Shown here piece by piece: positions 1 to 64,000 of a stretch of 64,000 nt of DNA (position 1 is its first letter; each line of letters opens with the position of its first letter). A program made the position numbers and the translations under genes. This DNA comes from Thermoplasma sp. Kam2015 (lineage in GTDB: Archaea > Thermoplasmatota > Thermoplasmata > Thermoplasmatales > Thermoplasmataceae), in assembly GCF_003205235.1 (NCBI RefSeq), contig NZ_QJSM01000005.1:1-64000 (forward strand), read 5' to 3'. Under the pieces are notes generated by a model that saw only the letters and a program-made list of their open reading frames with translations, was not told the DNA's origin and ran no database searches.

Positions 1-61
1 ATAATATAATGATTATATCTATATTCCTATGTAGCAAATATTTATCTATAAATAAATTGAT

Positions 62-166
62 TTATGTTGACTTCAAAAAATCGCCCCCGACTGTAATTCC
101 ATCACTTGAGATATTGCCAAAAACGGTCACAATCTTCCTCGAACCAATGTATGATTGAAAGGACAT
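62..166 (-). CDS. possible 34-residue small protein or gene remnant
   Basis: A short reading frame on the minus strand runs ATG (164-166) to TAA (62-64). Its protein-like composition (a Val/Phe/Gly-rich stretch containing VFGNISSDG followed by TVGGDF) resembles the end of a folded domain more than random AT-rich sequence, but I do not recognise a family. A TATAAA-like stretch lies only about 18 bases upstream, closer than usual for a leaderless archaeal gene. It could be a real small protein, the tail of a decayed gene, or chance. Confidence 0.22.
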   Translation of the reverse strand: MSFQSYIGSRKIVTVFGNISSDGITVGGDFLKST

Positions 167-658
167 CCTTAAATATTTTTATAGACTAGGTCTCAGTCTC
201 CATATCTATGATATAAAAACAGCTTCCACTCCGTGTCTTCAAAATGAGATATTCATATGCATCAAAGACAACTCTTATCAATCTATCCCTTCATTGTATG
301 ATCATGCTTCAATCGATTATTTCATATTATCACAAGGAGTGTAAGATAAATATCCTCTCTTCGAAGGATATACTAGACATAATCTTCGAGTATACTGTGT
401 TGATTGTATATCTCTTCAATAAGAATCGATCAGGCTCTCGATACAATCATATGGATTATTCACATATTTATTTAAAATTCTATAAGTAATTTCATCGTTA
501 TGATCATGATAGGCATTTGGTATCAGCAAATATATTGGCCTATATGTTGAGGTTTATGTGTGTATTATTAAGAAGCTATATAATAAGTTTAATATGTCGT
601 TCAATTTATAGGAAAGTTAGGAGTTTGAAGGAAGTAGTAAAATTCCCTCTTCGGACAT
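167..658. other. AT-rich stretch with no supportable gene
   Basis: This stretch is very AT-rich. The one longer open frame in it (244-489, plus) has low-complexity Ile/Tyr/Ser-rich content and no recognisable domain, so I do not call it a gene. The left end of the miniature element at 659-878 begins where this stretch ends. Confidence 0.5.
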
Positions 659-878
659 GAGATACACGGACTTCCCACAATGGATATATTTATAAATTGT
701 CTTTGCATATTTTATATTCTCTACGATAACCAAGTGTACGATGCTTGAGTGGGATCGGTGCGATCCGAATACACGCCTGTGGAGATCGCAACATCTGGCT
801 TGTACGGAATATATCCATACAGGCAGAGGTCTCTTCGATGGAAGGAAGATCCGAAGATTCACCTGAGGAGTGGCTCAC
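659..878 (+). mobile_element. miniature TnpB-type element, copy A (orphan right end, omega-RNA-like)
   Basis: The left end starts with GAGATACACGGACTTCC, a motif shared by several elements here. From 749 a frame without its own tnpB body reads VGSVRSEYTPVEIATSGL, which matches the C-terminal tail of IS605/IS1341-type TnpB proteins (TPVEI motif). The same bases hold a palindrome GGATCG-GTG-CGATCC (752-766) and a stem TCTTCG (832-837) with CGAAGA (852-857). The element ends with GTGGCTCAC at 878, the presumed right cleavage site. In TnpB transposons this tail region is also the omega-RNA scaffold, with the guide taken from the bases just beyond the end (here from 879). Expression and mobility are inferred, not shown. 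Confidence 0.7.
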
Positions 879-971
879 AGATAGCGACTATAAGCCGCAT
901 AAATTATGTTATTACGCTGCTTTGTATGAAAGCGTCGTTCCGACAAAGCCGTTCTTTATCGAGATTTTTAT

Positions 972-1409
972 TCATTTTTTTGGTCTCTCCAGAACTATAT
1001 TAAATTTCTTGACATCTAAATCAAACCCACTAAATTTCTGCTGAATAAACTCTTTTATGTCCGCACACGTCTTATCAACGATGTAAACCATGAGCCTTTC
1101 ATCGCCAGTCATCACAGTAACTCCCTTCACCTTGTCATTGGACTTCATAAACGAGATAAATTCATTCATCTTTGATGGATTGATTACAAGAAAAAGCAGA
1201 GCTTCACAGCCATATCCCATCTTTGAATAATCCAATTCTGCTCTGCATCTTTCTATTATACCTCTCTTCTTCAGAAGTTCGATCCTATCCCTTACCGTCC
1301 AAATATTTGCGTTAAGCTCTTTAGCTATGTCTGAATATGTTCTAGAGCAATCTTTTTCTAGAAGCGCGAGTATCTCGTAATCCAACCGATCGATTTTAAA
1401 ATCTTTCAC
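972..1409 (-). CDS. Lrp/AsnC-family transcription regulator
   Basis: This is a typical Lrp/AsnC regulator: an N-terminal winged helix-turn-helix (IDRLDYEILALLEKD, then SDIAKEL and TVRDRIELLKKRGII) followed by an effector-binding RAM-like ligand domain containing VTGDERLMVYIVD-like strands. I choose the GTG at 1407-1409 because it gives 145 residues, the normal family length, and AT-rich promoter-like sequence lies about 25 to 30 bases upstream. An in-frame ATG at 1577 would add 56 residues that resemble nothing in the family. It lies alone in an AT-rich region just after a transposon remnant, so its target cannot be told from neighbours. The family call is secure; the start and ligand are not. 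Confidence 0.82.
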   Translation of the reverse strand: MKDFKIDRLDYEILALLEKDCSRTYSDIAKELNANIWTVRDRIELLKKRGIIERCRAELDYSKMGYGCEALLFLVINPSKMNEFISFMKSNDKVKGVTVMTGDERLMVYIVDKTCADIKEFIQQKFSGFDLDVKKFNIVLERPKK

Positions 1410-2278
1410 GTTAAATTGATAGTATACAAGATTAAAATTTTTATCCAAGAGCTCGAATGATCGAATTGCTTCAACGTTTTTAAGCGGAGACTGGGATTTG
1501 GAAAAAACGATAAAATCGACAGCTTCAGCAATAATATACACGAACGTTACTGAATGTAAAGATCTACGGACATGCAAATGATGACTATAATGATTATCTT
1601 AGCTATAAGATCGAAGCTGTATCCAAATGAAAAGCACCTACGCAGCCACAGGCTGATATGCAGCTATTTTCTTTGAGAACGTGATGCATAATGAATTATT
1701 CATAGGACATGGAGAAATTATTCCTTTACTGTTTCGATATAGCGAAAATGCTGATCGCTCTCAAAAATATCTCTGGTTATACATTGTAAATTTCCAATTA
1801 CTAGAGGTGTCCCTGCAATTTATAATAATGCATTCAAGAAGTTCTTTCAGAGCAGTGCCTGGAATCCAATACGCTTTCTAAGATCCTCAGATAGAAAAAC
1901 AATAGCAATGGAGAATACCAAGATGGGTGTGAGATATAATAATATATAGAGATCACAGCCCATGGAAGAACGTCAAAAACGGAATTGATAAAGGCAGAGT
2001 CTGTATAGTCAGAATTTGCGTCTGTGAAGTTTATAATCTAAGATTTGCATATAACATATCGGTATCAGCGAAGACCTCTTCGCTGAAGAATAATTTGCTT
2101 GAGTTATATTCAAAAGACAGATGAATTCTGGCAATTTACTCATCGGTATAAAAATAGACTGGATGTAATGATATTTTGTGAAGTATGTGCCAAGATTATC
2201 GCAATCAATTAGGAAATAAGGCGAAATAAGGACAATATTTGTTAAGAATTCTTAATTATTTGCCATCAATATTTTATT
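1410..2278. other. 869-bp AT-rich gap, no convincing gene
   Basis: No open frame here has a recognisable domain. The minus strand between about 1680 and 1950 reads in places like a hydrophobic protein interrupted by stops, so a decayed gene is possible but cannot be supported. The only clear structure is a perfect palindrome at 2065-2086. The last 50 bases probably hold the promoter of the operon that begins at 2279. Confidence 0.45.
2065..2086. repeat. perfect 10-bp inverted repeat with 2-nt spacer
   Basis: TCAGCGAAGA is followed after CC by its exact reverse complement TCTTCGCTGA. The right arm with following bases (TCTTCGCTGAA) is the same sequence found inside miniature elements at 35842-35852 and 36927-36937 (the latter TTCTTCGCTGAA). 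It may be a fragment of another copy folded back on itself, an operator, or an RNA hairpin. Confidence 0.5.
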
Positions 2279-2815
2279 ATGCTTCAGAAAGTTGATAAAG
2301 AAAATAATAAAGATCACGAAACATCCATGGATTTGGATAAAAATAATATCATTAAAGTATTATTTCCAACGAGGTGTAATGATGATCTGATAACCAGTAT
2401 CTATGCTTTTATTAAGATGTTTAGTGGTAAGATAAGTGTGGATTTCCTAAACATTCTGCCACCCACAGAAAATGGCCCATGCATGAAAAAGAATATAAAG
2501 AACTCAATGTACGATAGAGCAATAGCAGAAAAAGAATTATATAAGTTTGTAAAAAAATTACCTAAACGCGAGAATCTATTCTACAATTACAGGGTAGCTG
2601 AAGGAGAGCTCTCCGACATTATATTAAATTTGTCCGAGGAAGGTAATTACAACATGATTGCGATAGAAGCAAAGGAATTTTGCTCTCACGCCAACAATAT
2701 AATTGACGTAATGAAGCTATTGGATTCTGTCGGAATACCCATCATCTTTTTCGAGTGGGGTAAAGGTGACTCAGAAATTCATAACTATAAAGACGTGGAG
2801 GAGGTGAAGGTCTGA
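2279..2815 (+). CDS. divergent universal-stress-protein-like domain protein
   Basis: A 178-residue protein whose layout (a first beta strand IIKVLFPT, a middle helical part, then YNMIAIEAK and a last strand IPIIFFEW) resembles the UspA alpha/beta fold. It lacks the ATP-binding G-2x-G-9x-G-S/T motif seen in the UspA protein at 7168-7620. Its stop codon overlaps by one base the ATG of the following radical SAM gene, and a strong GGAGGAGGTGA ribosome site lies within its end, so the genes are translated together. The role is unknown; it may be an accessory or regulatory subunit for the two radical SAM enzymes. The fold call is moderate only. Confidence 0.6.
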   Translation: MLQKVDKENNKDHETSMDLDKNNIIKVLFPTRCNDDLITSIYAFIKMFSGKISVDFLNILPPTENGPCMKKNIKNSMYDRAIAEKELYKFVKKLPKRENLFYNYRVAEGELSDIILNLSEEGNYNMIAIEAKEFCSHANNIIDVMKLLDSVGIPIIFFEWGKGDSEIHNYKDVEEVKV

Positions 2816-4305
2816 TGTCGAAAAAGGAAAGTATCGAGGGAGTTAATTTTTATGGATCAGAAAAACTTCCAGATTCCACAGAACTGATAGCACAATTTCA
2901 GAAGATCGTTGATCATCGGTTTGCCAGATTTATTATGACAAAATTAACTGATCAGAAAAAGTTTGAACACCTTCTTGGTGTGTTTGCTGGAGTCGAAGAA
3001 TCATCAGGAATAAAGGAATCAACTGAAGTTAAAATGATAGAAACCGCCCTCAAAAGGGGCATGAAGACATTTCATGTCGATGGCATGGATACTATCAAGA
3101 ACGCACTCAAAGAGAAATTTGTCAGGAAAGGTGTAGCACTTACCTTGAGAAGCGTGGCTAAATATGGAATTACGAAACCACAGATATTCGATGCACCGCT
3201 TATGGTAGTATGGAACACGACAAAACAGTGTAATTTAAATTGCCTACATTGTTATGCTAATGCAGGGATTAAGCATTCAGACGAATTGACTCTAGAACAG
3301 AAGCTGAGGGTAATAGACATGATGGATGAAGCAGGTGTGACGATGATAGCTTTTTCCGGTGGTGAACCACTTATTAGCCCTGATTTCTGGAAAATCGCTG
3401 AATATGCCTCCAGCAAAGGATTCTATACAACGATAGCGACGAATGGTACACTACTTACTAAAAGTGTCGTGGATAGGCTTGCGGAGGTTGGAATAAAATA
3501 TGTAGAGATAAGCTTAGATTCTCCAGACCCAGAAGTTCATAACAAATTCCGCGGGCAGCAAATGGCATGGGAGAGAACAGTTCAGGGAATAAAGAATGTT
3601 GTTGAAAAAGGAGTTTTTGATACCGCTATAGCTACTACTGCAACGAGATATAACTACAAACAGATGGACAGAATGCTGGATCTCGCCATACAGCTCAAAG
3701 TCAAGAAGTTCATAGTGTTCAACTTTGTACCCACGGGAAGAGGGAAAGAAATAATAGATGAGGATCTTACGCCCAAAGAAAGGGAGGATCTTTTAAACTT
3801 TCTCTATGATAAATGGCAGCAGAAGGTTGGTCCAGACATATATTCAACATCACCAGAATATTCAAGAATAGGCATAAACAAGATTCTAGAGGGGACAGGT
3901 AAGACCTATTCTCCAACTCACTTTGCCACCATGGAAACAGGTTCAAACGGGATCGCTATGGCTGAATTTATAGGAGGCTGTGGAGCAGGTAGGGTATATG
4001 CGGCTCTTGAAGACAACGGTGATCTTGAGCCCTGCGTATTTCTACCCATACGAGTAGGCAACGTCCTAAAAGATGGCCTTAAGAATATATGGGAAAACTC
4101 AAATGTACTGAAGGACCTTAGAGACAGAGATCATCTTGAGGGGATATGCGGAACATGTCCATTCAAATATTCATGTGGTGGATGCAGAGCACGAGCATAT
4201 GGGTATTATGGTGACTATATGCAGTCTGATCCAGGATGTCTCCTTAACGAGAGTGCTTATGAGGAAATAGTTTTCAAGTTGCATCAAGAGCCGGTAAGAG
4301 TATGA
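2815..4305 (+). CDS. radical SAM / SPASM-domain enzyme
   Basis: A 496-residue enzyme with an N-terminal domain of about 130 residues of unknown type, then a radical SAM core with the CxxxCxxC cluster motif at C139, C143 and C146 (CNLNCLHCY), the SAM-binding segment FSGGEPL, and a C-terminal SPASM-type auxiliary-cluster domain (C389, C407, then C445, C448, C454, C457 in the order CGTC-5x-CGGC, and a late DPGC). Such proteins bind one SAM-cleaving and one or two auxiliary 4Fe-4S clusters and act on peptides, cofactors or haem precursors. Its stop overlaps the start of the B12-type radical SAM gene by four bases. AhbD-like haem synthesis or peptide maturation are possible; no peptide substrate gene is visible. 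Confidence 0.85.
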   Translation: MSKKESIEGVNFYGSEKLPDSTELIAQFQKIVDHRFARFIMTKLTDQKKFEHLLGVFAGVEESSGIKESTEVKMIETALKRGMKTFHVDGMDTIKNALKEKFVRKGVALTLRSVAKYGITKPQIFDAPLMVVWNTTKQCNLNCLHCYANAGIKHSDELTLEQKLRVIDMMDEAGVTMIAFSGGEPLISPDFWKIAEYASSKGFYTTIATNGTLLTKSVVDRLAEVGIKYVEISLDSPDPEVHNKFRGQQMAWERTVQGIKNVVEKGVFDTAIATTATRYNYKQMDRMLDLAIQLKVKKFIVFNFVPTGRGKEIIDEDLTPKEREDLLNFLYDKWQQKVGPDIYSTSPEYSRIGINKILEGTGKTYSPTHFATMETGSNGIAMAEFIGGCGAGRVYAALEDNGDLEPCVFLPIRVGNVLKDGLKNIWENSNVLKDLRDRDHLEGICGTCPFKYSCGGCRARAYGYYGDYMQSDPGCLLNESAYEEIVFKLHQEPVRV

Positions 4306-5720
4306 AAATACTACTACTTTCCCCACCTACTGATTCTGTTATAAAATCGGTCATAGGAACAACTGGGCCCCCTCTTGGGCTTGCGTATTTGGCGTCAGTT
4401 GCTAGAGATCAGGGAGAAGAAGTAAAAATTATTGATTCTATTGCTATGGAGTATTCGCATGGAGATGTCAAAAACCAGATAAAAACATATGATCCAGATT
4501 TCATAGGTATAACATCAACAACCTCCATGATACCTGATGTCTATAATATAGCAAGATTTGCGAAGATGCACAATAATGAGGTTAAGATAGCGGTCGGAGG
4601 CCCGCACGTCACATTTACTCCAGATATTACGCTTGAGGAATCGCCAGATATAGATTATGTGGTTATTGGAGAAGGCGAGCTAATATTCTCCAATCTGCTA
4701 CAGCATCTCGAAGGAAAGAAAGATATAAAAAAAATAAAAGGAATAGCCTATAGGAGCTCAGAAAAAATAGTGATCACGCCACCAGAGGATCTGATAAAAG
4801 ATATAGATACCATACCAATGCCAGCTATAGACCTGCTTCCCATGGATCGTTACATGGCCGGCAAGAAGAGATTTGGAACCATAATGACATCAAGAGGATG
4901 CCCATATAATTGTATATTCTGCTCATCTTCACTTCAGTTTGGCAAGAAATGGAGAGCCCATAGCACCGAAAGGGTGATGGCTGAACTCCGCAGATTGGTT
5001 AATGATTATGGTTTGCATGAAATAGAGTTTCTTGATGACACATTCACACTCAACATGAAAAGAGCTTCAGAAATAGCTCAGAAGATAAAGGAAGAGAAGT
5101 TGGATATCCACTGGTCAGCATCAGCAAGAGTTAACCTCTTCAACAGCGAAATCGCTAGGGCAATGAAGGAGGCAGGAGCGCACACTATTTACTTTGGAAT
5201 AGAGTCGGGAAATCAGAAAACATTGGATTTCATAGGCAAGGGTATAACATTGCAACAGGCCGTAGATTCGGTGAGGAAAGGCAATGAGGCAGGGCTGAAT
5301 ACTTTAGGATCGTTTATAATTGGTTTCCCCGATGATACTAGAGAAGATGTGCGCAATACTATACGCTTTGCAAAGAAGGTAAGAGTTTTGCTTGCACAAT
5401 TCACCATCGCAACTCCATATCCAGGGACTAGATTGTGGCATCTTGCAAAGACTAGGGGTATAATCAAAACTTTAGACTGGAGGAAATACACAACATTGAA
5501 TCCTGTTATGAAACTTACTAACTTCACAGATTCCGAAATACTAAGATGGTTAGGAAAAGCATATGTTAGTTTCTATCTAAGGCCAAGCTATCTTTTACAC
5601 GATCTGATCAAGGATCACGGCTTTGTATTCAAAAGAATAATACCGTATTATTCTAAAGCTATAACAGCTTTCAAACATGATCGGGCTCTCACTGATGGCC
5701 ATACTAAAACGACTTCATAA
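4302..5720 (+). CDS. cobalamin-binding radical SAM enzyme (B12-rSAM)
   Basis: Residues 1 to about 140 form a B12-binding-like Rossmann domain (KILLLSPP, GGPHVTF, YVVIGEGE); the usual DxHxxG cobalamin motif is not seen. The radical SAM core follows with C200, C204 and C207 (SRGCPYNCIFCSS), then a C-terminal domain (IGFPDDTREDV, TPYPGTRLW). This architecture is shared by BchE, HpnJ-like enzymes, C-methyltransferases and the archaeal GDGT ring synthases (Grs). Thermoplasma membranes contain cyclopentane-bearing tetraethers, so a Grs-like role is attractive but is inference from architecture. It is the last gene of a three-gene operon and is followed by a T-rich terminator. Confidence 0.85.
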   Translation: MKILLLSPPTDSVIKSVIGTTGPPLGLAYLASVARDQGEEVKIIDSIAMEYSHGDVKNQIKTYDPDFIGITSTTSMIPDVYNIARFAKMHNNEVKIAVGGPHVTFTPDITLEESPDIDYVVIGEGELIFSNLLQHLEGKKDIKKIKGIAYRSSEKIVITPPEDLIKDIDTIPMPAIDLLPMDRYMAGKKRFGTIMTSRGCPYNCIFCSSSLQFGKKWRAHSTERVMAELRRLVNDYGLHEIEFLDDTFTLNMKRASEIAQKIKEEKLDIHWSASARVNLFNSEIARAMKEAGAHTIYFGIESGNQKTLDFIGKGITLQQAVDSVRKGNEAGLNTLGSFIIGFPDDTREDVRNTIRFAKKVRVLLAQFTIATPYPGTRLWHLAKTRGIIKTLDWRKYTTLNPVMKLTNFTDSEILRWLGKAYVSFYLRPSYLLHDLIKDHGFVFKRIIPYYSKAITAFKHDRALTDGHTKTTS

Positions 5721-5728
5721 AGTATCTA

Positions 5729-5736
5729 TTTTTTTT
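5729..5736 (+). terminator. oligo-T terminator after the radical SAM operon
   Basis: Eight consecutive T residues lie 8 bases after the stop codon of the B12 radical SAM gene. Archaeal RNA polymerase commonly terminates on such oligo-T tracts without a hairpin. Nothing else is coded immediately downstream. Confidence 0.5.
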
Positions 5737-5913
5737 GAAAGGCACATATAAACATTTGTTCATTTATTAACGGGAAATTACGTGTTTTGACGCCACAATA
5801 AAATAAATAACTTTGCTGCGAGACATGTGTGGTTTTACCTGCTGAAAAAGCTTATCAATAGTTCTTGGACATCTTTACACGAGCACTGCGATAGCCAGGC
5901 ATTATGACACCGC

Positions 5914-6094
5914 AAAGTAGGATCAGTACCATCTGAATTCATGCCTTTTTGGATCGAAATACCCATAACCATATCACTGTACATGATTCACAATAACTTT
6001 TTCTCGCAAAGTGAAACTGCAGTTTGGCCGCAAGGGAATAGGGCTAGGTCTTCGAATAAGGGGGATCTGATGCTTTAGCCAAGTAGTAGCTCAC
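5914..6094 (+). mobile_element. decayed TnpB-type right end, copy B
   Basis: AAAGTAGGATCAGTACC and the following bases align with AAAGTAGGATCGGTGCG of copy C (9628 onward), so this is the same TnpB C-terminal/right-end sequence in a more decayed state; the central palindrome is broken by substitutions. The 3' part (GATGCTTTAGCC, then GTAGCTCAC ending at 6094) again matches copy C. A weak left-end-like motif lies near 5774. The interval 5737-6229 otherwise contains no gene apart from promoter sequence for the gene at 6230. Confidence 0.6.
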
Positions 6095-6229
6095 TGGATA
6101 TTAAAAATAAAATAAATCTACAGACGCCAATAAATTTTTAGATACCGCATCGCAATTTAATGTTCAAACACCATATTAAATCTAAATTATTGTGTATAAA
6201 GATTTTGAACTACATCTCGATCGAATTTC

Positions 6230-6952
6230 ATGGACAATGAATATAAGGAGATAAGAAATTTTGCAGAACACTCGCTCGGTGAGATGCCACAAGTTATAGA
6301 ATTACTTTTTAAATTGGACAAAGAGTCGGCGATAGAGCAGTTCACTCAGAACCAAGCTCTATATCTAGGAAGAAAAGCTCTTCCTCTTAAGACAAGGATA
6401 TTGATAGCTATTTCTGTAGCCCTAGCAAATGGACCAAAAGAGTCTGTGATGATACACTACAAACTTGCCAAGAGATACGGAGTCGAATCGCTTGAAATAG
6501 TTGATGCTATGAGAGCGACGAAAATGGCGCTTATGTCATCCACCTTGGACAGTACTGATATTCTTATAGATCAGTTTAATAATGAGGAAAGATCATCTGA
6601 TGATGAAGGCGTCTCATTACTGCTAAAAAGTGTAAAAGCTGAAGCTGGTATAGTTCCGGATAGAGTAATCACAGCTTCCAGATTTTCCTCGGCTCTTGTA
6701 AGGGAACATCTAAGGGAAAAGAAGGCAATGTTGAAGCCAGTCAAGTTATCCGCCAAGGAAATATATGCCATAGCCTTTGCAGTCAGCGCCTCGATAAGAG
6801 ATCGTGAGTGTGAAAAGGTATACCTAGATCAGTTCGTGAAAAATGGCGGAAATAAGGCTGAGGCTGAAGACATTCTCACTATAACAAGATTTCTATCTGG
6901 CAATCGAGCCTTTGTAAATGGCCTTAACGTATTAAAAATATTGGTAAAATAA
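6230..6952 (+). CDS. AhpD/carboxymuconolactone-decarboxylase-like protein lacking redox cysteines
   Basis: A 240-residue all-alpha protein with two AhpD-like repeats. The first (about residues 30 to 110) has the family pattern LKTRILIAISVALANG then IHYKLAKRYGVESLEI, which is where AhpD proteins carry CxxC and a nearby His. Here the His remains but both cysteines are replaced and the protein has only one Cys, in the second repeat (about residues 170 to 235). It therefore cannot do the usual thiol peroxidase relay; it may be a structural or regulatory relative. It stands alone between gene-poor stretches and its start is the first ATG after promoter-like AT sequence. Confidence 0.65.
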   Translation: MDNEYKEIRNFAEHSLGEMPQVIELLFKLDKESAIEQFTQNQALYLGRKALPLKTRILIAISVALANGPKESVMIHYKLAKRYGVESLEIVDAMRATKMALMSSTLDSTDILIDQFNNEERSSDDEGVSLLLKSVKAEAGIVPDRVITASRFSSALVREHLREKKAMLKPVKLSAKEIYAIAFAVSASIRDRECEKVYLDQFVKNGGNKAEAEDILTITRFLSGNRAFVNGLNVLKILVK

Positions 6953-7167
6953 AATTAGTATATATGAATATTCTTTAATATCGTTGGAAATAGTGATTAC
7001 CATTAATCAGCAAGCATGTCCAGATCTAGTCGATCGCAAGCAATATAGGCCATTCATAAGATAATGAAATATGCATAGGTCGTAAAAATAATAAGAAAGG
7101 CAATATCATAAAAATTGAGCGGTCAGATGATTTATAAATTTTTATTAAACGCTCGAAACAAAACATA

Positions 7168-7620
7168 TTATTTTTCTTCAAATATATCTTCAGCACCCTT
7201 TTTTGTTTTTCTGACGACGATAACCGGTATTCTTGCTTTAGATATCAGCTTGAGAGTTACACTGCCAATGAAGAAATCTGAGATATATGCATAGCCCCTG
7301 TGGCCTATGAGAATGGCGTCAAATTCACCGCTATTCGCCATATCAATAAGTACGCTTGCAGGATCCCCATCGGTTATTGTATACGCGATTTCCTTTGCTT
7401 TAACATTCAGATTGTTTATGAGATCGTTCATTTTTTGTTCAGCTTTTTTTCTAGCATATTCGATACTATCGGCATCCACAAAATCCTCAAGTTCTTTCAT
7501 CCCTAGCGGTATCACATATACGAACTCTATTTTGTCGACATCTGGCAATATTCTAAGGCCCGCCTTAACAAAGTCTTTAGAATCGGGTGAGAAATCCACC
7601 GGAATCAGCAATTTAACCAT
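7168..7620 (-). CDS. universal stress protein (UspA family)
   Basis: A 150-residue UspA protein with the start strand KLLIPVDFSPDSKDF and the ATP-binding signature GHRG-9x-GS (GHRGYAYISDFFIGS) near residues 105 to 120, followed by the last strand IPVIVVRK. It should bind ATP as a dimer in the cytoplasm. Its ATG overlaps the stop codon of the upstream ACR3-type permease, so the two are co-transcribed and probably work in the same transport or stress response. The exact signal is unknown. Confidence 0.9.
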   Translation of the reverse strand: MVKLLIPVDFSPDSKDFVKAGLRILPDVDKIEFVYVIPLGMKELEDFVDADSIEYARKKAEQKMNDLINNLNVKAKEIAYTITDGDPASVLIDMANSGEFDAILIGHRGYAYISDFFIGSVTLKLISKARIPVIVVRKTKKGAEDIFEEK

Positions 7621-8684
7621 TATCTAGCACCTCCTATTGACTCAACAACTTCTGTCATCTCCTCCTGGAAGACAGCATCTTTTCCCTTGATTCCAAAGAA
7701 ATGTGCTATCCTTGGACGTAGCTTTATGTAGGTTATAAGGAATATTACTTGAAATATGGGTAGCGTTCCTGGTGCTATAGCTACTAGTGGCGAGAACGCA
7801 GTGGCAGCTATCGCTACAGCAGTCCCCTCATTCTTACCTATGCTTGGGAATAGGGCGGCCATCGAATCCCAGTAATTGAATTTAAGAGTTTTCAAAATAA
7901 ACGTCATGAATATAAGAGAAATAGTACCAAAAGCAATGGCAGAATAGAATACACCCATAACCGCCTGGATATGCGATATTACCATTTTCGAGTCTCCAAA
8001 GAATATAACAAAAATGATCATGAACATGCCTATCATCGTTATAGAAGAAAATACTGGGCTTATCTCTCTGAATTTCTGTTTTCCAAGCTTTTGTATGAGG
8101 CCTTCATGCGTAGGAATCCCTATGATCAATGGTGCAACAATAATTTCCAATATGGTTATTATCAGCATCATTATGGATACATGTATATGATAAGCCGCGC
8201 CATATGCGCTTGCATAGAGAGGTATCAATGGGATTCCTACCAAAAATGTTATTGCGACCAAAGCTGTAGAAGCCTCTATGTTACCCTTCATTAGGCCGAC
8301 ATATCCAACGCTCATGGATGAGCATGGAACAAGCCAGGCGAGAAATAGTCCAAGTTTAACAAGAGGATTAGTGACAAAAAGATCACCAAGAAAAATGGCC
8401 ATTATAGGTCCCCAGCCAAAATTCATTAGTAATACGATGGTAAGGAGCTTCCAGTTTTTCATTGCTTTTCCAAGACCACGGAAATTCATCATCACCATCA
8501 TTGGGAATATCATTATTATTATAGCGGCGAGTTCTAGAATTTTTATGACTGATCTATTAAGTGCAACCCAATGATAGTCGTAATAACCCACAATCAGTCC
8601 GAGGATTATAGCTATGCCGACATATATTGCTAGGAATTTATCTAGATGATCTCTGACCTTTACTAGCCTACTCATTTCGGACAT
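7620..8684 (-). CDS. ACR3/BASS-type membrane transporter (arsenite efflux-like)
   Basis: A 354-residue integral membrane protein with about ten hydrophobic segments, matching the ACR3 arsenite permease branch of the bile acid:Na+ symporter superfamily. The membrane Cys in VPCSSM (C121) sits in the PCxxM context conserved in ACR3, and a long acidic/glycine segment near the end (SIGKNEGTAVAIAAT) matches the second discontinuous helix region. It is first in an operon with the UspA gene and divergent from an ArsR-fold regulator at 8970. Arsenite or antimonite export is the best guess, but no arsenate reductase is near and other anions are possible. A TATA-like stretch lies about 25 bases upstream of the chosen ATG. 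Confidence 0.8.
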   Translation of the reverse strand: MSEMSRLVKVRDHLDKFLAIYVGIAIILGLIVGYYDYHWVALNRSVIKILELAAIIIMIFPMMVMMNFRGLGKAMKNWKLLTIVLLMNFGWGPIMAIFLGDLFVTNPLVKLGLFLAWLVPCSSMSVGYVGLMKGNIEASTALVAITFLVGIPLIPLYASAYGAAYHIHVSIMMLIITILEIIVAPLIIGIPTHEGLIQKLGKQKFREISPVFSSITMIGMFMIIFVIFFGDSKMVISHIQAVMGVFYSAIAFGTISLIFMTFILKTLKFNYWDSMAALFPSIGKNEGTAVAIAATAFSPLVAIAPGTLPIFQVIFLITYIKLRPRIAHFFGIKGKDAVFQEEMTEVVESIGGAR

Positions 8685-8969
8685 GAGGGTTGGAGATTGA
8701 AAAAATACTTAATGATTATATACAAAATTTGTGTCCAGTCTTTTATAGGGATTTATATGGCTTGGGTAGAAGAAGGCTGGAGATTGGTATATGGCTCTTG
8801 ATAGATCTTATTAGAAGCAACATCGCACATAGGAATCATGCTATGTCCTTAGAACGCCCCAGAAATATGATTCCAAATGGAGATTAATTTGGCATTTTAT
8901 GGTATATCGAACATATGGCACAAGTGCTTGCTAGATATTCTTAAATATTTAGATATAAATTATATAAAT

Positions 8970-9323
8970 ATGACCGCACAACAGGAAGATATTTATCCTT
9001 CCCTGGCACCACTGGAGATCAAAGATTTTGAAGGACCGGCAGAGATATATCAGGCCCTATCCTCAAAGATCAGATTAGCGATGATCTATCTTATGAAAAA
9101 ATATGGTAAGGTTTATGCACAACAATTAATGGAAGCATTAGATATATCACAACCCTCCATAACATCCCATTTGAATAAACTTTACAGATCGGGAATTGTA
9201 ACGAGAGATGAGGGAAAAAAGTTCACATTTTACCTAATAAATACGAAATATACCTTTTTGCTGGAGCCATTCTTTCGGGAAATTCAGGATATAGAAGAGT
9301 CGAAGAAAGGGATACAGCTATAA
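8970..9323 (+). CDS. ArsR-fold winged-helix transcription regulator without cysteines
   Basis: A 117-residue regulator with the ArsR/SmtB helix order: ALSSKIRLAMIYLM, then the recognition region LMEALDISQPSITSHLNKLYRSGIV and the wing RDEGKKFTFYLI. I choose the ATG at 8970 because a TATA-like CTTAAATATT sits about 25 to 33 bases upstream, giving a leaderless message; an in-frame ATG at 8877 would add 31 unlikely residues. It contains no cysteine, so it cannot sense arsenite or metals by the usual Cys pairs. It is divergent from the ACR3-UspA operon across a 285-bp region and is the likely regulator of that operon. Confidence 0.8.
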   Translation: MTAQQEDIYPSLAPLEIKDFEGPAEIYQALSSKIRLAMIYLMKKYGKVYAQQLMEALDISQPSITSHLNKLYRSGIVTRDEGKKFTFYLINTKYTFLLEPFFREIQDIEESKKGIQL

Positions 9324-9389
9324 AATTGAACGTTAAAAATGAATAATGGTGGCTTTGGGGAATCTGTAATTTTCAAATGCTTTACCGAT

Positions 9390-9757
9390 GAGATACACGG
9401 ACGCCTCTCAATGGAGATATTTACGGATATATTCATCATCTCCATAATAATTGATAACAGCTGCCAGAGTGAAGCTGTATCTAACGCATAAGGATGCAGA
9501 AAAATTGTTACTGAACTCTGGATCATGATCTGAAATTATCCGATCGTATATACCACTGTGATGCATGCGGTTTAACGATCGACAGGGATTACAACGCATC
9601 GAAGAGCATAAAAAGATTGGATTGACAAAAGTAGGATCGGTGCGATCCGAATATATGCCTATGGAGATCGCTACTTCGGGCTTGTACGGATGTTCGGAGA
9701 GGCAGAGGTCTCTCCGATGAAGGGAAGCTCAGATGCTTTAGCTTAGGGGAAGCTCAC
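9390..9757 (+). mobile_element. internally deleted TnpB-type element, copy C
   Basis: The element starts with the shared left-end motif GAGATACACGGAC (9390) and ends with GGAAGCTCAC at 9757. Inside it carries the fossil of the TnpB C-terminus and the palindrome GGATCG-GTG-CGATCC (9634-9648). Its 3' part (CAGATGCTTTAGCTTAG) matches copy B and differs from copies A, F and G, so it represents another subfamily. The whole interval 9324-9792 contains no intact gene. Base composition is AT-rich to its left and near-balanced to its right, so it marks the edge of a probable genomic island. Confidence 0.75.
9515..9719 (+). pseudogene. tnpB C-terminal fragment (IS605/IS1341-type), frameshifted
   Basis: Codons 9515-9625 read a TnpB zinc-finger end: LSDRIYHCDACGL then TIDRDYNASKSIKRLD and a stop. 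This is the second Cys pair (CxxC) and the conserved DRDxNAS motif of TnpB/Cas12-like nucleases. The frame starting at 9616 continues it as IGLTKVGSVRSEYMPMEIATSGL, the usual TnpB tail, so loss of one A in the A-run near 9610-9614 would explain the break. The N-terminal part with the first RuvC residues is absent. The protein is dead; the RNA-coding right end is retained. Confidence 0.85.
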
Positions 9758-9792
9758 ATCTCAGAATGTTAGAAATCTTGTTACGCGATCAA

Positions 9793-10815
9793 TCATGATG
9801 CCAAAACGAGGTAGGTGGTAAGTGCATCCCTGTTCTCCTTGACATCATGAACTCTCAGTATTGATACTCTGTTTTCAGCCAGGTATATGCTTGTGCCGAT
9901 GGTGCCGGCAAGCCTGTTTTCAACCTTCTGCCCCGTTATCATACCTATGAAGCTCTTTCTAGAGGTGCCGACAAGCAGTGGAAAGCCTATGTTGAAGCTC
10001 TTTATATTTCGGAGTATCTCCACGTTGCCCTTTATATCCTTCGCAAATCCTATGCCCGGATCGAGTATTATGCGATCGAAGCTCACATCGTTCTTCAAAA
10101 GCGCCTCTGTCCGATCTGCCAGAAATGCAGATACCTCGTATATTACATCATCGTATGTGGTCATGCTCTGCATGTTCTCCGGGGTACCTCGCATATGCAT
10201 GACTATACAGTTCAGACCGGAATCCTTAGCTATTTCTATCATCCTGCGGTCTGTGAAACCAGATATATCATTTATGTAATTTATCTCGTACTTTGTCAGG
10301 CCGTCTATGACTGACGGATGCCTGGAATCTATCGATATTGGAATATCTGAATAATCCCTCACCATCTTCACGATGGGAATCAGCCTATCAAGCTCCGTCG
10401 AGGGATCGACTCCTTTGCTTCCTGGCCTTGTGCTCTCCGCCCCTATGTCGATTATATCCGGTTTCTCGTCTATCATCTTGAATACCAGATCGGAATGGCC
10501 AAGCACACGGCTTCCGGGATAAAATGAATCCGGGGTTGCATTGACGATGCCCATTATCTTTGGTATGGCCGGTTTTTCATCCAGGGCCTTGAATATGGCC
10601 GCAGAGGCGTGGTCTTCATGACCAGGATTGATGGAATAGAATTCCATTAGGTCTCTGAGCAGTTTCTGATCAGCCCAGACCAGATATTTTTTCTTTCCGG
10701 ATTCTGTGATCTCTTCATGATCAACCGGCGGGACTTTGTCTGAAAATATCTCAAACTGGAACTTATTTCCGGATCTCGCATACGATCCTCTACGCGGGAT
10801 GATCAAGCCACCCAT
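9793..10815 (-). CDS. folP: dihydropteroate synthase-like pterin enzyme
   Basis: The protein has the full set of DHPS TIM-barrel motifs: NATPDSF (92-98), DIGAESTRPGS, SIDSRHPSVI, DISGF, HMRGTPENM, LDPGIGFAK, GTSRKSFIG and a late RVHDV. It would join a hydroxymethyl-dihydropterin pyrophosphate with an aromatic amine in folate-type or archaeal pterin synthesis. At 340 residues it is about 80 longer than the enzyme core because of an N-terminal extension whose role I cannot tell. It is the first GC-balanced gene after the AT-rich region, in a minus-strand pair with the downstream-oriented gene at 10995, though 180 bases separate them. Confidence 0.85.
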   Translation of the reverse strand: MGGLIIPRRGSYARSGNKFQFEIFSDKVPPVDHEEITESGKKKYLVWADQKLLRDLMEFYSINPGHEDHASAAIFKALDEKPAIPKIMGIVNATPDSFYPGSRVLGHSDLVFKMIDEKPDIIDIGAESTRPGSKGVDPSTELDRLIPIVKMVRDYSDIPISIDSRHPSVIDGLTKYEINYINDISGFTDRRMIEIAKDSGLNCIVMHMRGTPENMQSMTTYDDVIYEVSAFLADRTEALLKNDVSFDRIILDPGIGFAKDIKGNVEILRNIKSFNIGFPLLVGTSRKSFIGMITGQKVENRLAGTIGTSIYLAENRVSILRVHDVKENRDALTTYLVLAS

Positions 10816-10994
10816 ATTCCCTGATTGAACGATTTATCATATATCTTAGGTTTGATTATTTGGCAATCTGATCCACCAGCATAACGCGTCACACCATATC
10901 TTGTCCGGATCCATGAAATATAAGCATTCGCATTTTTCATTAAAGGCAAAAAATGGTTGCAAAGGACGATCCATGACGAACCAAGACTATAGGA

Positions 10995-12149
10995 TCATTC
11001 TTTGAGTGCATTCTCCAGATCAGCTATAAGGTCTTCAGAGTCCTCTATCCCTATGGAGAATCTTACAAGGTTATCGCTTATTCCCATTCTTTCCCTCTCC
11101 TCCTTTGAGAGCGATGAGTGTGAAGTCTCAGCCGGGAGAGTTATCAGGCTTTCCACCCCGCCAAGGCTGGCAGCCACCATCGGTATCTTGAGTTTTCTCA
11201 AGAATTTGTGGACATCAATATCCTTCCTTATCTCGAAGGATACCATCCCTCCGAAACCTGAAAGCACCTTTTTTCCGATGTCTGTGTCAGGATAATATAC
11301 CATTGAAACTGTATCGCTGTTCCTCAGGAATTTTGCTATCTCTGATCCGTTCCTGTTGTGCTTCTCCATCCTCAATCCCAGAGTCTTCAGGCCCCGCAAT
11401 GCTAGATAGGCCTGAATAGGATCTGGGTTTGATCCGAAGGTCTTTCTTCTGATCACGATGTTGTTGAATATCTCCCTATCATTTGTGCCCACAACACCCA
11501 TAACTATATCGCTGTGGCCGCCTATGTATTTTGTGGCACTGTGTATAACCACATCCGCCCCCAGATCAAGTGGATGCTGGTTGTATGGCGATGCAAATGT
11601 GGCATCCACTATTATGATGGGCTTTCTGGCATGATCCGATACAGATTTGATATCTGGCACCTTGAGCGTGGGATTTGTAACCGATTCCATATAGATGGCA
11701 TCGTACATTGACTGGTCGAAATCAAGTTCGTTCATCCTGTCCGTATCTATGTAGTCAACCTTTATTCCCATATCGCCGAGTACCTTGTTGAAGAAATAGA
11801 GGGTCTGCCCATAGAGGTCAGATATGGAAAGTATCCTGCTCCCAGGATGTAGCACACCAGCTATAACGGACGTTATCGCACCCATACCTGAGGAAAATGA
11901 GAGTGCATATTCACACCCCTCAACTGCGGCGTACTTATCTTCGAATGCCTGCGTAGTAGGGTTTCCCCATCTGGTGTATATGTACGGTTCATTCCTTGTA
12001 TGATCTATGTAGGCACCTTCTACCGGATTTGGATAGATGAAGGTTGATGTTTCGAATATGGGTGTCGTTACATTTCCAAACTTTGGATCTCTCAATTCTC
12101 CTGACTGAACAGCTCTCGTGTTGAAGCCTTTATACATATTGGATACCAT
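10995..12149 (-). CDS. cystathionine gamma-synthase/lyase-family PLP enzyme
   Basis: A type I fold, Cys/Met-metabolism PLP enzyme. With the ATG at 12149 as start, the PLP lysine is K207 in HSATKYIGGH and the ring-contacting Asp is D182 in VDATFASP; SFSSGMGA provides the phosphate site, and LPAETSHSSL and VRFSIGIED are typical of the C-terminal domain. It may make cystathionine, cleave it, or act on methionine; substrate cannot be told from sequence alone. An in-frame ATG at 12209 would add 20 residues rich in basic and Cys residues that do not fit the family, and an ATG at 12137 is also possible. Confidence 0.85.
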   Translation of the reverse strand: MVSNMYKGFNTRAVQSGELRDPKFGNVTTPIFETSTFIYPNPVEGAYIDHTRNEPYIYTRWGNPTTQAFEDKYAAVEGCEYALSFSSGMGAITSVIAGVLHPGSRILSISDLYGQTLYFFNKVLGDMGIKVDYIDTDRMNELDFDQSMYDAIYMESVTNPTLKVPDIKSVSDHARKPIIIVDATFASPYNQHPLDLGADVVIHSATKYIGGHSDIVMGVVGTNDREIFNNIVIRRKTFGSNPDPIQAYLALRGLKTLGLRMEKHNRNGSEIAKFLRNSDTVSMVYYPDTDIGKKVLSGFGGMVSFEIRKDIDVHKFLRKLKIPMVAASLGGVESLITLPAETSHSSLSKEERERMGISDNLVRFSIGIEDSEDLIADLENALKE

Positions 12150-12294
12150 GATTCTGCATGCCAATGTAGGATAACAACGTTTGTGATTCGAACCGAGACG
12201 GTGAATCACTGTGGTTCTATTTCATCCTTTGCAGAATGCCGCTTCTCTGCTCCACTTCAGTACATTTATTATCATGTGGTATCTATCCACCTGA

Positions 12295-12885
12295 ATGTTC
12301 ATAGCTATTGAGGGCATAGACGGTGCCGGTAAAACAACGCTGGCGGAAGGCATATATCAGCTGCTGTTGAGGGAAGGTTACCATGTTTACCTTACCAAGG
12401 AACCAACCGACGACATCGATAATTACAAGGGTGATGCCGTCGAACTCTTTCTGAAATTCACTTTAAACAGGTACAGGCATCAGTTTGATCTGATTGATCG
12501 CATTAACAGTGGCTGCATCGTTGTGTGCGACAGATACATACGATCTTCCTATGCATATCAGTTTCAGGGAGTGCAGGAGTTCTTCGGTGATGCGGGTAAG
12601 GCGAGACAATGGATGGATGAGGTCTCGAAGATAATCAAGCTGAGGCCCGATGTGCACATATACGTGGACATAGACGTGGCCACGGCCATGCAGAGAGTCT
12701 CCAGAAGGGGAATAAGGAATCTCGGATTCGAGGATGAGGAAAAGCTGAGGCAGGTCCGAGACATTTACGAAAGCTTCCAGTGGGATATCAAGGTGGACGG
12801 GCATAAGGATAAAAAAGAAATGATCGAAGAGGCATTCAGCAGATTGAAGCCCAAGATAGCGAACCATCATAGAATTGATATTTAG
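12295..12885 (+). CDS. tmk: thymidylate kinase
   Basis: A 196-residue dTMP kinase: the P-loop GIDGAGKTT is at residues 7 to 15, the DR(Y/H) motif appears as CDRYIRSSYAYQ, and VHIYVDIDVATAMQRVSRRG covers the base and lid region. It phosphorylates dTMP to dTDP with ATP in the cytoplasm. The start ATG is the first codon of a conserved beta strand (MFIAIEGIDG). It is divergent from the PLP enzyme and followed 67 bases later by purN, so the two nucleotide genes may share a transcript. Confidence 0.93.
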   Translation: MFIAIEGIDGAGKTTLAEGIYQLLLREGYHVYLTKEPTDDIDNYKGDAVELFLKFTLNRYRHQFDLIDRINSGCIVVCDRYIRSSYAYQFQGVQEFFGDAGKARQWMDEVSKIIKLRPDVHIYVDIDVATAMQRVSRRGIRNLGFEDEEKLRQVRDIYESFQWDIKVDGHKDKKEMIEEAFSRLKPKIANHHRIDI

Positions 12886-12952
12886 CTGGTTTGCGGCACC
12901 CTTTTTCATGATATGAATTTAAGATTGCAGTCGGTATACCTTAATTGACATC

Positions 12953-13552
12953 ATGAAAAGTGTATGTGTGCTCGTATCAGGTACCGGAACTACACTGCAG
13001 GCAGTTATGGATGCGATCCAAGAGGGAAAACTGGATGCGAAAATATGCAAGGTGATAGCGGATAGGGATTGCATGGCCATAGAACGGGCAAAGACCGCTA
13101 ACATCAAGACAGCCATCGTCAGGAGAGGTGTAAATTTTCATATCGATCTCCTAAGGGAGATGGAGGAGTCTGGAGCTGATCTCTTCCTGCTCGCCGGGTT
13201 TCTGAGCATATTGAGTCCTGAGGTTATCCAAAGGTTCAGAAACAGAATAATTAACACACATCCAAGCCTGCTTCCTTGCTTTGGCGGTAAGGGCTTCTAC
13301 GGTAGAAAGGTTCATGAAGCGGTGATAAAGAGTGGCGCAAAGATATCAGGATGCACTGTACATTTTGTCACCGAGGATATAGACGGCGGTCCGATAATAC
13401 TCCAGAGGGCGGTTCAGATAGATGATATCGATACGCCAGAATCACTTGAGAATAAAATACATGCTATAGAGCATTCTGCTGTTATACAGGCACTTCGCAT
13501 AATAATGTCCGGTAATTACATCATTGATGGAAAACGTGTGATCTATCCATGA
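12953..13552 (+). CDS. purN: phosphoribosylglycinamide formyltransferase
   Basis: A 199-residue GAR transformylase (formyl-tetrahydrofolate type). The N-terminal SGTGTTLQAV phosphate loop, the catalytic N101 and H103 in NTHPSLLP, and the acidic loop TEDIDGGPIIL (142-144) are all present. It adds a formyl group in the third step of purine synthesis. A folate-type cofactor requirement fits with the DHPS-like gene nearby. purM lies in the same region (18826-19842) but on the other strand and in a different unit. Confidence 0.93.
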   Translation: MKSVCVLVSGTGTTLQAVMDAIQEGKLDAKICKVIADRDCMAIERAKTANIKTAIVRRGVNFHIDLLREMEESGADLFLLAGFLSILSPEVIQRFRNRIINTHPSLLPCFGGKGFYGRKVHEAVIKSGAKISGCTVHFVTEDIDGGPIILQRAVQIDDIDTPESLENKIHAIEHSAVIQALRIIMSGNYIIDGKRVIYP

Positions 13553-13555
13553 ATA

Positions 13556-13908
13556 GCCACTCAGGGTGTTTCATGACGGCTGTCACCTTCAAATTTCATA
13601 GAGGATGAAGGATCAGATAGCTGCACGTCTAATGAGGGGAATCCTCTGTTAACCTGGAATATTTATGAATCAGAACGCTTTCCTTGATCCATTCTCCGTA
13701 TTTAATCTCAGAATATCCGTGATAAGCGATGGCTGGGAAATCTGAACATATCGGCGCTGAAACCTGCTTCATATATCTAGATGTAATCGTCTTCAGAAAA
13801 CAATAGGGTATCTATATATCCAAATTTACCATTTAAAAAATGGTGGGATCACTATGATGAGAACGCATCTTCCTGAAAAATGATGAAAGACGGGCAGGCT
13901 GAGTGATC
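13556..13908. other. 353-bp intergenic stretch, nothing recognised
   Basis: This stretch separates the plus-strand purN from the minus-strand CDGSH gene, so it is a convergent spacer. ACCATTTAAAAAATGGT (13828-13844) is a short AT-rich palindrome. I see no reading frame, transposon end or RNA gene that I can support. Confidence 0.5.
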
Positions 13909-14118
13909 TCACTCATTATCATAGAACGAGTGAAATTCTTCTCTTTTTTTCTCAGCGTTGTATATGTATATGTGATCTCCCTCATCCATGGTTATCTTAT
14001 GTGTACCGTCGCAGTAGGGTTTATGCGAAGAAAGACCACATCCGCATATATGCACTTCTTTATCTCCAACCTTGACCACGTATGGGTGGTCTCTCTCATG
14101 CAAAACTAGTCTTGCCAT
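13909..14118 (-). CDS. CDGSH-type iron-sulfur protein
   Basis: A 69-residue single-domain CDGSH (mitoNEET-like) protein. The cluster motif C-x-C-x2-S-x3-P-x-C-D-G-T-H is complete: C25, C27, C36 and H40 (CGCGLSSHKPYCDGTH). It would bind a redox-active 2Fe-2S cluster with 3-Cys/1-His ligation. It has no membrane anchor and is therefore cytoplasmic. It lies 59 bases beyond the end of the gene at 14178-14894 in the downstream direction of the same strand and may be the last gene of that transcript. Confidence 0.9.
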   Translation of the reverse strand: MARLVLHERDHPYVVKVGDKEVHICGCGLSSHKPYCDGTHKITMDEGDHIYIYNAEKKREEFHSFYDNE

Positions 14119-14177
14119 ATCATAGTATAGAACATTTTGCTAAAAAAGAATGTGTAAAGAAAAATGGACAAACCTCG

Positions 14178-14894
14178 TCATTTTATACGCTCTACGTTGA
14201 AGGACCCAAGCGTAAAGGTACTGTCCTCAGGATATATCCTCACCCACTCCTTTGTCCTTATGCGCTTCAGCGTAAGAACCCTCATATAATCCCTATCGCC
14301 ATCATTTTTAAAATGAACAGCGGAATCCATAAGATAGGCGAACCATTCCGTTCTTTCCGCAGGTATAAAATCGTCTACAGCGTATAAGGATACGAGGGAT
14401 CTCTTCCTGTTCATGTTTATAAGCTGTATGAAGAATCGATCCGCATTCTCATCCTGCGATAGAAGATACCGCGTAGCCGAAAGCATCACGAAGACATAGC
14501 TGTCCATCTTCTGCACTGAGGCAGATATCTGCTTCAGGACAGACGGGATGTTACCCGGATCTTCCAGCACCTCGGTGTTGGCAGGCGGAGAGATCTGAAA
14601 CGGCTTGGCGAACCCATCCAGTATGTGAATCATATCTGTGTTTGTACCGTTTCTGGCCAGATCCACCATAATACCATCGGAGGGAAAGTCAAAGTCAGCC
14701 AAGATAACATTATTCCCACTGTTGGCAGCATTCCTTATAAAATTATATATGAAGCTCCTCTTCTGTGAGAAATTATTTCCCCTGACCATTATATTGTCAT
14801 TTCTGTCGAATCCGCCATATAAAAGTTCGTCAAGGCGTTCAATGCCTGTGGATACTTTCACTGTTTTCTGCAATCCTTCTTGGTCAGGTGCCAT
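14178..14894 (-). CDS. KaiC/RadA-like RecA-superfamily protein with degenerate P-loop
   Basis: A 238-residue protein that starts as KaiC-family proteins do (VSTGIERLDELLYGGFDRNDNIMV), but where they have GxPGxGKT it has RGNNFSQKRSF, so the glycine-rich loop and threonine are lost although one Lys remains. NVILADFDFPSD, VLKQISASVQKMDSYVFVML and a late basic segment follow the RecA fold order. It may bind but probably not hydrolyse ATP, and such archaeal proteins are often signalling or DNA-associated partners. Next to a CDGSH gene and to gluconate dehydratase; neither neighbour explains it. Confidence 0.7.
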   Translation of the reverse strand: MAPDQEGLQKTVKVSTGIERLDELLYGGFDRNDNIMVRGNNFSQKRSFIYNFIRNAANSGNNVILADFDFPSDGIMVDLARNGTNTDMIHILDGFAKPFQISPPANTEVLEDPGNIPSVLKQISASVQKMDSYVFVMLSATRYLLSQDENADRFFIQLINMNRKRSLVSLYAVDDFIPAERTEWFAYLMDSAVHFKNDGDRDYMRVLTLKRIRTKEWVRIYPEDSTFTLGSFNVERIK

Positions 14895-14924
14895 ATAAAA
14901 AAAGAATATGTTCTCATATAAAAA

Positions 14925-16121
14925 TTATTTTTGTTGGTAGGGCTTGAAGGTACCTGAAACAACCCATGGCGGTTCCTTATCGTCGAAAGGTTCCATACCG
15001 GATACCTGGTATTTTTCGACTATATCCTCATTCACTCTGGCCACTCCAGGTTCCCCTGTGAGGGAGAAGTATCCATTTTCCAGCTTGTATCCTCCAGATA
15101 CGAGCTTCTTCTTCCAGTCAGGCCAGAACATCTCAAAGCTCTCCTGTATGATGAAATTCGTGATAGTGGTGTCAAGATTCAGGGTTGCAGCAGTCTGTAT
15201 TGGGCCAAAAGCATTATGTGGCGCCACAGGAATACCGAACCCATCAGCAATAGCCGCGATCTTCTTCCCCTCAAGAATACCTCCAGAATTCGTCAGATCA
15301 GGCTGAATTATGTCCACAAGCTTCTGCGATATGAACCTTGCAAAGATCTTCTTATTTAGGACACGCTCCCCCAGGGCAATAGGAACTCTGTAATAGTTCT
15401 TGAGATCGAGAAGGTCATGATCTAGATCGGGATGAAGCGGTTCCTCATAGAAGAACGGATGGTATTCCTCCAGGGCCATTCCCGCCTTTATCGCAGCTAT
15501 CTTTGAGAACCTGCCATGATATTCTATAAGCAGATCGATCTTATCTCCGAGTTCGGATCTCAAGGTACCAACTATGTTCTTTGCGTTCTCCAGCCCTTCA
15601 TTTGATATAGAATCATAATTGTCTCCAAATGGATCAAACTTCATGGCGGTGAACCCCATCTTCACGACTTCCTTAGCCTTCTTGAGGAAGTCATCGGGAG
15701 ACACACAGTCATTGTACCAGCCGTTCGCATAGGCCCGCATCTTCTTATTAACCTCACCGCCCATAAGCTTGTATACCGGTGCGCCGAGCTGCTTTCCTAT
15801 CAGATCCCATGAGGCGATCTCAAAAGCGCTCAATGCGGATGTTGCCTCCATGGACACTGGCAGATAGAAGGAGTTTCTGTAAAAGTCAAACACGTTCTGC
15901 TCAACGTTGAAGAAATCCTTTCCATTGAAGACTCTTGCCACTTCCTTCATGCTTTCCAGTACAGGCAGCGTCATTAGGGTAGTTGGCGCCTCTCCATATC
16001 CTACGAGGCCGTCAGCAGTTGTTAATTTCACCAGCAGTATAGTGGAGCTCCATGGAGAAGAAGTCTCACGCGATTTCTCTCCCATCTCTATAATTTCAAT
16101 ATTTTTGATGGTAGAATTCAT
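14925..16121 (-). CDS. D-gluconate dehydratase (enolase superfamily)
   Basis: A 398-residue mandelate-racemase-group enolase-superfamily enzyme. Visible active-site residues include K161 (AMKFDPFGDN), E200 and H202 (LLIEYHGRFS), E226 (FYEEPLH), E252 (ALGERV) and H302 (APHNAFGP). I recognise it as the T. acidophilum gluconate dehydratase, which makes 2-keto-3-deoxygluconate in the non-phosphorylated Entner-Doudoroff pathway; this is recall, and related sugar-acid dehydratases share the motifs. The other pathway genes are not in the window. It lies 30 bases upstream (in gene direction) of the KaiC-like gene and may be co-transcribed. Confidence 0.85.
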   Translation of the reverse strand: MNSTIKNIEIIEMGEKSRETSSPWSSTILLVKLTTADGLVGYGEAPTTLMTLPVLESMKEVARVFNGKDFFNVEQNVFDFYRNSFYLPVSMEATSALSAFEIASWDLIGKQLGAPVYKLMGGEVNKKMRAYANGWYNDCVSPDDFLKKAKEVVKMGFTAMKFDPFGDNYDSISNEGLENAKNIVGTLRSELGDKIDLLIEYHGRFSKIAAIKAGMALEEYHPFFYEEPLHPDLDHDLLDLKNYYRVPIALGERVLNKKIFARFISQKLVDIIQPDLTNSGGILEGKKIAAIADGFGIPVAPHNAFGPIQTAATLNLDTTITNFIIQESFEMFWPDWKKKLVSGGYKLENGYFSLTGEPGVARVNEDIVEKYQVSGMEPFDDKEPPWVVSGTFKPYQQK

Positions 16122-16313
16122 GAATGAGATATCATCTCATTCCTTTTAAAGATAGTGTTGAGATTCCGCTTTAAGCAGTAAAACTCAACGTTTTCAGCGA
16201 TGCAGGATTGCTATATCCTGTGCGATGATCGAATTGGACTGCGGATCAGGAATTTTGGGGATAATCGTATGTCATTGTTCATGTTCTCGCGGAAAAATTA
16301 AGATATATATTGA

Positions 16314-16922
16314 TCATAGCTGAACGGGATCGCCATGACCCGGCAGAACACGGTAACCCTTCATTCCCTTTATTATTTCAAGGGATCGTTGGGCGCTGTT
16401 GATCTCGTAGGTAAAGCTCTTGTTGATCTTCAGTACACCGCCGGATTCAACCGCGGCATCTCCGCTGAACAGCAGATGAAGATCCTCAACGATATAAGAT
16501 GTGCTTCCTATGGTATGGCCTGGTGTGGCCATCTCCTCCACTCCTGGCACATCAGCCTTTGAAACTGGTTTGACATCCTTAACAGGGTCGAACTTCATTA
16601 TGGACGTTACCATCCTGCCAAGGAAAGATCTGGGTTTAGGCGGATCTTCCTCGCCAGTTATGATCTTTATCTCCAGGTCTGGTACGTATATCTCGGGATT
16701 GAACCTGTCCGCTATCTCCTTAAGGCCGCCAATGTGATCCGCATGATGGTGCGTTATCAGAACAAAATCAGGTCTGGTGTTATTTCTGTCCAGAAAATCT
16801 ATGATCTTCTTTCCACCTCCGGCGGTTCCAGCATCGATCAGGACTTTCTTTCCCTCTATGATGATAAGGTAAACGTTGGCCATCACTCCATCTATTCTTT
16901 CAACAGCCCCGTCTATCTTCAT
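16314..16922 (-). CDS. metallo-beta-lactamase-fold hydrolase
   Basis: A 202-residue compact metallo-beta-lactamase-fold enzyme with the HxHxDH metal motif at 58-63 (THHHADHIGG), a third His in TPGHTIGS and an Asp in LLFSGDAAVE, ending with the conserved LPGHGDPV. It should bind two Zn or Fe ions. The small size and sequence are like glyoxalase-II-like or other thioester/lactone hydrolases; substrate unknown. A small inverted repeat (CAGGAT with ATCCTG, about 16203-16219) lies between it and the gluconate dehydratase start. Confidence 0.88.
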   Translation of the reverse strand: MKIDGAVERIDGVMANVYLIIIEGKKVLIDAGTAGGGKKIIDFLDRNNTRPDFVLITHHHADHIGGLKEIADRFNPEIYVPDLEIKIITGEEDPPKPRSFLGRMVTSIMKFDPVKDVKPVSKADVPGVEEMATPGHTIGSTSYIVEDLHLLFSGDAAVESGGVLKINKSFTYEINSAQRSLEIIKGMKGYRVLPGHGDPVQL

Positions 16923-17084
16923 AAAGTATACATCTTAAAGCATTATAAAAACGTTAAAGACGTCGTTTAAAACTCAAAGGATATAGAAATATCTTGAGAC
17001 AGCAGTATGACAGAATAAAAACAGGATAAAATTTTGGCATAGAATATATACGAATTATTTTAATATCGAATCCGATATCGGTAT

Positions 17085-17909
17085 ATGGTTTCGATTGGGT
17101 CGGACGACATACATAATTACTACGTTGGAACGAAATTTCAATTTGCATATTATTTCAGAAGCCGCAGATTCATTGGGCTTCTCATATTTTCAATATTCAT
17201 AACCGTACTCATACTGTTCCTTGATCTGCATTATAATTATTCAGTCCTTAAGACTGAAAATTCAGCAGAATTCTTCGCGAATTATTTCTCAAACGATATA
17301 ATTGCTTTTTTTGCAATACTGGCAGCCTTCTTCGGCGGTGACATGATCTCGATGGATCTGGGTACAAGCACTGCTTTTTATACACTGGTGCAGCCTATAA
17401 GACGCAGCGTTCTATACCTAGGCAGATATACGGCTGCCTTTCTCTCGACACTGGCGTTCGTCTCCATAATTTACATAGGTGCGATCGCTGGTTCTCTCTA
17501 TCTGTATGGGATGGTATCCAATCTGATACTGCCATCATTTGGATTTGCGCTACTCTATATGCTTGCCCTCATATCATTTGCAACGCTCTTCAGCGCCATA
17601 TTCAAGACCCCAAGCATAGGTCTGGTGGTGTCAATACTCTTCCTGATTCTTGTTTATCCAGCTGTTCAGGGTATATTATCAGCGCTGGCAGGTATAAACC
17701 CATGGATGTTTGTAACATACGCTGGTGAGATGATATACCTTGTCTTTTCAAAGAATTATGTGGTTTATTCTGTCACACATACACGTTTTGCTTACCTATA
17801 TACATTCAATCCTACAGGCAATGAGGCCATACTCATTATGATAGGTTACATAATAGTATTTTCGCTGATTTCGATGATCGTGTTTGCAAAGAAGGAGATA
17901 AAGGGATGA
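17085..17909 (+). CDS. ABC-2 type exporter permease
   Basis: A 274-residue membrane protein with about six hydrophobic segments (for example FIGLLIFSIFITVLILFLDL, FFAILAAFFGGDM, and a final IIVFSLISMIVFAKKEI). The pattern of an early GGDMISMDLGTSTAFYTLVQP-type segment with a cytoplasmic loop is that of ABC-2/CcmB-like permeases. Its stop overlaps the ATP-binding gene by four bases, forming one transporter. Substrate cannot be inferred; drug, lipid or peptide export are all possible. A TATA-like ATTTTAATATC lies about 25 to 30 bases before the ATG. Confidence 0.85.
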   Translation: MVSIGSDDIHNYYVGTKFQFAYYFRSRRFIGLLIFSIFITVLILFLDLHYNYSVLKTENSAEFFANYFSNDIIAFFAILAAFFGGDMISMDLGTSTAFYTLVQPIRRSVLYLGRYTAAFLSTLAFVSIIYIGAIAGSLYLYGMVSNLILPSFGFALLYMLALISFATLFSAIFKTPSIGLVVSILFLILVYPAVQGILSALAGINPWMFVTYAGEMIYLVFSKNYVVYSVTHTRFAYLYTFNPTGNEAILIMIGYIIVFSLISMIVFAKKEIKG

Positions 17910-18832
17910 ACATGGCTTCAATCGAATTAGTAAATGTCTCGAAGGAATTCGGGAAATTCAAGGCTCTCGATAACGTGTCGTTTAAGTATGAAGGTAACGG
18001 TGCAATAGGATACCTTGGCCCAAATGGGGCAGGCAAAACAACAACACTCAAGATTCTTACGAACCTCTTAAGACCAACCTCCGGAAAAGCCACGATCAAT
18101 GGTATAGATGTTAATAGGAACCCCGTAGAGGCATTTAAAAAGATGGGTTCTGTTATCGAATCTCCATCTCCATTCCCCTATTTTACCGTTGAAGACTCGC
18201 TTATGTTTGTGGCTGAATTGAGGAGGCTAGACAGGAAGGACGCCAAAGACAGGATCGAATATTACGCCAAGGCGCTGGCTCTTCCAGATCTGAATAGGAG
18301 GATAGGGGATCTGTCCAAGGGCCAGAGACAAAGGGTGGTTATAGCCTCTGCGCTTTTGCCAAATCCAGAGGTTTTACTGCTTGACGAGCCAACCAGTGGC
18401 CTTGACCCATTTGAAATGAAGATAATTCGTGATATGATAATAGAGATGAAGGACGATAAGCTAATTCTCATGAGCTCTCATCTCCTTTCAGAGGTAGCGG
18501 AAGTATGCGACGAGGTCATATTCATAAATCACGGTAAAATACTCGCCAGAGACAACGTAGCAAACATATCCAGAGAGTTCAGGGCAAAAGCGGTGATCGT
18601 TGAATTTCTTGATCCAGTTGATGAAAAACTGATCTCTGCCATAAAGGGCATGGGCCTTGACATAGAGAAGAACAACGGAAATTCAGTCATTATAAGATAC
18701 AACGGCAGCAATGATCAGCGTGCAGAAATATTGAAAAAACTCATCAATGTTGGGAATGTGATCAGATACGACAGCGTAGGTTCAGAATTGGAAGAAGCGT
18801 ATATTTCAATCCTCAAAAATGGAAGTCAGTAG
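17906..18832 (+). CDS. ABC transporter ATP-binding protein (export type)
   Basis: A 308-residue ABC ATPase with Walker A GPNGAGKTT (38-46), signature LSKGQRQR, Walker B VLLLDEPTSGLDP and the switch SSHLLSEV. About 85 residues after the ATPase core resemble the C-terminal extension of CcmA/DrrA-type ATPases. Overlap with the upstream permease shows they form one exporter, probably two of each subunit. Its 3' end overlaps the convergent purM gene by 7 bases. Confidence 0.95.
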   Translation: MNMASIELVNVSKEFGKFKALDNVSFKYEGNGAIGYLGPNGAGKTTTLKILTNLLRPTSGKATINGIDVNRNPVEAFKKMGSVIESPSPFPYFTVEDSLMFVAELRRLDRKDAKDRIEYYAKALALPDLNRRIGDLSKGQRQRVVIASALLPNPEVLLLDEPTSGLDPFEMKIIRDMIIEMKDDKLILMSSHLLSEVAEVCDEVIFINHGKILARDNVANISREFRAKAVIVEFLDPVDEKLISAIKGMGLDIEKNNGNSVIIRYNGSNDQRAEILKKLINVGNVIRYDSVGSELEEAYISILKNGSQ

Positions 18833-19842
18833 TAACCCCTAAGGGTTACGCCAAATTTGGGTATTTCAACTCCACTGCCGTTCTCGACATGCCCGATGAC
18901 CTTGACAGGAACCTTGCCCTTCAGGGCATTCATTATGTCTACCTTTTCGTCTTCATTTATAACTAGTACAAAACCGGTCCCCATGTTGAAGATCTCGAAC
19001 ATCTGATCGTAGTTCAAATTGCCCATCTCCATCAGCCTGATGAAGACATTCTGCGGGTCAAACGGATCGTCTATAACGTACCTCATATCCTTCATCCTGG
19101 TTATGTTTTTGAAGCCGCCTCCAGTTATATTCGCCATTCCCTTTATAGATATTATGCCCATGATGTCTAGTATCTCACGCACATATATTCTCGTGGGCTC
19201 AAGAAGAACTTCATAGGTTTTCTTTGAGTCGCCTGGAAATGTATCTTGAAGGTCCAGGTTGTTATCAGCTATTATCTTGCGTACCGTGGTAAAGCCATTG
19301 GAATGGAGTCCGCTGCTTCCAAGACCTATTATCACATCCCCTTCTCTGATATTTGATCCTGTTATTATCTGATTCTTCTGCACAATGCCTATTACGGATC
19401 CTGAAACGTCCATGTGTTTAACCATATCAGGCAGGACAGCGGTCTCGCCACCGACTATGGTTATATTCGCCATCTGTGCGCCTACATTGAAACCCGTTCC
19501 GAGCTGTTTTGCGATCTCGTCATCCATTTTGTTCATTGCCAGATAGTCGACCATGGCTATGGGTTCGGATCCAACGGTTATGGCGTCGTTGACATTCATG
19601 GCAACGCAATCTATGCCTATAGTATCGTACTTGTTTACGGCCTCGGCTATCATTGTTTTGGTGCCTACGCCGTCATTGTTGAAGGTGATCCCAAAATTTC
19701 CCATATCTATTATCGATGTGAAACCCCCTATATAGCCTATATTTTTGAAATCGTCACGATGAAATTTTAATTGTCTGATAAAGGTATTGACGAATTCGCC
19801 CTGGAGTTTCCTATTTATGATCCCGCCTTCAACCTCACTCAT
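18826..19842 (-). CDS. purM: phosphoribosylformylglycinamidine cyclo-ligase
   Basis: A 338-residue AIR synthetase. It has the PurM/SelD-family ATP-grasp-like motifs FNNDGVGTKTMIA, IGIDCVAMNVND, GSEPIAMVDYLA, VGGETAVLPDM, GLGSSGLHSNGFT and ANITGGGFKN. It closes FGAM to AIR in purine synthesis. The start (MSEVEGGIINRKLQ) agrees with a long N-terminal segment typical of the family. It is convergent with the ABC transporter genes and divergent from rps12. Confidence 0.94.
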   Translation of the reverse strand: MSEVEGGIINRKLQGEFVNTFIRQLKFHRDDFKNIGYIGGFTSIIDMGNFGITFNNDGVGTKTMIAEAVNKYDTIGIDCVAMNVNDAITVGSEPIAMVDYLAMNKMDDEIAKQLGTGFNVGAQMANITIVGGETAVLPDMVKHMDVSGSVIGIVQKNQIITGSNIREGDVIIGLGSSGLHSNGFTTVRKIIADNNLDLQDTFPGDSKKTYEVLLEPTRIYVREILDIMGIISIKGMANITGGGFKNITRMKDMRYVIDDPFDPQNVFIRLMEMGNLNYDQMFEIFNMGTGFVLVINEDEKVDIMNALKGKVPVKVIGHVENGSGVEIPKFGVTLRGYY

Positions 19843-20008
19843 AATATGGGTATAACTTCATTTAATAACTTTGTTGTGACACTATCAACGATTATATATA
19901 ATGCTTATTCCTTTTATGTATGAATATAGATATTAAGGCAAATGTCAGATATAAATATCAGATATGTATTATGCATCACACATAGTAAGATCAGTATCAT
20001 AACATCAT

Positions 20009-20014
20009 GGTGGT
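20009..20014 (+). promoter_or_regulatory. ribosome binding site of rps12
   Basis: GGTGGT lies 4 bases before the ATG at 20018 and is complementary to the anti-Shine-Dalgarno end of archaeal 16S rRNA. It fixes the start of the S12 gene. Most single genes in this window lack such a site. Confidence 0.7.
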
Positions 20015-20017
20015 ATA

Positions 20018-20446
20018 ATGGGAAATGGTATAAACGCAGGAAGAAAATTACTGGAAACAAGGAAGAAATTTAGGTGGTCTGATAGGGACTATAAGAGGAG
20101 GGTTCTTCAGCTTAAGCGAAAGAGTGATCCGCTTGAGGGCGCACCTCAGGCCAAAGGAATCGCTATCGAAAAGGTTGGAATAGAGGCAAAACAGCCCAAC
20201 TCAGCGATAAGGAAATGTGTGAAGGTTCAGCTCATAAAGAATGGAAGACAGATAACGGCGTTTGCTGTTGGTGATGGTGCCATAAACTATATCGATGAGC
20301 ATGATGAAGTTACCGTTGAGGGTATAGGCGGAAGGATGGGCAGAAGTAAGGGAGATATACCTGGAGTCAGGTATAAGGTCGTTGCAGTTAACGGCATATC
20401 ACTCAAAGAGCTTGTTAAGGGAAGAAAGGAGAAGACGGTGAGATAA
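20018..20446 (+). CDS. rps12: small-subunit ribosomal protein uS12
   Basis: A 142-residue archaeal uS12. The universally conserved loop near the decoding centre is present ([16 protein letters not shown]) and [11 protein letters not shown] is the second S12 hallmark. The N-terminus [13 protein letters not shown] is the archaeal/eukaryotic type. It is followed immediately by rps7. The RNA polymerase genes and elongation factor genes that usually flank this pair in archaea are absent here; a transposon-derived repeat follows instead. Confidence 0.97.
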
Positions 20447-21007
20447 ATGCTGATGTTATTCAACAAATATGACGTGAATACCGTGGAGATCCATGATCCA
20501 GGCATGGTGAAATATATAAACGTGAAATCGGCTCTTAACCTGCATACTGGAGGCAGGTTTTCATCATACTATGCCGGTAAAATAAACATGAATGTTGTGG
20601 AAAGACTGATAAACAAACTCATGAGAAGCGAAAAGTGGACGGGCAAGAAATACAGCGCCTATAAGATAACGGAAGAGGCATTCCAGATAATTGCAGAGAA
20701 GACGAAGCAGAATCCGCTTCAGATCCTCATCAACGCAATAGAAAATGCCGGACCGCGTGAAGAAGTGACCAGACTGAAATACGGAGGAATAGCCGTACCA
20801 AAGTCCGTTGATGTTTCGCCGTCCAGAAGGGTAGATGAGGCACTTAGAAATATAGCGACAGGAGCCACCAACGCCTCATTTAAGAGCAAAAAATCCATAG
20901 TAAACTGTCTTGCGGATGAAATAATGGCAGCTGCCAGAAACGATCCAACGTCCTATGCGATAAGCAAGAAGGAGGAGATAGAAAGGGTTGCGCAGTCAGC
21001 CAGATGA
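20447..21007 (+). CDS. rps7: small-subunit ribosomal protein uS7
   Basis: A 186-residue archaeal uS7, with [27 protein letters not shown]-type core (given here in part) and [20 protein letters not shown]. It binds the 3' domain of 16S rRNA at the exit site. The first ATG (20447) directly abuts the rps12 stop; an ATG two codons later is also possible. The two genes form a short operon. Confidence 0.97.
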
Positions 21008-21075
21008 TCTCCCATCTGGTTTTACTTAAATATTTTATTTCCATCTTTCATCCAGATATTCCATTTTAAACGGGA

Positions 21076-21309
21076 GTTGCGAGTTTGTGTAGGCTTTGAA
21101 ACTTTAACATTCGATAATCAGGCATTCGGATCTTCTTCAGCAGGAATATTTAATGAAAAATAATTGCAAGACTCATAAGAACGTGATCGCTGCGATCCGA
21201 ATACTGATCTGTTTAAATCACGATAAAGTGCACATGCGGAATATATTCGTACATGCATAGGTTTTTCACTGAAGGTAAGATTAGATGATTAGGCTGAGAA
21301 GCAAATCAT
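21076..21309 (+). mobile_element. miniature TnpB-type element, copy D (229 bp identical to copy E)
   Basis: Bases 21076-21304 are identical to 26799-27027, and the last five bases differ only at two positions from the CTCAC end of copy E. The core has GATCG-CTG-CGATC (21184-21196), equivalent to the palindrome of copies A and C, then a GGAATATATTC hairpin and an end related to CTGAGAAGCAACTCAC. No protein is coded. Both copies begin 4 or 5 bases after TTTAAAC, which may mark the insertion target. It lies between rps7 and the HTa gene and fills most of that 360-bp gap. Confidence 0.8.
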
Positions 21310-21367
21310 CGTATGTAGAATATATTAGAATAGAATCAATAAAAATCAAAAATTATAAAAAATACCC

Positions 21368-21640
21368 TTACTGCTGGTATTTTATCTTGCTTGAAGCCCT
21401 GAACACGAATTTCTTCTTGGACGGGACCTCAATTACCTTCTTTGTCTGCGGGTTCCTTGCCTTCCTCGGACCCTGCGTTCTTCTCTCGAATATTCCAAAG
21501 CCAGCAAGGTTTATCTTCTGGCCGCCGTTGGCCTGAGCGACTATCTCATCCAGAAAAGACTTTATTACGGTTCTTGCCACTTTCTGGGTGGTGTTTGCCT
21601 TCTTTGCTACCTCCTTGGATAGCTCACTAATTCCTACCAT
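21368..21640 (-). CDS. hta: HTa, bacterial HU-type histone-like DNA-binding protein
   Basis: A 90-residue HU/IHF-family protein: an N-terminal helical dimerisation half (ISELSKEVAKKANTTQKVA), the core FGIFERR, and the DNA-binding beta arm with the RNPQT tip motif followed by a Lys-rich strand. HU proteins are bacterial; Thermoplasma is the classic archaeal exception, having acquired HU in place of archaeal histones, where it coats DNA as the main chromatin protein. The start is supported by GGTGGT 5 bases upstream and a TATA-like box. The gene stands alone, fitting strong constitutive expression. Confidence 0.97.
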   Translation of the reverse strand: MVGISELSKEVAKKANTTQKVARTVIKSFLDEIVAQANGGQKINLAGFGIFERRTQGPRKARNPQTKKVIEVPSKKKFVFRASSKIKYQQ

Positions 21641-21645
21641 CTTTT

Positions 21646-21686
21646 ACCACCTATATGATAATAACATAGGAAGTATTAAAATATTT
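21646..21686 (-). promoter_or_regulatory. promoter and ribosome binding site of HTa
   Basis: On the minus strand a TATA-like AAATATTTTAATAC (21673-21686) precedes the HTa start by about 35 to 45 bases, and GGTGGT (21646-21651) lies 5 bases before the ATG. This predicts a short 5' leader with a Shine-Dalgarno site, unlike the leaderless genes nearby, consistent with a very abundant protein. Confidence 0.55.
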
Positions 21687-21985
21687 CTATCATGTTTTAA
21701 TTAGAATAAAGCGAATACGCAGTCTGCCAATATTCATAATTTATAATAAAAATTATGCCGATTAATTATTTACTACAGGTGCAGAAAAATCAGTATTTAT
21801 TCATATTTCACAATTATTCATAAATATGCGATATGCATCCTATTATAAATATTAAATAGTTCTGCTCAGAATATGTCTGACATTAGGTATTACAAGAATT
21901 TTATTAGCATTCACGGACACCTCTGGGGTGATCGAGAATCGCAGATAAGTCAACAGTAATTTATATCACTTAAAAATGGAAGCCT
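21687..21985. other. AT-rich spacer with one or two left-end-like fragments
   Basis: No gene is visible between HTa and the CopD-like gene. GCGAATACGCAGTCTGCC (21711-21728) matches the left-end motif of the miniature elements (closest to copy F), and GCATTCACGGACACCTC (21907-21923) resembles the version in copy C. Neither has an associated right end, so they may be solo left-end remains. A TATA-like ATTTATATCAC lies about 20 bases before the next gene. Confidence 0.35.
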
Positions 21986-22489
21986 ATGAGCATAATTGGC
22001 GTATTACTTGCCGTACTCATAATACATGTGTTTGCAGCAATGATATTCATTGGTGGTTCTCTGTTCATATGGTTCATCGTGTGGCCAGCTTCATACAAGG
22101 CCACATCAGACGAGAGCGAGAGGACAAAGATAGTTGGTGTCATAGGTCGATATTTCGGATGGTGGACAGATGCAACTGTTGCAATACTGCTGGTCACAGG
22201 GGCATATCTTGGGTATGAGTATGTTGGCGGCAATCTCTCGCTGCTGACAACGACACTCGGTGGGCAAATACTGCTCATCAAGGTGATAATCGTATGGATA
22301 ACCATTGTTCTTATGTATGCCAACAATATATATCATGGTAAACTGATAATGAGGCTGGCAGAAGAGAAAAAGTATGATGAGATGAAGAGGATAAGAAAAA
22401 TAACTCACACTGCATCATTCATAACACTGGCTCTACTGCTCGTAATAATGGGGCTTGCCGTTGCTCTGCAGTTCTTCATGCCTGCCTAA
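21986..22489 (+). CDS. CopD-like four-helix membrane protein
   Basis: A 167-residue protein with four hydrophobic segments: residues 3-32, about 55-75, about 85-110 and about 140-165. The first begins with IIGVLLAVLIIHVFAAM and includes a membrane His, as in CopD/YozB/DUF2269-like proteins that bind haem or copper. A His-free charged loop (residues 113-135) separates helices 3 and 4. It would sit in the cytoplasmic membrane. Haem or copper binding is inferred from family resemblance only. It stands alone and is convergent with the genes at 22486. Confidence 0.65.
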   Translation: MSIIGVLLAVLIIHVFAAMIFIGGSLFIWFIVWPASYKATSDESERTKIVGVIGRYFGWWTDATVAILLVTGAYLGYEYVGGNLSLLTTTLGGQILLIKVIIVWITIVLMYANNIYHGKLIMRLAEEKKYDEMKRIRKITHTASFITLALLLVIMGLAVALQFFMPA

Positions 22490-22776
22490 TCTTTTGTCAT
22501 CAATTTTTTTCTTTCTTTTGCAGAATATCCTGTGAGTTTTTCTATGAAATCATTGTATTCCTTTATAACGGACAATTTATCTGCGCCGCTATCGTAATCC
22601 CCGGTATTTACAAGCAGCTTCTTTTTGTCAGGTTTTATCTCTATTCTTGAGATTCCCGGTATAGAGGTTATTATCAGATCTCCCTCTGTTTTCACCTCAT
22701 ATCCAAGCTGAGATATCTTTGCCTTGACCCCCTCATAGTCCGTTGGAAAGCCTCTCTTTACAGGATAATCTCGCAT
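22486..22776 (-). CDS. small conserved archaeal protein (DUF5611-like)
   Basis: A 96-residue alpha/beta protein of a small family known mainly in euryarchaea (I think DUF5611; no function established). It has alternating strands and helices, RGFPTDYEGVKAKISQLGY and ISRIEIKPDKKKLLVNT. Its start codon follows the stop of the endonuclease-IV-like gene without a gap, so the two are translated together. It may assist that enzyme. Four bases overlap the end of the convergent CopD-like gene. Confidence 0.65.
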   Translation of the reverse strand: MRDYPVKRGFPTDYEGVKAKISQLGYEVKTEGDLIITSIPGISRIEIKPDKKKLLVNTGDYDSGADKLSVIKEYNDFIEKLTGYSAKERKKLMTKD

Positions 22777-23802
22777 TCAATCACCCGATACAGGTTTCTC
22801 AGCGATCTTCTTCCTCTGCATCTTTTTGAAATAGGATCTCACATATATTATTTGCATGTACTGTGCATCGTGCTCCAGCAATGGAGAAGATGATATTATG
22901 GTCATATCATCTGGATAGTCTATAAGATACTCAGAGAGTGTTTCAAACTTCAGAGTTCCATGTTTGATAGCGGTCAGCCTCCTCTCCTCGTTGTCCGTGA
23001 ATTCTACACCAGAGAATTCCGTGTAAAGATCATATTTTGCATATTTTTTGAATTCGTTTATGACATTTTCAAAATCCTTTATCTCAACGAGGGATCCTCC
23101 GGTTATGGCATGTACGTGTGCGAAATTCAGGATTGGCTCTATGTCTATTCTCTTTGCTAGCTCAATGACCTCTTTTACTGTCCCAAAAACTTCCTGCTTT
23201 CCAGATGTCTCAACACCAATGTATGGATAACCATTCTCGGGAGAGAATTCGCTCAATATATCTGAATATACCTCTGCGAATTTATTCAAACTATCCTTCT
23301 TGCTCCCATGATAGAACCCAGAATGCGTTACGATGCGCCTCGCTCCAAGATATTTTCCAAGAATAAGCGTCCATCTCAGGTGATTAATCGATTTTTCGGC
23401 TATGTCTGGAGATCCTATAAGATCCATGTAATATGGTGCATGCATCGATAGTGTAACGTCAAGTTCCTTTGCCAGTTCGCCCCCAGTCTCAAGTTCATCA
23501 TAATTCTTTGCCATGTTCCAGAAAAGCTCCTGCACTATGTCATCTTCCTCTATCTCTGTGTCTATGCCCACGCTCCTGTAGTTCCCGTTTTCATCCTGTC
23601 TCAGGACATCTATTATTATTGAATCCTCAACATCGTAGGGTCTCAAACCAGTATACTCTTCGGCAGAATTCTCCTGGACGTTGACGCGGAGCAGCTGCAC
23701 CTCAAGTGCATTCAAACCCAGGTTATGCGTTTCTTCGACTGAATCTATAAAAGTCCTTCCCTTACTTGTGAGTGGGATCCCAGCAATACCGAATCTTATC
23801 AT
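22777..23802 (-). CDS. AP-endonuclease-IV-like TIM-barrel protein
   Basis: A 341-residue protein of the xylose-isomerase/endonuclease-IV TIM-barrel superfamily: FGIAGIPL, LNALEVQLLR, LSMHAPYYMDL, RRIVTHSGFYHG, YPYIGVETSGKQ, EPILNFAHVHA and DLYTEFSGVEF follow the barrel strand order and place His, Glu and Asp metal ligands where Nfo has them. It probably cleaves abasic sites in DNA repair, but sugar isomerase-like relatives look similar. It is in an operon with the small protein at 22486. Confidence 0.75.
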   Translation of the reverse strand: MIRFGIAGIPLTSKGRTFIDSVEETHNLGLNALEVQLLRVNVQENSAEEYTGLRPYDVEDSIIIDVLRQDENGNYRSVGIDTEIEEDDIVQELFWNMAKNYDELETGGELAKELDVTLSMHAPYYMDLIGSPDIAEKSINHLRWTLILGKYLGARRIVTHSGFYHGSKKDSLNKFAEVYSDILSEFSPENGYPYIGVETSGKQEVFGTVKEVIELAKRIDIEPILNFAHVHAITGGSLVEIKDFENVINEFKKYAKYDLYTEFSGVEFTDNEERRLTAIKHGTLKFETLSEYLIDYPDDMTIISSSPLLEHDAQYMQIIYVRSYFKKMQRKKIAEKPVSGD

Positions 23803-24000
23803 GTATAACCTTAATATTGCTATTTAATTGACCTATAAATATCTGACCATCATCGTATCAATGCGTAAAAAACATTCCTGGTCTGACATTTCGATCGACT
23901 TCGACATGTGAAAGGCTTCATAGAATACATTATATATCATTTATGCATTTGTTAATTTGATGCCGATTTTAGGTGGTAATGTTAATATCATTATCATTCA

Positions 24001-24009
24001 AAAAGGTGA
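24001..24009 (+). promoter_or_regulatory. ribosome binding site that decides the dnaG start
   Basis: AAAAGGTGA lies 5 bases before the ATG at 24015, favouring that codon over the in-frame ATG at 23973, whose additional 14 hydrophobic residues are not part of archaeal DnaG. Confidence 0.55.
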
Positions 24010-24014
24010 TATGG

Positions 24015-25319
24015 ATGAACGTAGATCCAAATTTAACAAAATACATGATCAAGGCGAAGATATATACCGATGGGGTGGTTGAAAAACCAGATGTTGTTGG
24101 TGCTATATTTGGTCAGACTGAAGGATTGCTCGGAGACGATCTAGATCTCAGGGATCTCCAGAAGAGTGGGAAGATCGGGAGGATCGAGGTCGAGATAGAC
24201 AGCAAGAAGGGCAGAACCGAGGGTTATGCCCTCATTCCATCAGGTCTGGATCAGGTAGAAACAGCCATACTTGCGGCCGCACTTGAAACCATAGACAGGA
24301 TAGGTCCATGCAAGGCCAGGGTAGAGATAGCAAACGTTGAGGATGTCAGGGTTCAGAAGAGACAGAAGATCATAGAGAGAGCTAAAAAGATATACCAGGA
24401 GATGAACAGCAAGGGCGACGATCTCAGCGAAAGCCTGGTAAAGAGCGTCAGGGAGGAAGTTGAGAAATCTGAGATCATATCATATGGTGAAGAGAAGCTT
24501 CCGGCAGGTCCTGCAATCAATGATTCGGATTCGATAATCGTTGTTGAGGGCAGAAATGATGTACTCAATCTTCTCAAATATGGGATAAAGAACACAATAG
24601 CTGTTCAGGGCACCAACATACCGGATACGGTGAAGAAGCTTTCCAAGGAAAGGACGGTGACAGTCTTTCTGGATGGCGACAGAGGCGGTGATCTCATACT
24701 GAAGGAGATGCTTCAGGTCGCTGAGGTAGACTTTGTTGCAAGAGCGCCTCCCGGAACCGAGGTAGAAGAATTGACGTACAAGCAGATAGTGAAGGCCCTC
24801 AGATACAAGACACCAATAGACCAGTATCTATCAATGCATGGCATGAACGATGAACTTAAGGAGTACTCACAGAGAAACAACATAGTCTTCGGCTCGCAGC
24901 AGAACAACAACCATGAGGCAAAGGCTGAGGTTGTTGAAGAGCCTCAGGATCAGTCTCCAAAGGTTGAGGAGATCCATGAAGAACAGTCCCAGCAGGTAAC
25001 GGTGCAGAAGGAGGGCTTTCTTGACCTGCTAAACCCACACGAAGTCTCCAAGAGAATAGAGGCACTTGCCCAGCTAAAGATGACTGAGGTATACGATTCA
25101 AATGGAGAAAAGCTGTTTTCCTTTCCTGTTTCGGAGGCTGTGGAGAGGATATCTCAGGATCCTAAGGGGAACACCGTCATAACGGGTGGCGTGATCTCCC
25201 AGAGGCTCATAGACGTATCCTATAACGCTGGGATAAAGAATATATATGGCCTCAAATTGGGTCATATCACCAAAAAGCCCGTTGATATAAACGTGATAGC
25301 ATGGGAACGTTCTATGTAG
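24015..25319 (+). CDS. dnaG: archaeal DnaG-type primase
   Basis: With the preferred start the protein is 434 residues. The N-terminal archaeal DnaG domain (VDPNLTKYMIKAKIYTDG) is followed by a Toprim domain with E178 in IIVVEGRNDV and D220/D222 in FLDGDRGGD, then a Gln/Glu-rich linker (about 290 to 340) and a C-terminal domain. Archaeal DnaG associates with the exosome and has been reported to have primase activity; it lacks the bacterial zinc-binding domain. Its last 19 bases overlap the start of the Lon-like ATPase gene, so they are co-translated. Confidence 0.94.
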   Translation: MNVDPNLTKYMIKAKIYTDGVVEKPDVVGAIFGQTEGLLGDDLDLRDLQKSGKIGRIEVEIDSKKGRTEGYALIPSGLDQVETAILAAALETIDRIGPCKARVEIANVEDVRVQKRQKIIERAKKIYQEMNSKGDDLSESLVKSVREEVEKSEIISYGEEKLPAGPAINDSDSIIVVEGRNDVLNLLKYGIKNTIAVQGTNIPDTVKKLSKERTVTVFLDGDRGGDLILKEMLQVAEVDFVARAPPGTEVEELTYKQIVKALRYKTPIDQYLSMHGMNDELKEYSQRNNIVFGSQQNNNHEAKAEVVEEPQDQSPKVEEIHEEQSQQVTVQKEGFLDLLNPHEVSKRIEALAQLKMTEVYDSNGEKLFSFPVSEAVERISQDPKGNTVITGGVISQRLIDVSYNAGIKNIYGLKLGHITKKPVDINVIAWERSM

Positions 25320-26782
25320 ATTTTTATAATGAATATCCTGATACTTCGTATATAAAAATACCAACAAACCCTCTGGACAGGGTTATTGGTCAGGATGATG
25401 CCGTCAAGATAGCCATGGTTGCAGCCAAACAGAAGAGACATCTGTTGCTTGTGGGCCCTCCAGGTGTCGGCAAGTCAATGATAGCTCAGGCGATGTCATT
25501 CTACATCGAGCGCCCGACGGAGGAGATAAGGGTCGTTCATAACCCACAGTATCCAGAAAGGCCATTCGTTGAGATAAAGACAAGGGAAGAGGTTATGGCT
25601 GAACGCGAGGAGGAAACATCCACCTCTGGTCTCATAATAGATCCAAAGGAGGCTCCGACAAGCGTCGCTGAACGCCTTGGATACAGATGCAGCAAGTGTG
25701 GCTTCTATTCCTCACCATCAGATGCCGTCTGCCCCAACTGCAATTCACCAAAGGTCCAGATGGGAACGCAGGGCCCATTCGGAGACGTTTTCAATGTCAT
25801 AGGAGCAGCCTTTGGAGTCCAGAATAATCTGGATAAGGTCACATTGACTAGAAGGAATGGGGATCATGACGAGATCATTGTCTATGAAAGATATAATGAC
25901 AAGATAAGAGTTCTGGATGAGAAAACGCTTGAAAGGAGGAGAAGGCTTGAGAAGAAGAGTCCAAGCAAGACCATCGTTCCAATAGACAGGAATCCGTTCG
26001 TTCTTGCGACCGGTGCAAGTGAAACGGAGCTTCTTGGTGATGTGAGGCATGATCCTTATGGAGGGCATCCACAGCTCGGAACACTCCCATACGAAAGGGT
26101 TATAGCTGGTGCGGTGCATGAGGCGCATCAGGGCGTTCTGTTCATAGATGAGATAACCCATCTTGGTAATCTCCAGAGGTATATACTCACGGCCATGCAG
26201 GAGAAATCATTCCCGATAACTGGCAGGAATCCTCAGAGTGCAGGTGCCAGCGTGCGCGTAGATAAGGTCCCAGCTGACTTCATACTGGTTGCTGCCTGCA
26301 ATATAAACGATCTTCCATATATACTGAGCCCGTTGAGATCGAGGATAGTCGGTAACGGTTATGAGGTACTCATGAAGACAACGATGAAGGACACCGACGA
26401 GAACAGGATGAAGTACCTTCAGTTCATTTCGCAGGAGATAACGATGGACGGAAAGATACCGCATATGACAATGGAAGCGGCTGAATTGATAATAGAGGAA
26501 GGCAAGAAGAGAGCCAAGATGATCGACAAGAAGAACAACGAACTCACCCTCAGGCTTAGAGAGCTTGGAGGTCTCATAAGAGCTGCAGGAGATATAGCGG
26601 TTTTCAAAGGTAACAAGCTGATAGAAAAAGAGGATGTTGAGGAGGCAGTTAAACTTTATGTGCCTGTTGAGGAAAAGATAACCAAGGAATACGGTAGCAT
26701 GGCAGCCGCGTATTCATCTGAGAATACGACCTCTCAGAAGGATTTCTACAACTACAACCTTGACGATCGATCATATGAGTGA
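25301..26782 (+). CDS. Lon-like AAA+ ATPase with inserted zinc ribbon and no protease domain
   Basis: A 493-residue protein related to archaeal LonB by its ATPase part: Walker A GPPGVGKS (52-59), Walker B GVLFIDEI (279-285), sensor region DFILVAACN and an arginine-rich SPLRSRI. Between the Walker motifs it has four cysteines C130, C133, C144 and C147 (CSKCG and CPNC) forming a zinc ribbon, where LonB has membrane helices. The Ser-Lys protease domain of Lon is absent; the protein ends after the AAA+ lid. It probably acts as a chaperone or nucleic-acid-linked remodeller. The overlap with dnaG suggests a link to DnaG or exosome function. Confidence 0.85.
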   Translation: MGTFYVDFYNEYPDTSYIKIPTNPLDRVIGQDDAVKIAMVAAKQKRHLLLVGPPGVGKSMIAQAMSFYIERPTEEIRVVHNPQYPERPFVEIKTREEVMAEREEETSTSGLIIDPKEAPTSVAERLGYRCSKCGFYSSPSDAVCPNCNSPKVQMGTQGPFGDVFNVIGAAFGVQNNLDKVTLTRRNGDHDEIIVYERYNDKIRVLDEKTLERRRRLEKKSPSKTIVPIDRNPFVLATGASETELLGDVRHDPYGGHPQLGTLPYERVIAGAVHEAHQGVLFIDEITHLGNLQRYILTAMQEKSFPITGRNPQSAGASVRVDKVPADFILVAACNINDLPYILSPLRSRIVGNGYEVLMKTTMKDTDENRMKYLQFISQEITMDGKIPHMTMEAAELIIEEGKKRAKMIDKKNNELTLRLRELGGLIRAAGDIAVFKGNKLIEKEDVEEAVKLYVPVEEKITKEYGSMAAAYSSENTTSQKDFYNYNLDDRSYE

Positions 26783-26798
26783 TCACTTTAAACTTGAC

Positions 26799-27032
26799 GT
26801 TGCGAGTTTGTGTAGGCTTTGAAACTTTAACATTCGATAATCAGGCATTCGGATCTTCTTCAGCAGGAATATTTAATGAAAAATAATTGCAAGACTCATA
26901 AGAACGTGATCGCTGCGATCCGAATACTGATCTGTTTAAATCACGATAAAGTGCACATGCGGAATATATTCGTACATGCATAGGTTTTTCACTGAAGGTA
27001 AGATTAGATGATTAGGCTGAGAAGCAACTCAC
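26799..27032 (+). mobile_element. miniature TnpB-type element, copy E (229 bp identical to copy D)
   Basis: The copy has the same 229 bases as copy D and a cleaner right end, CTGAGAAGCAACTCAC, finishing at 27032; this aligns base for base in length with CTGAGGAGTGGCTCAC of copy A. Sequence beyond this point (from 27033) differs from copy D, which fixes the boundary. It fills the 323-bp gap between the AAA+ gene and hisS, and its 3' end lies about 75 bases before the hisS start, so transcription from it could reach that gene. There is no open frame. Confidence 0.8.
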
Positions 27033-27114
27033 CGAAAGAATAGGTTAGATATCGAAACGATCGGAATAAAAATAAATATATACCGTTCCACAATTTTATC
27101 GAAAGGTGTCACCA

Positions 27115-28386
27115 TTGCAAATTGAAAAGATCCGCGGATTCAGAGATTTCTACCCAGAAGACATGGAGATCGAGAAGTTCATATTCCAGAAGACAGAGGA
27201 GGCTGCAGAGGCATTTGGATTCAGCCGCATAGATTTTCCAAGCCTGGAATACCTTGATCTCTACAGAATAAAATCAGGAGACGAGCTTCTGCAGCAGACA
27301 TATTCCTTCGTCGACAAGGGCGGCAGGGAGGTAACGCTCATACCTGAAGCCACGCCGTCAACAGTCAGGATGGTAACGGCCAGAAAGGATCTTCAGAGGC
27401 CTCTTCGCTGGTACAGTTTTCCAAAGGTTTGGAGATACGAAGAGCCGCAGGCTGGAAGATACAGGGAGCATTATCAGTTCAATGCTGACATATTTGGCAG
27501 CGACAGCCCTGAAGCCGATGCTGAGGTAATTGCCCTTGCCTCGTCAATACTGGATGGTCTGGGCCTTTCTGGCGTTTATGAGATGAGGATCAACAGCAGA
27601 AAGATCATGGAGGAGATCATCAGAAATATAACGGATGTCGAGCCGTTCTCTGTTTTTTCCATAATAGACAGATTCCATAAGATAAGCAGGGAAGAGTTCA
27701 CGGAACAGCTCAAATCTGCAGGCATAGGTGAAGAAGGCGCATCCATGATAACGGATCTCTGCTCCGGCACCAGAAGCGTCGAAGAGATCGAGAGAATTAC
27801 AGGAAAGGGAAGCGACGAGATCGGTAGGATATCGAAGGTTGTCGATCTGTTGAGATCCTACGGTGTGAATAGTGTACGCTACGATTTCTCCATAGTTAGA
27901 GGCCTGTCCTATTACACTGGGATCGTGTTTGAGGCCTACGACAGGTCAGGCCAGTTCCGTGCAATACTAGGTGGAGGCAGATACGACAGTCTGGCATCGC
28001 TTATGTCTGGGGATAACGTGCCGGCGGTTGGGTTCGGCATGGGTGATGCAGTGATAACACTGCTCATCAAGAGGGAAGGCATTCAGATACCAAGGAAGAA
28101 AAAATTGGTCTATATGTGCAGGGTCGGAGAGATCGATTCGGGACTCATGAACAGATATGCCAGAGAACTGAGAGAGGCTGGCATGAACGTGACCGTTGAG
28201 CTGATCAACAGAGGTCTCTCATCGCAGCTGAAGTATGCATCATCGTCCGGCGCAGACTATGCCATAATATTTGGGGAGCGCGATCTTGAAAAGGGCCAGG
28301 TAACGCTGAGAGATATGCACAGCGGGTCCCAGGAAAGCATGGATGTGGATTCGATTGTTCCCCATCTCGTCTCCCTTATGAAATGA
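27115..28386 (+). CDS. hisS: histidyl-tRNA synthetase
   Basis: A class II synthetase of about 423 residues. Near the N-terminus is [12 protein letters not shown]; motif 2 appears as [20 protein letters not shown], the histidine-specific segments as [19 protein letters not shown] and [12 protein letters not shown], and the C-terminal anticodon-binding domain runs from about 325 (KLVYMCRVG). I prefer TTG at 27115, which has AAAGGTG 6 bases upstream; a GTG at 27106 is in frame and would add three residues. It follows a miniature element directly and may use a promoter partly made of element-flanking sequence. Confidence 0.95.
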
Positions 28387-28437
28387 AACTGCCATTCAAT
28401 GAAAAAAATTTAAATATTTTCTAAGTCTGCGAGGCAC

Positions 28438-28629
28438 ATGGATCCCGTACTGGAATTGTTCAAGGAAAATCCAGATGTTTTTCTTACAGAGGAGCAGATT
28501 CTATCGGTAACAGGTCTAAAGGATCTGGATAAGAAGCTGCAGGAGCTGGTCAGAAGCGGCAAGCTTGTGAAGATAGAGACGAATAAAAAAAGTGGAAGAA
28601 AAATATATTACGGTCTCAAGCAGAACTAA
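28438..28629 (+). CDS. small winged-helix-like protein
   Basis: A 63-residue protein with helix-helix-helix-wing pattern: VLELFKENPDVFLTEEQILSVTG then a recognition-type helix DLDKKLQELVRSGKLV and a wing KIETNKKSGRKIYYGL. It would be a minimal DNA- or RNA-binding winged helix. A TATA-like AAATTTAAATATTTTC lies about 20 to 30 bases upstream of the ATG, supporting a leaderless gene. It overlaps the end of the convergent zinc-finger gene by four bases. Confidence 0.7.
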   Translation: MDPVLELFKENPDVFLTEEQILSVTGLKDLDKKLQELVRSGKLVKIETNKKSGRKIYYGLKQN

Positions 28630-29147
28630 TACATGGATTCGACCATGGCTTTTTCGCTGTGCACTACGCTTTTTCCTGATTCGTCCATTATTATAAGCGT
28701 GAAAGATTCGAATTTTCCGTTTATTATGCCGTCTATGCGTCTTCTGAGCATCTCTATCTTCTCATTCCCCTGATCGTCCACAGCAAGCAGATCGAGCTTT
28801 TCTCCTATCCTGTACACTATGCCTTCTATGGTGGTGATCTCGCCGTTTGAATACTCTGCGGAATCTATCGATGCCTCCATCTCAGGTATATAGACATCCG
28901 CCTTCCTTGATCTGTACACTATTATGCGCAGATCCTCTGGGCTTTCAACCTTTATGGTGATCTTCTTGGGATCACGTTTCTCGTCTGAATAGACCTCTGT
29001 CTTTTTGTATCTGCATTCCTTGCAGAAGTACGTATATATCGAGATTTTACCTTCATAGGGGATCTCCGTATCGTAGGTTATGAGGTAAAGATTTGATCCG
29101 CATACCGGACATTCCATCTCAGTTTGTATCTCCCTTGGTACATCCAT
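28626..29147 (-). CDS. ZPR1-type zinc-finger protein
   Basis: A 173-residue protein with a C4 zinc finger CPVCG-25x-FCKEC near residues 14 to 46, followed by the beta-rich ZPR1 domain (ITIKVESPEDLRIIVYRS, TTIEGIVYRI). Eukaryotic ZPR1 has two such units and binds elongation factor 1A; archaeal versions have one and may also bind the EF-1A homologue. It is the last gene of the minus-strand operon with fni and isopentenyl phosphate kinase; its start abuts the fni stop. Confidence 0.85.
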   Translation of the reverse strand: MDVPREIQTEMECPVCGSNLYLITYDTEIPYEGKISIYTYFCKECRYKKTEVYSDEKRDPKKITIKVESPEDLRIIVYRSRKADVYIPEMEASIDSAEYSNGEITTIEGIVYRIGEKLDLLAVDDQGNEKIEMLRRRIDGIINGKFESFTLIIMDESGKSVVHSEKAMVESMY

Positions 29148-30194
29148 TTATTTGGCCTCCAACCAATCCTTCAGTGGTTCAGAGATGATCTTTTTAGTAA
29201 ATTTAAGTTCATAAACATTTTTGCTCCCGGTGAGAAACATTGCAACCCTGAACTCTCTCTGTATAAGCTCTATGTTCTTCATGAGTTGATCTGGAGATGT
29301 ATCTGCATCCTTCAGAAGAGTCCTTGCAAAGCCTCCGACAGTGGCACCCATCACAATGGCCTTGGCAAGGTCAAGACCATTCCTGAGACCGCCGCTGCCT
29401 ATGACCGGCACAAGATCGCTGCAGTAATGCACGGATGCTGGTGATGGAATTCCCCAGTTCCAGAACGTTTCTCCAACTCGCATCTTTTCTAAGTTGTTCT
29501 CTTTCTTTGCGCGGTAATATTCAACTGCAGCAAACGTTGTTCCGCTCATTCCTGAAACCTCTATGGCCTTGACGCCTGCGTCGACCAGCCTTTCCGCCGT
29601 CTTCCGGCTGAATCCACTTCCGGTCTCCTTCGCTATTATGTTGAATGATCCGGAGAGCTCCCTTATCCGGTCTATGACGCCCTTTGAATTTCTATCTCCC
29701 TCAGGCTGCACCATTTCCTGCAGAAAGTTGAAGTGAACAGCAAGAAAATCAGCCTTTATCAGATCGTATATGTATGCTATGTCCTTGGCCGAAACTGCAT
29801 CCTTATCCTGCCTGACAAGCTGCGGTGCTCCTATGTTAGCTATCTTCAGTGGTACGCGGCTTTCGTTTATGACAGAATACGTATCCTCGATGCTCCTGTC
29901 AACTATCGCGGCTCTCATGCTACCGACACCCATTCCTATGCCGAACCTTTCGGCGGCAATGGCCAGATTTCTGTTTATGTTCTTGGCTATTTCCGCACCA
30001 CCAGTCATCGAGGATATTATCATGGGAAATTTCAGGTTCTTTCCCGCGAAGTTCACGGACGTGTCTATCTCATCATAGTTAACCTCTGGATCGGCCTCAT
30101 GCATCAGGCTGATATCGTCCCAGAAATTATGAAATGAAGAAACATCCTCATTCTCAGCTATCCTGATATGCTCCTCCTTTCTCTTACCTATCAT
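29148..30194 (-). CDS. fni: type 2 isopentenyl-diphosphate delta-isomerase
   Basis: A 348-residue FMN-dependent type 2 IPP isomerase with KRKEEHIRI at the start, ISSMTGG, the FMN-binding GMGVGSMR, KETGSGFSRKTA, VSGMSGTTF, and GSGGLRNGLDLAKAIVMGA for the flavin phosphate. It converts IPP to DMAPP for isoprenoid lipid synthesis. Its first bases overlap the end of the isopentenyl phosphate kinase gene by four, so the two steps are made together. Confidence 0.95.
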   Translation of the reverse strand: MIGKRKEEHIRIAENEDVSSFHNFWDDISLMHEADPEVNYDEIDTSVNFAGKNLKFPMIISSMTGGAEIAKNINRNLAIAAERFGIGMGVGSMRAAIVDRSIEDTYSVINESRVPLKIANIGAPQLVRQDKDAVSAKDIAYIYDLIKADFLAVHFNFLQEMVQPEGDRNSKGVIDRIRELSGSFNIIAKETGSGFSRKTAERLVDAGVKAIEVSGMSGTTFAAVEYYRAKKENNLEKMRVGETFWNWGIPSPASVHYCSDLVPVIGSGGLRNGLDLAKAIVMGATVGGFARTLLKDADTSPDQLMKNIELIQREFRVAMFLTGSKNVYELKFTKKIISEPLKDWLEAK

Positions 30195-30928
30195 CTTATC
30201 ACCGTTCCTATGAAAGATCCCTTTCCAATATCGTATATCCTTTCCGGATGCTTTCCATTCATCAGATAGACGCCTCCGCTGACATAACGCCTCATCCTCA
30301 TCATGGAGTCAAACTTCTTTGCTATGCCGCCAGTCACATCATTCTGCACATGGCCGAAGCTGATACCGGTGCCTATTTCCCTCAAAAGCACAGCGTCCTT
30401 GTGTTTCTTCGGATCCTTGTCGTATATGCCATCAACATCCGTCAGAAAGACAGCGGCATCTGGCCTGAGCAATTCAGAGAGATCTGCCATTATGTCGTCT
30501 CCAGAATATATCCCATATGAATGTTCATCTTTTATATATACATCACCATATGAAACGGGAATAAAACCTTCATCTATGTACCTCAGCAGCGGCGAATAGT
30601 CAAAATGCCCATCGTAACGAAGCGAGCTTACGGGCACTGCTATGGGTTTCATACCGTTCTCTATCATGAGGCTGACGATCATAAGATCCAGTTCCTCCAT
30701 ATCTCTGTGTACTATGCTGTATCCTAGACTGGAAGTCTCGTTCTTTGGTCCAGGTAGTCCGTATTCCTTCGCCTTTATATGGCCAAAAGATCCGCCTCCG
30801 TGGACGACGCAGAGAAGATCGTCGACTTCAGCCAGCGTCCTTATGATCCTTTCCGCAGCCTCAACATTAGCCTTTCTGTAGACTGATTTATCCGTTATTA
30901 CACTTCCACCAATCTTGAGGATCATCAT
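30191..30928 (-). CDS. ipk: isopentenyl phosphate kinase
   Basis: A 245-residue amino-acid-kinase-fold enzyme. MILKIGGSVITDK provides the N-terminal phosphate loop and VVHGGGSFGHIKAKEYG contains H50, the residue that distinguishes IPK from other kinases of this fold. VTGGIAKKFDSM is the C-terminal nucleotide-binding segment. It phosphorylates isopentenyl phosphate to IPP in the archaeal mevalonate route; Thermoplasma uses mevalonate-3-phosphate chemistry before it. I recognise this protein as the structurally studied T. acidophilum IPK. Overlaps of four bases with both neighbours show a tight operon. Confidence 0.95.
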   Translation of the reverse strand: MMILKIGGSVITDKSVYRKANVEAAERIIRTLAEVDDLLCVVHGGGSFGHIKAKEYGLPGPKNETSSLGYSIVHRDMEELDLMIVSLMIENGMKPIAVPVSSLRYDGHFDYSPLLRYIDEGFIPVSYGDVYIKDEHSYGIYSGDDIMADLSELLRPDAAVFLTDVDGIYDKDPKKHKDAVLLREIGTGISFGHVQNDVTGGIAKKFDSMMRMRRYVSGGVYLMNGKHPERIYDIGKGSFIGTVIR

Positions 30929-31455
30929 CTGTTCAACCTTGCAAACTTTATGAAATCGTAATATCTGTTCCCAATCCTTATGGCATCCTCCTCACGCCCC
31001 TCTATACTGAAGCCATTGCGCATTAGCACGATCATTGAAGGATAGTTAAATTCAACAACGGAACTGTAAAGCCTGTGTATCTTCATATCTTTTGAGTAGT
31101 TAACCGTCAGGCGCAGGGCCTCGGTTGCTATGCCTCTTCCTCTGAATTTTTTTCCCAGCCAGTATCCAACGTGGGCATTTCTATCAGTATTGTTTATTTC
31201 GCTCAGTCCTATCACTCCAGCAGGCATGCCTTTGAATTTTATGAGAAAATCAACGCGGAAGACCTCTTTGCCAAAGGATCGCTGGGCTTCGATGAAGAAC
31301 ACAGCATCCTCACGCGTATACGGATAGGGAAACGAATGGCTTCCTATGTTTCTCACCAGTGTTCTATCGTTAGCAAGTTCAGCTATGGCATCGGCATATT
31401 GGATATCTATGGGTTCTTCAAGCTCCAAGTCCATCCTGCTAGATCTGATGTTCAT
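30925..31455 (-). CDS. GNAT-family N-acetyltransferase
   Basis: A RimJ/RimL-like GNAT enzyme of 176 residues when started at the ATG at 31455. The acetyl-CoA loop is seen in GKKFRGRGIATEALRL and the following strand and helix (IHRLYSSVVEFNYPSMIVLMRNGF) are typical. The longer frame from 31626 adds 57 residues without similarity. The chosen ATG has a TATA-like box about 25 bases upstream, fitting a leaderless message. It is first gene in the isoprenoid operon but its substrate (protein N-terminus or small amine) is unknown. Confidence 0.85.
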   Translation of the reverse strand: MNIRSSRMDLELEEPIDIQYADAIAELANDRTLVRNIGSHSFPYPYTREDAVFFIEAQRSFGKEVFRVDFLIKFKGMPAGVIGLSEINNTDRNAHVGYWLGKKFRGRGIATEALRLTVNYSKDMKIHRLYSSVVEFNYPSMIVLMRNGFSIEGREEDAIRIGNRYYDFIKFARLNR

Positions 31456-31474
31456 CGTGTCACGAAAACACTCG

Positions 31475-31485
31475 CGTTTAAAAAG
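31475..31485 (-). promoter_or_regulatory. TATA-like promoter of the acetyltransferase-ipk-fni-zpr1 operon
   Basis: On the minus strand CTTTTTAAACG is centred about 25 bases before the ATG at 31455, the spacing expected for a leaderless archaeal transcript. It also argues for the shorter start of the acetyltransferase gene. Confidence 0.5.
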
Positions 31486-31656
31486 ATTTATTAGTAGTTT
31501 GAGGGAAGCTTTAAGTTTCAACAGCTTCCATGATGAGATTAAAGGTTCCCTTAATTGAAATATTTGTAATCGATTATAAAGGTGGGGCATCAGGCGACTT
31601 GAACAGAAAGAATGTCGGTTTGGCAAACCTTTAATGATATGAAATGATAATGCAAT

Positions 31657-32442
31657 ATGTCAGGCCTGGCCCTTGAAATACTGAATGATGGCTACTTCTA
31701 TCTAGACGCTGGAGCAATATTCGGCGTAGTACCAAAGGCCATATGGTCAAAGACGGTTAAGGATGATAACAATGCCATAAGGCTTGCCACAAATGTACTG
31801 TACGCCCATGGCGATGACATATCATTTCTGGTGGATAGCGGTATAGGAAGGAACTTCAGCGAAAAGTTTCAAAAGATATACAGGATAGAAAAGGTCAGCG
31901 ACGTGCTGGATCACATAGAGAAGCACGGAGATCCAGACGCCATTACCATGATAATCAATTCGCACCTTCATTTTGATCACATTGGACACAACAACGATTT
32001 TAAAAACGCATACACATACGCTCAGGCTGCAGAGTTCAGAGAGATAAGATACAAAAATGTGATAACCAGATCAAATTACAGCCTCAGCTATTCAGATATA
32101 AAGAGAAAGATACCCATAAACGGATCAAGAAAGATAGGGAGATACATAACCGTCATAAAAACCGGCGGGCACACTCCCGGCCATCAGGTTATACTAGTTA
32201 ATTCAGGCAGCACAAAGGTGATGTACCTTGGCGATCTGGTCCCCTCAACGTTCCATCTCAAACTGCCATACAGGACAGCTATAGATCTCGATCCGCTGAA
32301 GACTGTAGAGATGAAGAAGGTACTCATCAGGAAAGCTATAAGAGAAGGATATGTGTGCATATTCAATCATGATCCGGAGACGCCTGCAGCCCTGTTGCAT
32401 GGGGATTTTGAGAACCCCTCGTTTGAAAGCGTTGAAATGTGA
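31657..32442 (+). CDS. metallo-beta-lactamase-fold hydrolase (lactonase-like)
   Basis: A 261-residue metallo-hydrolase with the metal motif SHLHFDHIGH (HxHxDH), a third His in TGGHTPGHQVIL, an Asp in MYLGDLVPST and a final His in IFNHDPETP. The larger size and TPGHQ pattern resemble AHL-lactonase and related esterases more than glyoxalase II. Substrate is unknown. It is divergent from the isoprenoid operon with about 200 bases between. Confidence 0.88.
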   Translation: MSGLALEILNDGYFYLDAGAIFGVVPKAIWSKTVKDDNNAIRLATNVLYAHGDDISFLVDSGIGRNFSEKFQKIYRIEKVSDVLDHIEKHGDPDAITMIINSHLHFDHIGHNNDFKNAYTYAQAAEFREIRYKNVITRSNYSLSYSDIKRKIPINGSRKIGRYITVIKTGGHTPGHQVILVNSGSTKVMYLGDLVPSTFHLKLPYRTAIDLDPLKTVEMKKVLIRKAIREGYVCIFNHDPETPAALLHGDFENPSFESVEM

Positions 32443-32511
32443 AATAACTGCTTGGGTTTATGGATGATTATAATTATCTCTATCATTTATTACCTCGGGT
32501 AATATTATTAT

Positions 32512-33117
32512 ATGCGTTCACAATATATCGCCATGGATATGATGCCCAACATTGAAGAACTGAGGAAGATGCGGAAAAACCTCGGAATAAGCCAGAAAGA
32601 CCTGGCAAAAGTGACAGGCGTCAGTCAATCTTACATAGCCAGGCTGGAGAAGGGCACAATAAATCCCACATATTCAAAGATAAAGGCAATATATGAGTAT
32701 CTAACAAAGTCAAGCGAAAAAGCAAACAACATGGTCATAACGTGCGATAGAATAATGACCAAAAACGTTACTGTGTGTAGATCGGACGATTCGATCCTCA
32801 ATGCACTAAACATAATGAGAGACAAGGGATTCTCTCAGCTGCCTGTTGTGAACGACGAAAATAAGGTTATAGGAACGATCACGGAGAACAACATAAATGA
32901 TATGCTGCTGAAGGGCATGAGCGTTGATTCGCTCAGAGGCTTGACCGTAAGAAGAGTTATGAGCGAGGTTCTGCCGCAGGTTGACAGGAACACACCGATC
33001 AACATAATATATCAGCTGCTCAAATATTCCAACGCCGTCCTTGTGATAGAGGCAGGGAATCTCGTCGGCATAATAACGAAGGCGGATATTCTCAAGACTG
33101 TGGCCGGCATGGCATGA
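32512..33117 (+). CDS. HTH-XRE plus tandem CBS-domain regulator
   Basis: A 201-residue protein. Residues about 14 to 63 are an XRE helix-turn-helix (LRKMRKNLGISQKDLAKVTG then SQSYIARLEKGTINPTYSKI). Residues about 80 to 200 hold two CBS motifs (MTKNVTVCRSDDSILNALNIM and MSEVLPQVDRNTPINIIYQLL), which usually bind adenine nucleotides or SAM. This is a common archaeal design for energy-sensing transcription control. In-frame ATGs at 32533 and 32542 are alternative starts. Its target is not evident from the neighbours. Confidence 0.9.
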   Translation: MRSQYIAMDMMPNIEELRKMRKNLGISQKDLAKVTGVSQSYIARLEKGTINPTYSKIKAIYEYLTKSSEKANNMVITCDRIMTKNVTVCRSDDSILNALNIMRDKGFSQLPVVNDENKVIGTITENNINDMLLKGMSVDSLRGLTVRRVMSEVLPQVDRNTPINIIYQLLKYSNAVLVIEAGNLVGIITKADILKTVAGMA

Positions 33118-33275
33118 TCAAATGGTTCTCGATGAGTGGGCTTCTTTCAGACTGATAGATTCTAACAGCCAAAGTTTGCATCATTCTCGCCCATATACTG
33201 TGTAAATCAGGGAGGATCACCGATACCTCCTATAACTATGGGAAATTTATTAAATGCCTGCGGATTAGCCAGACG

Positions 33276-33827
33276 TTGAATGAGATCCTGTTTGTTATCC
33301 AGTCCATAATAATGTTCATTCCGGCACTGATCGCAAATTCAGGTGCTGTCATAACCGGCGGGCACTTCATAATAGATAGAGGGAAGAATTTTATTGACGG
33401 ACGAAGGATACTTGGGAATGGCAAGACACTGAGCGGATTCGCAGGAGGAATAGCAATAGGCACAGTCACGGGTCTCATAATTTATGCAATATCCAGTTTT
33501 TCTGGATACGCACTTGGCTCGTACGGAACATTGTATGATGCAGTAATGATACCGTTTGTCATGGCCACGGGATCACTCACCGGAGATATAGCCGGTTCAT
33601 TCGTGAAGAGGCGAATAGGAATAGACAGAGGTGGAAAAGGAGGCCTGCTCGATCAGTGGCCCTTTGCTCTTATGGCCTTTCTCTTCATGTACGTCTTTGA
33701 AAGGCAGTATTTCATTCAGCATTACGTGTATATACCTATGATCGTCATACTGATAATAGTCCCCCCGATTCACAGGGCAGTCAATATAATAGGATATAAA
33801 ATGCATAAGAAGGATGTACCATGGTAA
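33276..33827 (+). CDS. carS: CDP-archaeol synthase
   Basis: A 183-residue membrane protein of the CarS/DUF46 family: several hydrophobic helices ([16 protein letters not shown]) and the conserved cytoplasmic segments [26 protein letters not shown] and [19 protein letters not shown] (each given in part), with LLDQWPF after it. It activates unsaturated archaeol with CTP in polar lipid synthesis. The start is a TTG, with a TATA-like TTTATTAAAT at 33246-33255 about 26 bases upstream. The gene overlaps pth2 by 7 bases. Confidence 0.92.
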
Positions 33828-34174
33828 CGAAGATGGTCATTGCAGTGAGAAGGGATCTTGATATGGGAAAGGGAAAAATTGCAGCTCAGGTAGCACATGC
33901 AGCAGTCAGCTGTGCATTGAGATCAATGAAATCGAACAGGGATATATTTGATGAATGGTATGCGGAGGGGCAGCGCAAGATTGTCGTAAAGGTAAATGGG
34001 CTTGACGAGATCTTCGAGATAAAGAGAATGGCAGATTCCATGGGCATAATAAATGAAATAGTCCAGGATAGAGGCTACACGCAGGTGGATCCTGGTACAA
34101 TCACCTGTATAGGGCTTGGACCGGACGATGAAGAAAAACTGGATAGAATAACCGGAAAATACAAGTTGTTATGA
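33821..34174 (+). CDS. pth2: peptidyl-tRNA hydrolase, archaeal/eukaryotic type (Pth2)
   Basis: A 117-residue Pth2 protein: [24 protein letters not shown] at the N-terminus has the conserved Lys and His, and [25 protein letters not shown] at the C-terminus is diagnostic (quoted in part: QVDPGT and CIGLGP). It releases tRNA from stalled peptidyl-tRNA. It overlaps the end of carS by 7 bases, an apparently unrelated partner in an operon. Confidence 0.95.
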
Positions 34175-34321
34175 GGTTTCAGGTTTATCATTGGCTAGGC
34201 CTATTTTTCTGCATGTATCATTGATGCTGAACTCCATACTTCCTTGAAAAGGTTCTGGAGCCTGATCCTCGCGATAGGATCGATCAGACGTCCTTCAATT
34301 GTCGGAGATATTGGATCAGAC

Positions 34322-34492
34322 TTACTCTCTTCTGTTGAGCAGAGCCAAAAGCTGTGCCTTTCTCTGCATCAATACTTCATATTCATGTTTATCGAATCCC
34401 TGTTGAGGCCTGTTCTGATGTATCTGCTGAAGCCTTTCATTGATATAGGAAAGTTCAGCCTGAGCCTTTATGATAGCCTGCATATCTGCCAT
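34322..34492 (-). CDS. short coiled-coil-like protein
   Basis: A 56-residue, highly helical and Gln-rich protein (AIIKAQAELSYINERLQQIHQN and EYEVLMQRKAQLLALLNRRE). I use ATG 34490-34492 as the start; a TTG at 34537 would add 15 residues. A TATATAT stretch lies about 30 to 40 bases upstream. It is divergent from the PhoU-like gene at 34629 and the two share the AT-rich promoter area between them. Function is unknown; it may be an adaptor that binds another helical protein. Confidence 0.5.
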   Translation of the reverse strand: MADMQAIIKAQAELSYINERLQQIHQNRPQQGFDKHEYEVLMQRKAQLLALLNRRE

Positions 34493-34628
34493 GATACCAC
34501 AGGATGTCATCAGAAAAATCGATATATAGTTTTCCAACAGAACGAAACGAGATACCCAGTATATTGCTTTTGTAAATTTATATATACATATATGGAAAGG
34601 TTTTTATTCATATATATAATAAATATCC

Positions 34629-35591
34629 ATGGAACATGTAACGAGAAAGGTTCAGGTCACTGGGGGTTCCACGTTTATAATATCACTCCCGCCCGAATGG
34701 GTTAAGCGCAACAATATAAACAAGGGAAGCGAAGTTTCTATAATCGATCAGGGAACAGAACTGTTGGTGGAACCCGCAAATAATGAGAAATCTGAGGTAA
34801 CGAAGAAGATAACGCTGCCGACCTCATACACCGGTAAGCCACTGCAGAGGCTTCTGACATCTATGTACATCTCTGGATTCGACACTCTGCTTGTTGTATC
34901 CAAAGACAAGATGACGCCAGAGATGAGAGACGACATTAAGCGGTTTGCCAAGGTTGTCATGGGCATAGAGGTAATTGAAGAAACATCAAAAAGCATAGTT
35001 CTTCAGAACGTATTGAATGCAAACACTTTTTCTCTAGAGAAGGCAATAAGGAGAATGTCGCTCAATGTTTCCACCATGATAGAGGACACGATCAAGGCAA
35101 TACATGATGAAGACGACGATCTGATTGAAAACATCGTGCTCAGGGATGATGAGGTGGACAGATACCAGTGGTATATATACCGTGAGGTTAAGATAAGATG
35201 CAGGGACGAACGCTCGAATATCTACATACTCGTCCTTTCCAGGATTCTTGAAAGGATAGCTGATCATGCTGTCAACATCTGCCAGGCCATAAAGCACAAA
35301 AAGGGCATAAAGGGAAGGGATAAGATGATCGACAATCTGACCTATTCAAACGACGTATACAAGAAGGCCATGGAAACATTCTATTCCAGGAATTTCAACG
35401 AAATAGACGGGATAATAAACAGAAAGGCCGAAATAACCCAGAGAAAATATGAGCTGCTGAGTGAATTGAGTTATGATTCGGTTCTGAGTTCGATAGCCGA
35501 GGAGATATCCAGGATAGGATTGTACGGAACGGATATAGCAGAGCTTGCCATGGATCTGATTCTGTCAGATAGGGAAGAATTCTCCATCTGA
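34629..35591 (+). CDS. AbrB-type DNA-binding domain fused to PhoU domain (phosphate regulator)
   Basis: A 320-residue protein. Residues 1 to about 50 are a SpoVT/AbrB-like swapped-hairpin DNA-binding domain (TRKVQVTGGSTFIISLPPEWVKRN), and the rest consists of two PhoU-type three-helix bundles with acid-rich metal sites such as HDEDDDLIENIVLRDDEVDRYQW. Archaeal proteins of this design are thought to control phosphate uptake. No pst transporter is in the window. A TATA-like box is centred about 26 bases before the ATG. Confidence 0.88.
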   Translation: MEHVTRKVQVTGGSTFIISLPPEWVKRNNINKGSEVSIIDQGTELLVEPANNEKSEVTKKITLPTSYTGKPLQRLLTSMYISGFDTLLVVSKDKMTPEMRDDIKRFAKVVMGIEVIEETSKSIVLQNVLNANTFSLEKAIRRMSLNVSTMIEDTIKAIHDEDDDLIENIVLRDDEVDRYQWYIYREVKIRCRDERSNIYILVLSRILERIADHAVNICQAIKHKKGIKGRDKMIDNLTYSNDVYKKAMETFYSRNFNEIDGIINRKAEITQRKYELLSELSYDSVLSSIAEEISRIGLYGTDIAELAMDLILSDREEFSI

Positions 35592-35698
35592 CGATCCTGA
35601 TGCATCGTCCTTATGGAAAGAAACATAATTCGTAAAAGCTCTAAAATATTGAAAGGCTAGGGATTTCCAGGATCAGTAAAAATTCTTATTTCGAGCAG

Positions 35699-35888
35699 GG
35701 AATACGCAGACTTCCATCGATAATAAAATTTTATATAAAGTACGTACGATCGATAAGAATGGGGCAGACGCCACCTGAAAACGCGCCTAAGGACATTATG
35801 ATGCAGAGCATGTACGGAATATACCAATACAGACATAAGTCTCTTCGCTGAAATGACGATGCGAAGATTCAGCTGAGGAGTAGCCCAT
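35699..35888 (+). mobile_element. miniature TnpB-type element, copy F, with pseudoknot-capable end
   Basis: The left end GGAATACGCAGACTTCC matches that of copies A and G, and the right end is CTGAGGAGTAGCCCAT (ending 35888), close to the copy A end but with the last bases changed. The 3' part holds TCTTCG (35842-35847) and GCTGAA (35847-35852) whose complements CGAAGA (35862-35867) and TTCAGC (35868-35873) occur in the same order, so the helices interlock as an H-type pseudoknot. TGTACGGAATATACC (35811) matches copies A and C. It lies between the PhoU-like gene and the membrane protein at 35941; the rest of the interval has nothing recognised. Confidence 0.72.
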
Positions 35889-35940
35889 CGGGATACATGT
35901 GCTCAAATTTAAATATCACATTTGCGGTAATCCCCGCATC

Positions 35941-36657
35941 ATGCCAGTAAATGCAAACATCAGAAAGTACAATTCTGTGTTCATACTGATAATCACGGCT
36001 CTTCTGGCCTATGGTCTGGGATACTTCGTTTCTTATTTTGAAAGTCTGTTTCTTCTCGTATTTCTGGTTCCAATCGTAATTCTGATTTTAATGCATTATC
36101 TTGGTCTCTATGGATTAAAAAAGAGGTTGATTTACGGTGTAGTCATAGTTTTCATAGCTGCATTGTTGATATCATCCGCGGAATCACAGGTTTACTACTC
36201 GACCGATCATCCAGTTTCCGCCTCATACGGAAGTATAACCGCTACTGCGAATGTCAGGCCATTTTCAGGTAACTTCCCTGCATACAACTTTTCCCTGGCT
36301 CTAGACAACTATAAGGATCTGAAAACGCTCAATTTCAGTCTGCACATAGCATCCTCAGCTTACAGCGCAAACATAACCACGCAGCTGAAGAACTACACCT
36401 CTGGAAATCAGATGATAGTTTACTATGTCGCGCCATCAGGTTCGCTGCCGCTTGGCATATACAACTATACATTCACGTTTGCAAACTACAGCCTAACGGC
36501 GCCAGGGCCAATAAATGCACCGCTGAATACCTGGCTTGCTGACAGCGTGTTATTTGCAACAATACTCTACTTCATCTACTATGAAATCATACTGCTGGCA
36601 GGCATATTCTTGATGAGATCGATAGAACATTCCAGATCTTATAGAAATAAAAAATAA
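35941..36657 (+). CDS. hypothetical membrane protein with extracytoplasmic domain
   Basis: A 238-residue protein that I do not recognise. Three N-terminal hydrophobic segments (within about the first 90 residues) are followed by a Ser/Thr/Asn-rich outside domain with many N-x-S/T sites (for example NFSL, NITT, NYTS) and a last membrane helix (WLADSVLFATILYFIYYEIILLAGI in part). The start at 35941 is supported by AAATTTAAATATC about 25 to 35 bases upstream; an upstream frame from 35899 adds 14 residues. Potential glycosylation sites fit a cell-surface protein of an acidophile without a wall. It sits between two miniature elements. Confidence 0.75.
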   Translation: MPVNANIRKYNSVFILIITALLAYGLGYFVSYFESLFLLVFLVPIVILILMHYLGLYGLKKRLIYGVVIVFIAALLISSAESQVYYSTDHPVSASYGSITATANVRPFSGNFPAYNFSLALDNYKDLKTLNFSLHIASSAYSANITTQLKNYTSGNQMIVYYVAPSGSLPLGIYNYTFTFANYSLTAPGPINAPLNTWLADSVLFATILYFIYYEIILLAGIFLMRSIEHSRSYRNKK

Positions 36658-36750
36658 GAAATATTAAATTTTATAAATAAACGATCATTTATGCCAAAGC
36701 CTTTGTCATGGATTTTTGGGAAGCTGTAGATCTCAATAGCTTCAGTGAAA

Positions 36751-36972
36751 GAATACACGGTCTTCCCCTGGAAAGATCCATAAATTATCATTCCGATTTC
36801 TTCTCTGTATCATCCGCAAAAAAGCAGGCGGCGTGGTGCTTGAGTAAGATTGATTAAATACGAATTACGCCTATGGATATCACGATACAGGGCTTGTGCG
36901 GAATATGTGCGTACAGGCAAATATTTCTTCGCTGAAATAACGGTGAGAATATTCAGCTGATAAGCAGTTCAC
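36751..36972 (+). mobile_element. miniature TnpB-type element, copy G
   Basis: It starts GAATACACGGTCTTCCCC and ends CTGATAAGCAGTTCAC at 36972. GCTTGTGCGGAATATG (36892) matches the corresponding part of copies A and C. It keeps the GCTGAA/TTCAGC helix of copy F, while its TTCTTC helix is only partly complementary. No TnpB reading frame remains. It is the main content of the 387-bp gap between the membrane protein and aconitase; the following 70 bases include the aconitase promoter. Confidence 0.7.
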
Positions 36973-37044
36973 CATGGTTGCCAATCGCAGATGTATCAAT
37001 AATGTTAAACGAAAAGGTATAATCTGATCTAGCTATATCTGAAT

Positions 37045-39684
37045 ATGGTCAATATAAAAACAGATTCTTTTGACGTAAATGGAAGAAAGGTTTACTATTA
37101 TCCGCTGAAGAAGATATTCGGTGAGAAGATCAGCAGCCTTCCAAGATCCTTAAGGGTAATTCTGGAATCGATGGTCAGAAATCTTGATGGAAGGGCGATC
37201 TCTGAGAGCGATATCAACGCCATACTAAACTGGAATCCTGAAAATGTGGCCGATACAGAGATAAGATTCAAGGTATCACGTGTTGTGATGCAGGACTTCA
37301 CCGGCGTTCCGGCGGTGGTGGATCTTGCCTCAATGAGGGACACTGTGAAGAATCTCGGCAAGGATCCAGAACTGATAAATCCTCAGGTAAGGGTTGATCT
37401 CGTCATAGATCATTCGGTACAGGTTGATTATTACGGAGAGACCTTCGCACTGGAGAAGAATGAGGAGCTGGAATTTGAAAGGAATATGGAGAGGTACAGA
37501 TTCCTCAAATGGGCTCAGAATGCTTTCAAGAACTTCAAGGTTATACCACCCGGTACCGGCATCATCCATCAGGTCAACCTTGAGTATCTGGCAGAGGTCG
37601 TATTCGAAAGCAAGAAGGACGGCAAGGACTATGCCTACTTTGACTCTCTCGTCGGAACAGATTCTCACACCACAATGATAAATGGAATAGGCGTACTTGG
37701 CTGGGGCGTGGGCGGCATAGAAGCGGAAGCCGCCCTACTTGGGCAACCCATCACCATATCGCTGCCTGAAGTTATAGGCGTCCGGATAAAGGGGAAGATG
37801 CAACCAGGCGTCACCGCAACTGATGTGGTACTAACGGTTACAGAGATGCTCAGGAAGGTCAACGTGGTAGACAAATTCGTCGAGTTTTTCGGTCCGTCGG
37901 TGAAATATCTATCTGTACCTGAGAGGGCCACAATATCAAACATGTGCCCGGAGTACGGGGCCACTTGTGCGCTGTTCCCCATAGACGAACAGACATTGCA
38001 GTATCTGGAAACTACAGGTAGATCAAAGGAACACATAGATCTGATAAGAAAATACCTTGAAGCCCAGGGGTTATTCGGAGAGGGCAGTGAACCAAAATAC
38101 ACGAGGGTCATAGATCTTGATCTCTCAACTGTGAAGCCAAGTGTGGCCGGTCCAAAGCTTCCCCAGCAGAGGCTTGATCTGGATCAGGTCTCACAGAGCT
38201 TTCTTTCGACGCTGGATCAAAACGGAAGCAACCGCCTTGTATCTCTGCGCAAAGTACCTCTAAAGATGAAGGGAAAGGATCTAGAGCTCTCCGATGGCGA
38301 TATAGTTATAGCGGCTATAACAAGCTGCACAAACACGAGCAACCCGTACGTCATGATAGCCGCTGGGCTTCTTGCAAAGAAAGCGGTGGAAGCGGGCCTC
38401 TCTGTCAATCCTAAGGTGAAGACCAGCCTGGCGCCTGGATCTCGTGTTGTGACAGACTATCTAACCGAGTCGGGTCTCATCTCCTACCTTGAAAAACTCG
38501 GTTTCTATGTGGTCGGCTACGGATGCACGACTTGCATTGGAAACAGCGGCCCACTCGATCCAGATCTTGACAATGCCATAGTGAGCAACAATCTGAATGT
38601 CGTATCCGTTTTATCCGGAAACAGAAACTTTGAGGCAAGAATACACAAGGATGTGAAGGCCAACTATCTGATGTCACCGCCGCTTGTCGTTGCCTATGCT
38701 CTGGCGGGGAATATAACCGTTAATCTGAACAAGGATCCGATAGGTGTGGTGAATGGAAAGAAGATTTATCTCAAGGATATATGGCCAACAAACGATGAGA
38801 TCAATGAAGCGGTCAATAAATATGTAAAGAAGGATATGTTCGAAAGAAGGTATGGAAACATCACGAATGAAAGATGGGAGAAGATAGACGCTCCATCATC
38901 CCCAACCTATGCATGGGATCCAAAGAGCACATACATAAGAAATCCACCATTCTTTGAGAATTTCAGGCTTGACCAGGAATTCAAGGATTTCAGGATAAAG
39001 GGCGCATATCCGCTTCTGGTACTCGGGGATTCCATAACAACCGATCACATATCGCCTGCTGGATCCATATCCAAAGACAGTCCGGCTGCGAAGTACCTCA
39101 TGGAGAACGGAGTCAAACCGGAGGACTTCAATTCATATGGTTCAAGGCGCGGCAACCATGAGGTGATGATGCGCGGTACATTCGCAAATGTGAGGATAAA
39201 GAATCTTATGGTGAACAGAGAGGGCGGATACACCATATTCATACCAGAAAACAAGGAGATGTCAGTGTACGATGCCGCGATGAAGTACAAGGAAAGGGGC
39301 ATTCCGGTTGTCGTAATTGCTGGAAAGGAATACGGAACTGGAAGTTCCAGAGACTGGGCTGCCAAGGGAACTTATCTGCTTGGTGTGAAGGCAGTGATCG
39401 CAAAGAGCTATGAGAGAATCCACCGCAGCAACCTTGTAGGTATGGGTGTCATACCCATAGAGTATGACGGTTTCAACCCGCAGGACATTGATTATACCAA
39501 GACGATAGACGTAGACATAGAGGACATAGAGCCAGGATCAAAGGCCAGAATGACATACACGGACAAGAATGGTGAGAGGCACACTATAGACGTGAGGCTG
39601 AGGGTAGACACACCCGCGGAAGCAGATTACATACGCAGCGGAGGAATACTGCAGTACTCTCTCAAGAAGATACTGGCCTCATGA
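37045..39684 (+). CDS. acnA: aconitate hydratase (AcnA/IRP1 type)
   Basis: An 879-residue aconitase in the usual domain order. The 4Fe-4S ligands are C428 (TSCTNTSNP), C494 and C497 (GCTTCIGNSG); DSHTTMING and the swivel-domain segment GDSITTDHISPAGSI with GSSRDWAAKG follow the family. It isomerises citrate to isocitrate in the TCA cycle. Isocitrate dehydrogenase lies 3.4 kb downstream but in a separate unit. Length and motifs match bacterial-type AcnA. Confidence 0.97.
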   Translation: MVNIKTDSFDVNGRKVYYYPLKKIFGEKISSLPRSLRVILESMVRNLDGRAISESDINAILNWNPENVADTEIRFKVSRVVMQDFTGVPAVVDLASMRDTVKNLGKDPELINPQVRVDLVIDHSVQVDYYGETFALEKNEELEFERNMERYRFLKWAQNAFKNFKVIPPGTGIIHQVNLEYLAEVVFESKKDGKDYAYFDSLVGTDSHTTMINGIGVLGWGVGGIEAEAALLGQPITISLPEVIGVRIKGKMQPGVTATDVVLTVTEMLRKVNVVDKFVEFFGPSVKYLSVPERATISNMCPEYGATCALFPIDEQTLQYLETTGRSKEHIDLIRKYLEAQGLFGEGSEPKYTRVIDLDLSTVKPSVAGPKLPQQRLDLDQVSQSFLSTLDQNGSNRLVSLRKVPLKMKGKDLELSDGDIVIAAITSCTNTSNPYVMIAAGLLAKKAVEAGLSVNPKVKTSLAPGSRVVTDYLTESGLISYLEKLGFYVVGYGCTTCIGNSGPLDPDLDNAIVSNNLNVVSVLSGNRNFEARIHKDVKANYLMSPPLVVAYALAGNITVNLNKDPIGVVNGKKIYLKDIWPTNDEINEAVNKYVKKDMFERRYGNITNERWEKIDAPSSPTYAWDPKSTYIRNPPFFENFRLDQEFKDFRIKGAYPLLVLGDSITTDHISPAGSISKDSPAAKYLMENGVKPEDFNSYGSRRGNHEVMMRGTFANVRIKNLMVNREGGYTIFIPENKEMSVYDAAMKYKERGIPVVVIAGKEYGTGSSRDWAAKGTYLLGVKAVIAKSYERIHRSNLVGMGVIPIEYDGFNPQDIDYTKTIDVDIEDIEPGSKARMTYTDKNGERHTIDVRLRVDTPAEADYIRSGGILQYSLKKILAS

Positions 39685-39757
39685 TCCCATACTTTTATTT
39701 ATAAAATCAAAAATTCTTTCTGACCATAATTTATAATCGAAGCAGCGATTCACCTCC

Positions 39758-40978
39758 ATGGACAGCAAGGAGATACCTTCGTACGAAGATATCCTTTCTG
39801 CAAAGACCTATCTTAAAGGCCTTATCAACAGAACACCGCTTATAAGGTCAACGACGCTGGGCAATGAGTATGGATCCGAACTGTATTTCAAACTGGAGAA
39901 TTTCCAGAAGACGGGTTCATTCAAGTCGAGGGGTGCATTGTTCAGATTTTCGAAACTTAACGACGAGGATCGTAAGAGAGGCGTCATAACTGCAAGCGCC
40001 GGAAATCATGCGCAGGGAGTTGCATATGCGGCCAAGGTCAACGGCATAAATGCGAAGATAGTGATGCCGGAATACACGATACCGCAGAAGGTCAACGCGG
40101 TTGCTGATTACGGTGCTGAGGTTGTTCTGCATGGTCTGGATTACGATGAGGCGCACAGATACGCTGACCAGCTGGCCGTTCAGGAGAACCGCCTTTTCAT
40201 CGAAGCATTCAACGATAGATGGGTTATATCAGGGCAGGGTACAATTGGCTTGGAGATCCTTGAGGATAAACCGGACATAGACACCATACTGGTGCCTGTG
40301 GGAGGTGGCGGCCTGATCTCTGGCATCGCCATAGCCGCAAAGCATCATAACCCAAACATCCGCATAATAGGTATAGAATCTGAACTCTCTGATTCTATGA
40401 AGGCCTCTCTGAAGGAGGGAAAGATCATAGCCCACACAAGCGGTGTGAGCATATGCGACGGTATATCTGTGAAATATCCTGGGGATCTGACCTATTCCAT
40501 AGCGAGCAAATACGTTGACGACATAGTTACGGTCACAGAAGAGGGCGTATCCAAGGCCATTTACAAGCTATTTGAGAGGATGAAGATAGTCGCAGAACCG
40601 TCTGGAGCAGTCGGTCTTGCTGCAATAATGGAGGGCAGCATAGACGTGAAGGGAAGGAAGGTTGCCATCGTTGTATCAGGAGGGAACATAAATCCGCTGC
40701 TCATGTCCAAGATCATATACAAAGAGTTAGAGAACCTTGGCCAGCTTGTACGCATAGAATGCACAATACCAGATAGGCCAGGCAACCTTTACAGGATTGC
40801 CGAAGCTATAGCAAAGAACGGAGGCAACATCTACCATGCCGAGGTGGACAATCTGAGGAAGGAGACGCCGCCTGGATTCCAGAGCGTGATCTTCTCCGTC
40901 AACGTCAGGGGTCAGGACCATCTGAACAGGATACTTGGATCACTTCGCGAGATGGGATACATCTTCAGAATCACGTGA
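39758..40978 (+). CDS. ilvA: threonine dehydratase with ACT domain
   Basis: A 406-residue type II fold PLP enzyme: K56 in GSFKSRGA is the Schiff-base lysine, SAGNHAQGVA the substrate loop and GGGGLISGIA the phosphate site. Residues about 330 to 406 are an ACT domain (RIECTIPDRPGNLYRIAEAI), normally the feedback-control site. It deaminates threonine to 2-oxobutanoate for isoleucine synthesis or catabolism. Its last codons overlap the GTG/ATG starts of the downstream methyltransferase, so they form an operon. Confidence 0.93.
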   Translation: MDSKEIPSYEDILSAKTYLKGLINRTPLIRSTTLGNEYGSELYFKLENFQKTGSFKSRGALFRFSKLNDEDRKRGVITASAGNHAQGVAYAAKVNGINAKIVMPEYTIPQKVNAVADYGAEVVLHGLDYDEAHRYADQLAVQENRLFIEAFNDRWVISGQGTIGLEILEDKPDIDTILVPVGGGGLISGIAIAAKHHNPNIRIIGIESELSDSMKASLKEGKIIAHTSGVSICDGISVKYPGDLTYSIASKYVDDIVTVTEEGVSKAIYKLFERMKIVAEPSGAVGLAAIMEGSIDVKGRKVAIVVSGGNINPLLMSKIIYKELENLGQLVRIECTIPDRPGNLYRIAEAIAKNGGNIYHAEVDNLRKETPPGFQSVIFSVNVRGQDHLNRILGSLREMGYIFRIT

Positions 40979-40980
40979 TC

Positions 40981-41538
40981 ATGATCCTTGAATTTAACGG
41001 TTTGAAGATAGAGAAATGCGATGGCGTGTATCCACCATCGGATGACACATTTCTTCTTATGGAAAACGCAACCTGTGCCGGCAGGTCAATAGAGATAGGC
41101 TGCGGTACGGGAATAGTATCCATATATTTTCTCAAAAAGGGCTGCGATATCCAGGCCGTGGACATAAACGAACACGCGGTGGAATGTGCCAGGAAAAATG
41201 CTAGAAGAAACGGGCTGAATCTAAATGTATATCGTTCGGATCTGTTTTCAAGCGTGATCGGATATTTCGATACGGTGCTTTTCAATGCTCCGTATCTTCC
41301 AGTTGAGGGAGAGGACATATCATGGAGCGGAGGCGAAGATATGGATATCGTAGCGAGGTTTCTCACTCAGGCTAGAGATCATCTCACGGATAAGGGTCAG
41401 ATCTACCTTGTTTTAACGGATCTCACGGACAACGATCGCATATTCGGCGCACAAGGCTATGCCTATAAGATGGTAAAGGAGATGAAATTTGATTTCGAGT
41501 CCATACTGCTCTACAGGCTTGATCCAATCCGCATCTGA
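40981..41538 (+). CDS. HemK/PrmC-family methyltransferase (archaeal Mtq2-like)
   Basis: A 185-residue SAM-dependent methyltransferase with the SAM loop IEIGCGTGIVSI, an acidic loop AVDINEHAVECA and the catalytic tetrapeptide as NAPY (FNAPYLPVEG) where most HemK enzymes have NPPY. Archaeal and eukaryotic short forms modify the Gln of release factor aRF1/eRF1. The N-terminal domain of bacterial PrmC is missing, as expected for this type. I use the ATG at 40981; the GTG at 40975 would add two residues. Confidence 0.87.
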   Translation: MILEFNGLKIEKCDGVYPPSDDTFLLMENATCAGRSIEIGCGTGIVSIYFLKKGCDIQAVDINEHAVECARKNARRNGLNLNVYRSDLFSSVIGYFDTVLFNAPYLPVEGEDISWSGGEDMDIVARFLTQARDHLTDKGQIYLVLTDLTDNDRIFGAQGYAYKMVKEMKFDFESILLYRLDPIRI

Positions 41539-41743
41539 TCTATTCTTTTTATGAACAGTTGCAGATGCATTAATTTCTTTCATTATCACTGGCATTTGCT
41601 TCAAATTTCAGATTCTCATAATTATGTGTCATATTTTGCCAAAGCAGCATTATAAAATCATGCCCATGATGATAAACTGATCCGCATAACACGCAGTTTC
41701 CCTTTAGAAAAATGTTATTTACCACCCAGATTATATTCATGAG

Positions 41744-42184
41744 ATGTTTAAAATCTCAATAACATCTGTTCCAGCGAGAATAGACGAATCAGATCTTGAC
41801 AGAAGCATAGCCTATTTTCTATCAGATATAGGCTACATACCAAGGATAAGCCCATCAACAGACATGAACTCAATAAAGAACTCCGTTTACTTCAGGCTCT
41901 TCAAGGAGTGTTTCCTCATGCGAAGCGACAGGTACTGGACGCCCGAGGAACTCATGGCATACCTAAACACCAGCCGTTCCACCCTATACAGGCACCTCAA
42001 CAAGCTGAAATATCTTGATATACTTGAAGAAATAAAGGATGGAAAGGTCAAGAAATACAGGCTCAGATCCGGAGATCTGGTGAAGGCCTGGTCATGGGTA
42101 GAAATAAACATAAAGATGGCGATTGAGAATTACAGAAACAATGTTGAGCACATAAACAGCCTCATAAGAAACGGAAAGATCTAA
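41744..42184 (+). CDS. winged-helix transcription regulator
   Basis: A 146-residue protein with a central helix-turn-helix and wing (WTPEELMAYLNTSRSTLYRHLNKLKYLDIL then EEIKDGKVKKYRLRS). The flanking helices (residues 1 to about 60 and 115 to 146) may make a dimer. It is a MarR/ArsR-type fold but not close enough to either for me to name it. It stands alone before aroD, and a TATA-like stretch precedes the ATG. Confidence 0.72.
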   Translation: MFKISITSVPARIDESDLDRSIAYFLSDIGYIPRISPSTDMNSIKNSVYFRLFKECFLMRSDRYWTPEELMAYLNTSRSTLYRHLNKLKYLDILEEIKDGKVKKYRLRSGDLVKAWSWVEINIKMAIENYRNNVEHINSLIRNGKI

Positions 42185-42268
42185 AGACAAATACGGCATT
42201 CAGCATAGGTTGACTAACTTCGATGTCCGTATGTGAATAATTTTTAACCATGGCGGTGATTATGCAGT

Positions 42269-42955
42269 GTGCCTCTTTACAGCGGAGATAAGCTCAATAT
42301 AGGGAAATTTGTGATTGGCAACGCGATGCCGATTGTTGTGACATCGGTATTCTATGAGGACGTAGATACGTTCGTGGATAAGCTTCAGACGAAGATCCTC
42401 TCAGACAAGAACCTGTATGAGATACGCTTCGACATGTTCACTGAGAGAGAAATTTCAGATGAAGAGGAGCTGATATCCGCAATGAGGGAAATGGACATAG
42501 ATTATATCTTCACATATCGCGGAAAGGATGCTTTGAAATATTATGAGACAGCAATAAAGAAGATGGCACCGGCCGTGGATCTTGATATGAGCCTGATCGA
42601 CAAGCTGGAGCAGAGGTCGCGTGTGACAAAGATAATAGGTTCATATCACACATCAGATGCGGCTGCGATGATGTCTGCTTTGGATAGAATGATGAATTCA
42701 GATGTGGATATGGTCAAGGTGGCATGTTCATACTCAGATGATCAGGAGTTTCTCACTGATCTGAACCGCATCATTGATGTGAGGAAAGATAAGAAGAAAC
42801 CAATGGCATTCATACCCATGGGAAGGACCTTCTGGCGGGCCATTGCCGGCTATTACGTGTCTGATATAGTGTATGCCATGGGAGACAGGCCCACCGCATA
42901 CGGGCAGCCAAAAGCCGATTACTATTATGATGCATTCAAGATGCTTTTCCAATAG
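42269..42955 (+). CDS. aroD: type I 3-dehydroquinate dehydratase
   Basis: A 228-residue class I dehydroquinase. The Schiff-base lysine is K150 in DMVKVACSYSDD and the general base is H127 in IIGSYHTSDA; EIRFDMF and the C-terminal AYGQPKADYYYDAF complete the site. It dehydrates 3-dehydroquinate in the shikimate route. The start is GTG. No other shikimate gene is in the window, so the gene is isolated from its pathway. Confidence 0.94.
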   Translation: MPLYSGDKLNIGKFVIGNAMPIVVTSVFYEDVDTFVDKLQTKILSDKNLYEIRFDMFTEREISDEEELISAMREMDIDYIFTYRGKDALKYYETAIKKMAPAVDLDMSLIDKLEQRSRVTKIIGSYHTSDAAAMMSALDRMMNSDVDMVKVACSYSDDQEFLTDLNRIIDVRKDKKKPMAFIPMGRTFWRAIAGYYVSDIVYAMGDRPTAYGQPKADYYYDAFKMLFQ

Positions 42956-43059
42956 GAAATCGTTATGTGGTAGTGTTTTCAGATAATATTCCTGACGCAT
43001 TTCGACCGATTTCGTAGCTATATGATAAGTATAAATTAGATTGGTGCTATTCAAGATGT

Positions 43060-44271
43060 ATGGCATATATTCAGATAAAGGAAGATGGAACCCTTCAGGT
43101 TCCAGACAGAGTAACGATAGGATATATCGAAGGAGATGGAATTGGACCGGATATATCCAAGACCACAATAAATGTTCTTAACGCTGCCCTTGAGATTGCC
43201 TATGGGGGAAAGCGTTCAATTGAGTGGAAGAAGATACTTGCAGGAGACGAAGCCTACGACAAGACGGGCGAAAGGCTTCCGCAATCGTCTCTCGACGACC
43301 TCAAGAAATGTGTTGTATCTCTGAAGGGCCCGCTAACAACGCCGATAGGCGAGGGATTCAGGAGCCTAAACGTCACTCTCAGGCAGTATCTGGATCTCTA
43401 CGCCAATATAAGGCCGGTGAGATACTTCCCGGGCGTTCCATCGCCCGTGGTGCACCCGGAATACATGAACATGGTTGTGTTCAGGGAAAACACTGAGGAT
43501 CTGTACGCTGGAATAGAATGGAGATACGACTCGGATGGTGCAAAAAAGGTAAGGGAATTTCTGGCATCGACGTTCAACATCAACCTGACCAGCGATACTG
43601 GTATAGGTATAAAGCCCATTAGCAAGTTCAAATCAACAAGGCTGGTGAGAAAGGCTATACAGTACGCTATCGCGAACAAAAGGAAGAGCGTCACGCTTGT
43701 TCATAAAGGAAACATAATGAAGTACACCGAGGGCGCATTCAAGGAGTGGGGCTACGAGGTCGCAAAGACAGAATTCGGCAACTACACTGTTACTGAGGCC
43801 GAATATCTGCAGGATCCGGAGAAGTATTCCAATAAGATCGTCATAAAGGATCGTATAACGGATAATATGTTCCAGCAGGTTCTGACAAGGACCCAGGAGT
43901 ATGACGTCATCGCCACTCCAAACCTGAACGGCGACTATCTGTCGGATGCGCTGGCTGCACAGGTTGGCGGTATCGGATTAGCCCCTGGTGCAAACATAGG
44001 CGATCACTATGCGATATTCGAGGCTGTTCATGGAACTGCGCCGAAGTATGCCGGCATGGACGTGGCAAACCCAACATCGCTCATACTCTCAGGAGAGATG
44101 ATGTTGCAGCATCTTGGATGGAACGAAGCGGCAACCATACTGGATGAAGCGATCATGCAGACATACAAGGATCAGAAGCTGACGCAGGACATAGCAAGGC
44201 TTCTTAATGTAAAGGCACTCAAATGTTCTGAATTTGGAGAGGAGATAATCAACAGGATGAAAAAGCCGTAG
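43060..44271 (+). CDS. icd: isocitrate dehydrogenase (NADP-type likely)
   Basis: A 403-residue dimeric-type isocitrate dehydrogenase. [12 protein letters not shown] is the N-terminal strand, the substrate loop is [23 protein letters not shown] (in part), [15 protein letters not shown] and [14 protein letters not shown] are conserved, and the cofactor region [15 protein letters not shown] contains the Lys/Tyr pattern that points to NADP. It makes 2-oxoglutarate in the TCA cycle. The ATG is preceded by a TATA-like ATAAATTAGATT around -25. Confidence 0.95.
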
Positions 44272-44273
44272 GA

Positions 44274-44981
44274 CTAATCCCTGTTGTTATTTTTATTTCT
44301 TACCCTGTTTATATCTTCTTTTTCCTCTTCGGTCAGCGTTACTTCCTCCTTTTCAGCGTCGCTTATGTATTCAGGCGGGATCTCCCTCGTGAGATAGATG
44401 TCATCGTTGGATCTGTATATGTCATGGCCATCCTCGATCATGGCCTTGGCATCGATCTTCAGAATGAACGGGTCATCTATGTGATAGAGTCCGGATACGT
44501 AGGATCTCCTGTACGTACCGGAAAGATGGATCCAGCTCTTGTCTGATGGATATATGCCGGCTTCCTTTACCAGAGGGGCTTCGGCAGCTGACGACTGGTA
44601 ATAGAGCGTATCCGGAATATTATCTTCCGGCAGGTCGCTCAGATCAACGGGTATGGTGTGTCCATACACCGCCCTTATGAGTACACCTGAAACCTGATAC
44701 CTCCCCTTTGGATCGGTTTCCGCAAGATCGACTATGTGATCGAAGGTTATCCATCGCATGCCCTTGAATTTCCTGAGCACGCTGACTATACTGGATATCC
44801 TTGCATAGCCATGGCTGTCCAGCCTTATGTGATATCTTTCCGGATCATGCCTGAGTATGGCGGCAAGAGTTCTGCTTACCTCATCCACCTCTCTCTCGTT
44901 CATCAGTATCTTTCCGGGTTTTCCGCAGACCGGACATTCCCTGCCTCGATACGGGCCGTGACATATTCTGAGTTCAGGCAT
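44274..44981 (-). CDS. kptA: RNA 2'-phosphotransferase (KptA/Tpt1 family)
   Basis: A 235-residue protein with an N-terminal C4 zinc site (CHGPYRGRECPVCG) and the KptA fold: RHDPERYHIRLDSHGYARI, VYGHT and HLSGTYRRSYVSG. KptA transfers the 2'-phosphate of a spliced RNA to NAD. It ends with an acidic-then-basic tail (EEKEDINRVRNKNN). The start ATG at 44981 lies inside the last codons of prs; an in-frame ATG at 44990 is possible. Archaeal tRNA splicing does not leave such phosphates, so its role is uncertain. Confidence 0.9.
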   Translation of the reverse strand: MPELRICHGPYRGRECPVCGKPGKILMNEREVDEVSRTLAAILRHDPERYHIRLDSHGYARISSIVSVLRKFKGMRWITFDHIVDLAETDPKGRYQVSGVLIRAVYGHTIPVDLSDLPEDNIPDTLYYQSSAAEAPLVKEAGIYPSDKSWIHLSGTYRRSYVSGLYHIDDPFILKIDAKAMIEDGHDIYRSNDDIYLTREIPPEYISDAEKEEVTLTEEEKEDINRVRNKNNNRD

Positions 44982-45834
44982 ACAGACCATTTATGTAATC
45001 GCTAACTACCTGATAAACAGATATGTCAGAGAACTTTCCAGATACCGTATCTGTCACATGTATCTCATCGGCATTCTCCAGGATCTTTGACTCGCTGCTG
45101 TTGACGAAGAGGCCGTGTATTGCGGATACATATATTCTGGATGCGCCCTTCTGCCTCAGGATGGATGATGATTTGGCGATCGTTCCGCCCGTGGATATTA
45201 TATCGTCCAGGATCAGAACCTTTTTTCCCCTAATATCTATGTCTGGGGCCTTCATCTCAACAGTCCTGTCATCTATTCTCTTCTTCTCGATATAAAAATA
45301 TTTCTTGCCAAGGGATTCAGCTACATGCTTCACTCTCTCCAGACCGCCGTCGTCTGGTGAGACTATATAATCTATGTCAACGTTCCTGTAAAAGTCTATG
45401 ATGGATCTATCCGCATGCAGATTGGTAAATTTCACCTTGGAATAGCTCAGAGTCTGCTCGTCATGTATATCAACTGTGGCTATGCTTCTGCTGTACGTGG
45501 CAAATATCTCCGTGAGTATTTGGGAGGATATTGGTTCTCCGCGCTTGTATCTCTGGTGCTGCCTGGCATATCCGTAATAAGGCGCTATTATGTTCACGCT
45601 CTTGACAGCGTAATCTCTCACCGCAGAGAGGGTCAGGATCATCTCCATGATCTCCCCATCGGTATGCGTGTTGCCTATGATGAAGACATCTTCCCCGCTC
45701 ATATCGGTATCATATCGCAGATAGAGTTCTCCATCTGGAAACCGCCTCTCATCAGGCATGACAAGTTCGCTGTGAAGCTGATCTGCAACCTTTTCTGCAA
45801 GACCCGCAGATGATCGTAGGCCGATTATTTTCAT
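44974..45834 (-). CDS. prs: ribose-phosphate pyrophosphokinase
   Basis: A 286-residue PRPP synthase. Visible are PDERRFPDGELYLR, the ATP-binding loop, the RQHQRYKRGEPISS flexible loop, the basic motif and the PRPP-binding VLILDDIISTGGTIAKS. It makes PRPP from ribose 5-phosphate for nucleotide synthesis. The archaeal short form lacks the usual bacterial allosteric features. Its end overlaps the kptA start, so they share a transcript. Confidence 0.95.
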   Translation of the reverse strand: MKIIGLRSSAGLAEKVADQLHSELVMPDERRFPDGELYLRYDTDMSGEDVFIIGNTHTDGEIMEMILTLSAVRDYAVKSVNIIAPYYGYARQHQRYKRGEPISSQILTEIFATYSRSIATVDIHDEQTLSYSKVKFTNLHADRSIIDFYRNVDIDYIVSPDDGGLERVKHVAESLGKKYFYIEKKRIDDRTVEMKAPDIDIRGKKVLILDDIISTGGTIAKSSSILRQKGASRIYVSAIHGLFVNSSESKILENADEIHVTDTVSGKFSDISVYQVVSDYINGLYA

Positions 45835-46023
45835 AACGCACAGGTATGTCTATTTCTATTAAAAATTTGAGGGCATTCCAAACAGTTCAACATCCAATGC
45901 AGCACAAACGCTTGTAATATCAAATCCAGCGTATGCATAGAGTTACGGAAGCAGTTTAGGATAGATCTAAGGTTCTGCTGAGGAAGATAAAAATAGATCC
46001 AAGCCTTAATTTTACCGATACAG

Positions 46024-46761
46024 ATGCCCATAATCAGAAACACTGTTGGATCCGCATTATATGTTTATCTCAACAGGCCGGATAGAAAAAATGCCATAGA
46101 CCTGGAGACGGTATATGATCTTGAAAAGATTCTGGATGACTCCGCCTCAGACGATAGCATTCGAGCTGTTGTATTATCTGGCGAGGGAAAGGATTTCTCT
46201 GCAGGTGCGGATATAAATATGCTTGCCTCTTTTGACAGTGCATCGGCCTACGAATTCAGAATGGCCATGAACAGAGTCTCAAGAAAGATCCGTGATCTTC
46301 CGAAGCCAGTCATTGCCGTACTGAAGGGCTATTCGCTGGGAGGTGGGCTTGAAATAGCCGAATCAGCAGACATAAGGATAGCTCTAAAGGATGCCGTCAT
46401 AGGGCAGCCTGAGATATCCATAGGAATAAATGCCGGTGCTGGCGGGAACGTTATCCTGCCCAGGATAGTGGGTGCTGGTAGGGCGATGTACATGGCCATG
46501 ACCGGTAGGAAGATGAGCGCAATGGAAGCCAAGGCCATGGGCCTTGTGGATGAAGTGGTAGAGGATGAGGATCAGGTCAGATCGATAGTGGACGATATAG
46601 CCGGGAAGCCGCAGGCCACACTTCAGTATATAAAGAAGCTTGTCAATGCCTCACTGGATCTTCCGATTGATCGTGCCATGGAGGAAGAGGCGTTATATTT
46701 CTCCATGCTATTTACGAAGAAAGAAATAACGGATCTTCTGTTAAAATGGAGGAAGAGATGA
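46024..46761 (+). CDS. enoyl-CoA hydratase/crotonase-family enzyme
   Basis: A 245-residue crotonase-fold protein. The oxyanion hole comes from [15 protein letters not shown] and [20 protein letters not shown], with a Glu in GQPEISIGI. It probably hydrates enoyl-CoA in fatty-acid or amino-acid breakdown, though related isomerases share the fold. Its last four bases overlap the start region of the sugar-kinase gene, giving a two-gene operon without obvious metabolic link. Confidence 0.9.
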
Positions 46762-47756
46762 TGATCCTTGGTGTGGATGGCGGCTCAACGAAGACGCTTG
46801 CGATTGTTTTTGATGAGAGAAGCGAGTCGATAGCTGGTGTGGGGATATCAGGGCCTTCCAACTTCACGAATGCTCCGAGGGAAACTGCAACTGCAAATAT
46901 ATCAGATGCAGTCAAGAAAGCATGCTCCGAAGCCGGTGTGGACATGAGGAGCATCGATACGAAGGTCTTTGGCCTGGCAGGTATCGGAGACAGCAAAGAA
47001 GCCACCGAACTCGGTAAGGACATCGTAAGATCCATCGTCGGAAAAGCTGATGTAGTATCGGATGGCCTCGGAGCCTATAAATTCGCCAATCTGAATGAAG
47101 ACGGAGTTGTGTTTGCACCCGGAACGGGCAGCGTCGGATTTCTTAAGAAGGGAGGCGAACCAAAGCGCTTCGGCGGATGGGGATGGGTAATAGGCGATGA
47201 GGGATCTGCAAGCTGGATGGCCAAGCAGGCGATACTGCTTGCCGAACGCGAATATGATGGGATATCCGAAACTGGATTCAGGGACATAGTCATGAGCTAC
47301 TTCGGCATGGATCTATATGAGGTGGTATATGCAATCTCCAAGGAGAGGATAGCCAAACGCGTTGTTGCTGCTCTGGCACCTCACATATCCGCTATGGCCA
47401 GATCCGGAAATAAATATGCCAATTCCATATTTGAAGAGAGCTCATCCTATATCTCTGAGGTGATGAACTCAAAATCTAAGGCGCTTGGCGGTTCAGGCAG
47501 ATACTCGGTTCTGGGTGGGACTATGCTGGCAGGAGACTTTTATCAGCATATGATCAGATCCAAGACTTCCGTGCCGGTGAACATTTACTATGGATATCAG
47601 GTGGCCATAGGCGATGTGCTGATGGGTCTTGAGAAGAAGGGTGAGATTGATCTTTCAATCAGGGATAAGATCATCCGGCAGTTGAATGCCAGCCTCAAAA
47701 ATAAACCTGAGGATATAAAAGAATTCCTCTTCATGGAAAATGTGCCTGAATCTTAG
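46758..47756 (+). CDS. BadF/BadG-family ATPase, sugar-kinase-like
   Basis: A 332-residue actin-fold ATPase (ASKHA) with PHOSPHATE-1 [22 protein letters not shown]-2 [10 protein letters not shown] and the adenosine motif [25 protein letters not shown] is characteristic of N-acetylglucosamine kinase/glucokinase relatives in the BadF family. It probably phosphorylates a hexose or amino sugar; the alternatives are 2-hydroxyacyl-CoA dehydratase activators, but their cysteine motif is not present. I use the ATG at 46758 with GGAGG upstream. Confidence 0.85.
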
Positions 47757-49519
47757 GATAACCTCCTCTTCTCCATCTCAAATTCCCTCATCAAATCCTC
47801 AGGTATTCCCCCTATGTGACTGAAATATTCACCAATGTTTCTCATCTCCTCTCTCCATCCCTCTCTGTCTATCCTGAACAGTTCCTCGAGATCATGCGTT
47901 GAGAGGTTAAGCCCCTCCAGGTTGATCTTCTCCGGTATGTATCCTATGGGCGTCTCAACGGCATTATCGTTGTGATCCAGGCGGTATATGATCCACTCTA
48001 TGACCCTGAAATTCTCAGAGAAACCTGGCCATATGAAGGAACCATCAGCCCTTCTCCTGAACCAGTTGACGTAGAATATCTTAGGCTTGTACCTAAGCTT
48101 CTGCCCCACCTCTATCCAGTGCTTAAAGTAATCAGCTATGTTGTATCCGCAGAAAGGCCTCATGGCCATAGGATCTCTCCTTAACTCGCCGACTTTACCT
48201 TCGGATGCAGCAGTTTTCTCAACACCCATTGTGGCGCCCATGAACACGCCGTGATTCCAGTTGAACGCCTCGTACACGAGCGGAATAAGGGACGCGCGCC
48301 TTCCACCGAACAGTATGGCAGAAACTGGAACGCCATCCGGATCGTTTATCTTTTCCGACAGGAATGGATAATTTGCCAGAGGTGAGGTGAATCTGGAGTT
48401 TGGATGCGCTATTGGTTCTCCATTTGGCTTTCTGAGGATGCCTTTCCAGTCGTACAATTGGTCATCGACGGGATCGAGCCCTTCCCACCACGGTTCGCCG
48501 GTCTTTGTCAGGCCTGTGTTTGTGAATATGGTGTCCTTAGTCAGCGTTAGCATTGCATTCCTGTTTGTCCTGTGGTTAGTCCCAGGCACAACTGCAAAGA
48601 ATCCGTTCTCAGGATTGGTCGCATGCAGTTTGCCATTCTCTATCTTCATCCAGGATATGTCATCGCTGAGGAGCCTTGTCTTCCAGCCAGCATCTGCATA
48701 ATGCTTTGGCGGATTTATCATGGAAAGGTTTGTCTTTCCGCTTGCACTGGGAAATGCCCCAGTTATGTAGATCTTTCTGCCACGCGGATCCTCCACCTCA
48801 AGCAACAGCATGTGCTCTGCCAACCAACCCTCAGATCTGGCCTTCACTGAGGCTATCCTCAGTGCATGGCATTTTTTGCTTAGCAGAGCATTTCCGCCAT
48901 AGTTTGTGTTGACACTGAGTATATCCGCATCAACACCTTCAGGCTTGTCCCAGGGAAGATGTATTATGTACTTGCTGTTCGGATCGAGGGTTCCGGTTGC
49001 ATGTACTCCTTTTACAAATCGATCAGGGATTTTCTGCATGATCTGTTTTCCCATCCTGGTTATGTAGTGCAGATTGAGGACGACATATTTGCTGTCCGTG
49101 ATCTCTACGCCATAGTCCGTGAACCTTGAATCTAGTGGACCAAGTGCATATGGTATTACGTACATCGTCTTTCCACGATAGGCATTCCTGAAAAACCTGT
49201 TCCACACATCTCTTGCCTGTTCCAGCGACATATAATTGTTGAGATTTCCGACCATCTTGCTATCCGGAGCGGCAATGAAGGTACGTTCCTCGCTTCTGGC
49301 TACATCTGTCCTATCACTTCTGTAAATGAATGAATTGGGATAGTGATCCTTGTTCAGCTCTATGAATTCTCCAGATCTAACCATTTCGCCCGCTATCTGG
49401 GCAAATTCTTCTCTTGACCCATCACAGACCAAAACATTCTCAGGATCCGTGAACTTTTTGATAGATTCTATCCATCTCAATGCATTTTTGTTAAGTTCTG
49501 TTTCATTCAGCGCGAGCAT
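47753..49519 (-). CDS. pckG: phosphoenolpyruvate carboxykinase (GTP)
   Basis: A 588-residue GTP-type PEPCK. The P-loop is [12 protein letters not shown], the metal and active-site segment LLSDDISWM, the guanine-binding FGGRRAS, and the signature FCGYN is conserved. It converts oxaloacetate to PEP in gluconeogenesis or the reverse. The 4-base overlap of its stop with the convergent kinase end is tail to tail. Thermoplasma grows on peptides, so gluconeogenesis is expected. Confidence 0.96.
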
Positions 49520-49719
49520 AATGATTCTACGAAAAAATGGTATATATAAATATCTGAGGTGGTGTTTATAGGTTGCATGTAAAATAATCCCTGATTTTTC
49601 TAGGCAGGCAACAGATTTATTGTATGATCCGTTTAAATTATTAAATATAACGAATAAAAATATATGAATATAAAAAACTATAATTTAAAGAAACAAACGC
49701 AAATTTTATATGAAGTTCA

Positions 49720-50445
49720 TTATGCGGGTGAAAGTTCAAATTCTATGCGTTTGTTTTTCCTTCCCTTATTCTCTATCTTTCTCAGGATTATGCGACCAAC
49801 CTCCTTTGTATTTGCAACATGCGTTCCGCCGTCTGATTGTTCGTCAAGGCCTTCAATGACTATTATCCTCACAACTGGCAATGATTCTATCAGTTTTCTT
49901 CCAGGCTCTGTTCTTGCCAGATTTGGCCTTTTCAACGCTTCCTCCCTGCTTATGTTCTCCGCGTAGACACGATGGCCTTCGGCTATGAACTCATTGGCCT
50001 CTTCTATGATCTGATCGACGAATTCCTTGGTGAAGTTCTCTATATTCATGTCTATTCGGGATCTGTCTTCATATATCTGGCCGCCTGTGAGCAGGGCTTC
50101 GGAGTTGTGCTTTGCAGAAACTATGCCATCCAGTATGTGTATGGCCGTGTGGTATCTCATATGCGCATATCTTCTCTGCCAGTCTATGATACCATGTATA
50201 CTATCGCCGGGTTGCAATCCGTCAGCGTTTTCCAGAATATGGATCACATCATCTCCCTGCTTCTGCACATCGATCACTCTGTATCTTGCATCTCCCTTTA
50301 GGATAACGCCAACGTCATTGGGCTGACCCCCTCCTGTTGGATAAAATGCTGTGCGGTTCAAAATCAGCCTGTTAGAATCCACAGAAACTATTTCCGCATC
50401 GAATTCCTTCAGGTACATGTTGTCATAATAGATCTTTTCGGTCAC
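49720..50445 (-). CDS. alaX: alanyl-tRNA editing protein AlaX
   Basis: A 241-residue free-standing editing protein of the AlaRS/ThrRS second domain family. The N-terminal AlaRS-like domain (LNRTAFYPTGGGQPNDVG) is followed by the zinc site HTAIH and QSDGGTHVANTKEVG. The usual editing motif Cys in CGGTH is Asp here, as in many archaeal AlaX proteins. It clears Ser-tRNA-Ala made by error. It is divergent from the disulfide oxidoreductase gene. Confidence 0.92.
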   Translation of the reverse strand: MTEKIYYDNMYLKEFDAEIVSVDSNRLILNRTAFYPTGGGQPNDVGVILKGDARYRVIDVQKQGDDVIHILENADGLQPGDSIHGIIDWQRRYAHMRYHTAIHILDGIVSAKHNSEALLTGGQIYEDRSRIDMNIENFTKEFVDQIIEEANEFIAEGHRVYAENISREEALKRPNLARTEPGRKLIESLPVVRIIVIEGLDEQSDGGTHVANTKEVGRIILRKIENKGRKNKRIEFELSPA

Positions 50446-50541
50446 GGTGTAGAGTATCCATTCATACTTTAAACAGTTTAGTATTTCACGATAAACAGAT
50501 CTGTGTAGTAAGATTTAAATATAATAAAAAAATGCCTATCC

Positions 50542-51204
50542 ATGGCAAATCTGATAAGAAAAGAAGACAGAGAATACCTAAAGGGAGAGTTTGACAAGTA
50601 TCTGAAAAATGATGTTGATCTTGTGGTTTTCACTTCAAATGATGAGAACTGCAGGTATTGCAAGGAGACCGTACAGCTCGCCACTGAAGTTTCTGAGATC
50701 AATCCAAAGATTCACCTGAAGGTTTACAACTTCGATGAAGATAAGGAAATGGTGAAAAAATACGGTGTGGAGAAATATCCAGCCACCATAGTTTCCAAGG
50801 CGGGTGTCGAGGACGGAAGAATAGTGTATTATGGTCTTCCATCTGGTTATGAATTTGGTTCACTCATAGAGGATCTGAAGAACGTATCCATAGGAGAGGC
50901 AGATGTCTCATCCAAGGCAGCCGAGCTCATATCAAAGATAGACAAGCCAATAACGATAAAGGTATACGTTACGCCTACATGTCCGTATTGCCCAAGAGCG
51001 GTTGGAACGGCGCATAAATTCGCGCTCCTGAATCCCAACATAAAGGGCGAAATGATCGAGGCTCTGGAATTCGAGAATGAAGCTGAAGAGGTTGGGGTTT
51101 CTAGCGTTCCTCACATAGTTATAAACAATGATGTGACCTTCATTGGGGCCTATCCAGACGACCAGTTCGCCGAATACGTCATGGAAGCCTACGATCATCA
51201 GTAA
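50542..51204 (+). CDS. protein disulfide oxidoreductase (PDO, glutaredoxin-like)
   Basis: A 220-residue protein made of two thioredoxin folds, as in thermophilic archaeal PDO. Active-site pairs are C37/C40 (CRYC) in the first half and C147/C150 (CPYC) in the second. The cis-Pro loops are KYPAT and SVPHI. It forms or reduces disulfides in the cytoplasm of thermophiles, where intracellular disulfides are common. A TTTAAATATAATA-type TATA box precedes the ATG. Confidence 0.93.
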   Translation: MANLIRKEDREYLKGEFDKYLKNDVDLVVFTSNDENCRYCKETVQLATEVSEINPKIHLKVYNFDEDKEMVKKYGVEKYPATIVSKAGVEDGRIVYYGLPSGYEFGSLIEDLKNVSIGEADVSSKAAELISKIDKPITIKVYVTPTCPYCPRAVGTAHKFALLNPNIKGEMIEALEFENEAEEVGVSSVPHIVINNDVTFIGAYPDDQFAEYVMEAYDHQ

Positions 51205-51369
51205 ATTAAATATTTACTATTTTTTGTAATATTTTATTTTGGTTCTTCATTCTATTATATAAATATTTCTCAGAAATTCCGTATTTTCTTTGTCTTGGAT
51301 TTATATCTGGTTATTTTATCATAGATACAATAATGTATTTTTAATGCATATATTTCATTGAGCAAAAAG

Positions 51370-51377
51370 TTAAATAA
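51370..51377 (+). promoter_or_regulatory. TATA box of the sugar ABC transporter operon
   Basis: TTAAATAA-type sequence lies 21 to 28 bases before the ATG at 51398, predicting a leaderless transcript. The region from 51205 to 51397 is otherwise very AT-rich, with a T6 run (51220-51225) that may end the preceding transcript. Confidence 0.5.
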
Positions 51378-51397
51378 TCTATTTTTGATTATACACT

Positions 51398-52876
51398 ATG
51401 GACAGTAGTAATGATGGTAACAATAACAAGGGTACTAACTATCAGCCCCCTTCAGGCGGTGGTTATAGGCCACCTTCAGCTGGTAAGAAGAACCGAAAGC
51501 TTGTGTGGGCTGTGGTTGCTGTCGTTATAATAGTTGTAGTTGCAACAGTAAGTGTTGAGGCCTATTATTCGAACAAGGCAGCACACACAATAACAATATG
51601 GAGCTCTCAGAGCGCCGGTGGAGAAACGCAGGTCTTCGATCAAGCGGTTAAGGCATTCGAGGCAAAATATCCAAATATAACGCTATCAATTGATACTGCC
51701 GTGAATGTTGGGTCAGCCTCCACGTATCTGACAGCCGCCCATGCTGGCAAAGCACCAAATGTATATAGAGATACAAGCGACGATGCAGCTGTTCTATGGG
51801 CCTCTGGATCGCTCATCAACATGAGTGATGAATTCAACAGTTCATATTTTGCTCAATTTGAGCCAGCCGCTCTCAATGACTGGACATATCACGGTAGCAT
51901 ATATGGAATACCCATAAACATAAATGGAAATGCACTGTACTACAACAAAATGTACGTCAAGACGCCTCCAAAAACAATCTACCAGCTAATCCAGGAAGCA
52001 AAGAATGTGACTGGAAAGACGAGTCCAAATGGTAAAACTGTATATGGATTCCCATACGGGCTTGGACTCTGGTATGGATATAACGCCGCGGCCTGGTTCC
52101 CTGCATTCAACGCGACAATATTTAATGCCTCTATGTATCCGCAGCTTAACTCGGTAAATTCCACAAAGACAATAGGCTTCCTTTACAACCTTACATATGT
52201 ATATAAGGTTAGCCCTACCGGTCTCAGCACGACGAATGATGTAATATCGATGTTTGAGGATAATGAGTCCGCATTCATAGAGGAAGGGCCTTGGATGCAG
52301 GCCACCTTCGAAAGCTATCTTGGTAACAATCTCGGTGTGGCACCATTGCCTTACAACAATGTGACGGGCAGCTGGGTTGAGCCTATCTGGGGTTCAATAG
52401 GATATGTTGTATCCAACAGCAAAGCCAGTGGAGCAAATCCGACACAGATATGGGCATCAATACAGTTTGTTAAGATGATGACGAACATAACAAACCAGGA
52501 ACTGTTGTTCAAAGAAGCAGGCGATTTCCCATCTGCAATAGCAGCCAATAGCTGGGCAGTTGCTCATAACTCCACAGATCCGTTCGCAAAGTACTGGTTT
52601 GAACAGGAAGAACATACGCAGATCCAGCCTAATTATCTCGCTTTCAATGCATACTGGACTCCATTCAATACGCAGATGTATGCACTGTATGTCGGTGGCC
52701 ATGGTAACATAACACAAGCTGCAAATGCGCTGGAGCAACAGATAATCTCGACGATGAAGTCCGCAGGATATCCACCATTCATTTCGGCAACGACCATCTC
52801 TTTACTGCAGACATCATCCGTCAGTGAAAACATATTTTTCTTTGCAGAGAGCTATGGTAATGTGATAAGATTATAA
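51398..52876 (+). CDS. extracellular sugar-binding protein of an ABC transporter
   Basis: A 492-residue MalE-like (type 1) solute-binding protein. Residues 1 to about 32 are a Gly/Pro/Asn-rich tail with basic end (QPPSGGGYRPPS then GKKNRK), followed by a membrane helix (about 33-53) and the outside domain beginning ITIWSSQSAGGE. Unlike most binding proteins it has no signal peptidase site or lipobox, so it is a type II anchored protein. Many N-x-S/T sites indicate glycosylation. It is the first gene of an operon with two permeases and binds a maltodextrin-like or similar sugar, inferred from context. Confidence 0.9.
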   Translation: MDSSNDGNNNKGTNYQPPSGGGYRPPSAGKKNRKLVWAVVAVVIIVVVATVSVEAYYSNKAAHTITIWSSQSAGGETQVFDQAVKAFEAKYPNITLSIDTAVNVGSASTYLTAAHAGKAPNVYRDTSDDAAVLWASGSLINMSDEFNSSYFAQFEPAALNDWTYHGSIYGIPININGNALYYNKMYVKTPPKTIYQLIQEAKNVTGKTSPNGKTVYGFPYGLGLWYGYNAAAWFPAFNATIFNASMYPQLNSVNSTKTIGFLYNLTYVYKVSPTGLSTTNDVISMFEDNESAFIEEGPWMQATFESYLGNNLGVAPLPYNNVTGSWVEPIWGSIGYVVSNSKASGANPTQIWASIQFVKMMTNITNQELLFKEAGDFPSAIAANSWAVAHNSTDPFAKYWFEQEEHTQIQPNYLAFNAYWTPFNTQMYALYVGGHGNITQAANALEQQIISTMKSAGYPPFISATTISLLQTSSVSENIFFFAESYGNVIRL

Positions 52877-52895
52877 ATAAAATAAGGCTATAGAA

Positions 52896-53810
52896 ATGAA
52901 AAGCATGAAAACATTGAATTTTTCAAATTTTTTCAATAAATCCTATGACTGGAAGAGTATAATATACGTGATACCAGTAATAGCCGTTCTTGTCTTTCTG
53001 GATTTTTATCCTATAGGCGTTGGCGTCTATTTTTCATTCACAAATCTCAACGTGATACATTTCTATAACTATAGTTTTATAGGATTTGCAAATTATATTG
53101 CAATACTTACATCAAGCGCCTTTCCTCAGATAATACTGCATACAATTATCTGGAGCGTTGGAAGTACCGTGTTGATGGTACCTATGGGATTCGCGCTTGC
53201 ACTGATCATAAATCAGAAAGGCCTGATAGGCAAGCGATTTTATAGAACTTTGATACTCTTTCCATGGGCGTATCCAGCATTCATAACATTGCTGATATGG
53301 AAGAACATGCTCAGCTATCATTTCGGGATAATAAACGAAGTTCTTAATGCCTTGGGATTGAAGGGGCTTTTCTGGCTTGGAAGTCCATCTCTAGCCATGC
53401 TCTCTTTGATCCTTGTTAATCTATGGTTATCATTTCCGTATTATACCTACGTATTTACGGCCTCCATACAGAGCATACCATCTGAATTATACGATGCAGC
53501 GGAGATGGATGGATACGGTACCCTGCGAACTCTGAGAAGAATAACGCTACCGATGCTCAGCAGGCAGTTTGCCTTCATAACAATATTTGGTTTCATATTC
53601 ACATGGAATAATTTCTATCCAGTTTTTCTACTGACAGGTGGCGGACCTCTTATATCGACCCAGATACTTATAACCTATTCATATTATGAAGCATTCACAT
53701 ACCTTGCCTATGGTGTTGGAATAGCTTATGCAATAATATCAATATTGATACTGCTGGTGCTTGTAGTTCTTGCTAACAAATATACCAAGATGATGCAGGT
53801 TCTATATTAG
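52896..53810 (+). CDS. sugar ABC transporter permease (MalF-like)
   Basis: A 304-residue membrane protein with about six hydrophobic segments, and the EAA loop in the form YDAAEMDGYGTLRTLRRITLPML, which docks the ATPase. It starts 20 bases after the binding-protein stop. With the following permease it makes the membrane channel for sugar import. The start MKSMKTLN is the first in-frame ATG; the second, three codons on, is also possible. Confidence 0.92.
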   Translation: MKSMKTLNFSNFFNKSYDWKSIIYVIPVIAVLVFLDFYPIGVGVYFSFTNLNVIHFYNYSFIGFANYIAILTSSAFPQIILHTIIWSVGSTVLMVPMGFALALIINQKGLIGKRFYRTLILFPWAYPAFITLLIWKNMLSYHFGIINEVLNALGLKGLFWLGSPSLAMLSLILVNLWLSFPYYTYVFTASIQSIPSELYDAAEMDGYGTLRTLRRITLPMLSRQFAFITIFGFIFTWNNFYPVFLLTGGGPLISTQILITYSYYEAFTYLAYGVGIAYAIISILILLVLVVLANKYTKMMQVLY

Positions 53811-53818
53811 GTGATCTG

Positions 53819-54730
53819 ATGGAAGAGTCAAACGAAAATAAGGAAATAAGGCGTCCAAGATATGCAGAGGCTTATTATAAGAAGAATACGTATTATAAAC
53901 GCATATCCATAATCAAGAAGATACTTTCTCACATAATACTGATAATAGTGGGAGTATATTCTATTTTCCCAATCTATTACGTGATACTTACATCGTTAAG
54001 TTCGGTGAACAGTATCGCCGAGACCAGCTTATCTGATCTCCTCCCAAAGTTCTTCTCACTTTCAAACTATTATCTGATATTATTCAAATATCCCTTTCTA
54101 ACGTGGCTTGGAAACACGCTAATATTCTGCACGGCATCTACAGCTATAGGGATAGCGTTCGCCATCATAGCTGGGATAGGTATGTCTAGATTTAATATAC
54201 CTGGAAAAAAGGCAATACTGTATATGATGCTGATACTCACTATGTTTCCTTTTGTTGTTATGGTTATTCCACTCTACTTTATGTTCGCAACGTTACATCT
54301 TATCGATACCTATCAGGGCCTGATCTTGGCATATACAGGTGGTGCGCTCGTTTATTCATCATGGCTCATAATGAACTACGTCAACTCGCTTCCCAGGGAT
54401 TATGAGGAAGCTGCACAATTGGATGGTCTGACTCAGTCTCAAGCTTTGTTCAGGATCCTTGTTCCGATGTCAAGACCGGTGATAATATTTGCAACGCTTG
54501 TTGCATTTATGGGCCCATATACAGACTATGCACTTGCAGGTCAATTCATCACAACTCCAAGCATGTACACCCTAGCTATAGGTCTCTATTACACATCCAC
54601 AGGCACTGTGGTGATGAATTACAATGTCTATGCTGCATTCTCGGTGTTGATGGGCTTACCATTGTTCATACTGTTCTTCGTGTTTCAAAAGTATCTGGTG
54701 ACAGGATTTAGCCTCGCTACGTATAAATAA
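53819..54730 (+). CDS. sugar ABC transporter permease (MalG-like)
   Basis: A 303-residue MalG-type permease. A charged N-terminal tail of about 40 residues is followed by six hydrophobic segments; the EAA loop reads YEEAAQLDGLTQSQALFRILVPM. It starts 9 bases after the MalF-like gene with a GGTGA ribosome site overlapping the gap. It ends just before the promoter of the GH57 gene. Confidence 0.92.
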   Translation: MEESNENKEIRRPRYAEAYYKKNTYYKRISIIKKILSHIILIIVGVYSIFPIYYVILTSLSSVNSIAETSLSDLLPKFFSLSNYYLILFKYPFLTWLGNTLIFCTASTAIGIAFAIIAGIGMSRFNIPGKKAILYMMLILTMFPFVVMVIPLYFMFATLHLIDTYQGLILAYTGGALVYSSWLIMNYVNSLPRDYEEAAQLDGLTQSQALFRILVPMSRPVIIFATLVAFMGPYTDYALAGQFITTPSMYTLAIGLYYTSTGTVVMNYNVYAAFSVLMGLPLFILFFVFQKYLVTGFSLATYK

Positions 54731-54844
54731 TCGCATATGGAATAAAAGCTGAAAATATTTAGATATTTTTCAATAGAATATTTTTATTCTTTTGTTATAG
54801 GCATATAGTAAAAAATATTTATAGAGAGAAGAGTTTATTATACC

Positions 54845-57800
54845 ATGCGAAGTAGTAATAATATCATAATAGTTCTATCATTGACCGTACTTTTTCTGAT
54901 GTCGGTAATTTCAATTCCCATATCTGCGGCTTCACCCATGGCGAATAGCGCAATTCATGTAAATGAGGGAAACATAACTTTCACTGGAAATACTCAGGCA
55001 GACTTTGCAGGGCATATTGTGTATAGAAATTACATGGCGTCTCCTTGGGGAAAAAATAATAATATCTCCTCGTTTTACGTTTCTTTCAATGCAACATATC
55101 TATTCTTAGGCGTTAGCGAAAACATAAGTGATAACGCACTTTATATCTTCATGAGCAATAATACTGGATCTGATTATGGTACCTATGAAATATCGAATCT
55201 AAATGTCTGGGCCAGAGATATAAAATTCACTGAACCTCTAAATTATTTTTCCAGCGTTTGGTTTGGTGGTGAAAATACGGGAATAACAGGCTACGGTACA
55301 TTCTTGATCAACACCTCAATAACTAGTAATACGCCAAACGCTAGGATGATACCGAGTATATTTAAATTTGATTCATCTACCAATAGTACTGAAATAGCCA
55401 TTCCATGGACTTCAATGTTTCCAAGCGGATATTCTGGTACGCTAGTTATGAATCTTTCCCTCTTCGTCGTTGGAGGAAGCGGTTCATGGGTCGGAACAGG
55501 CATACCGTATTATCAGGAGGGATCGTACAACGACGGCACCTACCAGAGTTTATTTACGGTCAATAATACGCTTGCTCTGAACTTTGGATATGTCAATATA
55601 CCGTCTTCAAGACCAAAGCCTATAAATCTGGCCATAATTTATAACGATCATCAGCCACTTTACAAAATTGTAGGATCCAACAATTACATACTCCCGTGGA
55701 CAGAAGCCCATGCAACCGCCGAATACATAGAGCAGGCGCTTATAGCACATATGTTTCCGCAGATAAATGTGACATACGAAATGTCTGGATCTCTCCTCTA
55801 CCAGCTCGTTAATATATCTACGGATCCATACTACAACAATACATTCATTCGATATGCCTTCATACCATACAGCACACTTAATACAACGGAGAATCAAAGT
55901 CTACTTGCGAATATAACCGCGGATTACTTCAGTATACCGGAATATGTATTTGAATTGAATGAACCAGCATCCAATGAATACAGAAATTTACATGACATAT
56001 GGATGTCTGGAGGAAAGTTGAGTTCGTCTCAATTTGAAGATCTGAAAGTTCTGTGGTTCCTCTATGACATCAGTACGCCTCTTATTGAGGGGCAGCTTGG
56101 ATCCAACTGGATAAACAGTACTATATGGGCTATGCATAATCAGACTTCTTTCAACCAGAAGGATCTTTTAGAAATACTGCATTATTCAAAATGGCTCACA
56201 GGTCAGGTCATACCTGCATTCAGAAATGACATGCAGGGAAATCAGAATGGAAGCAATAATGTTGAGCTGTTTACAAGTCCGTTTTATCATCCGTTAACTC
56301 CTCTGCTGCTGGCAAACAATATATCAGGTCCAGAAGGCTCCATCGAGAAGGCATCATACTACAGCGATGTGCTGGCTCAGATGAACATAAGCCGTGGTCA
56401 GTTTCATTCTCTCTTTGGTCAGTGGCCTTCCGGTATGTACGCTCCAGAGTTCACGGTATCGTATCGTATGATGCAGGCAATAGATGAGTCTGGCGCAATA
56501 TGGAGCAATACAGCGGAAGCCACTTTAATGGCCTCTGGAATTGATGCCTCTGGTTATGACTTTGGAAACGGTGGAAACATTTCCCAGATGCTAAATCTTT
56601 ATACACCATACGTGGCTATTGGCCCAGACAACACCTCTGTCTATATGTTCTTCAGGGACGGTTACATATCAAATAACTGGGCTTTCAACTATGGAAACCT
56701 TCCAACATGGGTTGCAGTTGATAACATAATAAATTATCTGAAGGGCGTATACAGCGCGATACCGGCTCAAGATCATGCCAGAACGCTGGTAACAATAGGC
56801 ATAGATGGAGAAAACTGGATGTTTATGTCGCCGTTCGCCGAGGATGGCGTACCATTCTTGGAGGATCTTTACAAGGCACTGGATCAGAACTCTAGTTATA
56901 TTCATACGGTGACTCCAGATCAGTTCATTCAGCAGGCCAGATCTGATGGATTATCATTCCCAGTTCTAACACATATAGCAACCGCCGGCTGGAACAGCGG
57001 AAACGGTAAGGCTGCGCCGTATCAAAACAACATATATTTAACTCAGTGGTCTGGAGATTCTGTACAGGACTTTTACTGGGAGGCTCTAAATTCAGTCAGG
57101 AATAAGGTGGTAGAGTACCAAAAATCCCATAACCTCACGCAAATAGAGAATTATTCGGCGTTTGAGAGTAATTTGACAGCCAGAGGTCCTGAAGGAAATC
57201 TTACAAGAGCCTGGAATGCTGTATACGCTGCAGAAGGCAGTGACTGGTTCTTCCAGATGGCTCCGTGGACAATAAGCAGCTCCAATACGCTCCCATTTGA
57301 TTACATATTCAAGGGCGATCTGATATATGCACTGAAGCAAATCGGATCGCGTGTACCGAATTATCTGACGCTTGGCTACAGCAAACCTCTGACTCCATAT
57401 TCGCTTGGGGATTACACTCAACAGCATACTCCATCCCTAAATGGATATGCAGGTGAAACCATAAGCACACCATATGGAATTGCGTCATCTCCAGTGATAG
57501 AAGATCAGTGGAATGACAGTATCAGGTATGTAAATTCAAATTCCACCTATGGATCCATTTCTCAGGTGGACATAGAATACAATTCAACAACTATATTCGT
57601 TCAGATATACGTCAATGGAGATGCTTGGCTATACGGTATTGATCCACTTGATGAGATTGGAGTGTACATGTCCCTTCCAGATCCATCGATGGGAAGCAAT
57701 ATAAGCAACGATGTACAGAGTGCATCATTCTATACCGTTGGAGGCATGCAGAAACTAGATTTCGCTGCCACATATGCTGCAGTCATAAACACATCCTCGT

Positions 57801-59743
57801 TCGACGATGGCGCAGGATACTACAATGCATATACCTCTACAGGTCTCGATCATTGGTCGTCATATCCACACAGTGGGAGCATGGTGGCCTTTGCGCGTTC
57901 GGTAATACAGTTCGCTATACCCATGTCATTTCCAGGGTACGTTCCTGGAAATTCCTTCGAAATGGGTGTCTTTGCGCATAATGGAATGTCACAGAAAACT
58001 TACTTTATGTCTCCATTTTTCATTCATATACCAATTTCCATCGCCTCCTATGTCCTGATATCTTCAATACACAACACCGTTCCACCTGTTGGCGATGGGA
58101 ATTACACATATCCGGATCAGCCTACGCAGATCCCGCCGGGATCTTTAGATCTTGAATACATTAACGTATCCGAGAATCAGTTTGACGTCCAGTGGGCATT
58201 TAAATATGCACAGCTCTGGAACATATGGAATGGGCCGCTTGGGTTTTCGAACCAGATAATTAACATATTCATATCAAACGGAAGCAGAAATGGACGTACT
58301 TATCTTGGAAACGGCCCGAATGCAGACTCAACTGTCCCATGGCAGACCCTGATATACATATCTGGATGGGCAACCTACATTCAGACGTTGTCTGGGACAA
58401 CATCATCTGGAATAATCGTGACTTCTAACTTGAGCCGCGGGGATATATATGTCACAATACCAATAGGGGATATAGGGCGTGACCTTATGTCTTACAGGTA
58501 CATAATAGTGGCCGGATCATATGACGGTTATGGTTTGGATGGATGGAGGATCGTAGATCAGTCAAATACCACCAACGGCGGCTGGCAGGGAGGCGGAGGA
58601 GATCCACCGTGGAGTTCAAATATATACACATACATCGCCCCTGCGACTGTGCATGAAGGTAAATTGACCCAACAAGAGGCCTTGGCAAACTTTTCAATAA
58701 ACCATCCTGCACAGCTGATGCCGATAGAGCTCCCAGGAATAAATGAAACTGTAAGATCGTCTCTTGAAAAGATAAACAGCACGGTATACGATTTTCCTAC
58801 GGTTGTAAGATCAGGGAATGCATATTATATGTACTTCATATCGAATAGAAGTGGCATCAACATGGTTTATGCTTCTTCAACACACAACTTTATATCATGG
58901 AGCACCCCTGTTCGAATTCCAGGTACAGCCTGGGCAAGCGACTTAAGCGTCTCCGCATCTAATGGGCTGGTTTATCTGGCGTATGTGAAGAATTCAAGCA
59001 TCATCCTTGATGAAGGTTGGGGAACATTCTTCTGGACGATAGGCGCATTTCATTCAAACGCTGTGCATATAAGTTTGTATTCCACCACTCATGGGCTATT
59101 TTTGCTCGAAACCTTCAGGAGTGGTGATCGGTACACATACTCTCTGATCCACATTGTGAACGGAAACATCGTGAAAGAACGTCATTTTGATTTTGCCGGG
59201 CAATCATATGGTTCCATATCTGGATTCTGGAATAAGCTCGTCATTTCATACTATGATCATAATGATGGAAACTACACTATACATCTTATTCTATTTACAG
59301 AAAATCTCAATGGCATTTCTTCTTATACATACAATACCGATGCAACGCTTAAGGGGATCGTATCAATTGCAATAGCTCGTGGAAATATAATCTATCTATC
59401 CTACGTCTCTTTCGAAAGAGGCATCTATACGCTTGAGATCTCTACATTTCTTCTGAATCGGAACCTGATACCGATTTCAACATTCAATATTACGTCCTCC
59501 ACATTTGATATATCAAATCCTTCCATTACGATTGGTTGGATGGGAAACATCATTCTAGCTTGGCATCAGATATATGAACTAAATAACACTGTTTTCGCCC
59601 TACGACTTCTTCCTATTATACCAGTATTCCTAGAGACGCAGTTTCCATTTTCCAGTCATGTCTTAAAGTTTGAAGCATTAGAAATGTCCCTCCATGCTTT
59701 CTTTAAAATAAATTATTCAAATTTAATCATATTAAAAAATTAG
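54845..59743 (+). CDS. secreted GH57 amylopullulanase-like glycoside hydrolase
   Basis: A 1632-residue secreted enzyme. Residues 1 to about 29 are a signal peptide. A beta-rich DOMON/glucodextranase-like module is followed by a GH57 domain from about 258: YNDHQPLY (H269), nucleophile E535 in MYAPEFTVSY, acid D654 in IGIDGENW. C-terminal glucodextranase-like module(s) (about 900 to 1280) and a beta-propeller-like tail follow. Its nearest functional class is amylopullulanase, cutting alpha-1,4 and alpha-1,6 glucans outside the cell. Dozens of N-x-S/T sites fit a glycoprotein. No C-terminal anchor is seen, so it may be released or bound through other proteins. It directly follows the sugar ABC operon. 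Confidence 0.92.
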   Translation: MRSSNNIIIVLSLTVLFLMSVISIPISAASPMANSAIHVNEGNITFTGNTQADFAGHIVYRNYMASPWGKNNNISSFYVSFNATYLFLGVSENISDNALYIFMSNNTGSDYGTYEISNLNVWARDIKFTEPLNYFSSVWFGGENTGITGYGTFLINTSITSNTPNARMIPSIFKFDSSTNSTEIAIPWTSMFPSGYSGTLVMNLSLFVVGGSGSWVGTGIPYYQEGSYNDGTYQSLFTVNNTLALNFGYVNIPSSRPKPINLAIIYNDHQPLYKIVGSNNYILPWTEAHATAEYIEQALIAHMFPQINVTYEMSGSLLYQLVNISTDPYYNNTFIRYAFIPYSTLNTTENQSLLANITADYFSIPEYVFELNEPASNEYRNLHDIWMSGGKLSSSQFEDLKVLWFLYDISTPLIEGQLGSNWINSTIWAMHNQTSFNQKDLLEILHYSKWLTGQVIPAFRNDMQGNQNGSNNVELFTSPFYHPLTPLLLANNISGPEGSIEKASYYSDVLAQMNISRGQFHSLFGQWPSGMYAPEFTVSYRMMQAIDESGAIWSNTAEATLMASGIDASGYDFGNGGNISQMLNLYTPYVAIGPDNTSVYMFFRDGYISNNWAFNYGNLPTWVAVDNIINYLKGVYSAIPAQDHARTLVTIGIDGENWMFMSPFAEDGVPFLEDLYKALDQNSSYIHTVTPDQFIQQARSDGLSFPVLTHIATAGWNSGNGKAAPYQNNIYLTQWSGDSVQDFYWEALNSVRNKVVEYQKSHNLTQIENYSAFESNLTARGPEGNLTRAWNAVYAAEGSDWFFQMAPWTISSSNTLPFDYIFKGDLIYALKQIGSRVPNYLTLGYSKPLTPYSLGDYTQQHTPSLNGYAGETISTPYGIASSPVIEDQWNDSIRYVNSNSTYGSISQVDIEYNSTTIFVQIYVNGDAWLYGIDPLDEIGVYMSLPDPSMGSNISNDVQSASFYTVGGMQKLDFAATYAAVINTSSFDDGAGYYNAYTSTGLDHWSSYPHSGSMVAFARSVIQFAIPMSFPGYVPGNSFEMGVFAHNGMSQKTYFMSPFFIHIPISIASYVLISSIHNTVPPVGDGNYTYPDQPTQIPPGSLDLEYINVSENQFDVQWAFKYAQLWNIWNGPLGFSNQIINIFISNGSRNGRTYLGNGPNADSTVPWQTLIYISGWATYIQTLSGTTSSGIIVTSNLSRGDIYVTIPIGDIGRDLMSYRYIIVAGSYDGYGLDGWRIVDQSNTTNGGWQGGGGDPPWSSNIYTYIAPATVHEGKLTQQEALANFSINHPAQLMPIELPGINETVRSSLEKINSTVYDFPTVVRSGNAYYMYFISNRSGINMVYASSTHNFISWSTPVRIPGTAWASDLSVSASNGLVYLAYVKNSSIILDEGWGTFFWTIGAFHSNAVHISLYSTTHGLFLLETFRSGDRYTYSLIHIVNGNIVKERHFDFAGQSYGSISGFWNKLVISYYDHNDGNYTIHLILFTENLNGISSYTYNTDATLKGIVSIAIARGNIIYLSYVSFERGIYTLEISTFLLNRNLIPISTFNITSSTFDISNPSITIGWMGNIILAWHQIYELNNTVFALRLLPIIPVFLETQFPFSSHVLKFEALEMSLHAFFKINYSNLIILKN

Positions 59744-59773
59744 TATTTTATATATAGTGATTTTGCAGCAATA

Positions 59774-60889
59774 TCAAGCTTGAGCAACATTTATCCTCTT
59801 TCCATTCCATAGAAGTTTCCCTGAATCTTTATCGAAGATCAGTATTCTGTTGTTCAATGGTATCAGCTTAACCATTTCACCTATCCTGCGTTCCTGTAGA
59901 GATGAGGTGGCCCTTACTATTCTTGTATTTGAATTTCTTAGGATATAGTATTCAAGGCGCCTTCTGCCTAGTGGCTGTATGGCTTCAAGTTCGGCAGTGA
60001 ACCCTTCATTTCCTTCTCCAATATCCTCCGGTCTTATACCAACTATGACATCCACAACGTTTTCTGGGAAATCCTGCCCCACATCCAGCTGAAACTCATT
60101 GATCTTGAGTATCTTATCCTGGTTTTCATGGGTGATCACACCATCTATGAAATTGATAGGAGGATCACCAACAAAGCCAGCTATGAACGTATTGGCTGGA
60201 GAATCATAAACATCCATTGGGCTACCAACCTGTATGAGATGTCCTCTGTTAATAACGGCTACTCTGTCGGCAAGAGTCATTGCCTCTATCTGGTCATGCG
60301 TCACATAGATGGTTGTTATGCCTAGCTGTTCATGAAGTTTCTTCAGTTCTACCCTCATCGTACCGCGTAACTTGGCATCAAGGTTAGACAGCGGTTCGTC
60401 CATGAGAAATACGGCTGGTCTTCTGATTATCGCCCTTCCCAGAGCGACCCTTTGCCTCTGCCCACCTGATATCTGTCCAGGTTTCATGTTCAGAATACCC
60501 TCAATATCCAGAAGTTTCGCAACTTCCCTGACTCGTTCGTCTATCTCCTGTTTACTAATCTTCTGTATCTTGAGGGGGAATGCTATATTGTCATAAACGG
60601 TCATAAATGGATACAGGGCATAATTCTGGAAAACCATAGCCATATCACGATCTTTTGGCGGAAAATCGGTTATCTCGTATTCGTCAAGAAATATGTGGCC
60701 AGAATCTACCTTCTCAAGACCGGCTATTATCCTCAACAGAGTGGTTTTACCAGAACCACTTGGCCCGAGGATGACAAAGAATTCTCCATTGTTTATCGTC
60801 AAATTAATATCAAAGAGACCAGCATCTGGGCCATTAGGTGAACTCTTTCCAAAATCTCTGGTTATATGCTCGAGCCGTACTACGGTCAT
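59774..60889 (-). CDS. sugar ABC transporter ATPase (MalK/MsmK-like)
   Basis: A 371-residue ATPase with Walker A GPSGSGKTT (42-50), signature ISGGQRQR, Walker B FLMDEPLSNLD and the regulatory C-terminal domain (about 240-371, with IVGIRPEDI). It matches MalK/UgpC-type subunits that energise sugar import. It lies on the opposite strand, convergent with the GH57 gene, so it may be expressed separately and serve several importers, as is known for MsmX. Confidence 0.93.
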   Translation of the reverse strand: MTVVRLEHITRDFGKSSPNGPDAGLFDINLTINNGEFFVILGPSGSGKTTLLRIIAGLEKVDSGHIFLDEYEITDFPPKDRDMAMVFQNYALYPFMTVYDNIAFPLKIQKISKQEIDERVREVAKLLDIEGILNMKPGQISGGQRQRVALGRAIIRRPAVFLMDEPLSNLDAKLRGTMRVELKKLHEQLGITTIYVTHDQIEAMTLADRVAVINRGHLIQVGSPMDVYDSPANTFIAGFVGDPPINFIDGVITHENQDKILKINEFQLDVGQDFPENVVDVIVGIRPEDIGEGNEGFTAELEAIQPLGRRRLEYYILRNSNTRIVRATSSLQERRIGEMVKLIPLNNRILIFDKDSGKLLWNGKRINVAQA

Positions 60890-60976
60890 GATGATACTGT
60901 AGTCTTTACATATAATTTAAACTTTTGTGCTTTATGCCTCTATCAGTGGTAATATGCGTCAGGTAATGTCTGCAGG

Positions 60977-61330
60977 TCATCTCTGATCGCTCGTCAGGGG
61001 ATACATATCAGCTATAGTTAGCCACTTTGAGCCCCATATCTTGAGATCATTCAGTACGGTACGCAGATCCATCCCTTTCTGTGTCAGGGAATACATAACG
61101 CGGAACGGTTGGGTGGAGATGATCCTCCTCTCTATTATCCCTTTTTGCTGCAGTCTCTTTAGCGTAGTTGAAAGCGTCTTAGGGCTCATATTCTCTGCCT
61201 TTCTCAGAATGTCGTTGAAACCAAGACTCTCTTCTGACAGGAATCTTATAACCAGCAGATCGTTTTCGTTTCCGACTTCCCTTATAGCTTCCACTATGGG
61301 GCACGTCTCTCCCTTATTCAATGTATCCAC
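60977..61330 (-). CDS. HxlR-family winged-helix regulator
   Basis: A 117-residue HxlR-type regulator: CPIVEAIREVGNENDLLVIRFLSEE at the start, GFNDILRKAENMSPKTLSTTLKRL for the recognition helix and IIERRIISTQPFRVMYSLT for the wing. A single Cys near the N-terminus (C11) is placed as in redox-sensing HxlR/HypR members. It is divergent from yceI-pirin, which it may control. Confidence 0.9.
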   Translation of the reverse strand: MDTLNKGETCPIVEAIREVGNENDLLVIRFLSEESLGFNDILRKAENMSPKTLSTTLKRLQQKGIIERRIISTQPFRVMYSLTQKGMDLRTVLNDLKIWGSKWLTIADMYPLTSDQR

Positions 61331-61416
61331 CTTTATTAACTCAAGTACAGTTACTATAGACGGAGTTATTTAAAATATATAAATATTTATTCTATATCAG
61401 CTTAAGAAAAAATAGT

Positions 61417-61422
61417 AGGTGA
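61417..61422 (+). promoter_or_regulatory. ribosome binding site of yceI
   Basis: AGGTGA lies 4 bases before the ATG at 61427, fixing the start of the YceI-like gene. A TATA-like TTTAAAATATATAAATATTTA lies about 25 to 55 bases further upstream, between divergent genes. Confidence 0.55.
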
Positions 61423-61426
61423 AAAA

Positions 61427-61969
61427 ATGGAAGTAATGAAAGCATGGACAGCGGATTTAGCGCATTCTAACGTAGAGTTTGTGGTTCGGCATATGATGAT
61501 ATCTAGGGTAAGAGGAAGCTTTAAGAAGTACGATATAACATACAATGGGGATCCAGACAAGCTTGAATCCGGCAGAGCGACAGCCAAGATAGATGTGGCA
61601 AGTGTATTTACTGGCGATAACGGCAGGGATGAAGATCTCAGGTCATCTAACTTTTTCGAGGTATCAAAGTATCCCTTTATTACATTTGAATCCACAAAGA
61701 TTGAGAAGATCTCTGATGAGAGCTATAAGGTCCATGGGAATTTGACAATAAAGGGCGTGACAAAGGAAGTTGCCTTCGATGGTGAACTCGGGGGCATTCT
61801 GAAGGATCCATACGGCAATCAGAGATTTGGTTTCTCAGCGACAGCTTCAATAAACCGCAGAGAATTTGGCCTTACATGGAACATGGTGCTCGATAACGGT
61901 GGTGTTATGGTTGGCGATACGGTCAAGATAGAAATTGCTCTGGAAATGGTAGAAGTGAATCAGAAATGA
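61427..61969 (+). CDS. YceI-family lipid-binding protein
   Basis: A 180-residue YceI-domain beta-barrel protein (WTADLAHSNVEFVVRHMMISRVRGSF in part, LRSSNFFEVSKYPFITFEST, FSATASINRREFGLTWN). YceI proteins bind polyisoprenoid chains or amphiphiles. It has no signal peptide, so it stays in the cytoplasm. Its last four bases overlap the pirin gene and it is divergent from the HxlR regulator, a common redox or quinone-linked set. Confidence 0.93.
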   Translation: MEVMKAWTADLAHSNVEFVVRHMMISRVRGSFKKYDITYNGDPDKLESGRATAKIDVASVFTGDNGRDEDLRSSNFFEVSKYPFITFESTKIEKISDESYKVHGNLTIKGVTKEVAFDGELGGILKDPYGNQRFGFSATASINRREFGLTWNMVLDNGGVMVGDTVKIEIALEMVEVNQK

Positions 61970-62880
61970 TCTCAAAAATTCCTGAATACTTCTTTGAGGG
62001 TTCGTTGACATACGATGGTGCTGGTGTAAAACTCAGAAGAATGTTTGGATCTCAGAGAACGGCACAAATAACGGATCCATTTCTTCTTATGGATATATTC
62101 GGTTCAGAAAGGAGGGAGGACTATGATAATGGATTTCCATGGCATCCACATAGAGGTATTGAAACCATAACATACCAGATGGCAGGAAAGACATTACACG
62201 AAGACAGCGAAGGTCATAAGGGTATCATAGGACCAGGAGAATTCCAGTGGATGACTGCAGGAAGCGGGATATTCCACGAAGAAATGCCAAAACCAATATA
62301 TTACGGTGAGGAGGCAAGATACGCTACCAGAGATAATTCAAACAAGGGCATACAGCTCTGGCTTAATTTGCCATCATCCTCAAAGATGACAGACCCTTCC
62401 TATCGTTCCATAAAGCCTGATCAGATACCTCATATAACGGATGATTATGGAAACAGGATAAGGATCGTGGCAGGAAACGTCAATGGAGTTAATGGAGCAT
62501 TGAACGAGAATTTTCAATACGATATGGTAAAAAAGATAGATCCATATTATATTGAAATAATTATGGAAGCTGGTGCCAAATCCGATCTCTCAATTCCAGA
62601 AGGATACCGCGGCATCCTGGCAATTATTGACGGTAATATAAGGATCAATACTTCACAGTTCAGTGAAAAAAATGTAGTGGTGCTTTCAAGAGAAGGTTCA
62701 AATGTTAGCCTTAAGGCACTGGCCGATTCCAGGATAATATTGCTTGCTGGGAGACCACTAAATGAACCTATAGCCTGGTATGGACCTATCGTGATGAACA
62801 CAAGAGAAGAAATAATAAATGCCCTCAAAGAGCTTCAGGAAGGAAATTTCGTAAAGAATAAAAATCCAATGATGCAGTAA
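61966..62880 (+). CDS. pirin-family cupin protein
   Basis: A 304-residue pirin. The N-terminal cupin holds metal ligands in FPWHPHRGIETITYQM and a Glu/His in MTAGSGIFHEEMP; GIQLWLNLP and a second cupin follow. Pirins can act as quercetinases or redox-linked regulators. Translation is coupled to yceI by a four-base overlap. Fe binding is inferred from the conserved His residues. Confidence 0.94.
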   Translation: MISKIPEYFFEGSLTYDGAGVKLRRMFGSQRTAQITDPFLLMDIFGSERREDYDNGFPWHPHRGIETITYQMAGKTLHEDSEGHKGIIGPGEFQWMTAGSGIFHEEMPKPIYYGEEARYATRDNSNKGIQLWLNLPSSSKMTDPSYRSIKPDQIPHITDDYGNRIRIVAGNVNGVNGALNENFQYDMVKKIDPYYIEIIMEAGAKSDLSIPEGYRGILAIIDGNIRINTSQFSEKNVVVLSREGSNVSLKALADSRIILLAGRPLNEPIAWYGPIVMNTREEIINALKELQEGNFVKNKNPMMQ

Positions 62881-63071
62881 CTGGATACATTATGATTCAA
62901 GGATATTTATTTTCAGTAGTGCACTGATACTTTGCCTTGATATGCGTGCCGCTAAGAATCAGACAATATCTTCTCAAGAAAAGTCCATTCTATTATCATC
63001 TTCATATAGTTAAAAAAGAATTGGCCTCGGCATAATTTAAAATAGAATTTCCTCTATTTATGATAATGCTT

Positions 63072-64000
63072 CTACGCCATATCATTGTCCTGCGGAATAG
63101 ACTGCCTGCCTTGGATCCATACGTTCATTATCAACGTATCTAGTTTTATGTCTTCCATGCGAGCGGTCTTCCCACCTACCGAATAAACTCTCTCATTGTC
63201 CTTTATGAAGAAGGTATGTTTGAATCCAGGAACAAGATCGATTCCCGTTATGTTACCCTCTATTTTCACTGGTCCGGTGGCGCTGTATCCGCTAACCTCT
63301 GCTGAGATGTTGTATGACCTCTTTAGAAACGAGTTTATTGCTTCACAGCTCAGCCAGGCGGTTGAAAATTTCATATCCCGCCTCACAGGAAAGTCGTGAA
63401 ATGTATCTGAAGGGCCCCATATAGTATGATAGTAATAGTAATTCAGTATGTGAATCAGCTCGTTTTCATCAAAATAAAGTGCATATCCCTCGGAATCCTC
63501 AGTGCTTTCAACATTTATTATCCCGTGCTTTCTATCCGCTATCATCACCTGTGATGCAGCTCCTCTCCTTATTCTAATGACAATATCATCCGGCAGCGTT
63601 CTAAGGAAGTCGATTTCAGCATCGGGAAAGGCGACAATGACAACGGTCACCCCTTTCTTCGCAGCCTCGATAAAATATTTCTTAAGGTATCTCAGATTCT
63701 CATAATTAAGTGAAGCTATTATTTCATTCTCAGCCTCTGAGATAACATCTTTCATCTTTTCTCTTATTTGAAAATTATTTTTTATCATCCAGAGATAGGG
63801 ATTGTTCCCCTTGAATTTTTTCTGCTGTTCTATATAACTTTCAATCCTCTTTTTGTAATCCCTTATTTCTATGAGCTTTCGATCTATGAAATTATCGATG
63901 GGTACAGCCCTGTAGACCTTCTTCTTTCCAGGGCTGACTTCTACAGCACCCTTTGATTCTAAGCTTTCGAATATATCATATACTCTGGGCTGTGGCACCT
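63072..64000 (-). CDS. TrmB-like transcription regulator of sugar uptake (truncated by the window)
   Basis: The gene runs out of the window at its 5' end; at least 308 residues are visible. The visible start PRVYDIFESLESKGAVEVSPGKKKVYRAVP is the recognition helix and wing of a TrmB winged helix, followed by a coiled linker (about 35 to 70) and a PLD-like sugar-binding domain (SEAENEIIASL, VTVVIVAFPDAEI) with a late beta domain. TrmB proteins control maltose/trehalose transporters in archaea. Its nearness to the GH57/ABC module suggests it regulates this set. Confidence 0.88.
   Translation of the reverse strand, partial: VPQPRVYDIFESLESKGAVEVSPGKKKVYRAVPIDNFIDRKLIEIRDYKKRIESYIEQQKKFKGNNPYLWMIKNNFQIREKMKDVISEAENEIIASLNYENLRYLKKYFIEAAKKGVTVVIVAFPDAEIDFLRTLPDDIVIRIRRGAASQVMIADRKHGIINVESTEDSEGYALYFDENELIHILNYYYYHTIWGPSDTFHDFPVRRDMKFSTAWLSCEAINSFLKRSYNISAEVSGYSATGPVKIEGNITGIDLVPGFKHTFFIKDNERVYSVGGKTARMEDIKLDTLIMNVWIQGRQSIPQDNDMA

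Follow-up and report, generated by a model that had tools for sequence, protein, structure and literature searches.

We identified two copies of a tnpB-less, IS605-type element that share 229 identical bases in a 64,000-nt stretch of the Thermoplasma sp. Kam2015 genome (the window: positions 1 to 64,000 of contig NZ_QJSM01000005.1; window features are all given on the + strand). Both sites hold old insertions, which very probably were homogenised later by ectopic gene conversion reaching no further than the element itself, rather than by a recent jump. The copies are direct repeats, 5.7 kb apart: copy 1 (complete element of about 240 bp, 21070-21309) lies where rps7 and HTa converge, between their 3′ ends, and copy 2 (complete element of about 241 bp, 26792-27032) separates hisS from a gene for an AAA+ ATPase.

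Sequence comparison within the window gives a maximal exact match of 229 nt, from 21076 to 21304 in copy 1 and from 26799 to 27027 in copy 2; the 95% upper bound on the present divergence between the two tracts is 1.3%. The identity ends 5-7 nt inside both element ends, where the two sites differ: on the right the tract is followed by ATCAT in copy 1 and CTCAC in copy 2 (two of five bases differ), and on the left it is preceded by TTTAAAC and then GGGA in copy 1, or TTTAAAC and then TTGAC in copy 2. Beyond the elements the flanks are unrelated. The other family members in the window, at 751, 9633, 35761, and 36846, are clearly diverged (63-72% identity in the stretches compared); the whole genome holds no third close copy of the 229-mer, the next best match being 94% over 34 nt. 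No ORF of note was found in either copy, and Rfam (at gathering thresholds) and ARAGORN reported nothing in the window. These results agree with the first-pass annotation of this DNA as to the 229 identical bases amid heavily diverged copies, the right ends differing at two of five bases, the unrelated flanks, and the offsets of 4 or 5 bases from TTTAAAC; the further exact copies that it proposed to look for were not found in the genome. It had also taken the copies for a protein-free mobile element, which is correct as to their origin, and TTTAAAC for a hint of target choice, which is borne out below.

Copies 1 and 2 are PATE-like derivatives, lacking tnpB, of an IS200/IS605 (IS1341-type) family. 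The TnpB C-terminal domain (PF07282) has 38 matches in the genome; full-length elements start with AGGAAGGTTAGGAGTTTGAGGGAAGCAGTAAAACTC after TTTAT, TTTAA, or GTTAT, and main-group tnpB genes are directly followed by about 130 nt of conserved sequence ending in GTAGCTCAC, beyond which the copies diverge. The left ends of the window copies (from 21070 and 26792) align with the full-length left ends, though they are divergent, and their right halves align with this conserved downstream sequence, finishing in (A/C)TCA(C/T), like the CTCAC of full-length elements. Since both ends align with those of tnpB-bearing elements, we regard the copies as derivatives of about 240 bp without tnpB. The middle aligns with what precedes the tnpB start in full-length elements and is joined to the right end (21144-21182 in copy 1, by alignment with the full-length element L019); it is TATA-like and may act as a promoter. 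The right end itself, an omegaRNA-like segment by alignment and base pairs, covers 21183-21310 in copy 1, which keeps the 5′ GATCG/CGATC hairpin, and 26906-27033 in copy 2, which has the canonical CTCAC end.

TTTAT, TTTAA, and the one-base-shifted reading TTAAA dominate before the recognisable left ends of the family; TTTAAAC is an instance of its TTTAW insertion motif, with the TTTAA target/TAM motif at 21065-21069 for copy 1 and at 26787-26791 for copy 2. Subterminal palindromes (CTCCG...GGAG) are visible by eye in the ends of full-length elements and are decayed in the two window copies. The genome has one intact gene for the Y1 transposase TnpA (PF01797), which could act in trans. The only TnpA-bearing element (L035) shares a left-end palindrome, GCAAGAAAGCTCCGACCTTCAGGGAGGAGAT, seen by eye, with one tnpB-only element (L028), which suggests mobilisation in trans.

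To count the family we used R1, a covariance model of the right end built from 19 copies, among them both window copies, whose own scores (113.5 bits for copy 1 and 116.1 bits for copy 2) are to be read with that in mind. At E <= 0.001, R1 has 99 matches in this genome (1.79 Mb), 71 in Thermoplasma sp. KMA_Bin19, and 37, 19, and 1 in three other congeners; part of them likely come from related groups with insertions. A script flagged upstream tnpB sequence in 13 of 65 sampled matches from the window's genome, and a real tnpB adjoins about 12 of the 65, one of those flagged (L120) being borderline. Within the window, R1 marks the right ends of three more tnpB-less members, at 751-879 (142.9 bits; the whole element runs from near 611, after TTTAT), 35761-35889 (102.3 bits), and 36846-36973 (105.7 bits), and a decayed full element at 9527-9758, in which a tnpB 3′ remnant (PF07282 match) precedes the right end (123.4 bits). 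A weaker match with an insertion (38.5 bits) at 5919-6095 possibly belongs to a related IS group.

The sites of both copies are also occupied in KMA_Bin19 (the genome whose contig C46 is NZ_JAGDXM010000046.1): family remnants, diverged and with their cores deleted, stand at the corresponding position of each junction, between matching flanks, and throughout the region KMA_Bin19 is collinear with the flanks in the window. The remnants lack 166 and 169 bp relative to the window copies; R1 detects them with 34.6 and 31.1 bits, neither having been used in building the model. Both insertions are therefore older than the split from KMA_Bin19. In the three other congeners we saw no element at either junction, and divergence there prevents a base-exact reading of the empty sites that the first-pass annotation had suggested looking for at rps7-HTa and AAA+-hisS.

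In the window, the two paralogues resemble each other more closely than either resembles its orthologue, and both of their sites already held an element when the species diverged. By hand count, the two KMA_Bin19 remnants differ from each other at 11 of 42 shared bases (about 26%), and the tract in the window has 7 of 42 differences from one of them and 8 of 42 from the other; what is compared at each site is a short remnant, about 42-80 nt long, in a MAG of low coverage. Third codon positions of six neighbouring genes are 10-19% different between the two species, and orthologous elements with shared, not near-identical flanks are mostly 73-93% identical (7-27% different). The probability of no difference in 229 bases is about 4e-10 at 9% divergence and about 3e-19 at 17%, the family divergence, a value at which chance identity is excluded. 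The conversion would be recent relative to the species split; its direction cannot be read, because the tract is nearly equidistant from the two remnants.

The tips of the two copies point the same way. About 5 of their 12 positions differ, compared with 0 of 229 inside (Fisher's exact test, p about 1e-7 (1.2e-7), with tips totalling only about 12 nt and cells counted and entered by hand). These differing tips favour conversion, because transposition carries the tips along and conversion need not. Elements were already present at both junctions, rps7-HTa and AAA+-hisS, when the split from KMA_Bin19 took place; in the course that we propose, non-crossover ectopic homologous recombination would afterwards, in the lineage leading to the window, have replaced the interior of one copy with that of the other, the tract reaching the limits of usable homology and leaving the outermost 5-7 nt at each end site-specific. 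The machinery of this conversion, which is itself read from the pattern, would presumably be RadA-dependent break repair using the nearby copy, the simplest option. A crossover would delete the intervening genes, among them those for HTa and for a DnaG-like primase; survivors would thus be expected to stem from non-crossover events only. In the published model, TnpB cleaves the donor joint once it is empty, and the break is then repaired from the sister copy (PMC8612924); such repair alone would not homogenise differently flanked sites, since the element is restored at its own site. We discarded a GENECONV-like permutation test of the family members: it gave many hits, dominated by mixed left-end subtypes and by L129, a poorly aligned member whose left end is missing.

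The family has been mobile, since one member, on contig C19 of the window's genome, is missing at a clean empty site in KMA_Bin19. The site reads TATTTAA-[AGGAAG...CTCAC]-AAAGATAAG with the element and TATTTAAAAGATAAG where it is intact in KMA_Bin19, with no target duplication, and in two further congeners the spacing of matches leaves no room for the member. It belongs to a pair (L131, G000 C19:19700-24500) of two members 2.35 kb apart and 96.4% identical, in which the identity begins exactly at the target motif; one of the two is a lineage-specific and probably local insertion. The differences within this pair are uneven, with none in the first 118 alignment columns and nine in the rest (p = 0.001, an optimistic value, as the boundary was placed at the first difference).

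This mobility gives some ground for recent transposition, by which one of the window copies lately moved to the other site, possibly after an older resident had been lost, with TnpA acting in trans; the one intact TnpA gene and the TTTAA before both copies are in keeping with it. We consider it unlikely, and the two sites themselves largely refute it: each holds a remnant in KMA_Bin19, between the same flanks, and the identity does not reach the termini, whereas transposition moves complete ends. Very improbable, too, is an assembly artefact in which one repeat consensus was placed twice; the assembly is in 63 contigs, and other contigs do end at IS copies, but the collinearity of the flanks with KMA_Bin19 stands against it, and the differing tips imply that the copies were resolved separately.

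Strong functional constraint, for example on a non-coding RNA, is a scarcely credible way of holding the copies identical: omegaRNA-like hairpins are kept in them, but KMA_Bin19 has lost 166-169 bp of each copy, the sequence is kept in no relative, and elsewhere orthologous elements are mostly more diverged than their flanks. Of the three causes among which the first-pass annotation had left the choice, the remnants at both sites thus favour conversion and weaken the other two; the annotation's own check against recent movement, which looked to the same sites in other species, has this outcome. A rather far-fetched extension would make the tnpB-less copies stand-alone guide-RNA genes, in which sequence from upstream of tnpB is fused to the omegaRNA scaffold and dozens of guides serve TnpB in trans, with recurrent local conversion maintaining the scaffold and sparing the site-specific guides. 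The omegaRNA-like right end shows compensatory changes in 4 of 17 pairs, with a covariation term of only -0.83, and the folding z-score of copy 1 (-0.66, from a single sequence) is not significant.

Similarity between members goes with proximity. Among 1326 tnpB-less pairs sampled in this genome (the better-scoring part of the census), the top two have spacings of 5.7 kb and 2.35 kb, whereas just 20 of the 1326 lie within 10 kb, giving (20/1326)(19/1325) = 2e-4. Because the C19 pair includes a genuine lineage-specific insertion, this pattern does not come from conversion alone. A second case of a near-identical interior with different tips may be L166 of KMA_Bin19 and L175 of the window's genome, which are 97.8% identical over 227 nt and differ in tips and flanks; it is read from one base and a contig break, as the KMA_Bin19 contig covering one end of the L175 site (C56) begins inside the element and has the L166-type base at the single diagnostic position covered. 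In a further comparison, L121 and the KMA_Bin19 element L154 have a matching upstream flank, nearly identical ends, and a diverged middle, which suggests mosaic exchange between family members.

The kind of element is already known from the palindrome-associated transposable elements (PATEs) of Haloquadratum walsbyi, which are likewise transposase-free, derived from IS605 elements by core deletion, inserted without target duplication at a short target oligonucleotide, and far more numerous than the full transposons (PMC3119063). PATEs undergo further repeat-mediated core deletions, seen in relatives (PMC3119063), and the core losses in KMA_Bin19 resemble these. They differ in sequence and belong to another archaeal order, and the PATE paper does not mention gene conversion (PMC3119063). 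Like ISDra2 and other TnpB-bearing IS200/IS605 elements, this family inserts next to a short AT-rich motif, on its 3′ side and with no duplication, and has, in its full-length elements, a right end that encodes a guide-RNA scaffold (PMC8612924); unlike ISDra2, the window copies have neither tnpA nor tnpB, follow TTTAW instead of TTGAT, and are known here only from their sequence. The homogenised interior between unrelated flanks is shared with ectopic gene conversion between other dispersed repeats, the difference being that here it would have acted within a 240-bp element in Thermoplasma, by machinery that is presumed. A partial literature search found no papers on this IS605-type family in Thermoplasma, and the proximity-linked homogenisation may be a modest new observation. 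The two copies would offer a small, well-bounded natural case of archaeal ectopic gene conversion, with both termini and an orthologous reference, and the family, at about 99 right-end matches in 1.79 Mb, is large enough to measure conversion against distance. They also carry a warning: how recently dispersed elements moved cannot be told from their sequence identity.

Elsewhere in the window, a tract of about 1.4 kb at 35500-36900, which holds two tnpB-less elements, matches KMA_Bin19 at 96-100% identity (mostly 99-100%), in surroundings of 91-98%, as if swapped between lineages by recent homologous recombination. We rejected the 98-99% identity of these two elements (35761 and 36846) to KMA_Bin19 as a sign of constraint, since it extends over the flanks and is regional.
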